From: a virus
Length of the DNA: 36,469 bases
Reading direction: 5' to 3' (one strand)
Virus record (IMG/VR): IMGVR_UViG_3300032006_000033
Span: 1-36,469 of that record
Shown here: piece after piece, positions 1-36,469 of the stretch
How positions within the stretch are numbered: the first letter of the stretch is position 1
Layout: each line of letters starts with the position of its first letter
Notes under the pieces: generated by a model
Databases searched by the model: none
What the model was told of the DNA's origin: nothing
Seen by the model: the letters and a program-made list of their open reading frames with translations, nothing else
Position numbers and translations under genes: made by a program

Positions 1-4
1 TTTG

Positions 5-388
5 ATGAAAAAACTACTGATACTGCTACCCTTAATTAGTGGGTGTTCTACCTACTCTTTGTTTGAGGGACTAACTGACAACCAACCGGAAACAAAACCG
101 GTTGAAATCGTGCGTGTTGCACAATCCGCCCCTATTTACCATCCACCGCTGCCAGAGCCTATTAAAGCATCGCCAGTGGAGTGGCGTATATTGTCCCCTG
201 ATGTGATGCAAGAATATTTAGATAATGTCGAGTCTGGGGAAGAGCCGAGAGTTGCTTATTACGGACTAACAAGCCAAGGCTACGAAAACCTGTCTATGAA
301 CATGGGTGAAATTAAACGATACTTGGAGCAAATCCTTCATATTGTAGGATATTATAGGGAGATAGACGAAGAAGAGGAAAAAGAATAA
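5..388 (+). CDS. Small proline-rich phage lipoprotein, function unknown
   Basis: A 127-aa protein beginning MKKLLILLPLISGC: two lysines, a short hydrophobic stretch and a lipobox (L-I-S-G-C, Cys14), so it is probably exported and lipid-anchored. A proline-rich segment (PPLPEP, about residues 46-51) follows, then a conserved-looking C-terminal half (VEWR, YYGL, YENLS, YLEQ) and an acidic tail. I recall similar proteins in other marine phages without a known function. A proline-rich lipoprotein could be an outer-membrane spanin, but no partner inner-membrane spanin is seen here. The ATG at 5 is preferred to the TTG at 2 because it starts the signal peptide. Its stop overlaps the next start (TAATG). 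Confidence 0.8.
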   Translation: MKKLLILLPLISGCSTYSLFEGLTDNQPETKPVEIVRVAQSAPIYHPPLPEPIKASPVEWRILSPDVMQEYLDNVESGEEPRVAYYGLTSQGYENLSMNMGEIKRYLEQILHIVGYYREIDEEEEKE

Positions 389-2280
389 TGCCTTACGCTA
401 AGTTTGAAATGGTCCCAGGAATAAACCGAGAAGGAACCGCCTTTTCCGCTCAGGGAGGCTGGTTTGACAGCAATCTTGTGCGGTTTAAAAAAGGGTTTCC
501 TCAAAAAATAGGGGGCTGGGTTAAAGAGCAAACCGATACTTATTTGGGAACGGGACGTGCTCTCCATGCTTGGGTGTCTTTAGGCGGCACCAAATATCTG
601 GGGCTTGGAACCACTTTAAAGTATTACGTCAAAGACGGAACCAGTTTCTACGATATAACGCCTATAAGAGCCACGACTTCGGCGGGGGATGTAACGTTTT
701 CAGCGAGCAACGGGGACGCTACGATCACCGTAGCGGACACGGCCCATGGCGCAAGCCAGAATGATTTTGTCACCTTTAGCGGTGCCGCTACTTTAGGGGG
801 ACTTATCACCGCTGCTGTTTTAAACCAAGAATATCAGATCGCAACCATTGTTAATGCTAACAGCTACACCATTGAAGCCAAAGACACCGACGGGGACACC
901 GTAACAGCTAACAGCAGTGACAGCGGTAATGGTGGGTCAAGTGTGGTTGGGGCCTATCAGATTAATGTCGGCCTCGATGATTATGTGTCTGGTTCAGGTT
1001 ATGGCGCTAGTACATGGGGCGACGGAACTTTTGGTTCGGCTTCCGCACTGGCGTTTAACAACCAGTTAAGGTTATGGACGCAGGATAATTTTGGAGAAGA
1101 CCTTATTATGAATCCAAGAGCAGGGGACATTTTTTATTGGACCGAGGACAACGGAACGAGCGTCAGGGCCAAGAGCCTAAGCGATTCGTCTATCGGCGCC
1201 AACTTGCCGCCAACACTGGCACTGCAAACCTTGGTAAGTGATATTGACCGACACGTTATTTGTTTGGGCGCAGACCCTTTAAATGCTGGTGGAACAGCTA
1301 GAACAAGTGTTATTGACCCCATGTTTATTTGTTGGTGTGACCAAGAAGACATTACTCAGTGGGAACCTAAGCTTACAAACACCGCCGGCTCACTAAGGCT
1401 CTCGGCGGGAACTCAAATTGTCGGCGGTCTTCGCTCACGGCAAGAAATACTGATTTGGACAGATGATGCACTTTACAGTATGCAGTTTATTGGTCCTCCT
1501 TACACTTTTGGAGTTAATCTAATTAATCAAGGGGTCGGCATGGTTTCGCCTAAAGCTGCGGTCAACGCGCCTCCGGGTGTTTTTTGGATGGATCGTTCGG
1601 GCTTTTACAGATATAGCGGAACGGTCGAAAGACTTCCTTGTAGTGTGCACAGCTATGTGTTTAATGACTTTAACCAAAACCAGTCTTTCAAAACGTTTGG
1701 CTATTTAAACAGACAGTTCAACGAGGTCGGATGGTTTTATCCTTCGGGAAGCTCCGATGAAATAGATCGCTATGTGGTCTATAACTACCAAGAACAGGTT
1801 TGGTATTATGGAGAACTTGTCCGTTATGCGTGGTTGGATGAAGGGGTACAGCCTTATCCGAGAGCAACCGGAGTAGACACAAACAATTATGTCTATAAAC
1901 ACGAAACCGGAAACGATGCGGACGGCTCCCCCATGGACAATGTTTATATTGAATCGGCTGATTTTGCGCTGGATGCCATAGGCAATAGCTATACCCAAAT
2001 ACAAAACGCCATACCCGATGTTCGGTTTTTAGGGGACGGAGGCTCAGATCAAGCGGTGAATTTTGTGTTAAAAACAAGAAACTTTCCTAACGAAACACTA
2101 ACCACTAAGAGCACCAACCAAGTAACGGCGAGCACGACTAAGGTTGATTTAAGAGGACGAGCACGACAAGCCGTGGTTCGCTTAGAATCAGACGATGACG
2201 CGTCAACCGGGGTAAGGCTTGGCGTGGGCTGGCGGCTCGGGGCCATGCGACTCAACACTCGACCAGACGGGAGAAGATAA
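388..2280 (+). CDS. P22 gp10-like tail/DNA-stabilisation protein
   Basis: A 630-aa protein starting MPYAKFEMVPGINREGTAF followed by QGGWFDSNLVRF and IGGW. This N-terminal pattern (PGxNREG, GGW, VRF, GxPxKIGGW) is typical of phage virion proteins annotated as packaged-DNA stabilisation or tail hub proteins (P22 gp10 family). About residues 105-165 hold an inserted domain rich in T, V and G (DTAHGASQNDFVTFSGA, then NANSYTI), a module often found in phage tail proteins. The remainder has aromatic and glycine-rich strands, suggesting a beta-propeller-like fold. It probably sits at the portal-tail junction. Starts and stops are coupled to both neighbours by TAATG overlaps. The assignment rests on motif recall, not a search. 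Confidence 0.7.
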   Translation: MPYAKFEMVPGINREGTAFSAQGGWFDSNLVRFKKGFPQKIGGWVKEQTDTYLGTGRALHAWVSLGGTKYLGLGTTLKYYVKDGTSFYDITPIRATTSAGDVTFSASNGDATITVADTAHGASQNDFVTFSGAATLGGLITAAVLNQEYQIATIVNANSYTIEAKDTDGDTVTANSSDSGNGGSSVVGAYQINVGLDDYVSGSGYGASTWGDGTFGSASALAFNNQLRLWTQDNFGEDLIMNPRAGDIFYWTEDNGTSVRAKSLSDSSIGANLPPTLALQTLVSDIDRHVICLGADPLNAGGTARTSVIDPMFICWCDQEDITQWEPKLTNTAGSLRLSAGTQIVGGLRSRQEILIWTDDALYSMQFIGPPYTFGVNLINQGVGMVSPKAAVNAPPGVFWMDRSGFYRYSGTVERLPCSVHSYVFNDFNQNQSFKTFGYLNRQFNEVGWFYPSGSSDEIDRYVVYNYQEQVWYYGELVRYAWLDEGVQPYPRATGVDTNNYVYKHETGNDADGSPMDNVYIESADFALDAIGNSYTQIQNAIPDVRFLGDGGSDQAVNFVLKTRNFPNETLTTKSTNQVTASTTKVDLRGRARQAVVRLESDDDASTGVRLGVGWRLGAMRLNTRPDGRR

Positions 2281-2606
2281 TGGCAAGACTATTAGACACA
2301 CGTTTACCCACCGCTTTAGGAGAGGTGGACTCAGATTTATTTAACAGATTGGTAAGAATCCTAGAATTAAACCTACAAGGCTTTGATCCCACGGCAACTT
2401 ATCAGTATACTAACACAACCCGCGATCAAAACTTATTTAGTCGCGGAGACGTCATTTGGAACCTGACAGAAGACAGTCTGCAAGTTTTTGATGGCAAGAA
2501 GTGGCAAACATTATACGCGCCCAGTGGAAAAGGCGTGCAAGCCACGGGACAACTTGGCGATTTAACCGTATCAACAAACGGTGCAACCACGGTCCCAATC
2601 CTATAA
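2280..2606 (+). CDS. Small virion-module protein, function unknown
   Basis: A 108-aa protein read from the TAATG overlap with the gp10-like gene, with GGGAGAAG as ribosome binding site. It begins MARLLDTRLPTALGEVD, has a short helical part (LFNRLVRILELNL, about residues 21-33) and then a strand-rich part containing WNLTEDSLQVFDGKKWQTL, a pattern of small phage tail or fibre-attachment modules. No catalytic motif or signal peptide is seen. Its place between tail and ejection genes suggests a structural or assembly role, which is inference. Confidence 0.7.
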   Translation: MARLLDTRLPTALGEVDSDLFNRLVRILELNLQGFDPTATYQYTNTTRDQNLFSRGDVIWNLTEDSLQVFDGKKWQTLYAPSGKGVQATGQLGDLTVSTNGATTVPIL

Positions 2607-2651
2607 TGCCTACAAGTAAAGTAATTATCCAAAGATAAGAAGAGGACAACT

Positions 2652-3671
2652 ATGCCGTTATTTTTAGCACCTTTAGCTCCCCCTGTTGCGATGGCAATAG
2701 GCCGCTTTATAATGATGAGAGGTGCCCAGCAAGCGATGCAAAAATATGGTCCTCAAATGGTTCAGATGGCTTTAAAGAACCCTAAAGTCAAGAAGCTCCT
2801 TCAAAGAAAAGCCAGAGAAAACGAAGAATGGATGAAGAAACAAAATCTGGGGGACAAAAGAGGGAGAAGGGATCCTTATAAAGAAAAAAGCGGGGATGTA
2901 CAAAGACCAATACAAGGGGACGAAGTAGGAAGAGTAACAGGGCCCAGAGACACACTAAACCCACCCAGAGTAGAGAGGCCCTTAGAGTTTCAAAGCGGGG
3001 GAATGGTCCCAGGCGGAATAGGTGGCCTACTTAAAACACTTGGTAATATGATACCTGGGGCTGGTGTCGTTAATTCACTAATGAACCCTCAACAGGTGAG
3101 CAGCACAGTGGCTCAAAAATTTAGAAACGCAGGACCCTCAGCAATGATGAACTTACAAAGAATGCACTCAAACGTTGGTAGGTTCCCTGGTGGAAAAGGT
3201 GGCGGTAAGGGTGCAGGCGGTCTTATGGGCCAGACGCAGAGGAAGAAACGTAAAGAGGAGCAACAGACTAAAAGGATAATGAACAGAATAGCTGGCTTAA
3301 TAGATCCTCAAACCTTTATAGACCAAGGCATGCCTGAAGCCGAGGCCATTAAGGCGGCAGAGGAAAACAAAGCTAAGTACGGAACACCTGAAGATTTTAG
3401 AAAGTATCGTTTTGAAAAGAATTTTGGTATGGGCAGCGTATACGGAACAGGGAAAGAATTAAGGGCAGCAGGGATTGATGCTTTGCCAAGCCTTGCAACG
3501 TCTTGGGGACAATACAAGAACTGGGACGAAGAAATTTGGCCTTGGTTACAGGCTAATAATATGGACTTTGCAAATGCCCCTGATCCACGAATACCTCAAG
3601 AAGAAATAGACCAGTTTAGGCAGGAAAATCCTTTGGGCATAAGGACATTACCGCCGTGGTGGGGAGGCTAA
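2652..3671 (+). CDS. Putative virion protein with hydrophobic N-terminus
   Basis: A 339-aa protein starting MPLFLAPLAPPVAMAIGRFI, with a hydrophobic first 25 residues. A basic helical part follows (MALKNPKVKKLLQRK), then a low-complexity linker rich in R, G and P, a segment FQSGGMVPGGIGGLL typical of phage internal or tape-like proteins, and a Gly/Lys-rich stretch (GGKGGGKGAGG, about residues 177-187). The C-terminal 130 residues look globular and end in PPWWGG. The start follows AGAGGACAACT. It probably belongs to the internal virion or tail tube-tip proteins; I do not recognise the family precisely. Confidence 0.65.
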   Translation: MPLFLAPLAPPVAMAIGRFIMMRGAQQAMQKYGPQMVQMALKNPKVKKLLQRKARENEEWMKKQNLGDKRGRRDPYKEKSGDVQRPIQGDEVGRVTGPRDTLNPPRVERPLEFQSGGMVPGGIGGLLKTLGNMIPGAGVVNSLMNPQQVSSTVAQKFRNAGPSAMMNLQRMHSNVGRFPGGKGGGKGAGGLMGQTQRKKRKEEQQTKRIMNRIAGLIDPQTFIDQGMPEAEAIKAAEENKAKYGTPEDFRKYRFEKNFGMGSVYGTGKELRAAGIDALPSLATSWGQYKNWDEEIWPWLQANNMDFANAPDPRIPQEEIDQFRQENPLGIRTLPPWWGG

Positions 3672-3672
3672 G

Positions 3673-4914
3673 ATGACGGATCCATGGGATAAACCTTTTG
3701 ACGGCTCAATTTTTGACGACTCTTATGAAACAAGTAAGATTGTCGCGGCCGCGGAAGGTATGTCTATCCCGGAGTATCCATGGAACCACCCCGCTGTTGA
3801 GTTTGCTAAATGGTATATAGATGTATTTGGCCATGGGCCAAAAGGGTCTCAGTCCTGGATTGACCACGGCGCTGATTATAGGGTGGCCAAAGACTTTGCT
3901 GAAGTAGGGGCTGATGACACTACTGGCGTAGAAAATGACGATTCTGTGCTTGATGATTACGCAGATGTCACAGCGAGCACAGGCACGGGAACAGAGACAA
4001 CCCCAGGAGGTCCTGCTAATAACGAAACAATTGAAGAAATAACAGGAACAGGAACGGACGATGTAGATACCGCAAGAAGAAGAGCTGTATTAGAAAACCT
4101 AGGTGTTGATACAACGGGTATGTTGGCTCAAGAAATTGAACAGGCACTGAACGACATTTATGATAATCAAAGCATTGCGTCAACGGACGATGCAATAGAT
4201 GAAATAACCGTTGTTGAAAAGTTTCCAGAAAATCCGACAGAAGGAATGCAGGTCATTAAGGACGGCATAAAATACGTTTGGAGTCTTTGGGGGATTGGTG
4301 ATGGCTGGGAGGCTGTCTCTGATGAAAGCCCAGGCACTCCCGCCGATAACGAAACGATTGAAGAGATAACGGTCACGGGAACACCGCCAGAGTCAGGTGG
4401 TTTAGGTGGCTTAGGTTCCGGAATTTTGGCGTTGCTTGGCGGTATACCTGGTTTATCAGAAGTATTGGGTTTAGGCGGAGATGACGGAGATGACTGGTTT
4501 AAAAAACTTTTTGAGCTTTTTAAAACAAAGAAAGCTATAGATGAAGCTAATAAATATAAAGTTCCAACCGGGCAAATGGACGCACAAAGCGCGATAGGAA
4601 AACAATGGGGCTTGCCTTCCAAGGAAAGCATGGTCATGCAGGGGCTAGGACCAAACATTCTTCAAGGGCAAAAATACGCCATGCCAAAAGGAACAACAAT
4701 GCCCGCAGCCACACATGTTTCGGGCATGCCTTTATTAGAAGAAATAGAGGGCGGTAATCAAGGGGGAATCATGGGCCTTAAAAGTCATGGGGACATCACT
4801 CCAGCCTTCCTTGAACCGGGAGAATTTGTGTTTACTAAAAAAGCAACGGATAATATAGGGGCAAAGAGATTGTATAAACTAATGAAACAAGCAGAACAAA
4901 TGGGGATAGGATAA
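3673..4914 (+). CDS. Acidic virion-module protein with EEITVTG repeats
   Basis: A 413-aa, strongly acidic protein. Residues 117-127 (NETIEEITGTG) and 226-237 (NETIEEITVTGT) are near repeats, and residues 176-181 (DEITVV) form a weaker third copy. Between them is a small domain ending in YVWSLWGIGDGWEAV. A Gly/Leu-rich stretch at about 243-270 could insert in or lie on a membrane. The C-terminus (SHGDITPAFLEPGEFVFTKK, then NIGAKRLYKLMK) matches a tail-end motif often seen in phage tape-measure or internal proteins. GGGGAGG lies 6 nt before the ATG. It is probably an internal or injected virion protein. The repeats resemble TonB boxes (see findings). Confidence 0.65.
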   Translation: MTDPWDKPFDGSIFDDSYETSKIVAAAEGMSIPEYPWNHPAVEFAKWYIDVFGHGPKGSQSWIDHGADYRVAKDFAEVGADDTTGVENDDSVLDDYADVTASTGTGTETTPGGPANNETIEEITGTGTDDVDTARRRAVLENLGVDTTGMLAQEIEQALNDIYDNQSIASTDDAIDEITVVEKFPENPTEGMQVIKDGIKYVWSLWGIGDGWEAVSDESPGTPADNETIEEITVTGTPPESGGLGGLGSGILALLGGIPGLSEVLGLGGDDGDDWFKKLFELFKTKKAIDEANKYKVPTGQMDAQSAIGKQWGLPSKESMVMQGLGPNILQGQKYAMPKGTTMPAATHVSGMPLLEEIEGGNQGGIMGLKSHGDITPAFLEPGEFVFTKKATDNIGAKRLYKLMKQAEQMGIG

Positions 4915-5900
4915 TGAGTAACGGATATGATGACGATGTAGACGATACAGGCTCTAATTACTATTCCGGGGAATATGGGCCTACTTCAACGATAGGCTTT
5001 GAAGCGCCTTGGGTTGAGCAGTATCGACGCGGGTTCTTTGATAACTTAATGAACCTGGTCCGTCAGCCTATGCCTGTTCCACAACGAGGCGTGGCCGGAT
5101 TAGACCCGTTTGAAATGCAAGCGCGGGCTCTCAGTGGGGGCTTGGGCGGTTTCCAACCTTACCTACAACAAGCGGGCGGTGCTTACGGACAAGGGCTCGG
5201 GGCCCTGGGCCAAGGGACACAGGCCGGGTACATGGGCGCACAAGCGTATGACCCAAGCATGGGCAAAGCTTTTTATAACCCCTATGAAGACATGGCGGTG
5301 CAAAAGTCGCTTGATGACGTGTATGAGAACTGGGCACAACAAGACATGGGAAGTAGGGCACAAGCCGTGGGTGCCGGTGCGTTTGGCAGCGGTCGTGGAC
5401 GACTCATGGCAGAAGAACGTTTTAAACAATTAGGCAGAGGTATGTCGGGCACAGCCGGACAAATGCGGGCACAAGGATACTCTCAAGCACAACAGCAAGC
5501 TCAAAACGCTTTTGCTGACCAACAACGAAGAATGCAACAGGCAGGGCAAATGGGTATGCAGGGTGCTGGTATGTACGGGCAACTTGGACAAGGGATCATG
5601 GGCCTCGGACAAACAGGACAACAGTTGTTGCGTAATCAAATGGCGTCACTAGGCGGTCTCGGACAAACGGCCAGAGGCATACAAGACACTATGTACGGTT
5701 CACAATACGATGCTGCTTCTCAATTGGCTAAAGAGCCTTACCAAAGAATGCAGTTCCTTGCCAGTATGATGCAGGGAATGTTCCCACAAGGGCCAACAAC
5801 GGGGATCAGTACGGTATACAATCCACCAGACCCTCAAACACAGTCTCCTTGGGACATTATTGGAGACTATCTCGGTTGGGGCAGTGGAGGAAGCACATAA
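4914..5900 (+). CDS. Gly/Gln-rich internal virion (ejection) protein
   Basis: A 328-aa protein with an acidic start (YDDDVDD), then a long region dominated by G, Q, A and M (for example GQGLGALGQGTQAG and QAQQQAQNAFADQQRRMQQAG). This composition and its place just before two very large virion proteins fit the small internal or ejection proteins of podoviruses (comparable in role to T7 gp14). The segment YNPYEDMAVQKSLDDVYENW with SRAQAVGAGAFGSGR is a motif I associate with marine phage structural proteins. It starts in a TAATG overlap. Function is inferred from composition and position. Confidence 0.65.
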   Translation: MSNGYDDDVDDTGSNYYSGEYGPTSTIGFEAPWVEQYRRGFFDNLMNLVRQPMPVPQRGVAGLDPFEMQARALSGGLGGFQPYLQQAGGAYGQGLGALGQGTQAGYMGAQAYDPSMGKAFYNPYEDMAVQKSLDDVYENWAQQDMGSRAQAVGAGAFGSGRGRLMAEERFKQLGRGMSGTAGQMRAQGYSQAQQQAQNAFADQQRRMQQAGQMGMQGAGMYGQLGQGIMGLGQTGQQLLRNQMASLGGLGQTARGIQDTMYGSQYDAASQLAKEPYQRMQFLASMMQGMFPQGPTTGISTVYNPPDPQTQSPWDIIGDYLGWGSGGST

Positions 5901-5902
5901 TT

Positions 5903-8356
5903 ATGCCGGGCTGGAGTCAACGACCACTGTTTAAAAACCCCCACAACATGATGGGCGGTGGTTTTGTGGGCATGCCTAAAGGTATTCCTGGGTACGAGCA
6001 AGGAAGCGTGGTCGAAGAAATGCCTGCGTACAGACAAGAACAGTTGGCTAAAGAAGCGGAATATCAAAAGGAAATAGAAAAAACAGCGCGTCTTTTTTCA
6101 TCGAGTGACCCGAATCGTTTCCGTTTGCCTAGAGACTATGAGTCGGAGATTCACTGGCACGCTAAGAACATTGCCGGTGGGCACCAGGTTCCTAAAGAAC
6201 AAGTCATGCAGGACTTGGCGAAAGCCATAGAGGCGCAAAGAGGTGCACCTAAAATGAGAACAGGGGGCATCGTCGGCCTACAAAATGGCGGCATGATGCC
6301 TGAGTTGTTTGAAGGTGAAGAGATTGTAGAAACCAATCCAATGATAAACGCAATGGCCGCACAAGGAGGACCAGGTATTGCATCGGTTTCCGCTGCGCCT
6401 GCACCAGAAGCTATGCCTGAGAGAAATGTACCTAACGAAAGAGGTATCATTGAACTGGCCTTGGACGCTGAAGAAGTGGAAGATGTCGAGCCTATTGTAG
6501 CTATTGCAAAACAAGAAGCGCAGGGCCGCTTAGACGAAGAATTTAACATATTAAAAAGCACCGCTAAAGCGGAAGAGGCCACCGGGAACAGTCCTTCCTT
6601 TATTATTAAAAGCAGCATGGACGATCTTGCACGATCTGCAAGACGGATTGAAAACGAGATAACGGAAAAGTATCCGGAAGTCCCGGCAGACGCTAACCTA
6701 ATCAGCAGCGATGATCTTATGCCTTATCGTGAAGAACTCGTGGCTATTTTCCAAGTCCCCGAAGTGGGCAGCGAAGAACCGTTAATGGACACTGCTGTAA
6801 TGGCGAAGAACGAAGAATTAATACCAGGGTATCAAGAAGGCGGTCTTTCTTACGCTCCGGGAGAAGGCCCTGACACAGTGTACAAAAGAGGTCGAATAAA
6901 GGCTGGAGATTGGGGACCAGGTAAAAAAGATTATTTTGCGCCAGAAGATATTTCTTGGATGTCTCAATATGCTTATGGTAGAGAGCTTATTGAGGCTGTA
7001 AACAACAACGAAATATCCGTCGAAGATGCAAAGAGGCTTTTGGCCGATAAAATAGGGCCAACTTTATCAGAAATATCTTCTACATACGACGATCCGGCAG
7101 GGGTAAAAAGAGAACGAGAGCGACAAAGAAAAGTAGAGAGAGGTAAAATGGACCTCTATCAACTTAAAGAAGCCGCTGAAGCGGAGAAGGACAGAGACAC
7201 TCGAGAAGAAAAGTTTTTAGAAGCGTTAATTGAAAGTGAAGCGGCCGCTGAAAGAGGAAGAGGGCCTTTAGGGCTCGGACGACAAAAGGGCAACACAGGT
7301 CTTTTAGGAAGTATTAGACAGGCAACAGGAAGAGGGGCAGCGCCAGGGACGGGTTTGGATAGAACAATGCTTTTATTACAAAACCCAGAGTTTGCGAATC
7401 TTCTAAACCAATACGAAGCTACAAAAGGGCCGCGGCAAGAGCTCGAGGAGATTGAGGTCACTGCTAAAAAGAGAGGAAAGTATGATGAGCAGACCACGGA
7501 CCAAGGACAAAAAGAACAAAAAGAACAAAAAGAACAAATGGGACCGTTTCAATACGACGATGGTCCTTTAAGTCCTCTTGAACAAGCAGCGAAAGACTTA
7601 AAAGACACCTACGGTGGTGCCATGGACGAACTTTCAGAACAGTATAGAAAGAACGTCGGAGAATATGAAACAAAAAGCTCCGAGCAGGACGAGAAAATGA
7701 TGGAGCTTTTTGACAATATAAAAGGCAGAATCCCAGAGCAGGCTAGGTTAAGGGGAAGATTATCTCCTTTTACGGGCGGAGGAGCACAAGCATCTATTGT
7801 TAGAGGACTACAGGGACAAAGAATAGAGCAAGATATGTTGCAAACACACGATATAAATATGTTGAAGTATTGGGAAAACAGGAAAAACGAAGTAGAGGCC
7901 CGACGCAATAAAGACTATGAAGCAATGACTTCTTTGGCCGAAAAAAGACTAGAGATACTTTCAGCGATCGACAACACTATGTTAAGCGGAAGAGACGCCA
8001 GAGAACTGGAGCAAATTAAGTTTGAAAATGCCTTACAACTAGAGCTATATAAGTTTAATCTCGATCCAGCCAACCTTACTGGTGATATTAAAGAAATTGA
8101 AACGAAACTTATTGACCAAGGCTTCTCTGGAAGAAAACTAACCGCGGCCGTTGTTGGGATTGATCCTATCCGTGCTGCTGAGTATTATCCTAGTCTACGG
8201 GGCACTAAATCATTTGGAACCCAGAGTGGAAAAACCAACACTTACACTTTCCCCGAATTGATTAGACTATATCTTGGACAACCTAAAGACAGCTCAAAAC
8301 CCGATGGCAAGAAGTTTACTGTAGAAGACATTATTGGTATTTGGGAAGAGGCGTGA
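5903..8356 (+). CDS. Large internal virion/structural protein (817 aa)
   Basis: I place the start at the ATG at 5903 because GGAGG lies about 9 nt upstream and the preceding gene ends at 5900; a longer form from 5849 would overlap that gene. The N-terminus (NPHNMMGGGFVGMPKGIPGYEQG) and residues about 118-130 (MRTGGIVGLQNGG) are Gly/Met-rich patches typical of phage internal proteins. Long charged, probably helical or coiled-coil regions follow (about residues 370-470 and 550-720). A KEQ triplet repeat lies near residues 537-545 and LEEIEVTAKKRG at 514-525. No enzymatic motif is evident. Probably an ejected or internal core protein acting with its neighbours. Confidence 0.65.
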   Translation: MPGWSQRPLFKNPHNMMGGGFVGMPKGIPGYEQGSVVEEMPAYRQEQLAKEAEYQKEIEKTARLFSSSDPNRFRLPRDYESEIHWHAKNIAGGHQVPKEQVMQDLAKAIEAQRGAPKMRTGGIVGLQNGGMMPELFEGEEIVETNPMINAMAAQGGPGIASVSAAPAPEAMPERNVPNERGIIELALDAEEVEDVEPIVAIAKQEAQGRLDEEFNILKSTAKAEEATGNSPSFIIKSSMDDLARSARRIENEITEKYPEVPADANLISSDDLMPYREELVAIFQVPEVGSEEPLMDTAVMAKNEELIPGYQEGGLSYAPGEGPDTVYKRGRIKAGDWGPGKKDYFAPEDISWMSQYAYGRELIEAVNNNEISVEDAKRLLADKIGPTLSEISSTYDDPAGVKRERERQRKVERGKMDLYQLKEAAEAEKDRDTREEKFLEALIESEAAAERGRGPLGLGRQKGNTGLLGSIRQATGRGAAPGTGLDRTMLLLQNPEFANLLNQYEATKGPRQELEEIEVTAKKRGKYDEQTTDQGQKEQKEQKEQMGPFQYDDGPLSPLEQAAKDLKDTYGGAMDELSEQYRKNVGEYETKSSEQDEKMMELFDNIKGRIPEQARLRGRLSPFTGGGAQASIVRGLQGQRIEQDMLQTHDINMLKYWENRKNEVEARRNKDYEAMTSLAEKRLEILSAIDNTMLSGRDARELEQIKFENALQLELYKFNLDPANLTGDIKEIETKLIDQGFSGRKLTAAVVGIDPIRAAEYYPSLRGTKSFGTQSGKTNTYTFPELIRLYLGQPKDSSKPDGKKFTVEDIIGIWEEA
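7511..7537 (+). repeat. Three perfect 9-bp tandem repeats (AAAGAACAA)
   Basis: Three consecutive copies of AAAGAACAA inside the 817-aa virion gene encode the KEQKEQKEQ run. The repeat keeps the reading frame, so copy-number change by slippage would alter linker length without breaking the gene. Confidence 0.9.
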
Positions 8357-8363
8357 ACCAGTT

Positions 8364-11300
8364 ATGGCTACAAAGACTTTGCTCCCTGATTTAGAAGAGG
8401 AACAGCCACTTATTTCTGGCTTTGCTCAAACTCTTCTCCCTGATTTAAACGAAGAACAAGCACCTCTCCCTGGCCTAGAAGAACAAGCACCTCTCCCCGA
8501 GAAGGAACAAACTCTTCTTCCTGACCTGGAGGAAACATCTTTTCTGCGTGACCTAGATGATGAAGAGGCTCCTGAAATCAGCGGCGACCCAAGAGACGAG
8601 GGCTTTGGCTCCGTATTAAGCAGAACAGTTGACGAACTACAAGCAAGTGGTTGGGCTGGCGTGCGTGTATTGGGTGAAGTGTTTAACTCAGATAGGCTAA
8701 TTGATGCCGGTAATCGCGGCGTTGCCTTTAACGATCAACAAATAGCCAAACGTGGGCGTCCCATGATTGCCGAAGAAGTGGAAGACTTGGGCGATGCCAT
8801 GACTTTTATTAAACAAGGAATGGCACAAATCCTTCCCTCGGTTGCTGTTTCTATGCCCACAGCTATTGGGGGAGCCAAGGCGGGAGCCGCTTTGGGGACC
8901 TTTGCTGGACCCGCCGGAACCGCGGTTGGTGGTTTATTAGGCGGTGCTTTGGGTGCTTTCCTACCTTCTTTTGTGCTCAGTACCGGTGAGGTAGATCGTG
9001 AAATGAAGGCCAGAGCCGGGGAAGATTTTGAATCCCCTGGCGCAGCAATGGCAGGAGGAGCCATGGTCGCTTCCCTAGACGTTGCTTCAATTGCCTTTGG
9101 TCTTAAACCTTTAATGCCGGTTCTTTTAAAGAAAACAACCCTTAAAGAAGTCACCGATAAATTGGTGGCCGAAGGGGTAGAGAAGGGCGTGGCTAAAGCG
9201 GCAGTGGCGCAGGCGGTGAAAGCTTCTTTGGCGGAAGGCGTTACGGAAGCATCGCAAGAAGGGATCGAGGACTTTATGGCTGAAGCCGCAACCGGTTTGG
9301 CCAGTGAAGAAGGGCAGTTGCAAAGCGCTTTGCTCAACGCTTTCTTATTAGGAAGCATTGGTGGTGGAACACTAGGTAGCGTGTCCGGGGCCATCAGTCA
9401 ATACGGTGTTAATCAAAGGAAGAAAAGTGAGCGAGAAGTAAAAGAACAAATGGACCGTATAGAAGAAGAGGTGCAAAAAGAGGTCAATATCGCAGGACAA
9501 ACTTGGCAAGACATGTCCCGAGAAGAACTGATAGAAGGCGCCAAGCGCAGAAACATTAAGCTGAGAAAAAATGCCAGTAACGACAGCATTATAAAAGAAC
9601 TAACAAATTATGAAGTATTAAAAAGAAGGGCTCAACTACAGGCTAACTACTTCATGGAGAATTTTGGTGCCCTTACGGCTCAAGAAAAGCAAGAACGTCT
9701 CAATAGGCGCGAAGAGCTAAGAAACATGGATCGTAAAGAACTGCTGAAACTGGCCGACAGTAAGGTTTTAAAGGACGATGAGGGCGGTCCAGAGATGAAA
9801 CTTATTATAGTGAACAGGAAAGATTCCGACGCAGAAGTCATTAATAAAATACTGGACCAAGAACTGCTAGAAAAAAGAGCCCTTACAGGGGGTGCCTCTA
9901 TTATTTATGCGGCAGCACAAGAACCTAAATACATTGCGCGTTTGGAGCAACTAGAGCAACAGAGTCGCAAAGAGCTTTCACAAGAACTTAAAACCAGGGG
10001 GCTTACTGCCTCTATTGTAAAAGATGGTAAGAAGAAAACAGCCACCAACGAGGAGATGGCTAAGATGATTATGGACTTTGACACGTTTATGGTCTTGCAA
10101 AAAGAGCGCACACAAAATTATCTGCGTGGAGAGGGCTACAGTAAAGGTTATAAAAAACAAATACAAGCAAAAGGTCCTTTGGAAAACGTCAATTTTTATG
10201 AAATAGACGAGACCATGTTTGATAGAGAAGGGATGCAAGAAAAGTACGGTTCTTGGGAAGAGTTTGTGGAACAGAGTACAGGCGTAGACGGCGAAGCTGT
10301 TGCCATACGTTTTGCTGAGGACGGCACAGAAACATTGAACGAAGGCGACAACCTTCAGGTCGACCAAGACGGAACAAAGTTTGAAGTAAGAGATGTTCAA
10401 ACCGACGAAGAAGGAAACGTGGTCGGGGGCACAGGACTATTTAACAAATACGCGGGAGCTAAGGACCGCGCTGCCACAAACGTTCAAACCCTGCGCTTTG
10501 AAATGACTCCGGAAAATATTCGCCCAGCCAATTTTTTCGGGGGAATCATGGGTTCTCTTAAGCATTGGTTCGCACCAAGCGGACCACTAGGATGGGAAGC
10601 TTTCATGTTATCAAGAGACCGACTAGGGCGGATTCGCGCCATGAATAAAATGGCCAATCAAATGGGGGACAAGGTTAATATGGCTGTGGCAGCGGCTGTG
10701 GCTAATGGTAAGTTTTCTACGCCAGCAGCAGCGGAACAAGCGTTATCAAGTGCTTTGAGAAGAACCACTAAACGCTATAAAAGAGACGATGTGGAAATCG
10801 AGGAGTTGTGGGCAGAACGAGCATCGATTATGGCGGACATTAAGCAACAAAGAGCCAACATAGAGATGATGGAGTTGTTTAGAGACGGTAGTCTAGCTTA
10901 CGAAGAACTGTCGATAGAGCAGCAAGAGCAACTAAAACGTTTTAACACCAAACAAAACCTTGAAAACTTGCGGTTGCAGTTGATGATTTGGCGAGGAGAC
11001 CTAGAAGACGTCAACCAAATTCTTGCAGGCCAGTTTCGTGCGCTTCCTCGAGAAGAAAAACAGGCACTTAACCAAGAACAAAGGGCAATAATGAACAACA
11101 AAGAAAACGCTCTTCTGGCCCCAACCTCCGCGGCGTATGCTCTTCCAGAAGAACTGCGGGACTCTTTTCTTGAGCTTCGAGGCTTTATTGACATGATGAG
11201 TACACGGATATTAAGAGAAGTGCCGCAAGAAATTTTAGCCAGTAAAAAAGGCGGCAAGGCTTTGGGTGAAGTTATTCAGGAAAACATTGGTTCCTATATG

Positions 11301-13892
11301 ACCCGTTCATATAGAATTTTTGAAGCGGCGGGGGGATATGATCCCTTGAGTTGGTGGAACCGCACAATGCCCACTAAGTCAGCAAAGGTTATGCGACAAA
11401 AAGTTGCGGACGTTAGAGCACTTTTAGAAAACGCTAAAAACCCAGACGGTACTAAAAAATACAGCAAGAGTAGAGTGGAAAGAGAAATCAGGATGATTGG
11501 ACAAGGCCGTGTTGGAGAACAACAGGCGGAAGAAATAGGGGGTATTTTTGGTAGAGGCGAACCGGGGACCGAAGAAGCTATGATACAAGACATGGCACAA
11601 GAACTGGTAAAGCGGCGTAAAAGAATACCTAAAGAGGTTCGTGCTTTAATGGGAGAAGTCACGAATCCAGGGGAAGCCGCAGCAGTGACAACGGCCCGTT
11701 TGGCCTCTGTTCTTGAAAGCAATCGGTTTTGGCAGAGAATGGCTATACTTAATGAAATGCCGGGCCAACGATTGTTTTCTCCCGTACCGGTACCTAAAGG
11801 AGACACCGCTGGAATAGCCCCCAACTGGTTCGCAAAAGAAACAGGGCTAACAGTCAAGGTTCAGTCTAACGGCTACAACCCGTTTGAAGGTATGTACACC
11901 ACCAAAGAAGTGGCTGAAGTTCTAGGTGTGGCTGAAAACTACAACATGATGTTTAACAACAGCAGCATCTGGCGGAACTTTGTTGTTGCACCAAAAGCCT
12001 ATGTACAGTTAGGTAAAATTGTTTTAAGTCCACCGGCACAAATTAGAAACTTTTTAAGTGCGGCGCTTTTTGTGGTCGGTAATGGACATTTTATAGGCTT
12101 TAGAAATTTGCCTGAAGCCATGAAAGTAGTGGGCCATGAGTTGTGGGAACAAGGTGTTGATGAACAAGGAAGACCTATTACGGCTAGACAAGCCGCACAG
12201 GAAAGCTACCGAGACCTTTTGGATCTTGGTGTATTGAACACTTCTGTGAGACTAGGGGACCTTTTGGCTTCTTGGAGACTAGCGAGTTCAGGTATGTTTG
12301 AGGGTCCAGGAGACTTTGTTGCTGCGACATCTAATCCTTTTCGACAAATGTATCGTCGGGCCGAGGAGTTTTATACAGCGGCAGACGATTTTTGGAAAGT
12401 GGTGGCTTATGCGTCTGAACTACAGGCGGTCAAAAAAGCTTTCCCTACAGAGGCAGATTTTAACCAGCTTTTAGCTCATGCTAAAGACCTTGGCATGTCT
12501 TACACGATTGACAGGCAAAGTTTTGAACAGGCGCAAAAAGAATTGGCCGCGTTTTATGTCAGACAAACGGTGCCTAACTATGATTATGTGGGCAGGTTTG
12601 CAGAGGCTTTAAGGACAGGGCCAGCCGCTGTGCTTGGAAACTTTATTGCTTTTCCCACAGAGATTGTTCGTACCTCTGCCAATATTCTTACAATAGGGGC
12701 CGCAGAAATCCAGTCGGACAACTCTGCTATAAGAAAACGTGGTTGGGCAAGATTGGCTGGCTATGGAACAGCAGCGTATGGAGTAGGAGCAGCGGCTCAA
12801 GCTATTGGACAAGCTGTTTCGGATATTGATGATGAGGACATTGAGGCGGCAAGAAAGTTCTTACCGGATTGGGCACAAAACAATTTGATTATTCCTATTG
12901 AGAAAAAGACTGAGGCGGAGGGAGGCGGCTTTGATTTTATTGACGGAAGTTATATAGCTGTTTATGACGATCTGGCAAAAATGGTGCCAACCACACTGAA
13001 TGAAGTTTCAAAAGCAGTTGAAGAAGGGCGTTCCGCATCGGACGCTGTTATTTCCGGAATGACCACAGCTATAGCGAATTTTTCTGAGCCTTTTCTGGAG
13101 CCGTCTATTTTTGCTCAGGCTTCGTTAGATGTTCTTCAAAACCGAAACAGTAATACCGGTCGACCTATTTGGAACGAGGCCGAGGGCAGAGGAAAACCAT
13201 TGGGCGGCGTTGGCGATCAGTCCATGGCCTATCTTAATTATTTTTGGGACCGGGTTGCTCCTGGTATATGGACAGCGGGGGAAAAGGTTTATCGCGGAGG
13301 ACAAGAAGGAGAGAAAGCCTACGATCGCTTTGGCACCAAGCAAGAGTTTGGAGACGCCCTGTCTTCTTTCTTTGGTATTAAAGTCAGTAGAGTTAATCCT
13401 TCTTCTAGTTTAAGTTTTGCTTTGACGGACCTACTAAACGAGCAAAGAGACGCTGAAAAAATCTTTACTAAACAAGTGTACAACAAAGGAGCGGTTACTC
13501 CTCAAGAACTCTTGGACGCTTATCTTGCTATGCAGAAGTCCAATTATTTTGTTAATCAGGATATTTTCTCTACCTTTAAAGCAGCAGAGCTATTAAACAT
13601 TAGGGAGGCTGTTCTCAATAACACTAAGAAAGAAAGACTGAGTAAAAAACAAAGGATAATGTTAAGAGAAGGGGCCAATATTCCTCTCAAGAACAGGAAA
13701 GCCTTGGTTAGTTTAAGAAAAGATTTTGATAAACAAACAGAAGCTATTGAAGAAGCGGAAGAACTACCATCAGGGCGTTTTTTCCCAATAGACGACTTAG
13801 CGGAAATCTACAACTACTTTAAGAATCTTCCTCTTCTGTCTCAGCCTCAAGCTGAGGTTGTTCGAGAGGAGGAGGCTGAATACTTTGAATAA
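8364..13892 (+). CDS. Giant DNA-ejection/internal core protein (1842 aa)
   Basis: The ATG at 8364 (MATKTLLPDLEEE) is preferred; it lies 7 nt after the previous stop. Residues about 5-57 are degenerate LLPDLEE repeats. Residues about 150-210 are a Gly/Ala-rich hydrophobic segment (for example GGAKAGAALGTFAGPAGTAV), followed by a second such patch, suggesting membrane insertion. Near residue 380-413, SREELIEGAKRRNIKLRKNA resembles a SAP/HeH-type helix-extended-loop-helix DNA-binding motif. The remainder is long and largely helical with no clear catalytic motif; I saw no convincing transglycosylase signature. Size, glycine-zipper segments and position as last gene of the virion block match podovirus ejection proteins (T7 gp16 role). 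Its last 74 bp overlap the convergent nuclease gene. Confidence 0.7.
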   Translation: MATKTLLPDLEEEQPLISGFAQTLLPDLNEEQAPLPGLEEQAPLPEKEQTLLPDLEETSFLRDLDDEEAPEISGDPRDEGFGSVLSRTVDELQASGWAGVRVLGEVFNSDRLIDAGNRGVAFNDQQIAKRGRPMIAEEVEDLGDAMTFIKQGMAQILPSVAVSMPTAIGGAKAGAALGTFAGPAGTAVGGLLGGALGAFLPSFVLSTGEVDREMKARAGEDFESPGAAMAGGAMVASLDVASIAFGLKPLMPVLLKKTTLKEVTDKLVAEGVEKGVAKAAVAQAVKASLAEGVTEASQEGIEDFMAEAATGLASEEGQLQSALLNAFLLGSIGGGTLGSVSGAISQYGVNQRKKSEREVKEQMDRIEEEVQKEVNIAGQTWQDMSREELIEGAKRRNIKLRKNASNDSIIKELTNYEVLKRRAQLQANYFMENFGALTAQEKQERLNRREELRNMDRKELLKLADSKVLKDDEGGPEMKLIIVNRKDSDAEVINKILDQELLEKRALTGGASIIYAAAQEPKYIARLEQLEQQSRKELSQELKTRGLTASIVKDGKKKTATNEEMAKMIMDFDTFMVLQKERTQNYLRGEGYSKGYKKQIQAKGPLENVNFYEIDETMFDREGMQEKYGSWEEFVEQSTGVDGEAVAIRFAEDGTETLNEGDNLQVDQDGTKFEVRDVQTDEEGNVVGGTGLFNKYAGAKDRAATNVQTLRFEMTPENIRPANFFGGIMGSLKHWFAPSGPLGWEAFMLSRDRLGRIRAMNKMANQMGDKVNMAVAAAVANGKFSTPAAAEQALSSALRRTTKRYKRDDVEIEELWAERASIMADIKQQRANIEMMELFRDGSLAYEELSIEQQEQLKRFNTKQNLENLRLQLMIWRGDLEDVNQILAGQFRALPREEKQALNQEQRAIMNNKENALLAPTSAAYALPEELRDSFLELRGFIDMMSTRILREVPQEILASKKGGKALGEVIQENIGSYMTRSYRIFEAAGGYDPLSWWNRTMPTKSAKVMRQKVADVRALLENAKNPDGTKKYSKSRVEREIRMIGQGRVGEQQAEEIGGIFGRGEPGTEEAMIQDMAQELVKRRKRIPKEVRALMGEVTNPGEAAAVTTARLASVLESNRFWQRMAILNEMPGQRLFSPVPVPKGDTAGIAPNWFAKETGLTVKVQSNGYNPFEGMYTTKEVAEVLGVAENYNMMFNNSSIWRNFVVAPKAYVQLGKIVLSPPAQIRNFLSAALFVVGNGHFIGFRNLPEAMKVVGHELWEQGVDEQGRPITARQAAQESYRDLLDLGVLNTSVRLGDLLASWRLASSGMFEGPGDFVAATSNPFRQMYRRAEEFYTAADDFWKVVAYASELQAVKKAFPTEADFNQLLAHAKDLGMSYTIDRQSFEQAQKELAAFYVRQTVPNYDYVGRFAEALRTGPAAVLGNFIAFPTEIVRTSANILTIGAAEIQSDNSAIRKRGWARLAGYGTAAYGVGAAAQAIGQAVSDIDDEDIEAARKFLPDWAQNNLIIPIEKKTEAEGGGFDFIDGSYIAVYDDLAKMVPTTLNEVSKAVEEGRSASDAVISGMTTAIANFSEPFLEPSIFAQASLDVLQNRNSNTGRPIWNEAEGRGKPLGGVGDQSMAYLNYFWDRVAPGIWTAGEKVYRGGQEGEKAYDRFGTKQEFGDALSSFFGIKVSRVNPSSSLSFALTDLLNEQRDAEKIFTKQVYNKGAVTPQELLDAYLAMQKSNYFVNQDIFSTFKAAELLNIREAVLNNTKKERLSKKQRIMLREGANIPLKNRKALVSLRKDFDKQTEAIEEAEELPSGRFFPIDDLAEIYNYFKNLPLLSQPQAEVVREEEAEYFE
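8376..8534 (+). repeat. Degenerate LLPDLEE-coding repeats
   Basis: Units beginning at 8376, 8430 and 8511 read ACTYTKCTYCCTGAYYT followed by a Glu-rich codon run. Shorter related units (CACCTCTCCC) lie at 8461 and 8488. They encode TLLPDL(E/N)EE or APLP(G/E)LEE repeats at the extreme N-terminus of the giant virion protein. Confidence 0.8.
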
Positions 13893-14568
13893 ATTTTTCT
13901 AGCCGAGTGTTCCAGGCTTCTGCGGCACGCTCAAACTCTCTGCCTTCCAAAACAAACTCTTGATAAAAACAATCTACTGAGCACATCATAATCACACCTT
14001 TCTTAATCTCGGTGCCATAAACTTCGTTGTGTGCCATGGCATAGGCAGCGAGTTGTTGAAAATAATCCCAAACATAGCGCCTTCGTCTCTTAGGTGTGTT
14101 GGTTTGTTTAAAGTCCATGATAGCTTCTTCGCCTAAATGCCTACCAATCACATCAGCAGTGCCGGCATACTTCCCTGGGTAGTACAAAGGAATCTCACAC
14201 CCGTACACTTGGTCAATGGACGGAAACCCTTGGTCCATGATCGTACAGGCCATTTTATAGGCACGCTTTTGCTCTGGTGTTTCTGGATAATAGTCCCAAA
14301 TGCTGCCTTCTTTTAACTGTCTTTCAAGAATCTCGTGCATTTCGGTGCCTCTAGCTGCCGCTTCGTTTCGTATGCGTTCAGCTTCTTCCTTGCCCACCCG
14401 TTCAATCCACTGTTGTAGACTGTCGTTCTCCGCTTTGGTTTTAGAAAGAATCGTGGTAACAGAACTCAGTCGTTCTTCCCCGTTTAAATAAACACGACCC
14501 TTCTCCGTGGTCTCACGGGAAAGTTCAGCGTATTCATAGGGAGACGAAAAAAGAATCTCGTTCTTCAT
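13819..14568 (-). CDS. PD-(D/E)XK exonuclease (MGME1/RecB-like)
   Basis: A 249-aa protein with the core of the PD-(D/E)XK nuclease fold. RGTEMHEILE (His78) is the motif preceding the core in RecB/MGME1-like nucleases, CEIPLY (Glu125) is the next acidic site, GTADVIG (Asp139) the first catalytic Asp and EEAIMDFKQT (Asp152, Lys154) the D-x-K motif. WDYFQQLAAYAMA is the Q-x3-Y helix that follows in this group. It probably acts as a DNA exonuclease in replication, recombination or host DNA breakdown, like T7 gp6 in role. Last gene of the leftward operon; ATGA overlap with the peroxiredoxin gene. Its end overlaps the giant virion gene on the other strand. Confidence 0.85.
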   Translation of the reverse strand: MKNEILFSSPYEYAELSRETTEKGRVYLNGEERLSSVTTILSKTKAENDSLQQWIERVGKEEAERIRNEAAARGTEMHEILERQLKEGSIWDYYPETPEQKRAYKMACTIMDQGFPSIDQVYGCEIPLYYPGKYAGTADVIGRHLGEEAIMDFKQTNTPKRRRRYVWDYFQQLAAYAMAHNEVYGTEIKKGVIMMCSVDCFYQEFVLEGREFERAAEAWNTRLEKFIQSIQPPPLEQPQLEAETEEEDS

Positions 14569-15077
14569 GCAACAAACTCATCGCCAGGGGACCAAGAACA
14601 ACCTGTAAGACCCCCTGATTGTAGGGCCTTCAGCGTTCTTATAACTTCATCTACGTTTCTTCCTGTGTCCAAAGCATTGACCGATACATGTTGAACAATG
14701 TCTTCTGGATCCAGAATAAAGGTGGCTCTCAAGCAAACCCCCTCCTGTTGGTCAACGATACCGAGTTCATCAGATAAGGATAAACCACAGTCCGCAGCTA
14801 AAACGTGTCTAATTCTTCCAATAAGAGGTTCGGACAGCTTCCAATTAAGTTTACAGAACTCATTGTCTCCACTAACTCCTATAACATTCACGTCTTCGTC
14901 CACCAACCTGTCCATTTCAGCTATCTCGGTGGGACAGATAAAGGTAAAGTCTTTTGGGTAAAAATAAAACACACTCCAATGCTCAGACAAACTGTCGAAG
15001 TTTACGTCTATAATACTGTTGTCTTTGTCAACCCCTGTTAGAAAAAAATCAGGGAATGAATCGCCTACACTAATCAT
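14565..15077 (-). CDS. Peroxiredoxin (AhpC/TSA family)
   Basis: A 170-aa protein with the peroxiredoxin active site PKDFTFICPTE (P-x3-T-x2-C; peroxidatic Cys48) and the conserved Arg118 in LRATFILDP. A possible resolving cysteine is Cys160 in GGLTGCSW near the C-terminus, as in AhpC-type 2-Cys enzymes; Cys75, Cys97 and Cys115 are extra. It should reduce peroxides with thiol donors in the infected cell's cytoplasm. The catalytic set looks intact. It lies between a small basic gene and the exonuclease with ATGA overlaps on both sides, so it is an operon member and not a stray insertion. Probably a host-derived auxiliary metabolic gene; length is slightly short for AhpC (about 187 aa). Confidence 0.92.
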   Translation of the reverse strand: MISVGDSFPDFFLTGVDKDNSIIDVNFDSLSEHWSVFYFYPKDFTFICPTEIAEMDRLVDEDVNVIGVSGDNEFCKLNWKLSEPLIGRIRHVLAADCGLSLSDELGIVDQQEGVCLRATFILDPEDIVQHVSVNALDTGRNVDEVIRTLKALQSGGLTGCSWSPGDEFVA

Positions 15078-15259
15078 TTGGTTTCTTCCATTTTCTTTAT
15101 GGCCAGTCCGGCTCGTTTCTTAGCTAGTTTAAGGCTGCTTGTTCCTAACTTGACACCATGTCCGTGTTTATCGACAGCTTCGTAGTTTTTTGAGCCGCCT
15201 CTTTTAACCAATCGGTATGTGCCTCTAACCTTAAACTCCTTTTCCTTACCGCCAACCAT
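15074..15259 (-). CDS. Small basic protein, function unknown
   Basis: A 61-aa lysine-rich protein (MVGGKEKEFKVRGTYRLVKR, then KLAKKRAGLAIKKMEETK). The first half looks like two beta strands and the last part like a basic helix. It starts 1 nt after the RHH gene stop and its own stop overlaps the peroxiredoxin start (ATGA), so it is translated from the same message. A nucleic-acid-binding role is possible from charge alone. Confidence 0.7.
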   Translation of the reverse strand: MVGGKEKEFKVRGTYRLVKRGGSKNYEAVDKHGHGVKLGTSSLKLAKKRAGLAIKKMEETK

Positions 15260-15260
15260 T

Positions 15261-15416
15261 TTATTGCACTACGCCTTTTTCAATGTCTTCCGCTAATCGT
15301 TTAATAGCGTAAGCAAAAACATAGCTCTTGGGCCGTTCTGTTTTCTTAGAAATTTTGTCTGCTAGTTTAACAATGTCTGTGCGTATAGCTACGCTTTTCC
15401 ATTTAGTTGTGTCCAT
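15261..15416 (-). CDS. Ribbon-helix-helix (Arc/CopG-like) regulator, 51 aa
   Basis: A 51-aa gene, easily missed by its size. Translation: MDTTKWKSVAIRTDIVKLAD, then KISKKTERPKSYVFAYAIKR, then LAEDIEKGVVQ. This fits the RHH fold: a strand (KSVAIRT), helix A (DIVKLADKISKKT), a turn (ERPKS) and helix B (YVFAYAIKRLAEDIEK). It is the first gene after a strong sigma70-like promoter and so may repress its own operon (small basic protein, peroxiredoxin, exonuclease). GGAACC lies before the ATG. Its binding site is unknown; candidates lie in the promoter itself. Confidence 0.75.
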   Translation of the reverse strand: MDTTKWKSVAIRTDIVKLADKISKKTERPKSYVFAYAIKRLAEDIEKGVVQ

Positions 15417-15444
15417 GTGGGTTCCTTATATTAAATTCTGTTAG

Positions 15445-15473
15445 ATTATATAAAAGTATAAGATCAATAGCAA
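15445..15473 (-). promoter_or_regulatory. Sigma70-like promoter of the RHH-peroxiredoxin-nuclease operon
   Basis: On the minus strand TTGCTA (15468-15473) is followed by a 17-nt spacer and a perfect TATAAT (15445-15450). The ATG of the RHH gene lies 28 nt beyond the -10 box. The spacer holds TATACTTTTAT (plus-strand 15450-15460), also found in the divergent control region near 22458. The promoter sits in the only gap (64 bp) between the polymerase gene and the downstream genes. Confidence 0.75.
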
Positions 15474-15480
15474 CGATAAA

Positions 15481-17340
15481 TTAAGTCATTGAGTCTCCCC
15501 AATTTTTGCCTAGTTCTGCATCAACTTTATTGGGAACTTCTAGTTTTACCGCATTCTCCATGATCTCTGCTATTTCTTCAACCTCCCTTTTGTCCGAGAC
15601 TGAAAAAACAAGTTCATCGTGTACCTGTAGCAAAGGGGCATAGGACGCATTGTAGCAATCCAGCATCGCTTTTTTAGTCATGTCTGCGGCTGACCCCTGT
15701 ATCAACTTGTTCAACGCTTTATAAACGAAAGCACGTTTTATGTCCCCGTTGTATTCGTGCATGGCTTCTTTGTATTTTAAGGGTCTTCCGGTGCCGTATT
15801 GACGCGGTTCCCACATATCAAAATGACAACGACGACCAAGTAGAGTTTTGATGTATCCTCGTGTGGTTGCACTACGCATAACGGTGTCTGCCATTTGTCT
15901 AACGAAGGGGGCATAAGTATTAAACCGCATTAAAATATCACTGGCTTCGTCCACGTCCACACCTAACTGGTCGGCGAGCTTCCCTTTACCCATACCGTAC
16001 ATAATACCAAGGCCAATGGTCTTAGCTGTCTTACGATCAATGCCTGCAAGCTCGGCTACCTGTTGGTGGAAGTCTGCTTCTCCGGCTATAAAGGCTTCGG
16101 CAACAGGGTCAACTCCCTCATATTTTGAGCGATAAGCAAAATGAGTCAGTATTCTAGGCTCTTGTTGTGAAAAATCTGCTGAACACCACTTCTGTCCTTC
16201 TTCCGGTAAGAACAAAGAACGAATAAGTGGGCCCAATTCTTTGTCTCTAGCCGGGACTTGCTGTAGGTTCGGGTTACTCATCGACAATCGTCCGGTAACG
16301 GTGCCTCCAGTCTCTCCTTTAAGCTGTCTAATGTCCGCATGAATCCTTCCGTTGTGTGCGTGTTTAACAATAGTGTCTATAAAGGTGCTGTGGGCTTTGT
16401 CCAGTTCCCTGATCTTCATAATTTTCTTAGCGACAGGGTGTTCTTGGTTGGCTAAAAACGCTTTAGTAAAACTAGGGTTGCCTTTAGCGGTCTGGTTGTA
16501 GGGTATCTTGCAGGCATCAAAGACTTTGGCAACAGACTTCGCTGCCCAAACCCTTACTTCCTTTACCCCAGATTCTTTGATTACTTCTCTGGTTATTTTT
16601 TTCTGTTCTACTATTAACTGTTTCTTTAGTTGAGCGGCTCTATCCAAATCAACCCTCACCCCTGTTGTCTTCATGTTGAACAGCACGGGGAACAGGTTTG
16701 TTTCTAGTTCAAAAATATTCCATAGGTTTTGTTCTTCGAGAAGAATCTTAAAGTGGTTCCAAAGTTTTAGTGTAAGGGCCGCGTCCTGCGTGGCATACGT
16801 CCCAACGTACGCTGAGGGCAATCTCCACATCTCTGCTTTAGGGTCAATTCCCCACTCCTCTGCCGCTTGTCTTAGTTCTGCCTCTGATTTACCTTCTTGT
16901 AGGTACTCTATGCCCAGAGCATTTAGTGTGTACCAATACATGTTTTCATTAATTAAAGGAGCAACAACCATGGTGTCTATGACTCGGCCTTTAACATCAA
17001 CCCCTGCTTGCCTTAACCAACCAACATCATACATAGCGTTATGAAATATTTTGTCGCTGTTCCCAGACACAATGTCTTTAGTAAACTCTAAGACCTTTTT
17101 CTTAGGGAAATTAAATCCTGTTTCATGGGCAAAGGGAAAATAGTCCGCGTATCCATCGCAAGCGACAGATATGCCAACGATCTCTCCGTCACCTCTAATA
17201 TAACCAGGACCCTTTTCCTTAAGATTAGGGTCTCGAGTCTCGAGGTCAATCGCAATTTCGTCTGCGTCAAGTAGTTTTTTTACGGGAAAAGTATCGGGTG
17301 GCGTCCATTCTGTTGGAGGCTGAAATGTTTTATATGGCAT
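15481..17340 (-). CDS. polA: Family A DNA polymerase with 3'-5' exonuclease
   Basis: A 619-aa polymerase of T7/Pol I type. The exonuclease domain shows IDLET (Asp32, Glu34), FHNAMYDVGWL (Asp105) and YATQDAALT (Asp186). The polymerase domain has TGRLSMSNPNLQ, motif A SADFSQQEPR (Asp389), motif B RKTAKTIGLGIMYG and motif C LQVHDELVF (HDE at 574-576). No 5' nuclease domain is present, as usual in phage enzymes. The residue equivalent to E. coli Phe762 is leucine (Leu444). I prefer the ATG at 17340 (MPYKTF) since GAGAG lies 8 nt upstream; the ATG at 17355 lacks a binding site and would add five residues. It overlaps the helicase gene end by 11 bp and replicates the phage genome with the upstream primase and helicase. 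Confidence 0.95.
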   Translation of the reverse strand: MPYKTFQPPTEWTPPDTFPVKKLLDADEIAIDLETRDPNLKEKGPGYIRGDGEIVGISVACDGYADYFPFAHETGFNFPKKKVLEFTKDIVSGNSDKIFHNAMYDVGWLRQAGVDVKGRVIDTMVVAPLINENMYWYTLNALGIEYLQEGKSEAELRQAAEEWGIDPKAEMWRLPSAYVGTYATQDAALTLKLWNHFKILLEEQNLWNIFELETNLFPVLFNMKTTGVRVDLDRAAQLKKQLIVEQKKITREVIKESGVKEVRVWAAKSVAKVFDACKIPYNQTAKGNPSFTKAFLANQEHPVAKKIMKIRELDKAHSTFIDTIVKHAHNGRIHADIRQLKGETGGTVTGRLSMSNPNLQQVPARDKELGPLIRSLFLPEEGQKWCSADFSQQEPRILTHFAYRSKYEGVDPVAEAFIAGEADFHQQVAELAGIDRKTAKTIGLGIMYGMGKGKLADQLGVDVDEASDILMRFNTYAPFVRQMADTVMRSATTRGYIKTLLGRRCHFDMWEPRQYGTGRPLKYKEAMHEYNGDIKRAFVYKALNKLIQGSAADMTKKAMLDCYNASYAPLLQVHDELVFSVSDKREVEEIAEIMENAVKLEVPNKVDAELGKNWGDSMT

Positions 17341-18877
17341 ATTGTAAGCTCTCATTTTGTGCGTTAATAAGGAAAAGATTTTCTCGGGCTCTGGTCACGG
17401 CAACATAAAACTGTCGGTGTAGACTGTCAGAGTCGAGCATAGCGTTTAGTTTCTGTGCAGGAGACAGGTCCAACAGCACTGCTACATTGTCCGCTTCGCC
17501 TCCCTTGGCCTTATGTATTGTTGATAAAGCCACCCGCGGTTCAACGCTTAAATCTTCGTTGTTTTTTAGAGCTTTCTTAATGAAGGCTCTTTTTTCTTCT
17601 TTAATTTTCTTTGCAAACACTTCTTCCCAAGGAAGCCCTATACAGTCTTCCTTTAGTCCAAAGATGCTTAACACTTTTTTCTTCGTTAGTTTTCTTTCTT
17701 TGTCTTCTTCTTTCCCTGGGGCGGAAAGAAAGCCTCTTTTTACTTCGTTCTTCGTTAGGTATCTATAAACGTCTTCCAGTTCTCCTACAGTTATGTTGGT
17801 TCGTTTCTTGTTTAATTTTTTCCACCCATCTATGGCTCTGACCATGGACAAAGGAATGTAGCGAAAGGTGTTGTGTGAAAAAGGAATCCCCTGGTCAATA
17901 AGTCTTTTACGAATGTCATAGCCTTCGCTGTCTCCGTTAAGCATGTAGTCACAAGAGGCTAGAATCAACCATTCTCCCTTGTCCATAGGCAATACATTCA
18001 CAGAAGGCAGGTGTTCAAGCCTTCCTTCCTCGTCTCTAGGTAAATAGTTTTTTCTTTGGCGGCGCTCGATACGTCCGGCAATTTTCTCAGCAACGGTGTG
18101 CACTTTTTTAGGGACACGGAAAGACTGATCGAGGACCACGGTCCTACCCTGCATGTCAATAAAGCGATCGGGCCTTGCTCCGTTCCATTCATAGATGGCT
18201 TGGTCATCGTCACCCGCGATGTAAGAAACGGGGACCACGGACATAAGTTTTTCTATCAAACGCCAATTCAGTTCCGCTAAGTCTTGGGCCTCATCAACAA
18301 TTAAAACATCTAAGGGCGGTACTTTGCCTTTGTTGAGAAACTCATTAATCATATCGGCAAAGGAAAAGATCCCTTGTTCTTCTCTGTACTGAGCCCAGGC
18401 TCTATCAATAGCTTCTAGCATGGGAGGAACAATCTTTTGTCTTTGTTTAACCGGGGTCTTAAGTCGTTCAGTGCTGACCGACCTACAGTTTGCCTTAGCG
18501 TTCTCAATGATCTGAAAGTAGGGGTCTTCCAACATGGCTTCCAAAGACTTATGGGTGTTCCCGTGATAGTGTTGGGTTAAAGGAAAACTATATGCTTCTA
18601 AAAACTCTTTAACATCTATGCCTTCCATAACCCGAGTAATGCCCATGGCTCTTTTGCAAAAGGCATGGCTTGTGCAAAAATAAACAAGGTCTTCCTTAGC
18701 AAAACCAAAACGACTACGGGCTCTTTGCTTTCCTTCTTCCGCGGCCTTAACAGAAAAAGAAATAAAGGCTATGCGATCAGGAGCAGTGCCTTGGTCGAGG
18801 TGTTCTTCTATCTTTTTTAGTAGGGTGGTGGTTTTGCCTGTGCCGGGAGGGCCAAAAAACTTATCAACACTACTCAT
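17330..18877 (-). CDS. UvrD/Rep-like superfamily 1 DNA helicase
   Basis: A 515-aa SF1A helicase. Seen: Walker A GPPGTGKTTTL (residues 9-19), FISFSVKAAEE (motif Ia region), LIVDEAQDL (motif II, DEAQD), IAGDDDQAIYEWNGA (motif III), VLDQSFRVP (motif IV), ALSTIHKAKGGEADNV (motif V) and FYVAVTRARENLFL (motif VI). It is shorter than bacterial UvrD (about 720 aa). It should unwind DNA 3' to 5' during replication or repair. It lies between primase and polymerase, overlapping the primase gene by exactly 8 bp (ATGAGTAG) and the polymerase gene by 11 bp. No DnaB-type helicase is visible, so it or the SF2 enzyme at 22527 may be the replicative motor. Confidence 0.93.
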   Translation of the reverse strand: MSSVDKFFGPPGTGKTTTLLKKIEEHLDQGTAPDRIAFISFSVKAAEEGKQRARSRFGFAKEDLVYFCTSHAFCKRAMGITRVMEGIDVKEFLEAYSFPLTQHYHGNTHKSLEAMLEDPYFQIIENAKANCRSVSTERLKTPVKQRQKIVPPMLEAIDRAWAQYREEQGIFSFADMINEFLNKGKVPPLDVLIVDEAQDLAELNWRLIEKLMSVVPVSYIAGDDDQAIYEWNGARPDRFIDMQGRTVVLDQSFRVPKKVHTVAEKIAGRIERRQRKNYLPRDEEGRLEHLPSVNVLPMDKGEWLILASCDYMLNGDSEGYDIRKRLIDQGIPFSHNTFRYIPLSMVRAIDGWKKLNKKRTNITVGELEDVYRYLTKNEVKRGFLSAPGKEEDKERKLTKKKVLSIFGLKEDCIGLPWEEVFAKKIKEEKRAFIKKALKNNEDLSVEPRVALSTIHKAKGGEADNVAVLLDLSPAQKLNAMLDSDSLHRQFYVAVTRARENLFLINAQNESLQYAI

Positions 18878-20474
18878 CTTCCCAATCCTTTTTTGGTTTG
18901 TTCAGTTTAAAATCGTCTGCACTCACGTTCAGCGCTGTATTGTCCTCGGTTTTTAAAACCCAGACAGAAGTGTTTCCTGCACTTTTGTCAATGTACTTTA
19001 CCGCTGTTGTGGCCCCTAGTGCTTTTAGTTCGCTGTAGACTTCGGCTTCTTTAATCCCTTTCATGCCTTTGAAATCTCGAATATATTTTACCAAATCTCT
19101 GCCACGAAACCACCATTCATGCGTGTCTTCTTCCTCGTTTCGATAAACCGCACTCGCTAAAAGGGCGACCTTTGCAGAAGACTCTGTGTTTTTACAGAAC
19201 TCTGCGATAGCGTCTTGCAACAACCCGGATTTTGTCATATCGGGAGGCACTTCGATTTCCTGTACGTTTTGGAGGAGGTGGTTGAGTCGTGCCACCCAGT
19301 CTTTCTTCTTTATATCGGGAGGGCATTGGTTCAACACGTCCATGCAGCGCTGTTGATACAACGCAAAGCTGTGGAGTTCCCGTGTTTCGAGAATCAATGT
19401 CTTGCCGTCTATGTCTAAGTGCCATAAGGGAGGGTCCGTCAGATATTTTCTGAGGCTAGTGGGAATGACCTCTTGTTCAGAAGGGTCAATCCCGTATCGC
19501 CTAGTTATGCAAACACCACTTTGGCAATGGTTTACCAAGGGCGGTGTGGTACACTTGTAACGATAGTCCGATTTCTCAAGACTATTCATTAAGGCGTTCA
19601 ACTCAGTGTGTGACAGGGGCTTGTGACACGCTGTTTTGTTCACCTCCTGAAGTTTGTCGCGCCATTCATCGCTTTCCGGGTGCAGTTTTTTAAACAGCAC
19701 GCCGTAAGAGAAAAGAGCGTCGTTGCGGGTGCCTTCAGGTATCCCGTTTAGCTTCATGTGTACCAAACACGGTGGTGCCTGGTCCCAGAAGGACTCTTTC
19801 AAACCCTCCCCGTTAGCCTTTCGGCTTTTCTTTATTGGTTTAATTTCATCAAGCTCTTCCTCTGTGATAGAGGCTCGCTTGACCGTTCTAATGAATTGTT
19901 CTGGGCTGAGGGACTCTCCCTTTTTACTTAAGCCACAACGCGCGGACTCCTCTCCGCCAAAATAAGGCATGTTCAACCAGTTCCCTGTTTGTTTTGTTCC
20001 CTGCTTTTCTTCTTGTTTGCTCCATTGATATTGTTTAGGAAAGATCTCGTCTCCCGTTCGACCCATAGCCGCGGCAATTTCTTCGAGCTTAGTTTTAATT
20101 TTGATTGCCGGCACATGTTCTTTGGTAAAGAGAAACAAATGCACCCCACCCGATTTGGTCAGACAGGGGACCAAGGGCAGTTGCATGTCTTTAATGAGTT
20201 TTTGTAGGTAGTCTATGTCAACCGGGTATTCGTCCACGTCAATACACCCCCATTTACACGTCTCTTCATCGGTGATCGGTATGACCCCGAGAGAAATTTC
20301 TCCGTTTAAGTGTTGTTGCCATTGGACCAGGGACAGTGGTTCTTGCAGTGTTCGGCCTTTGCCTTGTTTCTTTGTGCCTTTTGCTGTCTGCTTTGTCCCT
20401 TCTATTGTGTAAATGCCGTAAGCGCGGTCAAGTCCCGCGAAAATCGACATAAGTTCCAATGCTATTTCTTTCAT
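18870..20474 (-). CDS. AEP-type primase (primase-polymerase family)
   Basis: A 534-aa protein with archaeo-eukaryotic primase motifs: CIDVDEYP (Asp79 and Asp81, metal-binding), TKSGGVHLFLF (Ser108-x3-His112) and, after GRTGDEIFPKQ, GNWLNMPYFGG (motif III region). A zinc-binding-like segment follows near residues 323-344: C, H, C, C in YKCTTPPLVNHCQSGVC, then RRYGI. The C-terminal part is helical and ends KKDWEDE. It should make primers for the family A polymerase encoded two genes downstream. It is the first gene after a 70-bp gap that contains a possible promoter, and is coupled to the helicase by an 8-bp overlap. Confidence 0.82.
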   Translation of the reverse strand: MKEIALELMSIFAGLDRAYGIYTIEGTKQTAKGTKKQGKGRTLQEPLSLVQWQQHLNGEISLGVIPITDEETCKWGCIDVDEYPVDIDYLQKLIKDMQLPLVPCLTKSGGVHLFLFTKEHVPAIKIKTKLEEIAAAMGRTGDEIFPKQYQWSKQEEKQGTKQTGNWLNMPYFGGEESARCGLSKKGESLSPEQFIRTVKRASITEEELDEIKPIKKSRKANGEGLKESFWDQAPPCLVHMKLNGIPEGTRNDALFSYGVLFKKLHPESDEWRDKLQEVNKTACHKPLSHTELNALMNSLEKSDYRYKCTTPPLVNHCQSGVCITRRYGIDPSEQEVIPTSLRKYLTDPPLWHLDIDGKTLILETRELHSFALYQQRCMDVLNQCPPDIKKKDWVARLNHLLQNVQEIEVPPDMTKSGLLQDAIAEFCKNTESSAKVALLASAVYRNEEEDTHEWWFRGRDLVKYIRDFKGMKGIKEAEVYSELKALGATTAVKYIDKSAGNTSVWVLKTEDNTALNVSADDFKLNKPKKDWEDE

Positions 20475-20544
20475 GGTGCCCCTTAGAGAAGGGACCCCAT
20501 ACTCCCCTTGCGTTAAAAGTATAGAGTCCCTAAGCTAACAACAA
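20475..20544 (-). promoter_or_regulatory. Possible weak promoter before the primase gene
   Basis: The 70-bp gap before the primase carries, on the minus strand, TATACTTTTA (plus-strand 20514-20523), in which TATACT could be a -10 box; no good -35 box is seen at 16-18 nt. GGGGCACC is the Shine-Dalgarno-like sequence before the primase ATG. The TATACTTTTA string recurs at the other two leftward control regions. Confidence 0.35.
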
Positions 20545-21345
20545 TTATTCCCAATCCTTTTCAGATTGGTTTTCTATTGCGCCCTTGCTGGCAGGTTTAC
20601 TCAAGGCAGACATACCTCCTTCTTCACAGAAGTCAGCGAAGGTTTGTCCTTCGTTGAATTGTTCTGCGTCAGTCAGTAATGATTCCATGGCCACATTAAA
20701 ACCAAACCAGGTGCCCTTTGCGTTGGACTCCTCTTTGATGTTTATGCGGTACAGTTGAGCAAAGGAAGGCGGTGTAAACGTGCCTTTCTTGCCTTTAACC
20801 ACTTGGGTCACAACCATGTTGTTCCATGATCTTGAGTGCTTTAACTGAGAACCAGACATGTTAATCACACAACGATAGGCTGTATCGTTAAGGTGCAACA
20901 GTCCGTAATGGTTTCCAGTGTTGACCAGTTGAGTTTTAGAACCGTCGCTTTTAGTCAAGATGTCACGGTACTGCGGGTCCCGTTCTGCTTGATAAACCAG
21001 TTCGGTGTCGGCAGGGTGAACAGAGACTAAACCGCCTCCGTCTTCTCTGAGTCGCCACTCAACATAGTTTCTATCGTACCAACAAGGTTGGAATAAAAAT
21101 CCCTCTTGTCCGTCGATGACAGAGTTGTTCCCTGTGAACAGAAAATCCCCGGCACTTGCATCAGCATGATACTCCGGTTTTGTTTTGTTCAGAACAGGGG
21201 ATAACGCCTGTATGATTTGTATTCGCGGAGTGTTTAAATCGTCCGCGCCCACTTCTCCGAAGCCTTGTCCGGCATGTTTTTCAAACAATGCGGTAAGGTC
21301 GGTCTTCTTAGTAGAGCTACTACCATTCGCTTTTTTACTAGCCAT
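20545..21345 (-). CDS. Putative single-stranded DNA-binding protein
   Basis: A 266-aa protein. A short Ser/Lys-rich start leads to GFGEVGADDLNTPRIQIIQALS, followed by a beta-rich body (FLFQPCWYDRNYVEWRLRED, YRCVINMSG, WNNMVVTQVVKG) and a disordered tail ending in NQSEKDWE. Many phage replication modules carry a protein of this type next to the primase, and an acidic C-terminal tail with an aromatic residue is the usual partner-binding feature of SSBs (T7 gp2.5, bacterial SSB). I do not see a firm OB-fold signature, so the function is inferred from position, tail and general resemblance. AAGGATG lies before the ATG. Confidence 0.5.
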   Translation of the reverse strand: MASKKANGSSSTKKTDLTALFEKHAGQGFGEVGADDLNTPRIQIIQALSPVLNKTKPEYHADASAGDFLFTGNNSVIDGQEGFLFQPCWYDRNYVEWRLREDGGGLVSVHPADTELVYQAERDPQYRDILTKSDGSKTQLVNTGNHYGLLHLNDTAYRCVINMSGSQLKHSRSWNNMVVTQVVKGKKGTFTPPSFAQLYRINIKEESNAKGTWFGFNVAMESLLTDAEQFNEGQTFADFCEEGGMSALSKPASKGAIENQSEKDWE

Positions 21346-21365
21346 ATACTTTCATCCTTATATAT

Positions 21366-21956
21366 TTAGTTCTTTATTACTTTTGTGCGTTGTCCTGTGT
21401 ACACGGAAAATAATTTCTGTGTGCCACTGTCAAACGCGGTTTCGCCACTCTCAATAAGCGCCTTTACTTCGGCTTTGAGCGTAGATGGGTGGACCGCCTC
21501 CTTTTGCATAGGCTCTAGTCCCTGTTTTGCCAGGGTGTCCATTGTCTTTTTTGCTTCGTCGTCTTCGCCTGCCGCGAAATTAATGCTGACGACGTTCTTT
21601 ATAAGGTCGCCACGACCATTGTCTCTTAGCCACTGGTGCGCTTCTTCCTTATTTTGTTCCGTGATTCGAGCAGAATAGAAGGGGTCAACTGAAATACGCG
21701 AGCCGTCGTCCATGCGCAGATCGCTGATTCCAAGTTCCTTCATCTTCTCCGGGATAGTTTCCTCGCTGTACTGTCGGTACTGTTCTTTTAAACGCTTAAG
21801 TTTTTCCTCAGCGTTGCCAATAAGGCCACCGATCTCGAGCATATCATTCATGTCTTTGGACAGGGAACCAAGGTCCTGGTCCTTAACTTTTGTGACTTTC
21901 TTTTCGACCGATTGTTCAAACAGGTCGATGATGTTGTCTTCTTTTTTCTTTGTCAT
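21366..21956 (-). CDS. Conserved phage protein of replication block, coiled-coil
   Basis: A 196-aa protein. The first half is a probable coiled coil (EEKLKRLKEQYRQYSEETIP); the second half (GISDLRMDDGSRISV, RDNGRGDLIKNVVSINFAAG, EAVHPSTLKAEVKALIESG) is a recognisable conserved phage domain I have seen in many tailed phages without known function. It lies just upstream of the SSB-like gene and overlaps the preceding small gene by ATGA. A role in replication or recombination is only suggested by context. Confidence 0.65.
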   Translation of the reverse strand: MTKKKEDNIIDLFEQSVEKKVTKVKDQDLGSLSKDMNDMLEIGGLIGNAEEKLKRLKEQYRQYSEETIPEKMKELGISDLRMDDGSRISVDPFYSARITEQNKEEAHQWLRDNGRGDLIKNVVSINFAAGEDDEAKKTMDTLAKQGLEPMQKEAVHPSTLKAEVKALIESGETAFDSGTQKLFSVYTGQRTKVIKN

Positions 21957-22141
21957 TGAAAACTCTCCTGAACACGCTCCTCGGCGATCTTTACTTTAAT
22001 GTCGTCTCGGTCATCGTCTGCATGAAGGTTGTGTTCCTTGGCCAGTTTATTTATTTTGTTGTCCAATAAACCCTTCTCGTCTTCATCGTCTATGTCTTGA
22101 TAGATCAATTCCATGACATAATCGTAGTAATCGTTACTCAT
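21953..22141 (-). CDS. Small acidic protein, function unknown
   Basis: A 62-aa protein starting MSNDYYDYVMELIYQDIDDE. I chose the ATG at 22141 because it overlaps the previous stop as TAATG; a longer form from 22201 would overlap that gene by 60 bp. The sequence is acidic and helical (KGLLDNKINKLAKEHNL). Its stop overlaps the next start as ATGA. Confidence 0.65.
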   Translation of the reverse strand: MSNDYYDYVMELIYQDIDDEDEKGLLDNKINKLAKEHNLHADDDRDDIKVKIAEERVQESFQ

Positions 22142-22383
22142 TAGTCCCACTCCCCAGGACCAATGTCTGCGATCTCTGTTGTAATAGGGCGTATTTTCCA
22201 AGGCTCGTCTAGTTCTTCTAGTTCGTCTAGTTCTTCTCTTGCGCGTAAAAGAGCTTCGTCTGTGGTGTCTTCGACTGCCATTAGACTAAGGGTACTTAGG
22301 GTTAGGATCGCGGAGAATTGCTTTCTTTCCGCTTCGGATAACTGTAGAGCCAGAGTTATTAATGCTTTCAACGTTTCGTTCAT
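22141..22383 (-). CDS. First gene of leftward replication operon, 80 aa, unknown
   Basis: An 80-aa helical protein (MNETLKALITLALQLSEAER) with a Glu-rich middle (ARE-ELDELEELDEP) encoded by short CTAGTTC/TTCTAGTTC-type repeats on the plus strand at about 22207-22236. It is the first gene after the leftward promoter at 22445-22474, with GAGGAAAAACAA upstream. No motif identifies its function. Confidence 0.65.
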   Translation of the reverse strand: MNETLKALITLALQLSEAERKQFSAILTLSTLSLMAVEDTTDEALLRAREELDELEELDEPWKIRPITTEIADIGPGEWD

Positions 22384-22434
22384 TTGTTTTTCCTCGTATA
22401 AAATTGTTGTGCAATCACCATTAACATTTTCAGG

Positions 22435-22463
22435 TTGCAGGAGAAGTATATACCGGATATACT
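22435..22463 (+). promoter_or_regulatory. Rightward promoter of the SNF2-helicase operon
   Basis: TTGCAG (22435-22440), a 17-nt spacer and TATACT (22458-22463). It overlaps the leftward promoter almost completely, so the two probably compete. The SNF2-like gene starts 63 nt downstream. Confidence 0.55.
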
Positions 22464-22474
22464 TTTATTGTCAA
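22445..22474 (-). promoter_or_regulatory. Leftward sigma70-like promoter of replication operon
   Basis: On the minus strand a perfect TTGACA (22469-22474), an 18-nt spacer and TATACT (22445-22450). The leader to the first ATG is about 55 nt. Both boxes lie inside palindromes, so a bound regulator would block it. Confidence 0.75.
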
Positions 22475-22482
22475 CAATAAAA
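22445..22482. promoter_or_regulatory. Two adjacent palindromes, candidate operators
   Basis: AGTATATACCGGATATACT (22445-22463) has perfect 7-bp arms around ACCGG. It shares one base with TTTTATTGTCAACAATAAAA (22463-22482), which has perfect 9-bp arms around CA. The first covers both -10 boxes, the second covers the leftward -35 box. Dimeric regulators such as RHH proteins bind sites of this kind. Confidence 0.65.
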
Positions 22483-22526
22483 AACAATAAGAAGAATTGT
22501 TATACGATAGAAGGACTAATATAAGA

Positions 22527-23972
22527 ATGAAAAACTATAAGTATCAAACGGAGCCTTACAAGCACCAAGAGAAGACGTTGGCCCGTTCAGCCTTTCGCAA
22601 AGAGTTTGCCCTCTTTTTAGAGATGGGCCTCGGCAAATCGAAAGTTCTCCTGGACAACGCCGCAGTGCTTTTTGAGGCCGACAAAATAAATGCGGTGTTA
22701 ATTATAACACCGAAAGGAAACTTAAGGAATTGGGACAAGAACGAAATACCAAAGCATTTGCCCGAACGAATCGAGAGGGAAGTGGTGGTGTGGCAACCCA
22801 ACCATACGCAGAAGTGGAAACAAGCCTATTGCGGCCTGGTTTTAGAGGAACACCCGGAAAGACTAGAGATTATGACGATGAATGTTGAAGCATTTTCCAC
22901 GGAAAAAGGGCTTAAATTTGCGCGAGCTTTTGTTTTAGGGCACGAAACCATGATTGCCGTGGACGAGAGCACCTTAATTAAGAACCCTAAAGCCAAGCGC
23001 ACCAAAAACTTATTGGGGTTGTCCCGAGAAGCCTCCTATAAAAGAATACTGACCGGGTTTCCTGTGACCAAAACACCTCTTGATCTATACGCGCAATGCG
23101 CTTTCCTTAATCCCTTATTATTAGGGTTCAAAAGTTATTATGCGTTCAAAGCACGATATGCGATTACTAAAATGCGGCGCATGGGCCACAACAGTTTTCA
23201 AGAAATCGTTGGGTATCATCGAATGGACGAACTGCAAGGCATGCTCAAAGAGTTCTCTGCTCGCTACACCAAGGACAAATGTTTAGATCTACCGGAAAAG
23301 GTTTACATGCAACGAAGCGTTGAGCTTAGTGATGAACAGAAAAAAGCCTATGAGCAGATGAGAAAAGAAGCGCTAATGATTATCGCGGACGAAGTGTACA
23401 CCACTCAAACGGTGCTGACTCAGTTAATGCGGCTGCAACAAATTGTTGCGGGAAGTCTGCGCGCACCTTCGGGGGAGGTCCAGGTGCTCAAGAACAACCG
23501 CATAGGAGAAACGCTTAATATATTGGAAGAAATCAGTGGTAAGGCCGTAGTTTTTGCGGTATTTCAAACAGACATAGAGCAGTTGACCAAGAAAATAGCC
23601 GAGGTTTATGGGGACGACAGCGTGGCTTCTTATTACGGGAAGACCTCACAAAAGGACCGGGAAACTATTCTTGATAACTTTCAAGACCCGGACCACCCGC
23701 TTCGATTCTTTGTCTCTAATCCGCACACCGGGGGCCGTGGACTGACCTTAACGGCGGCTTCTCACATGATTTTTTACTCCAACAGCTATGATTTAGAGCT
23801 AAGAATACAGGCAGAGGACCGGATTCACCGCATTGGACAAGACAAAAGCTGTACTTATATTGATCTGGTGTGTGAAAACACGGTGGACGAGAAAATTTTA
23901 GCGTCTTTAAAGAAAAAAGTGGACATATCCAATGAAGTTTTAGGGGAGGTACGACAATGGTTCGGGAAGTAA
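22527..23972 (+). CDS. SNF2-like superfamily 2 helicase/ATPase
   Basis: A 481-aa protein. Seen: YKHQEKTLARSAF (Q-like motif), LEMGLGKSKV (Walker A, residues 31-40), LIITPKGNLRNWDKNE (motif Ia), IAVDESTLIKN (motif II, DEST 146-149), RILTGFPVTKTPLDLYAQ (motif III), SNPHTGGRGLTLTAASHMIF (motif V) and QAEDRIHRIGQ (motif VI). This is the compact SNF2-type enzyme common in phages; it should translocate on double-stranded DNA. The ATG at 22527 has AAGGA 11 nt upstream and is preferred to a TTG at 22497. First gene of the rightward early operon; overlaps the RHH gene by 16 bp. Confidence 0.92.
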   Translation: MKNYKYQTEPYKHQEKTLARSAFRKEFALFLEMGLGKSKVLLDNAAVLFEADKINAVLIITPKGNLRNWDKNEIPKHLPERIEREVVVWQPNHTQKWKQAYCGLVLEEHPERLEIMTMNVEAFSTEKGLKFARAFVLGHETMIAVDESTLIKNPKAKRTKNLLGLSREASYKRILTGFPVTKTPLDLYAQCAFLNPLLLGFKSYYAFKARYAITKMRRMGHNSFQEIVGYHRMDELQGMLKEFSARYTKDKCLDLPEKVYMQRSVELSDEQKKAYEQMRKEALMIIADEVYTTQTVLTQLMRLQQIVAGSLRAPSGEVQVLKNNRIGETLNILEEISGKAVVFAVFQTDIEQLTKKIAEVYGDDSVASYYGKTSQKDRETILDNFQDPDHPLRFFVSNPHTGGRGLTLTAASHMIFYSNSYDLELRIQAEDRIHRIGQDKSCTYIDLVCENTVDEKILASLKKKVDISNEVLGEVRQWFGK

Positions 23973-24223
23973 AACAAAAAACACCAAAGCAAAAGGATAA
24001 AAAGGACACGCAAATAAATATCCGGCTCACGTCCATTGAAAAAAGGAACCTGGACATTATGAGTCGAAGACAGTGGCGCAGTTCCAGTGAGTTTGTCCGG
24101 CGGTTAATAAGTCGGGAATGGAAACGCGTTCGACAGAAGGAAGGCGCGGCTTCGATTGATGCCATGATCGATAGTTTTGAGTCCGGGGACCAAGGAGGAA
24201 AAGACGTTGGCGACATTTTTTAG
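23957..24223 (+). CDS. Ribbon-helix-helix DNA-binding protein
   Basis: An 88-aa protein. A basic tail (VKQKTPKQKDKKD) precedes an RHH-like core: strand TQINIRLTSIE, helix A KRNLDIMSRRQ, turn WRSSSE and helix B FVRRLISREWKRV. The tail after residue 66 is acidic. GGGGAGG lies 8 nt before the ATG and the gene overlaps the helicase gene, so the two are made together. A transcription regulator of the phage early genes is the likely role; its target is unknown. Confidence 0.72.
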   Translation: MVREVKQKTPKQKDKKDTQINIRLTSIEKRNLDIMSRRQWRSSSEFVRRLISREWKRVRQKEGAASIDAMIDSFESGDQGGKDVGDIF

Positions 24224-24260
24224 TTGCTTTTTTGCGTCCTTTTATGTAACCTTATGGGAC

Positions 24261-24476
24261 ATGATAGGAAAACAAAAACAAATAATAAGATTGTCTCTTA
24301 ATGCGGAGAGTTTTGGTAAGGCCAGGACCGCCGCTTTAGCTCGGGACGTGTCTATCGAAGAACTGTTCTTGACATATATTGAAAACGATTACATCGAGAA
24401 CGGCGAAGCGATGGAGGCCCATCTTGACGCTAAGAGTGACTACATGTACGAGATTCAAGAGCGCGGTTTTTCATAA
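24261..24476 (+). CDS. Small RHH-like protein (71 aa)
   Basis: A 71-aa protein starting MIGKQKQIIRLSLNAESFGK. The strand (QIIRLSL), helix (ESFGKARTAALARD), turn (VS) and helix (IEELFLTYIENDYIEN) arrangement resembles the RHH fold of the gene before it, but without a clear consensus, so this is tentative. The ATG at 24261 has only a weak binding site (GGGA very close). A longer frame runs from 24177 but would overlap the preceding gene. Confidence 0.5.
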   Translation: MIGKQKQIIRLSLNAESFGKARTAALARDVSIEELFLTYIENDYIENGEAMEAHLDAKSDYMYEIQERGFS

Positions 24477-24495
24477 TCGGGTCTTCCTACTCGTA

Positions 24496-24612
24496 GTCTG
24501 GTCGTGGACCGCGTTCCCTATGAGAGTATGCGCGACTAGACCATGGAAAAAGCACGTCTGTTGAAATACGGGTACGCCCCAGTTCGATAGTCTATTGGTG
24601 GGGACGTGCTTT
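24496..24612 (+). ncRNA. Two consecutive hairpins in a gene-free stretch
   Basis: The 185-bp interval 24477-24661 has no credible gene. It contains GTCTGGTCG (24496-24504) pairing with CGACTAGAC (24533-24541), nine pairs with one G-U, and then AAAGCACGTC (24549-24558) pairing perfectly with GACGTGCTTT (24603-24612). The second loop carries CCCCA and TGGGG, which could form an inner stem. No T tract follows, so these are not ordinary terminators. A structured RNA element is possible; it does not fold as a tRNA by eye. Confidence 0.35.
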
Positions 24613-24661
24613 AATCCTAGAAACCACTTATAGACAATGGGGCACTTTATCGAGAGAAGGT

Positions 24662-24844
24662 ATGATTAGAATAAGAAACAAAGAACATCAGTCCCTTGGA
24701 CTTAAAGAACTTAAAGCGCTGGCCTACGATTACCCCAATGACGCTAAACTGGGGAAAAAGGTTAGGAAACTTATCCAGGAGGCCGAGAAAAATTCTTATC
24801 AGCGCCCCGAGAACGCCTACCCAACCCCAACGACGGGAGGATAG
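24662..24844 (+). CDS. Small protein, function unknown (60 aa)
   Basis: A 60-aa protein MIRIRNKEHQSLGLKELKAL, then a helical middle (KLGKKVRKLIQEAEK) and a proline-rich end (ENAYPTPTTGG). GAGAG lies 5 nt before the ATG. The stop is followed after one base by the GTG start of the next gene. No recognised domain. Confidence 0.6.
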   Translation: MIRIRNKEHQSLGLKELKALAYDYPNDAKLGKKVRKLIQEAEKNSYQRPENAYPTPTTGG

Positions 24845-24845
24845 T

Positions 24846-25115
24846 GTGTACGGTAAAACACGATTAGAGGACTGGACCCGCTACCTTGAGGAAACGGACC
24901 AATCCGCGCTTTTAGCGGACGGTTTTGAAGAGGCTTTTATAGGCATGTCTTTGGAGTGGGGACCACCGAGGGCGGTCTATAGTTATGACAAGTGCGTTGA
25001 GGTACTGGAAAGAGACATGGATTACGAGGACGCCGTGGAGTACATGGAATTTAATGTGACCGGGGCCTATGTGGGCAAACAAACCCCGGTGTTTACGAGA
25101 GAGGAGACACAGTGA
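24846..25115 (+). CDS. Conserved phage small protein, unknown (GTG start)
   Basis: An 89-aa acidic protein starting at the GTG at 24846; GGGAGG lies 5 nt upstream, and the earlier in-frame ATG at 24696 would overlap the preceding gene by about 150 bp. The C-terminal half (YSYDKCVEVLERDMDYEDAV, then EYMEFNVTGAYVG and TPVF) is a pattern I know from hypothetical phage proteins. Function unknown. Confidence 0.7.
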   Translation: MYGKTRLEDWTRYLEETDQSALLADGFEEAFIGMSLEWGPPRAVYSYDKCVEVLERDMDYEDAVEYMEFNVTGAYVGKQTPVFTREETQ

Positions 25116-25318
25116 AGATAAAAAACTGGCAACGCATGAACCCAACCCGACCTTTTGTTGAGGGCGTACACACTAAACGCTATGACCCGGAGTTTATAAA
25201 ATGGTTTGACGAACACCAAGACGATTTTGCCGGTTGGTTTGTTGATAGGGTCAAAAGAGGCGATACGAAATGCACCGCCCAGGCAATCGGGGAATGGGAA
25301 AAGGCCGGAGGCGGTTAA
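25112..25318 (+). CDS. Small protein, function unknown (GTG start)
   Basis: A 68-aa protein, MKIKNWQRMNPTRPFVEGVH, starting at a GTG inside a GTGA overlap with the previous stop, with GAGAGGAGA upstream. The middle is rich in aromatic and acidic residues (DPEFIKWFDEHQDDFAGWF). No recognised domain. Confidence 0.6.
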   Translation: MKIKNWQRMNPTRPFVEGVHTKRYDPEFIKWFDEHQDDFAGWFVDRVKRGDTKCTAQAIGEWEKAGGG

Positions 25319-25557
25319 TGAGCAAGGAGGATATGGTCAACCACCCGCCGCATTATAATCAAGGTGGAATGGAAGTGATCGATGTCATTGAAGCGGGGAT
25401 CGGGGACCAGGGATTCATTGGCTACTTGCTCGGGAACATCTTGAAGTATCTTTTGAGATTTAGGCATAAGGGAAAACCAATCGAGGACTTAAAGAAGGCC
25501 CGGTGGTACTTGGACAAACTGATCGCCGTTGTTTCGGAGGAGAAAACAAACAAATGA
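25318..25557 (+). CDS. DUF3310 family protein (T7 gp1.7-related)
   Basis: A 79-aa protein with the DUF3310 signature VNHPPHYNQGG, EVIDVIEAG, YLLGNILKYLLRF and DLKKARWYLDKL. The family includes T7 gp1.7, a nucleotide kinase, though many small members have no tested activity and this one lacks an obvious ATP-binding loop. The ATG at 25318 lies in a TAATG overlap and is preferred to an upstream in-frame start at 25270. It may act in nucleotide metabolism alongside replication. Confidence 0.82.
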   Translation: MSKEDMVNHPPHYNQGGMEVIDVIEAGIGDQGFIGYLLGNILKYLLRFRHKGKPIEDLKKARWYLDKLIAVVSEEKTNK

Positions 25558-25628
25558 GCCGAGAAGAGATGTTTGCGCGTTTAGGAACGGCTCGTGTTGA
25601 GCCGGGGGAAATAACTCCCCCGGTTTAA
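25554..25628 (+). CDS. Possible 24-aa peptide ending the operon
   Basis: MSREEMFARLGTARVEPGEI then TPPV. It begins in an ATGA overlap with the DUF3310 gene, as is usual here, and GGAGGAGAAAAC lies upstream. The last codons are part of the terminator hairpin, so the gene may be a remnant or simply a fortuitous frame. Confidence 0.35.
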   Translation: MSREEMFARLGTARVEPGEITPPV

Positions 25629-25630
25629 TT
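25602..25630 (+). terminator. Hairpin terminator of the rightward early operon
   Basis: CCGGGGG (25602-25608) pairs with CCCCCGG (25617-25623) across an 8-nt loop, followed by TTTAATTT. Confidence 0.65.
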
Positions 25631-25640
25631 TCAGACAAAG

Positions 25641-25680
25641 AAAAACCCACACCAAATGAATGATGTGGGTTTTTTGTTTT
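25641..25680. terminator. Bidirectional terminator between convergent genes
   Basis: AAAAACCCACA (25641-25651) pairs perfectly with TGTGGGTTTTT (25664-25674). The T tract on one strand and the A tract on the other let it stop both the rightward early operon and the leftward metallopeptidase gene, whose last codons it adjoins. Confidence 0.85.
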
Positions 25681-26395
25681 AGCTTTGTTGACTTTCGTGT
25701 TCTTCGATTAGTTCTAAGGCTTTTTCTTTTGCCTCTTTCCAACCATAGCACCAGTAGTCTGAGTGCTCGATGTTTTCTTCGTCAACAAGGGTTTTGTCAT
25801 AGACCTCAATGTATGTATCACCTATGATCCAATCATCGTGGTATATGTGCAACCAATTGTGTTCCTCTGTCAACATCTGACATCTTTGTTTGGCTGAAAT
25901 CCTTTTCTTCTTAGGTTTTTCAACAATTGCGATTTCGGGAACAGTCTCAAAAGGTTTATGTCTCCTGGTGAGTTTATGTTTCCTTCTCCACTCATCGAAA
26001 CAATCGTGGCTAACTCTGAACTGATACATTGTTTCGCATAGTTCGTCGATGCTTGGCTGCTTCGGGTGAAAGATGTTGAGTAGGTTAGAGTAAGCACAAA
26101 CGAATTGTCGTCCGTGTAAGTCCTTTGTTAAAATGTGGGCGTATTCATGTAGGATTACTCCGTAATTCAAAGCCCACTTTTTTCTAAGGTGTATCTCAGA
26201 GCTACCTTTAGCATAAGAACCACCATAACCGCCTTTAAAAAAGATTTTGGTTTTGGTTTTAAAGACCTTATCTAATCTTTCGATTACTGATCTTACTTGT
26301 TCTTGTGTTAGATAGCTAACAAAGGGTTTAAACCATGGCTGAGATCGTTCCCAGTCATATACTCGCTTCCTTTGGAAGTCTCTTATTTTATTCAT
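25679..26395 (-). CDS. SprT-like zinc metallopeptidase
   Basis: A 238-aa protein with a zinc-protease helix VILHEYAHILTKDLHGRQFV: HExxH at 83-87 and a third candidate ligand His94, the arrangement of SprT-like and related minimal metallopeptidases. Upstream is a beta hairpin-like part (GGYGGSYAKGSSEIHL). The C-terminal half is basic (KPKKKRISAKQR) and then rich in Trp and His. It could cut host or phage proteins, possibly DNA-bound ones as SprT-family proteins do. It stands alone on its strand with its own promoter and terminator. GAGGT lies 9 nt before the ATG. Confidence 0.75.
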   Translation of the reverse strand: MNKIRDFQRKRVYDWERSQPWFKPFVSYLTQEQVRSVIERLDKVFKTKTKIFFKGGYGGSYAKGSSEIHLRKKWALNYGVILHEYAHILTKDLHGRQFVCAYSNLLNIFHPKQPSIDELCETMYQFRVSHDCFDEWRRKHKLTRRHKPFETVPEIAIVEKPKKKRISAKQRCQMLTEEHNWLHIYHDDWIIGDTYIEVYDKTLVDEENIEHSDYWCYGWKEAKEKALELIEEHESQQS

Positions 26396-26507
26396 AGTAG
26401 ATTTACCTCTTCAATAAATTAAAATTAAAGTTTTGCCGTTTCAGGTCTTTTGCTCATGGCTACTAGTTGTTAAAGATCGCTACTGTCACTGTTCTTGCTA
26501 CTCTTAT

Positions 26508-26525
26508 ATTATACCACCTGTCCCA
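26508..26525 (-). promoter_or_regulatory. Leftward promoter of the metallopeptidase with TGGGA motif
   Basis: On the minus strand TGGGACAGGTGGTATAAT: a perfect -10 (26508-26513) with TGGGA seven bases upstream, as in the rightward promoters at 34364-34392 and 34823-34852. The -35 hexamer is poor. The leader would be about 105 nt. Confidence 0.5.
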
Positions 26526-26661
26526 CAGCCCTTTGTTTACGGGGGTTTCGGGAGGGGTCTGTTTTTGAAATGATGGTAAAAAGAGGGGAAAGGACCGGGG
26601 ACCAGGGCCAAAAAGGGCTTCTTTTTTAGAATGAGTCTAAAAAGTCTTGTTGTTTTATGTG

Positions 26662-26694
26662 GGGTGTTTTGTTGTTGCGATACAACAAACACCC
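26662..26694. other. Strong hairpin in the long gene-free stretch
   Basis: GGGTGTTT-T-GTTGT (26662-26675) pairs with ACAACAAACACCC (26682-26694): 13 pairs with one bulged T and a 6-nt loop. No T tract follows on either strand. Candidate DNA site or RNA structure. The rest of 26396-26992 is AT-rich with short repeats and no credible gene. Confidence 0.55.
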
Positions 26695-26841
26695 AAAAAC
26701 CTCATTTCTACAAAAGTAGGACTGAGATAGGAATTAGGCCCCGGAGAAACCCTATATACAGTGTTTTTAACTAAACCTCATTTCTAAGTTCTATTTTCAC
26801 CATTTTTTGTTTTCAACTATCAAAACCAAAACCCTAATGTT

Positions 26842-26934
26842 CGACTGAGGAACTGAGGTTGCCCTCAAAGCCAGTGTCTATAAGGGTTTGAGTCTCAGTT
26901 TGACCGACTGAGGTTGAACTGAGAAACTGAGGTT
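26842..26934. repeat. ACTGAG(GTT) iterons upstream of terS
   Basis: ACTGAGG starts at 26844, AACTGAGGTT at 26851, the inverted CTCAGTT at 26894, ACTGAGGTT at 26907, AACTGAG at 26917 and AACTGAGGTT at 26925. Two diverged inverted copies (AACCTCATTTCT) lie near 26699 and 26774. Such iterons just before terS could be bound by the small terminase (pac or cos) or serve as an origin. Confidence 0.6.
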
Positions 26935-26964
26935 ACTTTTAATTACCTTTTTAGTGTAAAATAC

Positions 26965-26973
26965 TGTTATAAT
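26965..26973 (+). promoter_or_regulatory. Extended -10 promoter of terS
   Basis: TGTTATAAT is an extended -10 (TGn followed by a perfect TATAAT) with no good -35 box. Transcription would start close to the AAAGGAGG ribosome binding site at 26981, giving a very short leader. Confidence 0.6.
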
Positions 26974-26992
26974 CTATAAAAAAGGAGGCAAA

Positions 26993-27517
26993 ATGGGTGT
27001 TAAAGGACAAAAAGGACCTACTGGGTCCAACAATCCATCGGGGAAGAATGTTCGCCACTTGACCGATAAGCAAAAACGCTTTGCTAGGGAACTGGTCTAT
27101 AATGACGGCAGTAAAACCAAGACACAATGCGCCATTGACGCAGGTTATTCTAAAACCAGGGCCGGTGTTTCTGCGGCAGAACTAACCAACCCTAGAAAAT
27201 ACCCTTTAGTTGTTAGGTACATACAAGAACTCGAGGCCGAACTACAGCAAAAATTTGATGTCACTTTTTCTCGACACATAAGGAAACTGGCAGAAATTAG
27301 AGACCAGGCTATTGATAAAGGCAATCTCACCGCCGCCGTTTCTGCTGAGGTGCAACGAGGCCGTGCCGCCGGACTCTATGTAGAGAGAAAAGAAATAAGA
27401 ACAGGAACGCTTGAGTCCTTGTCTGAAAAAGAAATTAAACAGAAGATTGACGCACTGCTCGCTGACTATCAGCCTTTGCTTGAGGCCGAGGACGCTGTGT
27501 TTGAGGAAATAGAATGA
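26993..27517 (+). CDS. terS: Terminase small subunit
   Basis: A 174-aa protein of the Terminase_2 type. After a Gly/Lys-rich start comes LTDKQKRFARELVYNDGSKTK followed by QCAIDAGYSKTRAGVSAAEL, the helix-turn-helix domain typical of phage TerS, then NPRKYPLVVRYIQELEAEL and a helical oligomerisation part. It recognises the packaging site and works with the large subunit, which is not in this window. AAAGGAGG lies 4 nt before the ATG. Placing of terS apart from the virion block, after possible binding iterons, is notable. Confidence 0.88.
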   Translation: MGVKGQKGPTGSNNPSGKNVRHLTDKQKRFARELVYNDGSKTKTQCAIDAGYSKTRAGVSAAELTNPRKYPLVVRYIQELEAELQQKFDVTFSRHIRKLAEIRDQAIDKGNLTAAVSAEVQRGRAAGLYVERKEIRTGTLESLSEKEIKQKIDALLADYQPLLEAEDAVFEEIE

Positions 27518-27675
27518 TTCTTTATACAGAAGAACAATTACAGGACTGTTATAAAATATATTGTAGTCACCAAAGCCAACAGGACTTACCTTTTATGAAA
27601 CTTGCTGATTTTAGAAGAATGTTTGAGACTATTATGGAAAATCTGTACGAGTACAAGCAACTGAAAGAAAACTAA
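27514..27675 (+). CDS. Small protein coupled to terS (53 aa)
   Basis: Reads MILYTEEQLQDCYKIYCSHQ, SQQDLPFMKLADFRRMFETI, then MENLYEYKQLKEN. It starts in an ATGA overlap with the terS stop, so translation is probably coupled. It looks helical and lacks a known motif. Its last bases overlap the stop of the convergent gene by 4 bp. Confidence 0.65.
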   Translation: MILYTEEQLQDCYKIYCSHQSQQDLPFMKLADFRRMFETIMENLYEYKQLKEN

Positions 27676-27875
27676 AGCCCTGGTACTCGCCATTCCCACT
27701 CCTCTTCCTCTGTTTTTCTCCAACCTCTGTTAATAAGCTCGTTGGAAACCCTTAAGACTTCGTTCATATCTTCGGGGGGATTCTTTTTTAGCTGCTCGTA
27801 AGCTCTGAGAAGTTCGACATCGGTTAGTTCTATTAATTCAACATGAGGATAGAAGATCTCGTTTAGATAGTTCAT
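27672..27875 (-). CDS. Last gene of tiny-gene cluster, unknown (67 aa)
   Basis: MNYLNEIFYPHVELIELTDV and a helical rest (LLRAYEQLKKN, EVLRVSNELINRGW) with a Glu/Trp-rich end. It begins in a TAATG overlap and is the final member of the leftward cluster. No recognised domain. Confidence 0.6.
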   Translation of the reverse strand: MNYLNEIFYPHVELIELTDVELLRAYEQLKKNPPEDMNEVLRVSNELINRGWRKTEEEEWEWRVPGL

Positions 27876-28183
27876 TAGTCTTTGATGCCCATAACCTCTC
27901 TTGCGTACTTCTTAAACTCCGGAGTCATGCCCGTAGCCTCTTCAATAGGGGTTTTTTCATCGTATTCCTCCCAAGTGAACGATAGGCCCAAAGAATCTTG
28001 TATCTTGTTCACTATTCTTGGGTGACTGTCTGCGGGACAATCAATACATAGACGATAGCTTTTCTTTGCGCCTTTGATACCTATTTTTAAAAAAGGTAGG
28101 AGGTCGTGTAGTTGGTTTTGGTTTATGGCGGTCATTAAGTCTTTTGCTTGGTCTAACTCCAAGTGGGTTCTGTGTCTAATCAC
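27875..28183 (-). CDS. Tiny-cluster protein, unknown (102 aa, GTG start)
   Basis: I place the start at a GTG at 28183 (MIRHRTHLELDQAKDLMTAI) because GAGGAAAG lies 6 nt upstream and it gives the 8-bp overlap (GTGATTAG) seen elsewhere in this cluster; a TTG at 28198 is the alternative. The middle has GIKGAKKSYRLCIDCPADSH. No known domain is recognised. Confidence 0.6.
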   Translation of the reverse strand: MIRHRTHLELDQAKDLMTAINQNQLHDLLPFLKIGIKGAKKSYRLCIDCPADSHPRIVNKIQDSLGLSFTWEEYDEKTPIEEATGMTPEFKKYAREVMGIKD

Positions 28184-28403
28184 TTTTGCTTTCCTCAAAT
28201 TTATCGACTACAAACTGGTGGTTTTTTCTGAAGTAGGAAAAAATGTTTTTGTATTCTTTTTGCCCGTGTTCCCTTCTCTCTTTACAGTTTGCGTCATACA
28301 TATCCCTTACAAACATTTTGAAACTAGGGTCATTATATTGTGTGGGCCTTTTAGGGAATAGTTCTCGTTGTTCCCATTCTTGCTTTCGCCATATTTTAGT
28401 CAT
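28176..28403 (-). CDS. Tiny-cluster protein with QRELF motif (75 aa)
   Basis: MTKIWRKQEWEQRELFPKRP then a helical, charged rest. The ATG at 28403 gives an 8-bp overlap (ATGACTAA) with the preceding gene; a longer form from 28484 would overlap it deeply. QRELF at 12-16 resembles, but does not match fully, the sliding-clamp-binding motif. Confidence 0.6.
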   Translation of the reverse strand: MTKIWRKQEWEQRELFPKRPTQYNDPSFKMFVRDMYDANCKERREHGQKEYKNIFSYFRKNHQFVVDKFEESKSD

Positions 28404-28599
28404 TGTTCTCTCCGTTAATAAAAATCTCATTAAATGATTGCTCAAACTTCTCCGTTTGTCCAGTAAATCGTTGTTTTGAATCACTTTCTTTTGCGTATAA
28501 GCCGTCTATGTCTCCCGCATACCCGTCACACAAATAAAGACTGTTTTCCTCTTCGTTCGGACAGTTTCCTCCACAATACCTACAAACTATGTTCTTCAT
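28396..28599 (-). CDS. Tiny-cluster protein with cysteine cluster (67 aa)
   Basis: MKNIVCRYCGGNCPNEEENS then LYLCDGYAGDIDG. Cys6, Cys9, Cys13 and Cys24 could bind zinc. It starts in an ATGA overlap and ends in an 8-bp overlap. Function unknown. Confidence 0.6.
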   Translation of the reverse strand: MKNIVCRYCGGNCPNEEENSLYLCDGYAGDIDGLYAKESDSKQRFTGQTEKFEQSFNEIFINGENND

Positions 28600-28799
28600 C
28601 GTTCATCGTACTCCTTATCTGTTCGTTCATCTGCCAAGAAACCTTCAGATAAAGTTCCAACAATGTCGCTTTTGTCCCACGGAATTTCGCACCATTCTCC
28701 ATTTCTGCAAACATGTATAGTAGTGTTTTCAATCTCATCTTCTTCAACACATATCCCCGTTATATCTAACAGATAGGTTTTTCCTTCAGCACTATTCAT
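28596..28799 (-). CDS. Tiny-cluster protein, unknown (67 aa)
   Basis: MNSAEGKTYLLDITGICVEE, with a strand-rich part (TTIHVCRNGEWCEIPWD). The ATG at 28799 makes an 8-bp overlap (ATGAATAG) with the preceding gene and is preferred to the GTG at 28802. Acidic; no known domain. Confidence 0.6.
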   Translation of the reverse strand: MNSAEGKTYLLDITGICVEEDEIENTTIHVCRNGEWCEIPWDKSDIVGTLSEGFLADERTDKEYDER

Positions 28800-28974
28800 C
28801 ACCCACCTCCGCTTTTAACCATATGATTAAATGACTAATGTAGGCAATTTCCCCAATCAACTGATCTCGTTCCTCTTGATTGGCCAGTCCATTCCCTATA
28901 AGTCTCTTTAGTGATTTGTTCTCGTCCTCTCTTAGTTTTTCAAGGAGTTTGTGTTCGTTTATACTTCTACTCAT
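28792..28974 (-). CDS. Tiny-cluster protein, unknown (60 aa)
   Basis: MSRSINEHKLLEKLREDENK then helices (LIGEIAYISHLIIWLKAEV) ending GDE. Both ends use the 8-bp overlap. The last helix is hydrophobic enough to pack in a helical bundle. No known domain. Confidence 0.6.
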   Translation of the reverse strand: MSRSINEHKLLEKLREDENKSLKRLIGNGLANQEERDQLIGEIAYISHLIIWLKAEVGDE

Positions 28975-29149
28975 CAGACACCTCCTCTAAATCTTCAATA
29001 TCTAATCCTTCTGCTAAGTATGTGCAATCTGTTTCTGCTCTGTATGTAATTACTTTCCCATTTTCATCTTTGAGTTCGTTTCCGTCATCATCTAGCCTAT
29101 AGAAAGTTAAGTCCCATACCGCTATATTATCGTAATTATTTTTACTCAT
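28967..29149 (-). CDS. Tiny-cluster protein, unknown (60 aa)
   Basis: MSKNNYDNIAVWDLTFYRLD, then DDGNELKDENGKVITYRAET and an acidic end DIEDLEEVSDE. The ATG at 29149 is preferred to an upstream start at 29158 as it gives the 8-bp overlap. The end closely resembles residues inside the protein at 29798-30049. Strand-rich, no known domain. Confidence 0.6.
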   Translation of the reverse strand: MSKNNYDNIAVWDLTFYRLDDDGNELKDENGKVITYRAETDCTYLAEGLDIEDLEEVSDE

Positions 29150-29369
29150 CAGACACACCCTCTAATTCCTTTCTCAGTAATCTGATTTCTTCTCTATAAT
29201 CTCTCTGGCCTATCTCACAAATTTCCTTGAATGTTTTTGCATTAGCTAAACACTCAAGGTCGGCCAAACAATCTTCCACGCAACCATGTTGAAACGAATC
29301 AAAAACATGTTGTTCGATTAATACATACCACCTATCTTCAACTGCTTTTCTCATTGTTGGTTCACTCAT
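29142..29369 (-). CDS. Tiny-cluster protein, unknown (75 aa)
   Basis: MSEPTMRKAVEDRWYVLIEQ, then HVFDSFQHGCVEDCLADLEC and LRKELEGVSDE. A helical protein with three cysteines. It begins in a TGATG overlap and ends in an 8-bp overlap. The HVFDSFQHG stretch might be informative in a search; I do not recognise it. Confidence 0.6.
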   Translation of the reverse strand: MSEPTMRKAVEDRWYVLIEQHVFDSFQHGCVEDCLADLECLANAKTFKEICEIGQRDYREEIRLLRKELEGVSDE

Positions 29370-29584
29370 CAGACAGCCTCCTCTTCGTCAAACATATCTC
29401 CATATAAGTTCATGTATATCTCTCTAACCTCGTTATCGTCTATATCTTTAAAGTTTCTAAAAGAATTGACGTACATAAAATCAAAAAGCTCTTGATGTCT
29501 GTCTTTAAAAACCAGTTCTTTTATATAGTCCACTTCGTTATTGACTAATTGCTCTCGCATTTCTTGTATTGTTGGTTTACTCAT
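29369..29584 (-). CDS. Tiny-cluster protein, unknown (71 aa)
   Basis: MSKPTIQEMREQLVNNEVDY then a helical rest (RHQELFDFMYVNSFRNFKD) and an acidic end DEEEAV. Start at 29584 gives the 8-bp overlap; a longer form from 29608 is less likely. The DIDDNEVREIYMNLYG part suggests a small helical bundle. Confidence 0.6.
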   Translation of the reverse strand: MSKPTIQEMREQLVNNEVDYIKELVFKDRHQELFDFMYVNSFRNFKDIDDNEVREIYMNLYGDMFDEEEAV

Positions 29585-29798
29585 CACCCTCTCCCATTTG
29601 TTGCTCAAAAATCTTTTTCGCTCGTTGTATCAGCAGATCGCTGACATTTTTTTCTGCGTTAGCGTTTGGGTTCTCCCAGTTTGTAGGTTTTCCCGTTTGC
29701 TCGTCTATTTCAAAAAGAACATGGCCTCTACCCCAACCAAGCCAAACCTTGCCTTTTCCTGTTTCACTATCAAAAGTGACTCTTGCGCCATTACTCAT
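29577..29798 (-). CDS. Tiny-cluster protein, unknown (73 aa)
   Basis: MSNGARVTFDSETGKGKVWL then GWGRGHVLFEIDEQTGKPTN, strand-rich, and a helical end (LLIQRAKKIFEQQMGEGDE). The ATG at 29798 lies in a TGATG overlap and is preferred to 29804. No known domain. Confidence 0.6.
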   Translation of the reverse strand: MSNGARVTFDSETGKGKVWLGWGRGHVLFEIDEQTGKPTNWENPNANAEKNVSDLLIQRAKKIFEQQMGEGDE

Positions 29799-30049
29799 CA
29801 GCAACCCTCCTCTACATGCTCTTTTAATTCCTCTAGTTGAGCAAAATCTCCGTCAGTCAGTTTGTCTCCGTCAGACACCTCCTCTTCAAGATCAGATATT
29901 CTAACCTCCAACCTATCATCTAAAGTTTCTGCATCATCATCTATAATTACAACTGTTTTACCCCAATCTTCAACAACTGTTCCTGTAATTTCGTAGCCAA
30001 TCCCTTCTTGGTCTATAACTTTAACTCTATCTCCAATGCTAATTTTCAT
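29798..30049 (-). CDS. Tiny-cluster protein, SH3-like barrel possible (83 aa)
   Basis: MKISIGDRVKVIDQEGIGYE, then ITGTVVEDWGKTVVIIDDDA: this pattern (GDRVKV, G-T-V, VVIIDDD) resembles small beta-barrel (KOW/SH3-like) folds. Residues DLEEEVSDGDK match the C-terminal end of other genes in this cluster. The ATG at 30049 lies in a TGATG overlap. Function unknown. Confidence 0.6.
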   Translation of the reverse strand: MKISIGDRVKVIDQEGIGYEITGTVVEDWGKTVVIIDDDAETLDDRLEVRISDLEEEVSDGDKLTDGDFAQLEELKEHVEEGC

Positions 30050-30411
30050 CAAAGCACCCCCAATTCTATGTTCCGTTCCATAGTCTGTTTTTCTTCTTTG
30101 GTTAGACATTCTTCATGCACTCTGAAAGCACCGTCTGAAAACTCTCCGTTCCCGCCTTTTTCCCACTCAAAAACACAACTCGGTGTTAAATCTTCATCAA
30201 GAGCGATAAGGTCATCACATCTGTCACAATCCAACATCGTGCAATCTGGACAAGCGTACCCGTCTCGATATTCGCCCTCAGCAAATATTATTTTACCTTC
30301 GCTGTCCGTGGCCTCGCCATCTGCGTCTGCTGGTATTCTGTTCACGAATCGTCCACTTCCAAAAGAAGTATCCTCTCCACAATGAACACATCTGTTTCCT
30401 ATGTCAGTCAT
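30049..30411 (-). CDS. First gene of tiny cluster, zinc-ribbon-like (120 aa)
   Basis: MTDIGNRCVHCGEDTSFGSG then CPDC, CDRC and two further cysteines. The CxxC pairs at 8-11, 54-57 and 62-65 suggest bound zinc. FVNRIPADADGE and GYACPDC recall small phage zinc-finger proteins of unknown role. It is the promoter-proximal gene of the leftward cluster, with AGGGGGG upstream of the ATG. Confidence 0.65.
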   Translation of the reverse strand: MTDIGNRCVHCGEDTSFGSGRFVNRIPADADGEATDSEGKIIFAEGEYRDGYACPDCTMLDCDRCDDLIALDEDLTPSCVFEWEKGGNGEFSDGAFRVHEECLTKEEKQTMERNIELGVL

Positions 30412-30461
30412 TGTTATTCCCCCCTAATAAGTTAATATAAAATAGTTCTATTACTAATACT

Positions 30462-30498
30462 ACACTAATGTATATACAATGCAAGTATTTATCCCATA
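30462..30498 (-). promoter_or_regulatory. Divergent control region of cluster and VRR-NUC gene
   Basis: On the minus strand TTGCAT (30478-30483), 16 nt and TAGTAT (30456-30461) form a fair leftward promoter. TATCCCATA (30490-30498), the inverse of the TATGGGA motif, lies between it and the rightward gene, and GTATATAC (30470-30477) is a palindrome. A rightward promoter is unclear (TTACTA, 16 nt, TATACA is possible). Confidence 0.4.
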
Positions 30499-30511
30499 AG
30501 GAAAAACTACT

Positions 30512-30928
30512 TTGGCGAAACTGGAAACAAATTTTTGGAAACAGATCAAGAACAACCTAACGGATTTTCAATGGGTTAGGCTAGAGTCTTGGGCTACAAA
30601 AGGTGTACCAGATGTTATGGGCTTTACTAAGGACGGAAAGATCTTTACGGTTGAGTTAAAAGTAACCAAAAGTAGATCGGTTTATTTTTCCCCTCATCAG
30701 ATCGCCTTTCATGTTGAGCATGAAAACTCACCCTGTTTTATCTTGGTCAAGGCCCTCTCTCCTTCATCACCTAAAAAATATGGGATATACCTCTTTCATG
30801 CTAAACAAGTGCGTCAGATCGTGGAACAAGGGCTTGATGCCTCTGCACGATATAGCACCTTGTCCCCTGTCAACTGGTCCGTTGTCCGTGATTCCCTGTT
30901 GACTGAGCTTGATGCCCTTGCACGATAA
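30512..30928 (+). CDS. VRR-NUC/PD-(D/E)XK-type nuclease (TTG start)
   Basis: A 138-aa protein starting at a TTG (MAKLETNFWKQIKNNL) with AAGGA 9 nt upstream. GVPDVMGFTKDG and IFTVELKVTKS carry the catalytic PD-x(n)-ExK set (Asp34, Glu48, Lys50) of the VRR-NUC/Holliday-junction-resolvase-like fold. It may cut branched DNA, the task of T7 endonuclease I. The last 33 codons (LDASARYSTLSPV onwards) are flanked by two copies of the local DNA repeat and resemble degenerate terminator sequence, so the original stop may have been earlier. Confidence 0.8.
   Translation: MAKLETNFWKQIKNNLTDFQWVRLESWATKGVPDVMGFTKDGKIFTVELKVTKSRSVYFSPHQIAFHVEHENSPCFILVKALSPSSPKKYGIYLFHAKQVRQIVEQGLDASARYSTLSPVNWSVVRDSLLTELDALAR
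30833..30927 (+). repeat. Two repeat copies inside the nuclease gene end
   Basis: CTTGATGCCTCTGCACGATA (30833-30852) and CTTGATGCCCTTGCACGATA (30908-30927) differ at two positions. They match the intergenic repeat CTTGTCGCCTTTGCATGATA at most positions. Between them lies GTCCCCTGTC with TCCGTGATTCCCTG, similar to the terminator at 31267. Confidence 0.75.
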
Positions 30929-30948
30929 ATTTTTCGACTCGTTACCAC

Positions 30949-30977
30949 TTGTGATCTGTCCCATATTATTGTATAGT
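30949..30977 (+). promoter_or_regulatory. Promoter P1 with TCCCATA spacer motif
   Basis: TTGTGA (30949-30954), 17 nt containing TCCCATA (30959-30965), then TATAGT (30972-30977). The same motif in the other orientation (TATGGGA, 30985-30991) follows, giving an inverted pair. Confidence 0.5.
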
Positions 30978-31008
30978 ATGTCAGTATGGGAGAAGTCTTA
31001 TTAAATAT

Positions 31009-31037
31009 TTGACACAATGGGAGAAATATGTTATTCT
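31009..31037 (+). promoter_or_regulatory. Promoter P2 with AATGGGA spacer motif
   Basis: Perfect TTGACA (31009-31014), 17 nt containing AATGGGA (31016-31022), then TATTCT (31032-31037). The leader GGGGTTCAATTAACAAGGAG leads to the ATG at 31066. Confidence 0.75.
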
Positions 31038-31065
31038 AGGGGTTCAATTAACAAGGAGAAAAATT

Positions 31066-31257
31066 ATGCACCGAACAAACATACACAATGTTGAAAAAAT
31101 CTACACCAGTATCCAAGAGGAAGTCATGGAGAATGGTAAAGTCTATTATGTAAGACATGTTGAGATTAAGACCAAGAACAATGGGCCAATAGAATTTACT
31201 CTATTTTCTGATGATCGTGCCTCTCTGGTCACCCAACCTTTCCCTTGGAAAAAGTAG
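31066..31257 (+). CDS. Small accessory protein, unknown (63 aa)
   Basis: MHRTNIHNVEKIYTSIQEEV then strands (KVYYVRHVEIKT, IEFTLFSDD). AAGGAG lies 9 nt before the ATG. A longer frame from 31009 would lie within the promoter and is rejected. It forms one stand-alone unit with its promoter and terminator. FTLFSDD recalls small hypothetical phage proteins; no function is known to me. Confidence 0.65.
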   Translation: MHRTNIHNVEKIYTSIQEEVMENGKVYYVRHVEIKTKNNGPIEFTLFSDDRASLVTQPFPWKK

Positions 31258-31266
31258 ATCAGCTCG

Positions 31267-31304
31267 GTCCCCTGTCCGTGATTCGCGGACAGGGGATTTT
31301 TTTT
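31267..31304 (+). terminator. Terminator of the 63-aa unit
   Basis: CCCCTGTCC (31269-31277) pairs with GGACAGGGG (31287-31295), followed by ATTTTTTTT. Confidence 0.88.
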
Positions 31305-31400
31305 CGCCCGTTGCCCCGGCATGATACTTGTGACCGTTGCCTGTTGCCCCGGCATGATACTTGTTGCCTGTCCCCGTTGCCCGTTGCCTTTGCATGATAG
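31305..31400 (+). repeat. Intergenic GCATGATA repeats, three copies
   Basis: Three units: two with GTTGCCCCGGCATGATACTTG and one with GTTGCCTTTGCATGATA. They fill the interval between the terminator and the next promoter; no gene is seen in 31258-31503. Confidence 0.8.
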
Positions 31401-31438
31401 CAACCGCAAAACGAAAATTTGCTGTTGAAAAATAAAGG

Positions 31439-31467
31439 TGTACATATATGGGATACTATGAGATAAT
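31439..31467 (+). promoter_or_regulatory. Promoter P3 with TATGGGA spacer motif
   Basis: TGTACA (31439-31444), 17 nt containing TATGGGA (31447-31453), then GATAAT (31462-31467). Confidence 0.65.
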
Positions 31468-31503
31468 CTCCTTGTAAATAAAACAATTTAGGAGGTATTT
31501 ACT

Positions 31504-31920
31504 ATGGCTAGAAACCTAACCAATAAGCAAACTGAAACTCTCGCGAAAAGACTGGCAGAGGACATTGTTGAAAAGACCGAAAAAGCGGTTAAGAAACACC
31601 CTGACACGAAAAAAGCGTTAGCGAAGTATAGGACTCTGATTAAAAAAGCAGAGAAAGCAACAAAAGAAGCTACTAAGTGTAAGAATGATGTAGAAGCGTT
31701 TTGCAAGGACTTCAATAAAACCAATAAAGTTGTGCGTATGAAACAACGACACTATGGTTGGGACGAGATAGAGATTATTCCTCATTCTTTTTCCGAAGGC
31801 ATTGCGTCTAGGTGGGACTTACAAAAAAGGATTGAGGAAGATATTACCATTGAATATATATTACAAGACAGTAATGTTGACGCGGTAATGGAAGTCCTTA
31901 CTGAGAGGTACTCTATATGA
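31504..31920 (+). CDS. Coiled-coil accessory protein, unknown (138 aa)
   Basis: A lysine-rich coiled-coil half (residues 1-70, for example TLAKRLAEDIVEKTEKAVKK) and a globular end (YGWDEIEIIPHSFSEGIASR). TTTAGGAGG lies 8 nt before the ATG. First gene of the only two-gene unit of the array; its stop overlaps the next start (ATGA). No domain is recognised. Confidence 0.65.
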   Translation: MARNLTNKQTETLAKRLAEDIVEKTEKAVKKHPDTKKALAKYRTLIKKAEKATKEATKCKNDVEAFCKDFNKTNKVVRMKQRHYGWDEIEIIPHSFSEGIASRWDLQKRIEEDITIEYILQDSNVDAVMEVLTERYSI

Positions 31921-32252
31921 TGTGGAAGAAACGGAAGAAAAGAAAAACGCCTAGTACGAAAACCCGTGCCGATTGTGCTTTTGATGCAATCGAAGCTATG
32001 GGAATCGATTACTTTGACCGACTTGAAAGAGAGGGATGTACTGGAGACGAGATCACTCGTAGCACTTATGCGTTGACTCGTTTCTTCGTTCAGCTTCTTG
32101 TTGCTCAAGCAGAGTCCATTGAAGCTGACGCAGTACCGCCTACTGTTTCCGCTATGTTTGACGCAATTCAAGACGAGCTTAAAAATACGGAAGGCGTTGA
32201 TATGGAAGTAGTCGGGGTTAGTGTTGGAGAGGAGAGCAACACCACCCATTAA
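31917..32252 (+). CDS. Small accessory protein, unknown (111 aa)
   Basis: A basic start (MMWKKRKKRKTPSTKTR) then a helical part (FDAIEAMGIDYFDRLEREG, LTRFFVQLLVAQAESIEA) and an acidic end. Starts in an ATGA overlap with the coiled-coil gene, with GAGAGG upstream. The basic patch could bind nucleic acid. No domain is recognised. Confidence 0.65.
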   Translation: MMWKKRKKRKTPSTKTRADCAFDAIEAMGIDYFDRLEREGCTGDEITRSTYALTRFFVQLLVAQAESIEADAVPPTVSAMFDAIQDELKNTEGVDMEVVGVSVGEESNTTH

Positions 32253-32267
32253 GGTCTCTCCTAAAGT

Positions 32268-32298
32268 CCCCTACAGTTCGCGCTGTAGGGGATTTTTT
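32268..32298 (+). terminator. Terminator of the two-gene unit
   Basis: CCCCTACAG (32268-32276) pairs with CTGTAGGGG (32283-32291), followed by ATTTTTTATT. Confidence 0.88.
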
Positions 32299-32300
32299 AT

Positions 32301-32364
32301 TGCCTTTGCCCCCGAACCGCCTGTCGCCTTTGCATGATAACTGCCCGTCGCCCTGGCATGATAA
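32301..32364 (+). repeat. Intergenic GCATGATA repeats, two copies
   Basis: CTGTCGCCTTTGCATGATA (32321-32339) and CGTCGCCCTGGCATGATA (from 32346), plus a fragment TTGCCTTTGCC at 32300. Confidence 0.75.
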
Positions 32365-32392
32365 ACCTTGAACCAAGAGCCTAAAAATAAAG

Positions 32393-32421
32393 TTGGTATA
32401 TTCTGGGACCCATGCTATACT
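32393..32421 (+). promoter_or_regulatory. Promoter P4 with CTGGGA spacer motif
   Basis: TTGGTA (32393-32398), 17 nt containing TTCTGGGACCC, then TATACT (32416-32421). A CAATGTTTAACTAGGAG leader precedes the ATG at 32451. Confidence 0.65.
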
Positions 32422-32450
32422 GAGGACTCAATGTTTAACTAGGAGTAATT

Positions 32451-32792
32451 ATGAAACAAGAATATTACAAGAAGGACGAAATCAAACAACGCTTTGATGA
32501 TTTCCTAGAAGATCGGGACGAAGATTGGATAGAGGAAAATATTGACGATATCCACCACTACGCCTTTAATGAGGATTATTACATCATTGGCTATTATAAA
32601 GCAGAGCAATGGCTCGGTAGTGTGTCCAATGTTTTTGATGTCCTCACAACAATACAAGAATACGAGGACACACATTTCGGAGAACCACACACAGATCTTG
32701 GAAACTCTGAAAAGGTGGTCAACATGTACGCTTATATTGTAGGGGAAGAAGTGGTAGCTGAATGGCTAAACGAAAGACGAGCAATTAACTAG
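32451..32792 (+). CDS. Conserved small accessory protein, unknown (113 aa)
   Basis: An acidic protein MKQEYYKKDEIKQRFDDFLE, with YAFNEDYYIIGYYKAEQWLG, VFDVLTTIQEYE and SEKVVNMYAYIVGEEVV. I recall this pattern (YYIIG, AEQWL, VVNMY) from hypothetical proteins of several marine phages. AGGAG lies before the ATG. A stand-alone unit of the array. Confidence 0.75.
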   Translation: MKQEYYKKDEIKQRFDDFLEDRDEDWIEENIDDIHHYAFNEDYYIIGYYKAEQWLGSVSNVFDVLTTIQEYEDTHFGEPHTDLGNSEKVVNMYAYIVGEEVVAEWLNERRAIN

Positions 32793-32805
32793 GCTTTCTC
32801 CTAGG

Positions 32806-32836
32806 ACCCCCACGGCTCGCGCTGTGGGGGTTTTTC
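32806..32836 (+). terminator. Terminator of the 113-aa unit
   Basis: CCCCCAC (32807-32813) pairs with GTGGGGG (32824-32830), inner CGG/CTG partly pairs, followed by TTTTTCTTT. Confidence 0.82.
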
Positions 32837-32837
32837 T

Positions 32838-32890
32838 TTGCCCGGGGTATGCCTGTCGCCTGTGCATGTTACTTGTCGCCCTTGCATGAC
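32838..32890 (+). repeat. Intergenic GCATG repeats, two copies
   Basis: CTGTCGCCTGTGCATGTTACTT and GTCGCCCTTGCATGAC. Between these and promoter P5 lie two palindromes: TAGAATCATTCTA (32908-32920) and CGCGTGCTACACGCG (32923-32937). Confidence 0.75.
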
Positions 32891-32943
32891 AACAACCAAA
32901 AAGTTTTTAGAATCATTCTAAGCGCGTGCTACACGCGTTGCAC

Positions 32944-32972
32944 TTGCTATATATCCCATAAGTTGAGATAAT
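32944..32972 (+). promoter_or_regulatory. Promoter P5 with inverted motif TATCCCATA
   Basis: TTGCTA (32944-32949), 17 nt containing TATCCCATA (32952-32960), the reverse complement of TATGGGATA, then GATAAT (32967-32972). Confidence 0.65.
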
Positions 32973-33001
32973 ATAGGGGTTCAATAAATAAGGAGAACAA
33001 C

Positions 33002-33208
33002 ATGAAACAACTAGAACTAATAACCATACTCCCCGAGCAGGTCGATCATGCAAGACTGCTTACTTTAAGGTCTGCTCTTAAGCTAGAGCTTCAAGGCCTT
33101 AAGTCTAGGGGACGATCTGCTTACACTATTCTTAAAGAAGAACTGGGCATTAAAGGTTCTCGAGCAAGTGTCTTGGAACAAGTCAACGAACACCTAGACC
33201 AGAGCTAA
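33002..33208 (+). CDS. Small accessory protein, unknown (68 aa)
   Basis: MKQLELITILPEQVDHARLL, then SALKLELQGLKSRGRSAYTI and LKEELGIKGSRASVLEQV. I recall the RGRSAY-LKEELGIKGSR pattern from hypothetical phage proteins. It looks helical with a basic middle, so nucleic acid binding is possible. QLELI at 3-7 is close to QLELF in later units. AAGGAG lies 7 nt before the ATG. Confidence 0.7.
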   Translation: MKQLELITILPEQVDHARLLTLRSALKLELQGLKSRGRSAYTILKEELGIKGSRASVLEQVNEHLDQS

Positions 33209-33222
33209 CCGCTCCTACGATT

Positions 33223-33254
33223 CTCCGCACCCGATCGGGTGCGGAGATTTTTTT
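33223..33254 (+). terminator. Terminator of the 68-aa unit
   Basis: CTCCGCACCC pairs perfectly with GGGTGCGGAG across GATC (33223-33246), followed by ATTTTTTT. Confidence 0.9.
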
Positions 33255-33335
33255 CGCCTGTCGCCTTTGCATGATACTTGTCGCCTGTGCATGACACTCG
33301 CTGCCCTTGCATGATACTTGTTACCCTTACACGAC
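33255..33335 (+). repeat. Intergenic GCATGATACTTG repeats, four tandem copies
   Basis: Units of about 20 bp follow each other directly: TGTCGCCTTTGCATGATACT, TGTCGCCTGTGCATGACACT, CGCTGCCCTTGCATGATACT and TGTTACCCTTACACGAC. This is the clearest tandem block of the family. Confidence 0.85.
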
Positions 33336-33372
33336 CAAGGAACGAGCCTAAGGCTGTTAGAAATAACACTAT

Positions 33373-33400
33373 TTGCTTTTATGGGACAATATGAGATAAT
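33373..33400 (+). promoter_or_regulatory. Promoter P6 with TATGGGA spacer motif
   Basis: TTGCTT (33373-33378), 16 nt containing TATGGGA (33380-33386), then GATAAT (33395-33400). Confidence 0.65.
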
Positions 33401-33425
33401 AACGGAGTGTTTAATAAAAATAACA

Positions 33426-33462
33426 AGGCGTTTTCCATGCTCGAAAGGGCAGGGCTTCGCCT
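33426..33462 (+). promoter_or_regulatory. Structured leader before the 120-aa gene
   Basis: TGCTC-GAAA-GGGCA (33438-33451) is a hairpin with a GNRA tetraloop. CGCCT (33458-33462) can pair either with AGGCG (33426-33430) or with GGGC just upstream, so two folds exclude each other near the binding site AGGAG. Confidence 0.4.
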
Positions 33463-33481
33463 ATATCTAGGAGAAAATAAA

Positions 33482-33844
33482 ATGACACAATTAGAACTAT
33501 TCCCACTTCGCTTCTTTGTTAATGTGTATGACGCAGCCAGTGCTTATGGCGGTCCTGAAGAAGGAGGGTGGTATTATAACGACTACACCTTTATAGGGTG
33601 TTACGGTGCTTTTCCTGATTTTGAGAGTGCAGATCTACGTGCCAAAGAAGTAAAGGAAGCCTTGAAGAAGGACGAGCCTACCGTCTATCACATGGGTCAT
33701 GGTCCGCATGACGGAGTAAACGAAGCAGGGGAAGGTGATGACGCCTATCTTCTCAGAGGCGGGCGTTGGGGTAAAAGCAGTTACAGCACCTTTATCCAAG
33801 AAGAACAAGGCAAAGACTTCAACGATTACGCGCCGTATTCGTAA
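33482..33844 (+). CDS. Small accessory protein with QLELF motif (120 aa)
   Basis: MTQLELFPLRFFVNVYDAAS, then GWYYNDYTFIGCYGAFPDF and a Gly/Asp-rich middle. I chose the ATG at 33482 since AGGAG lies 9 nt upstream as in sister genes; an in-frame ATG at 33437 would add 15 residues. QLELF (3-7) matches the bacterial sliding-clamp-binding consensus QL(S/D)LF except for E for S/D. No fold is recognised. Confidence 0.65.
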   Translation: MTQLELFPLRFFVNVYDAASAYGGPEEGGWYYNDYTFIGCYGAFPDFESADLRAKEVKEALKKDEPTVYHMGHGPHDGVNEAGEGDDAYLLRGGRWGKSSYSTFIQEEQGKDFNDYAPYS

Positions 33845-33855
33845 GCCTTAACAAG

Positions 33856-33889
33856 AACCCCCGCATCTATCCAGATGCGGGGGTTTTCT
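33856..33889 (+). terminator. Terminator of the 120-aa unit
   Basis: AACCCCCGCATCT pairs with AGATGCGGGGGTT across ATCC (33856-33885), followed by TTCTTTT. Confidence 0.9.
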
Positions 33890-33890
33890 T

Positions 33891-33963
33891 TTGTCCGTGC
33901 TCCGCCTGTTGCCTCCCCATGATACTTGTCGCCTGCGCCCTGCTCGCTGCCCTTGCATGATAC
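33891..33963 (+). repeat. Intergenic GCATGATA repeats, partly eroded
   Basis: CTGTTGCCTCCCCATGATACTT, GTCGCCTGCGCC and CGCTGCCCTTGCATGATA. The middle copy lost its GCATGATA part. Confidence 0.7.
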
Positions 33964-33980
33964 CGTATGCCCTGGGCCAT

Positions 33981-33997
33981 GCGTCACAGTTTGACGC
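33981..33997. promoter_or_regulatory. Palindrome GCGTCA/TGACGC upstream of P7
   Basis: GCGTCACAGTTTGACGC has 6-bp perfect arms. A copy with one change lies at 34813-34829, over the -35 box of promoter P9. Confidence 0.6.
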
Positions 33998-34002
33998 TTT
34001 AT

Positions 34003-34031
34003 TTGACTTTATGGGAGATTTATCATAAGAT
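34003..34031 (+). promoter_or_regulatory. Promoter P7 with TATGGGA spacer motif
   Basis: TTGACT (34003-34008), 17 nt containing TATGGGA (34010-34016), then TAAGAT (34026-34031). Confidence 0.65.
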
Positions 34032-34062
34032 AGGGTTTCAATTAACTATTAGGAGAAATCCA

Positions 34063-34239
34063 ATGAACATCGAAACAGTCCAAATACTCATCCTTCTCAT
34101 AGCCACGGGCGGCGGCCTAAGCTTGCCTTACGTTGCTTATCTTATCTGGACCACGACCGATATGATCTTATCAGCCCTATTGATTGCCTTGTTCGGCCTT
34201 CTCTGTGCTTTCGTGGCCCTGGTAGGATGGTTCGCTTAG
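34063..34239 (+). CDS. Small two-helix membrane protein (58 aa)
   Basis: MNIETVQILILLIATGGGLS, then LPYVAYLIW and MILSALLIALFGLLCAFVAL followed by VGWFA. Two hydrophobic helices separated by TTTD suggest an inner-membrane protein. Size and layout would suit a holin-like or superinfection-exclusion protein, but nothing specific is seen. AGGAGAAATCCA precedes the ATG; a longer frame from 33967 runs through the promoter and is rejected. Confidence 0.65.
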   Translation: MNIETVQILILLIATGGGLSLPYVAYLIWTTTDMILSALLIALFGLLCAFVALVGWFA

Positions 34240-34307
34240 GCCGCATCGTTGCCGCTACGTTAATCTTTATTCTCTTCTACCTTATCCCTATGCTCGCCAG
34301 AGTGTAG
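34227..34307 (+). CDS. Possible 26-aa membrane peptide overlapping the previous gene
   Basis: MVRLGRIVAATLIFILFYLI then PMLARV. It overlaps the end of the 58-aa membrane gene by 13 bp in another frame. It has one hydrophobic helix with positive ends. The binding site (GGTAGG) is too close to be convincing, so this is tentative. Confidence 0.35.
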   Translation: MVRLGRIVAATLIFILFYLIPMLARV

Positions 34308-34312
34308 GGACC

Positions 34313-34355
34313 TGCCCCCCGGTTCTCCTAAATTGTTAATTGTTCTCGGGGGGTA
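34313..34355 (+). ncRNA. C/G-clamped hairpin with antisense-leader loop
   Basis: CCCCCCG (34315-34321) pairs with CGGGGGG (34347-34353). The 25-nt loop holds TTCTCCTAAATTGTTAATTG (34323-34342), the reverse complement of CAATTAACAATTTAGGAGAA, and so of the shared leader plus Shine-Dalgarno with a one-base bulge. No T tract follows. This takes the place of the usual terminator of this unit. Confidence 0.5.
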
Positions 34356-34363
34356 CGGTGGAC

Positions 34364-34392
34364 TTGTACATGTATGGGATGTATGGTATACT
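34364..34392 (+). promoter_or_regulatory. Promoter P8 with TATGGGA spacer motif
   Basis: TTGTAC (34364-34369), 17 nt containing TATGGGA (34373-34379), then TATACT (34387-34392). The following leader (GGGTACTCAATTAACAATTA) is shared with P9. Confidence 0.7.
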
Positions 34393-34426
34393 GGGTACTC
34401 AATTAACAATTAAATAGGAGAGTATT

Positions 34427-34678
34427 ATGGCTCATTTTAAAACAACGCCTGAGATAGGGGACACCGTTGAGTGTGACGCGTGCCACGGTAAAGGCTGGTA
34501 TTCTATGTCACCGGCCACAGACGATGAAAACTACAACGACTACTATCAAACTGACCACAACTGTCACAACTGTCGTCGCACCGGTAAACTGGTAGTGGTA
34601 GGCTTTAGCAAGTACGGAATTGAAACACAGGCCCCTGAGTCTGACTGGGTCTATGGAGAAGACGGAGACTACAGCTAA
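34427..34678 (+). CDS. DnaJ-type zinc-finger small protein (83 aa)
   Basis: MAHFKTTPEIGDTVECDACH then GKGWY, and later CHNCRRTGKLVVV. The CxxCxGxG and CxxCxxTGK pair is the repeat of DnaJ-type cysteine-rich domains, here as a single zinc site (Cys16, Cys19, Cys46, Cys49). There is no J domain, so it is not a chaperone DnaJ; it may bind protein or nucleic acid. AGGAGAG precedes the ATG. A stand-alone unit of the array. Confidence 0.75.
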   Translation: MAHFKTTPEIGDTVECDACHGKGWYSMSPATDDENYNDYYQTDHNCHNCRRTGKLVVVGFSKYGIETQAPESDWVYGEDGDYS

Positions 34679-34693
34679 CCCTGACCCCTAACA

Positions 34694-34725
34694 GCCCCCA
34701 CATCTGAGTAGATGTGGGGGCTTTT
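34694..34725 (+). terminator. Terminator of the zinc-finger unit
   Basis: GCCCCCACATCT pairs with AGATGTGGGGGC across GAGT (34694-34721), followed by TTTTCC. Confidence 0.88.
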
Positions 34726-34727
34726 CC

Positions 34728-34772
34728 TTGTCGCCTTTGCATGTTACCCGCGCGTCGCCTGGGCATGATACG
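34728..34772 (+). repeat. Intergenic GCATG repeats, two copies
   Basis: TTGTCGCCTTTGCATGTTA (34728-34747) and GCGTCGCCTGGGCATGATA. A short ACACAT(ACACAT) run follows. Confidence 0.75.
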
Positions 34773-34812
34773 CGTACACATACACATACGCCTGTGCGGG
34801 AAGAATAAGGGT

Positions 34813-34852
34813 GCGTCACGGTTTGACGCATGTATGGGATTCATGGTATACT
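34813..34852 (+). promoter_or_regulatory. Promoter P9 with overlapping palindrome and TATGGGA
   Basis: GCGTCACGGTTTGACGC (34813-34829) contains the -35 TTGACG (34823-34828). An 18-nt spacer with TATGGGA (34833-34839) leads to TATACT (34847-34852). From the TATGGGA on, it is nearly identical to P8 for about 40 bp, indicating recent duplication. Confidence 0.72.
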
Positions 34853-34884
34853 GGGTACTCAATTAACAATTAGGAGAAATCCAA

Positions 34885-35193
34885 ATGAACCAAATAGTCT
34901 TTAAGAATCCAATGGGTAAAGTACAAAAAGTAGACGGCTGCAAAACAGTCTACGAAACAGTTAGCTTACCTAAACCAGCGTGGATGGGATGCCACGAGTG
35001 GCGAACAGGCAGCGTGGTGACTAAGAGAACCCGGTACGGTGTTTCCAAGAAGGACCTTGTCGACAAGCTAATGCTACAGTGGCTGGCGGAGCAGGAGTGG
35101 GAACCAAAGAGTGGGGAGCAATTGGAACTGTTTCCACACCCGATGGACTTAGCTGAGAACAACCCTTCGCTTTGCCCACACTGTTACAGCTAA
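34885..35193 (+). CDS. Small accessory protein with QLELF and CPHC (102 aa)
   Basis: MNQIVFKNPMGKVQKVDGCK, then MGCHEWRTGSVVTKRTRYGV and LMLQWLAEQEW. QLELF at 79-83, in a probably exposed linker, resembles the sliding-clamp-binding motif. The C-terminus LCPHCYS with two cysteines might bind metal with Cys19 and Cys36. AGGAGAAATCCAA precedes the ATG. Last unit of the array. Confidence 0.68.
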   Translation: MNQIVFKNPMGKVQKVDGCKTVYETVSLPKPAWMGCHEWRTGSVVTKRTRYGVSKKDLVDKLMLQWLAEQEWEPKSGEQLELFPHPMDLAENNPSLCPHCYS

Positions 35194-35207
35194 TCTCTTA
35201 ACCCCCA

Positions 35208-35239
35208 GCCCCCGCATCTACTCAGGTGCGGGGGCTTTT
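35208..35239 (+). terminator. Terminator of the last array unit
   Basis: GCCCCCGCATCT (35208-35219) pairs with AGGTGCGGGGGC (35224-35235), one G-U pair, followed by TTTTG. The stem sequence is close to that at 33856. Confidence 0.88.
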
Positions 35240-35363
35240 GATATGGGGATCCTATTGCGCAACATTCATCCAGCTTTTATGGCCACAAAACTTTTTCCCG
35301 CCGCTCACCGCTCGCGCCTGGGGTCTGACTATAAGAGAAAGATCGAGATATAAATTCTCTGGT

Positions 35364-35451
35364 GAAAAAATTTGGCACTTTTTTGTTAGGAGTCCCTACT
35401 CAGAAAAATTTTATATTTTTTTCTAGGAGTCCCTGGTCCCCGGAAAAATTT
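35364..35451 (+). repeat. Two and a part tandem 39-40 bp repeats
   Basis: Units at 35364-35402 and 35403-35442 both run GAAAAA, ATTT, an A/T-rich middle, TTTTTT and TAGGAGTCCCT; a third begins at 35443 (GAAAAATTT). They lie in the gene-free stretch 35240-35467, which otherwise shows nothing clear. TATACT at 35455-35460 may be the -10 box of the HNH gene. Confidence 0.65.
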
Positions 35452-35467
35452 GTGTATACTAAAAAAC

Positions 35468-35920
35468 ATGGGAAAAACAAAAACCTGCATTACTTGTAAA
35501 CGAGAGCTACAAAAAGATGACTACACTAAAAAACGCAATGTCTGCCGACGCTGTACTTCCCTACAAAGAAACCAAGCCCGCAACAGTTCCCCTGAATCCT
35601 ATGTCGCTGTGGTTTATTCCAAACTCAAAGCTGCACGGAAAGACATGGAGTGGGACATTGATTTGGACCACGTTAAGTGTCTTTGGCACAAACAAGAAGG
35701 ACGCTGTGCGCTATCCGGGGTGTTTATGACGTGGCACGGGGGCGAAGGACGACAGGACCTTAATATCAGTATTGACAGGAAAAATTCGGACAAAGGGTAT
35801 ATAATAGGAAACGTCCAATTAGTGACACAACGAATAAACACAATGAAGCACACCTTGGGAGAAAGTGAGTTCTACTGGTGGTGCAAAAACGTAGTACACA
35901 ATAAAGAAAATGCCGACTAA
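35468..35920 (+). CDS. HNH endonuclease with N-terminal zinc finger
   Basis: A 150-aa protein. Cys7, Cys10, Cys26 and Cys29 (CITC, CRRC) form an N-terminal zinc site. GRCALSGV, SIDRKNSDKGYIIGNVQLV and TQRINTMKHTL form an HNH-type core of the compact class common in phages, where CxxSG and S-I-D-R lie in place of the first H and N-containing parts. It may be a free-standing homing-type enzyme or act in packaging or host DNA cleavage. Start: ATG at 35468 with no clear binding site; a GTG at 35450 is in frame. Confidence 0.8.
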   Translation: MGKTKTCITCKRELQKDDYTKKRNVCRRCTSLQRNQARNSSPESYVAVVYSKLKAARKDMEWDIDLDHVKCLWHKQEGRCALSGVFMTWHGGEGRQDLNISIDRKNSDKGYIIGNVQLVTQRINTMKHTLGESEFYWWCKNVVHNKENAD

Positions 35921-36101
35921 ATTTAAGCCGACGGAAAAACTCTACAACAGACGAACCGGAATCACCAAGGTTCAACACAATTATATTAAAGCCACTTCGA
36001 TGAAAGACCTCCTTGCAGCAATAGAAAATCCAAACACTAAGCCCAAATTAATCCATAAATATAAAAAAGAAATAAAAAGGAGAGAGAAGTATGTCCTCTG
36101 A
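35910..36101 (+). CDS. Small basic protein, unknown (63 aa)
   Basis: MPTKFKPTEKLYNRRTGITK, then VQHNYIKATSMKDLLAAIEN and a basic end (KYKKEIKRREKYVL). It overlaps the HNH gene by 11 bp. I recall close relatives (the KFKPS-x-K-x3-R start) as hypothetical proteins in marine phages. A nucleic-acid-binding role is possible. Confidence 0.7.
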   Translation: MPTKFKPTEKLYNRRTGITKVQHNYIKATSMKDLLAAIENPNTKPKLIHKYKKEIKRREKYVL

Positions 36102-36252
36102 AAAGAAAAGCGAAATGACGCCCGAAAAAGCAGGGCAATATTGGTACAACCGTGGTTTCCGGGACAAAGAACTGCAACGTCGCGTAGCAGAAACTTTGGC
36201 CAAGGAAGAACTGGTGGACAACAATGCCGAAGTCTGCAAAGTCTGCGACTAG
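36091..36252 (+). CDS. Small protein with C-terminal CxxC (53 aa)
   Basis: MSSEKKSEMTPEKAGQYWYN, then RGFRDKELQRRVAETLAKEE and LVDNNAEVCKVCD. It overlaps the preceding gene by 11 bp, with AAAGGAGAGAGAAGT as binding site. The tail CKVCD may bind metal. Helical; no known domain. Confidence 0.65.
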   Translation: MSSEKKSEMTPEKAGQYWYNRGFRDKELQRRVAETLAKEELVDNNAEVCKVCD

Positions 36253-36253
36253 A

Positions 36254-36469
36254 ATGCCTAAGAACTATATTCTGAGTCAGACAAAGGATAAAACCTATAT
36301 CCATGTCAATCAGCACAATATAAGGAAAAACAAGCGTCAGGGGACCGCGGACCCGGTTATTACCATAAAACAGGGGACCAAGAACACTTATTGTAACGAG
36401 GTAAAGATACTCGGAGAAAGCCGCCTGGTTTACAGTGGAGAGGACGAAAGACCTCTTCTTCCCTGCGGC
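36254..36469 (+). CDS. Conserved phage protein, cut by window end
   Basis: The first 72 residues of an open frame, MPKNYILSQTKDKTYIHVNQ, then HNIRKNKRQGT and PVITIKQGTKNTYCNEVKIL. The N-terminus followed by VNQHNIRKN and the QGTKNTY segment recall a hypothetical family of marine phages. It starts one base after the preceding stop. No stop before the window ends. Confidence 0.7.
   Translation, partial: MPKNYILSQTKDKTYIHVNQHNIRKNKRQGTADPVITIKQGTKNTYCNEVKILGESRLVYSGEDERPLLPCG

Follow-up and report, generated by a model that had tools for sequence, protein, structure and literature searches.

The window, by which we mean the entire 36,469-bp linear virus record from IMG/VR (G000), carries a repeat cassette of about 250 bp directly upstream of its small-terminase gene, terS. 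We propose that it is a cis-acting site, present in one copy and linked to terS, and that it is most likely a pac-type packaging-initiation region of SPP1-like organisation, a reading to which we give about half our confidence. A sequence-only reading had suggested a packaging or origin site at this position. Packaging is the best supported part of that suggestion, since cassette and terS remain together throughout the family, and a pac-type site is preferred because the place of the cassette, its repeats and the TerS type match those of SPP1 pac as given in the available text of PMC4737164.

Five direct copies and one inverted copy of ACTGAG within 93 bp, the starting observation of the earlier reading, were confirmed and span 26844–26931, with the hexamer on the plus strand at 26844, 26852, 26907, 26918 and 26926 and the inverted CTCAGT at 26894; an extra direct copy lies outside this array at 26721. 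The diverged inverted copies that had been placed near 26699 and 26774 were located as AATGAGGTT at 26698–26706 and 26774–26782, and the exact 9-mer ACTGAGGTT is found only at 26852, 26907 and 26926. The unusual feature is the clustering of the copies, which is beyond chance. Six non-overlapping copies of one hexamer fall within 93 bp. When the surrounding 597-bp gap was put through 2000 dinucleotide shuffles, no hexamer exceeded four copies (five were reached in 0/2000); among 1785 stretches of 113 bp sampled from the rest of the window, two also reached six, with other hexamers. With up to one mismatch allowed, the 9-mer is not enriched across the window (11 occurrences versus 9.4 expected). 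The gap itself (26396–26992, 597 bp) is indeed the longest non-coding stretch of the window in our own gene list, the runner-up being 246 bp.

The site is larger than the 93 bp first noted, since the array forms the right-hand part of a cassette that extends over about 250 bp (Table 1), and the class-A octamers ACTGAGGT and AACTGAGG have no exact occurrence in the window outside it. In one relative, L007, the palindrome of the left arm is longer and perfect. In 11 of 17 contigs the cassette had the highest predicted curvature of all gaps of at least 140 bp; curvature was not exceptional in class C (0/3 contigs) or in contigs G001, G037 and G043.

Table 1. Features of the cassette and candidate partner genes in the window.
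Feature	Position	Strand	Basis
Arc-like ribbon-helix-helix protein, class A only; candidate operator-binding protein	23957..24223	+	Record search
Entire single-copy cassette, comprising left arm, inner repeats and right array with two TATA/GGGTTT boxes	26690..26950	.	Sequence; layout recurs in relatives
Left arm: inverted unit AACCTCAT, CTAC-AAAA-GTAG hairpin, direct ACTGAG at 26721	26698..26726	.	Sequence
Left box CCCTATATAC, inverted counterpart of right box	26750..26759	.	Sequence
Inner inverted unit(s) AACCTCATTTCTAAGTT	26774..26790	-	Sequence
Two direct units ACTGAGGA / ACTGAGGTT	26844..26860	+	Sequence
Right box TATAAGGGTTT	26879..26889	+	Precedes arrays of all classes
Inverted unit GTCTCAGT, fixed distance (2 nt) after right box	26892..26899	-	Register comparison
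Direct unit 1 ACTGAGGT, 7 nt past inverted unit	26907..26914	+	Register comparison
Direct unit 2 ACTGAGAA, 11 bp beyond unit 1	26918..26925	+	Register comparison
Direct unit 3 ACTGAGGT, 19 bp beyond unit 1	26926..26933	+	Register comparison
terS, small terminase; HTH region about aa 23–90	26993..27517	+	Pfam Terminase_2, PHROG, structure alignment
PD-(D/E)XK nuclease, Holliday-junction-resolvase/VRR-NUC-like, 138 aa; candidate reader or partner	30512..30928	+	Sequence, structure prediction

A cassette of ~250 bp upstream of terS was found across a large IMG/VR family. IMG/VR was searched three times with terS, keeping the best 80 of 223, the best 80 of 225 and the best 80 of 170 relatives; at least 181 terS loci could be read, among them 98 different pairings of upstream sequence and terS. 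Six motif classes were recognised among the matches listed, using hexamer counts chosen after the motifs had been seen, so that the assignment was not blind; L172, L222 and L187, which have no readable motif in the upstream stretch, were excluded from the class counts. The window belongs to class A, with the unit ACTGAG. The units of the other classes are TCTAAG/T/C (class B), AGTTAG and GTTAGA (class C), GGTGCG with GGTTAG/T (class D), GGTGAG with C-type copies (class E) and CATTAG/T (class F). By our own reading, base 3 of the hexamer is always T and base 5 always A, except in the class-D unit GGTGCG, while bases 1, 2 and 4 mark the class. A conserved GGT end of the unit was considered as a rule and dropped, positions 6–8 varying even within arrays.

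The architecture around these different units is shared. In all six classes a near-register array follows a conserved TATA(A/G)GGGTTT box, consisting of an inverted unit, ~7 nt and a direct unit, usually with further direct copies, and the position of the left box is occupied by CCCTATA or CCTATA in classes A–F. The first units after the box lie at matching offsets in classes A, B, D and F, with direct copies at +11 and +19 or +20; the second step is shorter in classes C and E. When units were compared at fixed offsets, the inverted and first direct unit of the same array had 5.15 of their 8 bases in common (33 distinct triplets) and those of different classes 2.97, the within-array figure being lowered by a one-base register shift in class D; the right box was unrecognisable in 11 of the listed loci. 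The units have thus been rewritten lineage by lineage, all copies of a class together. Such concerted change points to a protein that reads the copies; independent drift would not be expected to yield it. Across 37 contigs longer than 12 kb, class units occur at 1–12 places inside the cassette and at 0–4 outside, and a scan outside the cassette for single sites at a regulated gene found scattered matches only. The class-D cassette of contig G036 (L258, about 14527–14540) also holds, beside its left repeat arm, TTTATCCAC, which we take to be a near match to the DnaA-box consensus.

That the cassette stands directly before terS, as first read, is borne out by the identity of the downstream ORF, which matches Pfam Terminase_2 (32.3 bits, cut-off 26.1), the PHROG terS family and, weakly, the SF6 small terminase structures 3zqp, 4zc3 and 2cmp (E 0.0035–0.0046). 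By these matches the protein belongs among the SF6/SPP1-type small terminases. Most cassettes were found by searching upstream of terS, a bias that is corrected only for arrays fitting the pattern of a separate IMG/VR scan, which avoided it by using architecture alone (box, ACCT, spacing, KGT) and returned 56 stretches. terS lies downstream in 53 of the 56, in 52 of them at 96–183 bp after the match start and in L323 at 861 bp from it, with a gene inserted between; L310, L326 and L339 (3/56) have no cassette and look like chance matches. The scan covers part of the family only, because its pattern favours classes A, D and F. The insertion in L323 (about 8560–9330, read on the minus strand) is an ORF that looks by eye like a PAPS-reductase type, lying between a class-D cassette and terS.

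The mechanism implied at the outset, in which TerS reads the ACTGAG copies, is unsupported as stated, since identical recognition helices go with different motifs. The helix GKSSAHVRASEL is common to classes B and D and the helix AESSAAVRASEL to classes C and E, and class B combines one motif with three TerS helix types. Between classes A and B the N-domain of TerS is 77–78% identical and the C part 93–96%, a contrast initially read as a sign that iterons and HTH move as a pair; as a code, the recognition helix fitted A versus B alone and failed on the helices shared by B/D and C/E. This lack of correspondence between helix and motif is in line with Greive et al., and for SF6 TerS the HTH itself is credited with little local sequence specificity in the available portion of PMC4737164. 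TerS is the obvious candidate for the reader; it probably contributes by shape and ring contacts.

The rival suggestion of an origin was weighed against the same cassette. At an iteron-type origin an initiator would bind the units, melt AT-rich DNA and load PolA, AEP-primase and helicase, initiator and iterons changing together, which we consider fairly unlikely. Such an origin is consistent with direct and inverted 8-bp units in one array, with their AT-rich surroundings and with one copy per contig, and the change between classes A and B goes with divergent gp34-like (45–49%) and SNF2 (67–68%) proteins at 82–84% core identity. Swapping of origins and DNA-binding domains also has a precedent in the PLE ori/RepA_N pair and the origin-directed nuclease Odn, as described in the accessible part of PMC8263062. 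The GC-skew check that the earlier reading had named gave a mixed answer: raw skew tracks gene strand; after strand correction, third-position skew shifts at the cassette in the class A and B contigs sampled and in two of three class F contigs, but in none of classes C and D. Among the 32 distinct window proteins compared with Pfam and/or PHROGs no initiator family was found, most of the small ones being matchless; the cassette contains no exact match to a relaxed DnaA box; and a tie to terS is not expected of an origin.

An operator at which a phage regulator would control transcription of terS, and perhaps also leftward transcription, is in our view distinctly unlikely. The cassette does lie upstream of terS, and class A offers a candidate regulator in the Arc-like protein, whose gene was present in 5/5 class-A records and 0/17 records of classes B–F, where PF01402 gave only matches below the cut-off. 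Arc-like proteins bind short repeated half-sites. However, the same array is kept by other classes that have no Arc-like gene, the inserted gene of L323 sits between the cassette and terS, and a consensus scan directly ahead of terS gave no promoter-like match.

The gene that follows the motif classes most closely in identity comparisons is a linked nuclease. The protein contains a PD-(D/E)XK site (GxPD...ExK) and the VRR-NUC glutamine, with P32, D33, E47, K49 and Q62 invariant across 13 aligned sequences. Its AlphaFold model (pLDDT 90.7) resembles Hjc (Foldseek probability 0.99) and the VRR_NUC structure 4qbn (0.97), with nothing at E≤0.001, and its match to Pfam Hjc is below the cut-off. Among 18 gene families present in at least 18 of 49 contigs, nuclease identity best separated same-class from different-class pairs (AUC 0.999 with C–E pairs omitted; 0.65–0.98 for the others). 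In the 16 contigs holding all compared genes, nucleases are 36–57% identical between classes at any core identity from 63 to 84%, and 66–100% identical within them. A homologue lies near terS in 4/4 named relatives, just upstream in HTVC027P and 023Pt_psg01, where the ORFs are unannotated (L119:14231–14542 and L121:14570–14851, respectively; minus strand); in 023Pt_psg01, AACGTGA repeats lie between the nuclease gene and terS.

These data would fit an enzyme that reads the unit of its own class, whether it serves packaging, serves replication or excludes other classes in the manner of a homing enzyme, a possibility we regard as improbable. The match between nuclease and class is confounded because all gene trees group each class almost as a clade: on the trees of all seven genes tried, PolA included, the labels require no more than one step beyond the minimum. 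There are only about five class transitions, shared by all genes, and topology singles out no gene; tree-based covariation was accordingly abandoned as a way to pick the reader. Moreover, the motifs of classes C and E differ, yet their nucleases are 69–87% identical, and the 138-aa protein has no evident separate DNA-binding domain. Stand-alone VRR-NUC/Hjc enzymes resolve junctions, according to the available text of PMC4103454, and such enzymes need not read sequence. Other routes to a reader were also set aside. The SNF2 and gp34-like genes separate A from B, but separate C from D little beyond core genes, and the HTVC023P clade, in which TerS and nuclease vary but the unit remains CTAGGAA or close to it, was not decisive. 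A further reading seems to us improbable: an arms race or lineage exclusion would rewrite the address code, changing the units of about 6–8 bp in every copy at once with spacing, boxes and the TerS core kept, and the nuclease rather than TerS would read the code and perform or license the initial cut for packaging (or replication). If true, the packaging addresses of sister phages sharing a water mass would be mutually exclusive.

Returning to the preferred pac-type reading, a phage protein would read the 6–8-bp units base-specifically, the nucleoprotein complex on the cassette would recruit TerS and TerL, and the terminase would make its first cut near the cassette after this recruitment. How small terminases choose their own genome is poorly defined, and the cassette family offers a natural experiment, with one architecture, six spellings and closely related TerS proteins, in which swaps of cassette or reader between classes would reveal the protein that carries packaging specificity. 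An exclusive code would explain how co-occurring related marine phages avoid packaging each other's DNA. A survey of work on iterons and terminases, pelagiphage terS repeats and pac covariation, whose coverage mostly excludes subscription papers, found no description of the site, and the available text of a paper on HTVC023P (PMC9599517) showed nothing on terminal repeats, permutation or origins.

The window itself is a fragment of a marine HTVC023P-like phage, because its PolA and TerS match (at 49–54% and 30–50% identity, respectively) HTVC023P, HTVC027P, 023Pt_psg01 and DSL-LC04, phages with genomes of 57–62 kb. TerL is absent from the window in our own gene reading; in relatives it lies ~7 kb from terS, a point against the pac-type reading. 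Annotated phage records contained no direct DNA relative of 25600–28500, and Rfam and tRNA scans of the window gave no match. Mosaicism is strong: 1–2606 and 27236–29369 share several genes at 97–100% identity with the class-B contig G003, and in the same comparison the gp34-like gene is just 47% and SNF2 68% identical. The replication operon includes a gene for an AhpC/TSA-family peroxiredoxin (14565–15077, minus strand), possibly an auxiliary metabolic gene. Between the DUF3310 gene and the cassette lies an ORF (25679–26395, minus strand) that matches nothing in Pfam or PHROGs; its HEYAH motif resembles HExxH, and metalloprotease-like is a guess by eye.

Among known systems, the HTVC023P-type pelagiphages (HTVC023P, HTVC027P and 023Pt_psg01) and DSL-LC04 share relatives of PolA, primase and TerS with the window, and repeats also stand ahead of terS in some of them, with CTAGGAA units in HTVC023P and AACGTGA or AACGTAA in some 023Pt relatives. 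Their unit sequences are different from those of the cassette and their PolA and TerS are no closer than the identities given above. HTVC027P carries CAAGC-type repeat runs upstream of terS (L119:13029–14271; seven copies of a 37-nt unit) that are unlike the cassette. In DSL-LC04 a 36-nt inverted repeat (83%) lies beside CTATAGG boxes, ahead of the small genes that precede terS (L120:14116–14318), and is possibly a distant form of the cassette.

The cosB region of lambda contains repeated R sites, and the cassette likewise has short repeated sites, inverted and direct, near terS. Lambda-type cos sites extend over ~200 bp with subsites, as the available text of PMC4669245 has it. In contrast to these, the terS here is of another type. 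The PLE origin with RepA_N, and Odn of ICP1, resemble the cassette in that a repeat address and its DNA-binding partner change together, and Odn illustrates that a nuclease can be directed to iterons (both from the accessible part of PMC8263062). The PLE site, however, is a satellite origin with a known initiator, whereas the cassette is tied to terS and no initiator was found in the window. The closest parallel for a packaging site is SPP1/SF6 pac with gp1, where direct repeats likewise stand just ahead of and at a Terminase_2-type terS. The DNA of SPP1 pac is bent; for the cassette, bending is a prediction that singles it out in 11 of 17 contigs and not in class C. The repeats of SPP1/SF6 pac are only moderately conserved between relatives, according to the portion of PMC4737164 available. 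The cassette differs from pac in that TerL is not adjacent to terS, and it adds inverted units and a near-fixed register in which all copies switch together, in six classes.

Follow-up and report, generated by a model that had tools for sequence, protein, structure and literature searches.

The window analysed here is the whole of IMG/VR record IMGVR_UViG_3300032006_000033 (36,469 nt, one strand), and at positions 30949–35239 it holds an array of small-gene units whose nine promoters all carry TATGGGA or its reverse complement in the spacer, with a mismatch in one or two cases. On balance, this region is probably an array of exchangeable cassettes under TATGGGA operators, which fires early and is then jointly shut off by a very small ribbon-helix-helix repressor (mini-RHH). 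A preliminary description had read the units as one regulon under a common operator or activator site, a reading supported by the sequence comparisons reported below; the point it missed is the exchangeable-cassette nature of the array, in which, judging from related genomes, ORFs are swapped between fixed promoter/operator and terminator flanks.

The phage itself is marine and probably lytic, of the HTVC023P/DSL-LC04 type. Its polymerase is nearest to those of psg01, HTVC023P, and DSL-LC04, and no match to Phage_integrase was found in 19 records, which may be fragments. A megablast of the array region against annotated phages gave no match, and a literature search on psg01 found no paper.

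Organization of the array

The nine sigma70-type promoters previously proposed at 30.9–34.9 kb were recovered there, as were the ATGGGA or CTGGGA elements within their spacers, P1 and P5 carrying the reverse complement TCCCAT. They serve eight rather than nine units, since P1 and P2 lie in tandem upstream of one gene. All are on the + strand. P1 (30949–30977, TTGTGA-17-TATAGT) has TCCCAT at 30959–30964 and is conserved with this element in four relatives (G001, G002, L089, and L090); P2 (31009–31037, TTGACA-17-TATTCT) has ATGGGA at 31017–31022 and precedes a 63-aa ORF (31066–31257). P3 (31439–31467, TGTACA-17-GATAAT; operator at 31448) leads into two ORFs (31504–31920 and 31917–32252), P4 (32393–32421; CTGGGA at 32403) into a 113-aa ORF (32451–32792), P5 (32944–32972; reverse-oriented TCCCAT at 32954) into a 68-aa ORF (33002–33208), and P6 (33372–33400; operator at 33381) into a 120-aa ORF (33482–33844). 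The remaining units comprise P7 (34003–34031; operator at 34011) with a 58-aa membrane-like ORF (34063–34239), P8 (34365–34392; operator at 34374) with a Cys-rich 83-aa ORF (34427–34678) that weakly resembles the DnaJ central domain, and P9 (34823–34852, TTGACG-18-TATACT; operator at 34834) with a 102-aa ORF (34885–35193).

Each unit follows one plan: one or more 20-bp repeats, a promoter/operator, a short leader, rich in A/T and bearing a strong Shine-Dalgarno site, then a small ORF or a pair of them, and a terminator. As had been described, a GC-rich hairpin with a T tract closes all units except one; these seven terminators, all on the + strand, lie at 31266–31298 (unit 1), 32268–32296 (unit 2), 32807–32835 (unit 3), 33222–33247 (unit 4), 33854–33887 (unit 5), 34693–34722 (unit 7), and 35207–35236 (unit 8), the P7 unit being the one without. 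Two other elements of the preliminary description required correction. The leader sequence reported as shared, CAATTAACAATT, is complete only in P8 and P9, with partial versions in P2 and P7. The 20-bp repeats noted in several intervals are indeed present and prove to be a single directional family (core GTYGCCYTTGCATGATAC; 30908–34771, + strand) with 13 copies, at 30908, 31307, 31340, 31380, 32320, 32344, 32872, 33257, 33277, 33297, 33943, 34727, and 34751, preceding every unit but that of P8.

A promoter scan of 30.5–36.5 kb that used the consensus only returned 16 sites, compared with 8.2 ± 2.4 in shuffled sequences, and most of the intergenic + strand matches contain the motif. The window contains 27 copies of ATGGGA where 16.4 would be expected, a number reached in 1 of 100 shuffles; this excess sits in the promoters, as about the chance number remains once promoter copies are set aside. 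Two conserved TATGGGA sites beyond the array had escaped the earlier description. One (30492–30498, − strand) lies between a VRR-NUC gene (30512–30928, + strand) and a leftward operon, and the other (24253–24259, + strand) separates the gene for a larger RHH protein, RHH1, from the next, RHH-like 71-aa ORF (24261–24476).

The TATGGGA motif in related phages

The regulon reading had been made to depend on conservation of the motif in related phages, and in these the motif persists. When k-mers were counted without bias in the DNA upstream of ORFs preceded by ribosome sites, TATGGG and ATGGGA were the 6-mers in greatest excess in the relatives, TATGGG ranking first (40 occurrences against 5.8 expected), with ATGGGA at 38 against 7.3 and TCCCAT at 14 against 2.7. 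TATGGGA is also present, in both orientations, in more distant, divergent lineages of the phage family, and in the isolate psg01 it stands at the mini-RHH promoter as well as at other promoters. In four mid-lineage contigs that carry a mini-RHH gene (G008, G014, G007, and G018), the portion read held no TATGGGA outside coding sequence, and HTVC023P, in which the searches run found no mini-RHH, had only one non-coding copy in the 49 kb read. It is highly improbable that the shared heptamer reflects only the common descent of promoters and terminators copied as PeSL-like repeats by recombination. The promoter and leader blocks are mutual repeats and cassette exchange does occur, as such copying would predict; against it, the heptamer stays constant while the −35 and −10 boxes, spacer length, and motif orientation differ, and in the far lineage and psg01 it occurs in unrelated promoters whose surroundings have drifted.

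The placement of the motif bears on its function. Across lineages it falls mostly in the spacer, at the −10 box, or at the start site, positions at which a bound repressor would obstruct RNA polymerase; its spacing within promoters is variable, and in most units it lies 34–47 nt before the Shine-Dalgarno site. In one relative (L096), a single site lies within the spacers of two face-to-face promoters. A logo of 81 candidate sites gives an asymmetric TATGGGA followed by weakly preferred A and T; a fully palindromic operator was considered and rejected, a palindrome (ATGGGACATGTCCCAT) being seen at the motif only in L092/L093. Because the motif mostly lies within or overlaps the core promoter, with variable spacing and in both orientations, "operator" appears to fit it better than "activator site." That it is instead an activator site or an extended core-promoter element, comparable to the T4 MotA box, through which transcription by the host polymerase is raised, seems quite unlikely: all nine array promoters have the motif, several of them with a weak −35 box (TGTACA, TTTGCT), and the site at 30492–30498 precedes a −35 box instead of lying within a spacer, but such a role sits poorly with the shifting position and orientation of the motif and with the good −35 and extended −10 boxes of many promoters.

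A candidate regulator

Three RHH proteins had been left open as possible binders in the preliminary description. As the putative TATGGGA repressor, the comparative evidence favours the mini-RHH protein encoded near the DNA polymerase gene, 15 kb from the array (51 aa, Arc-like; 15261–15416, − strand). Across relatives, this Arc-like protein has 48–63 aa and is encoded just after DNA polymerase, at every locus with enough sequence in a set of 54 (L027 and L034 end too early to show the gene). When mini-RHH genes were retrieved by protein alone, 49 of the 55 distinct genes, mainly from the far lineage, had ATGGGA or TCCCAT at most 130 nt upstream, and in the aligned promoters the TCCCATA that overlaps the predicted start site shows at least 97% conservation, on a par with the −35 and −10 boxes. 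Each of six far-lineage contigs has a non-coding TATGGGA in its mini-RHH promoter, the only such copy in three of them; the window's own mini-RHH promoter has none. Since the main non-coding TATGGGA of the far lineage is in the mini-RHH gene's own promoter, a placement repeated in psg01, the operator of a putative autorepressor seems to have spread onto the accessory-gene array.

The tentative assignment of the protein to the RHH fold draws on several searches. It matches an Arc-like repressor PHROG profile (E 3.4e-4), and its structural model (pLDDT 77) resembles CopG, CdbA, PutA, and Arc at modest Z scores of 4.7–5.5, the top structural matches being mostly RHH proteins, with Foldseek E values above 0.6. 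The window's mini-RHH had no convincing counterpart in Pfam or NCBIfam, and for both RHH families sequence searches of solved structures likewise yielded no persuasive hit. The K-S of the recognition strand is common to the mini-RHH lineages, and the DNA-facing residues of this strand differ (S-A-R in the near and mid lineages, S-S-S in the far lineage, and S-S-P in psg01). The proposed operator core is short.

Two other binders were weighed. One is a different phage RHH protein, either RHH1 (88 aa, Arc-like; 23957–24223, + strand) or the product of the ORF at 24261–24476, with the mini-RHH gene as merely another target. This is unlikely. Genomes with RHH1 have the most sites (7–11 in complete arrays), the stretch between the RHH1 gene and the next ORF holds a conserved TATGGGA, and RHH1 retains the Arc-type strand, with an invariant Q-x-N-x-R; its case as the TATGGGA binder is nevertheless weakened because lineages lacking detectable RHH1 (L094, L095, G005, G006, G010, and G020) still have TATGGGA promoters, and in the far lineage the motif centres on the mini-RHH gene. 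The structure prediction for RHH1 was poor (pLDDT 59), so the model was left unused. The other is a host regulator that recognizes TATGGGA and is exploited for coordinated early expression. Many phages use host factors, and the array promoters are of the host sigma70 type, but we consider this option doubtful, as a single heptamer recurs in phages of different base composition (36–38% GC in the far lineage vs. 45% in the window) and probably of different hosts, and stands at the promoter of a phage regulator.

Cassette exchange and the 20-bp repeats

Among near-identical phages, an ORF is found swapped while its flanks are retained. Relative to L087, L088, and L089, the window has a different ORF behind the same leader, the terminator also being kept in L089; the slot exchanged in all three is that of P4 (ORF 32451–32792). 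The 20-bp repeats all point in the same direction, as do the units, and tandem copies are often exactly 20 bp apart. A coding origin of the repeats was rejected because their variable positions are not synonymous.

RHH1 is a candidate binder of these repeats: the two co-occur in all five records that show both regions and are jointly absent from L015/L094, L017/L095, and the mid-lineage contigs. A two-layer RHH system can tentatively be imagined, and is possible but unlikely, in which mini-RHH would act at TATGGGA and RHH1 on the 20-bp repeats, making the array a capture-and-silencing platform whose accessory genes, possibly for counter-defence, are exchanged at repeat seams and repressed as a group.

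Proposed mechanism and significance

In the mechanism we favour, with mini-RHH as the probable repressor, the array promoters would fire early from host RNA polymerase; mini-RHH, made from the gene after DNA polymerase, would then bind TATGGGA and block the polymerase, so that the promoters shut together. Since operator, leader, and terminator are constant, an ORF newly recombined into a slot would join the regulon at once. With one heptamer shared by all nine promoters and probably recognized by a very small phage repressor, accessory genes could be swapped while under one control.

Small genes without a known function make up most of the gene content of abundant marine phages; in this case, the sequence itself appears to single out a number of them as a jointly regulated, exchangeable accessory set, and it suggests a very small candidate regulator. 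The order 20-bp repeat, TATGGGA promoter, ORF, and terminator offers a search rule for more such genes. If correct, the mechanism would illustrate how a phage that is probably lytic gains genes already wired into a control circuit, and how the operator of an autorepressor spreads to build a regulon.

Comparison with known systems

Several known systems share features with the array. The morons of lambdoid phages are single extra genes with their own promoter and terminator, as the array units have, but the array has many in a row, with a shared operator and no sign of a temperate phage. Arc, Mnt, and CopG are strand-helix-helix repressors of about 50 residues that are often autoregulated; mini-RHH, whose role as a binder is predicted, is similar in size and apparently in type, whereas its proposed regulon spans about ten promoters instead of one operator region.

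Phage L5, a temperate cluster A mycobacteriophage, has 13-bp stoperators that serve as binding sites for an HTH repressor of 183 residues, are oriented with transcription, and also affect elongation (PMC9283540). In both cases, one short asymmetric site would serve one regulator at many places in the genome, but TATGGGA occurs in both orientations; a stoperator reading was rejected because there is no excess of sites outside promoters, where they are at about chance level. The 17-bp repeats of cluster O and the SAS/ESAS of cluster K mycobacteriophages are likewise short motifs in many copies near small genes, with no known binder, the former being palindromes found throughout the genome and SAS adjoining start codons (PMC4351075; PMC3203893). 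TATGGGA differs in lying in the promoter spacer, not adjacent to the translation start.

The PeSL cassettes of T4-type phages, as outlined in PMC4503421, place a promoter and stem-loop between small ORFs and are associated with accessory-gene shuffling (Arbiol et al., 2010; Comeau et al., 2014). The array likewise repeats a promoter and stem-loop between small ORFs, and related phages have exchanged ORFs there as well. Compared with that outline, the array comes from a phage of the DSL-LC04/HTVC023P type instead of a T4-like myovirus, and has an operator heptamer in every promoter and a directional 20-bp repeat in nearly every unit. The array appears to resemble T4-type PeSL cassettes combined with a multi-operator regulon.

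Shared promoter anatomy and conservation of the TATGGGA site

All nine sigma70-type promoters (P1–P9) that the preliminary description placed in the small-ORF array were confirmed at its positions, together with their spacer motif, here read as TATGGGA (or its reverse complement TCCCATA; one or two copies have a mismatch). They serve eight transcription units, seven of which end in an intrinsic terminator, with P1 and P2 forming a tandem pair ahead of one gene. Most array ORFs are without a known domain, and an 83-aa protein encoded at 34427 is weakly similar to the DnaJ Cys-rich domain.

The window is a phage record of 36,469 bases from IMG/VR. Judged by DNA polymerase, the nearest annotated phages are psg01 (54% identity), Pelagibacter phage HTVC023P (51%), and DSL-LC04 (50%); 183 stretches of viral contigs encode a relative. 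The window phage is probably lytic, as no Phage_integrase match was found among 19 related records, which may be fragments. We counted 6-mers in a non-redundant set of 193 stretches from the relatives' array loci, each covering the 100 nt before an ORF that has a ribosome site; TATGGG came first (40 observed versus 5.8 expected), followed by ATGGGA and TCCCAT; this conservation supports the earlier proposal that the array forms one regulon. When the stretches were split by relatedness, TATGGGA was the top 7-mer in the near (9 versus 0.7) and far (6 versus 0.4) lineages; in the mid lineage it did not reach the top 7-mers, although single sites are present there. TAACGAA is the most over-represented 7-mer upstream of mid-lineage ORFs (15 versus 2.1), possibly a shared leader signal. 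Non-coding TATGGGA density is several times coding density in near genomes (in the window, 1.43 versus 0.16 per kb). One relative, G014 (L279, L280; polymerase about 72% identical), has no TATGGGA in 40 kb, compared with 2–13 in others; it may have dropped the site or exchanged it for another.

Alignment of 81 non-redundant candidate sites (56 forward, 25 reverse) yielded TATGGGA as the core, which is asymmetric, with a weak signal for A and T downstream; a perfect palindrome, ATGGGACATGTCCCAT, is present in L092/L093, and in L096 a single site is shared by the spacers of two promoters that face each other. In psg01 the site occupies the spacer, overlaps the -10, or falls on the predicted start site; in L013–L018 and L065 it comes after the -10 of a promoter that points away from the replication operon. 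A protein bound at such positions would stand in the way of RNA polymerase. A MotA-like activator site is argued against by the variation in both spacing and orientation, the exception in position being a conserved window site (30492–30498) upstream of a -35 box. We favor repression, and infer that an operator and repressor control the array.

A candidate repressor

The lead to a regulator came from the far lineage (polymerase 54% identical): downstream of the polymerase, a small gene for a 55–60 aa ribbon-helix-helix (RHH)-like protein, here called mini-RHH, has TCCCATA across its predicted start site. A 48–63 aa relative with an almost invariant strand (KWKSVAIR) occupies the same place in the near and mid lineages (window 15261–15416, minus strand), in each of the 54 loci whose sequence extends far enough. 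The window protein matches an Arc-like repressor PHROG (3.4e-4), and its predicted model (pLDDT 77) most resembles RHH proteins, weakly. Among 55 distinct mini-RHH genes retrieved by protein alone, nearly all far lineage, 49 carry ATGGGA/TCCCAT no more than 130 nt upstream, and an alignment of 47 promoters shows TCCCATA conserved to at least 97%, comparable to the -35 and -10. Three of six far contigs (G025, G026, G027) have their sole non-coding TATGGGA in the mini-RHH promoter; in the other three contigs, the copy there is among two or three such sites. The isolate psg01 carries the site at this gene and at other promoters. Most simply, the operator of a putative autorepressor would have spread to further promoters, reaching the cassette array in the window lineage. 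Two observations count against such a history: TATGGGA is absent from the window mini-RHH gene's own promoter, and the exposed strand residues differ among lineages. Close to this gene, after DNA polymerase, a peroxiredoxin-like gene (14565–15077, minus strand), unusual phage cargo, was recognized by eye from sequence only.

Cassette exchange, the 20-bp repeat, and RHH1

In twelve arrays the units begin with the repeat(s), continue with an operator promoter and the ORF(s), and close with a terminator; a few units have no exact operator or no repeat. Window and L089 are homologous across the terminator before the unit, both repeats, the promoter, and the leader, then carry ORFs unrelated to each other (113 versus 84 aa), and regain homology at ATTAACTAGGCTTTCTCCTAGG, which continues across the terminator; a further, different ORF fills this slot in L087 and L088. 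Some cassettes (L089 6088–6230, L276, L259) have repeats and a terminator without exact TATGGGA, L089 having TCTCATA in place of the window's TCCCATA; these have perhaps escaped the regulon.

The 20-bp repeats, found between terminator and next promoter, form a single family (13 window copies, all plus strand). Across nine arrays, 92 copies share GTYGCCYTTGCATGATAC and lie 40–104 nt ahead of the next operator, often exactly 20 bp apart; at most variable positions the difference is a plus-strand T/C exchange. The first window copies run into the 3' end of the VRR-NUC gene. Copies at 30840 and 30915 fall within that end, and the C-terminus of the gene product (LDASAR...LDALAR) looks repeat-derived.

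Wherever both regions are visible, the repeat occurs only in genomes bearing RHH1, a separate 88-aa Arc-like protein (window 23957–24223, plus strand): five of five such records contain the two together, and neither is present in L015/L094, L017/L095, or mid-lineage contigs. In this small sample, the match does not reflect one shared ancestor solely, because the RHH1-negative label requires at least two changes on the polymerase tree. RHH1 retains a Q-x-N-x-R strand, corresponding to the Q9/N11/R13 pattern of Arc (Arc numbering), and could tentatively be proposed to bind the repeat; alternatively, the repeat is a mere recombination seam. Between RHH1 and the next ORF, TATGGGACATGATA (24253–24266; kept in G001, G002, G004, and G013) joins the operator heptamer to a CATGATA core resembling that of the repeat.

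Comparison with known systems

No description of this array was found, and a survey covering phages of the HTVC023P type uses neither "promoter" nor "ribbon-helix" in its main text (PMC9599517). Shared-operator control recalls mycobacteriophage L5, but there the sites are oriented, 13 bp long, and recognized by an HTH protein (PMC9283540); cluster K SAS (PMC3203893) and cluster O repeats (PMC4351075) differ from TATGGGA in position. In form and in ORF exchange, the array matches PeSL (promoter early stem loop) cassettes, which are described as mediating gene shuffling in T4-like phages (PMC4503421).
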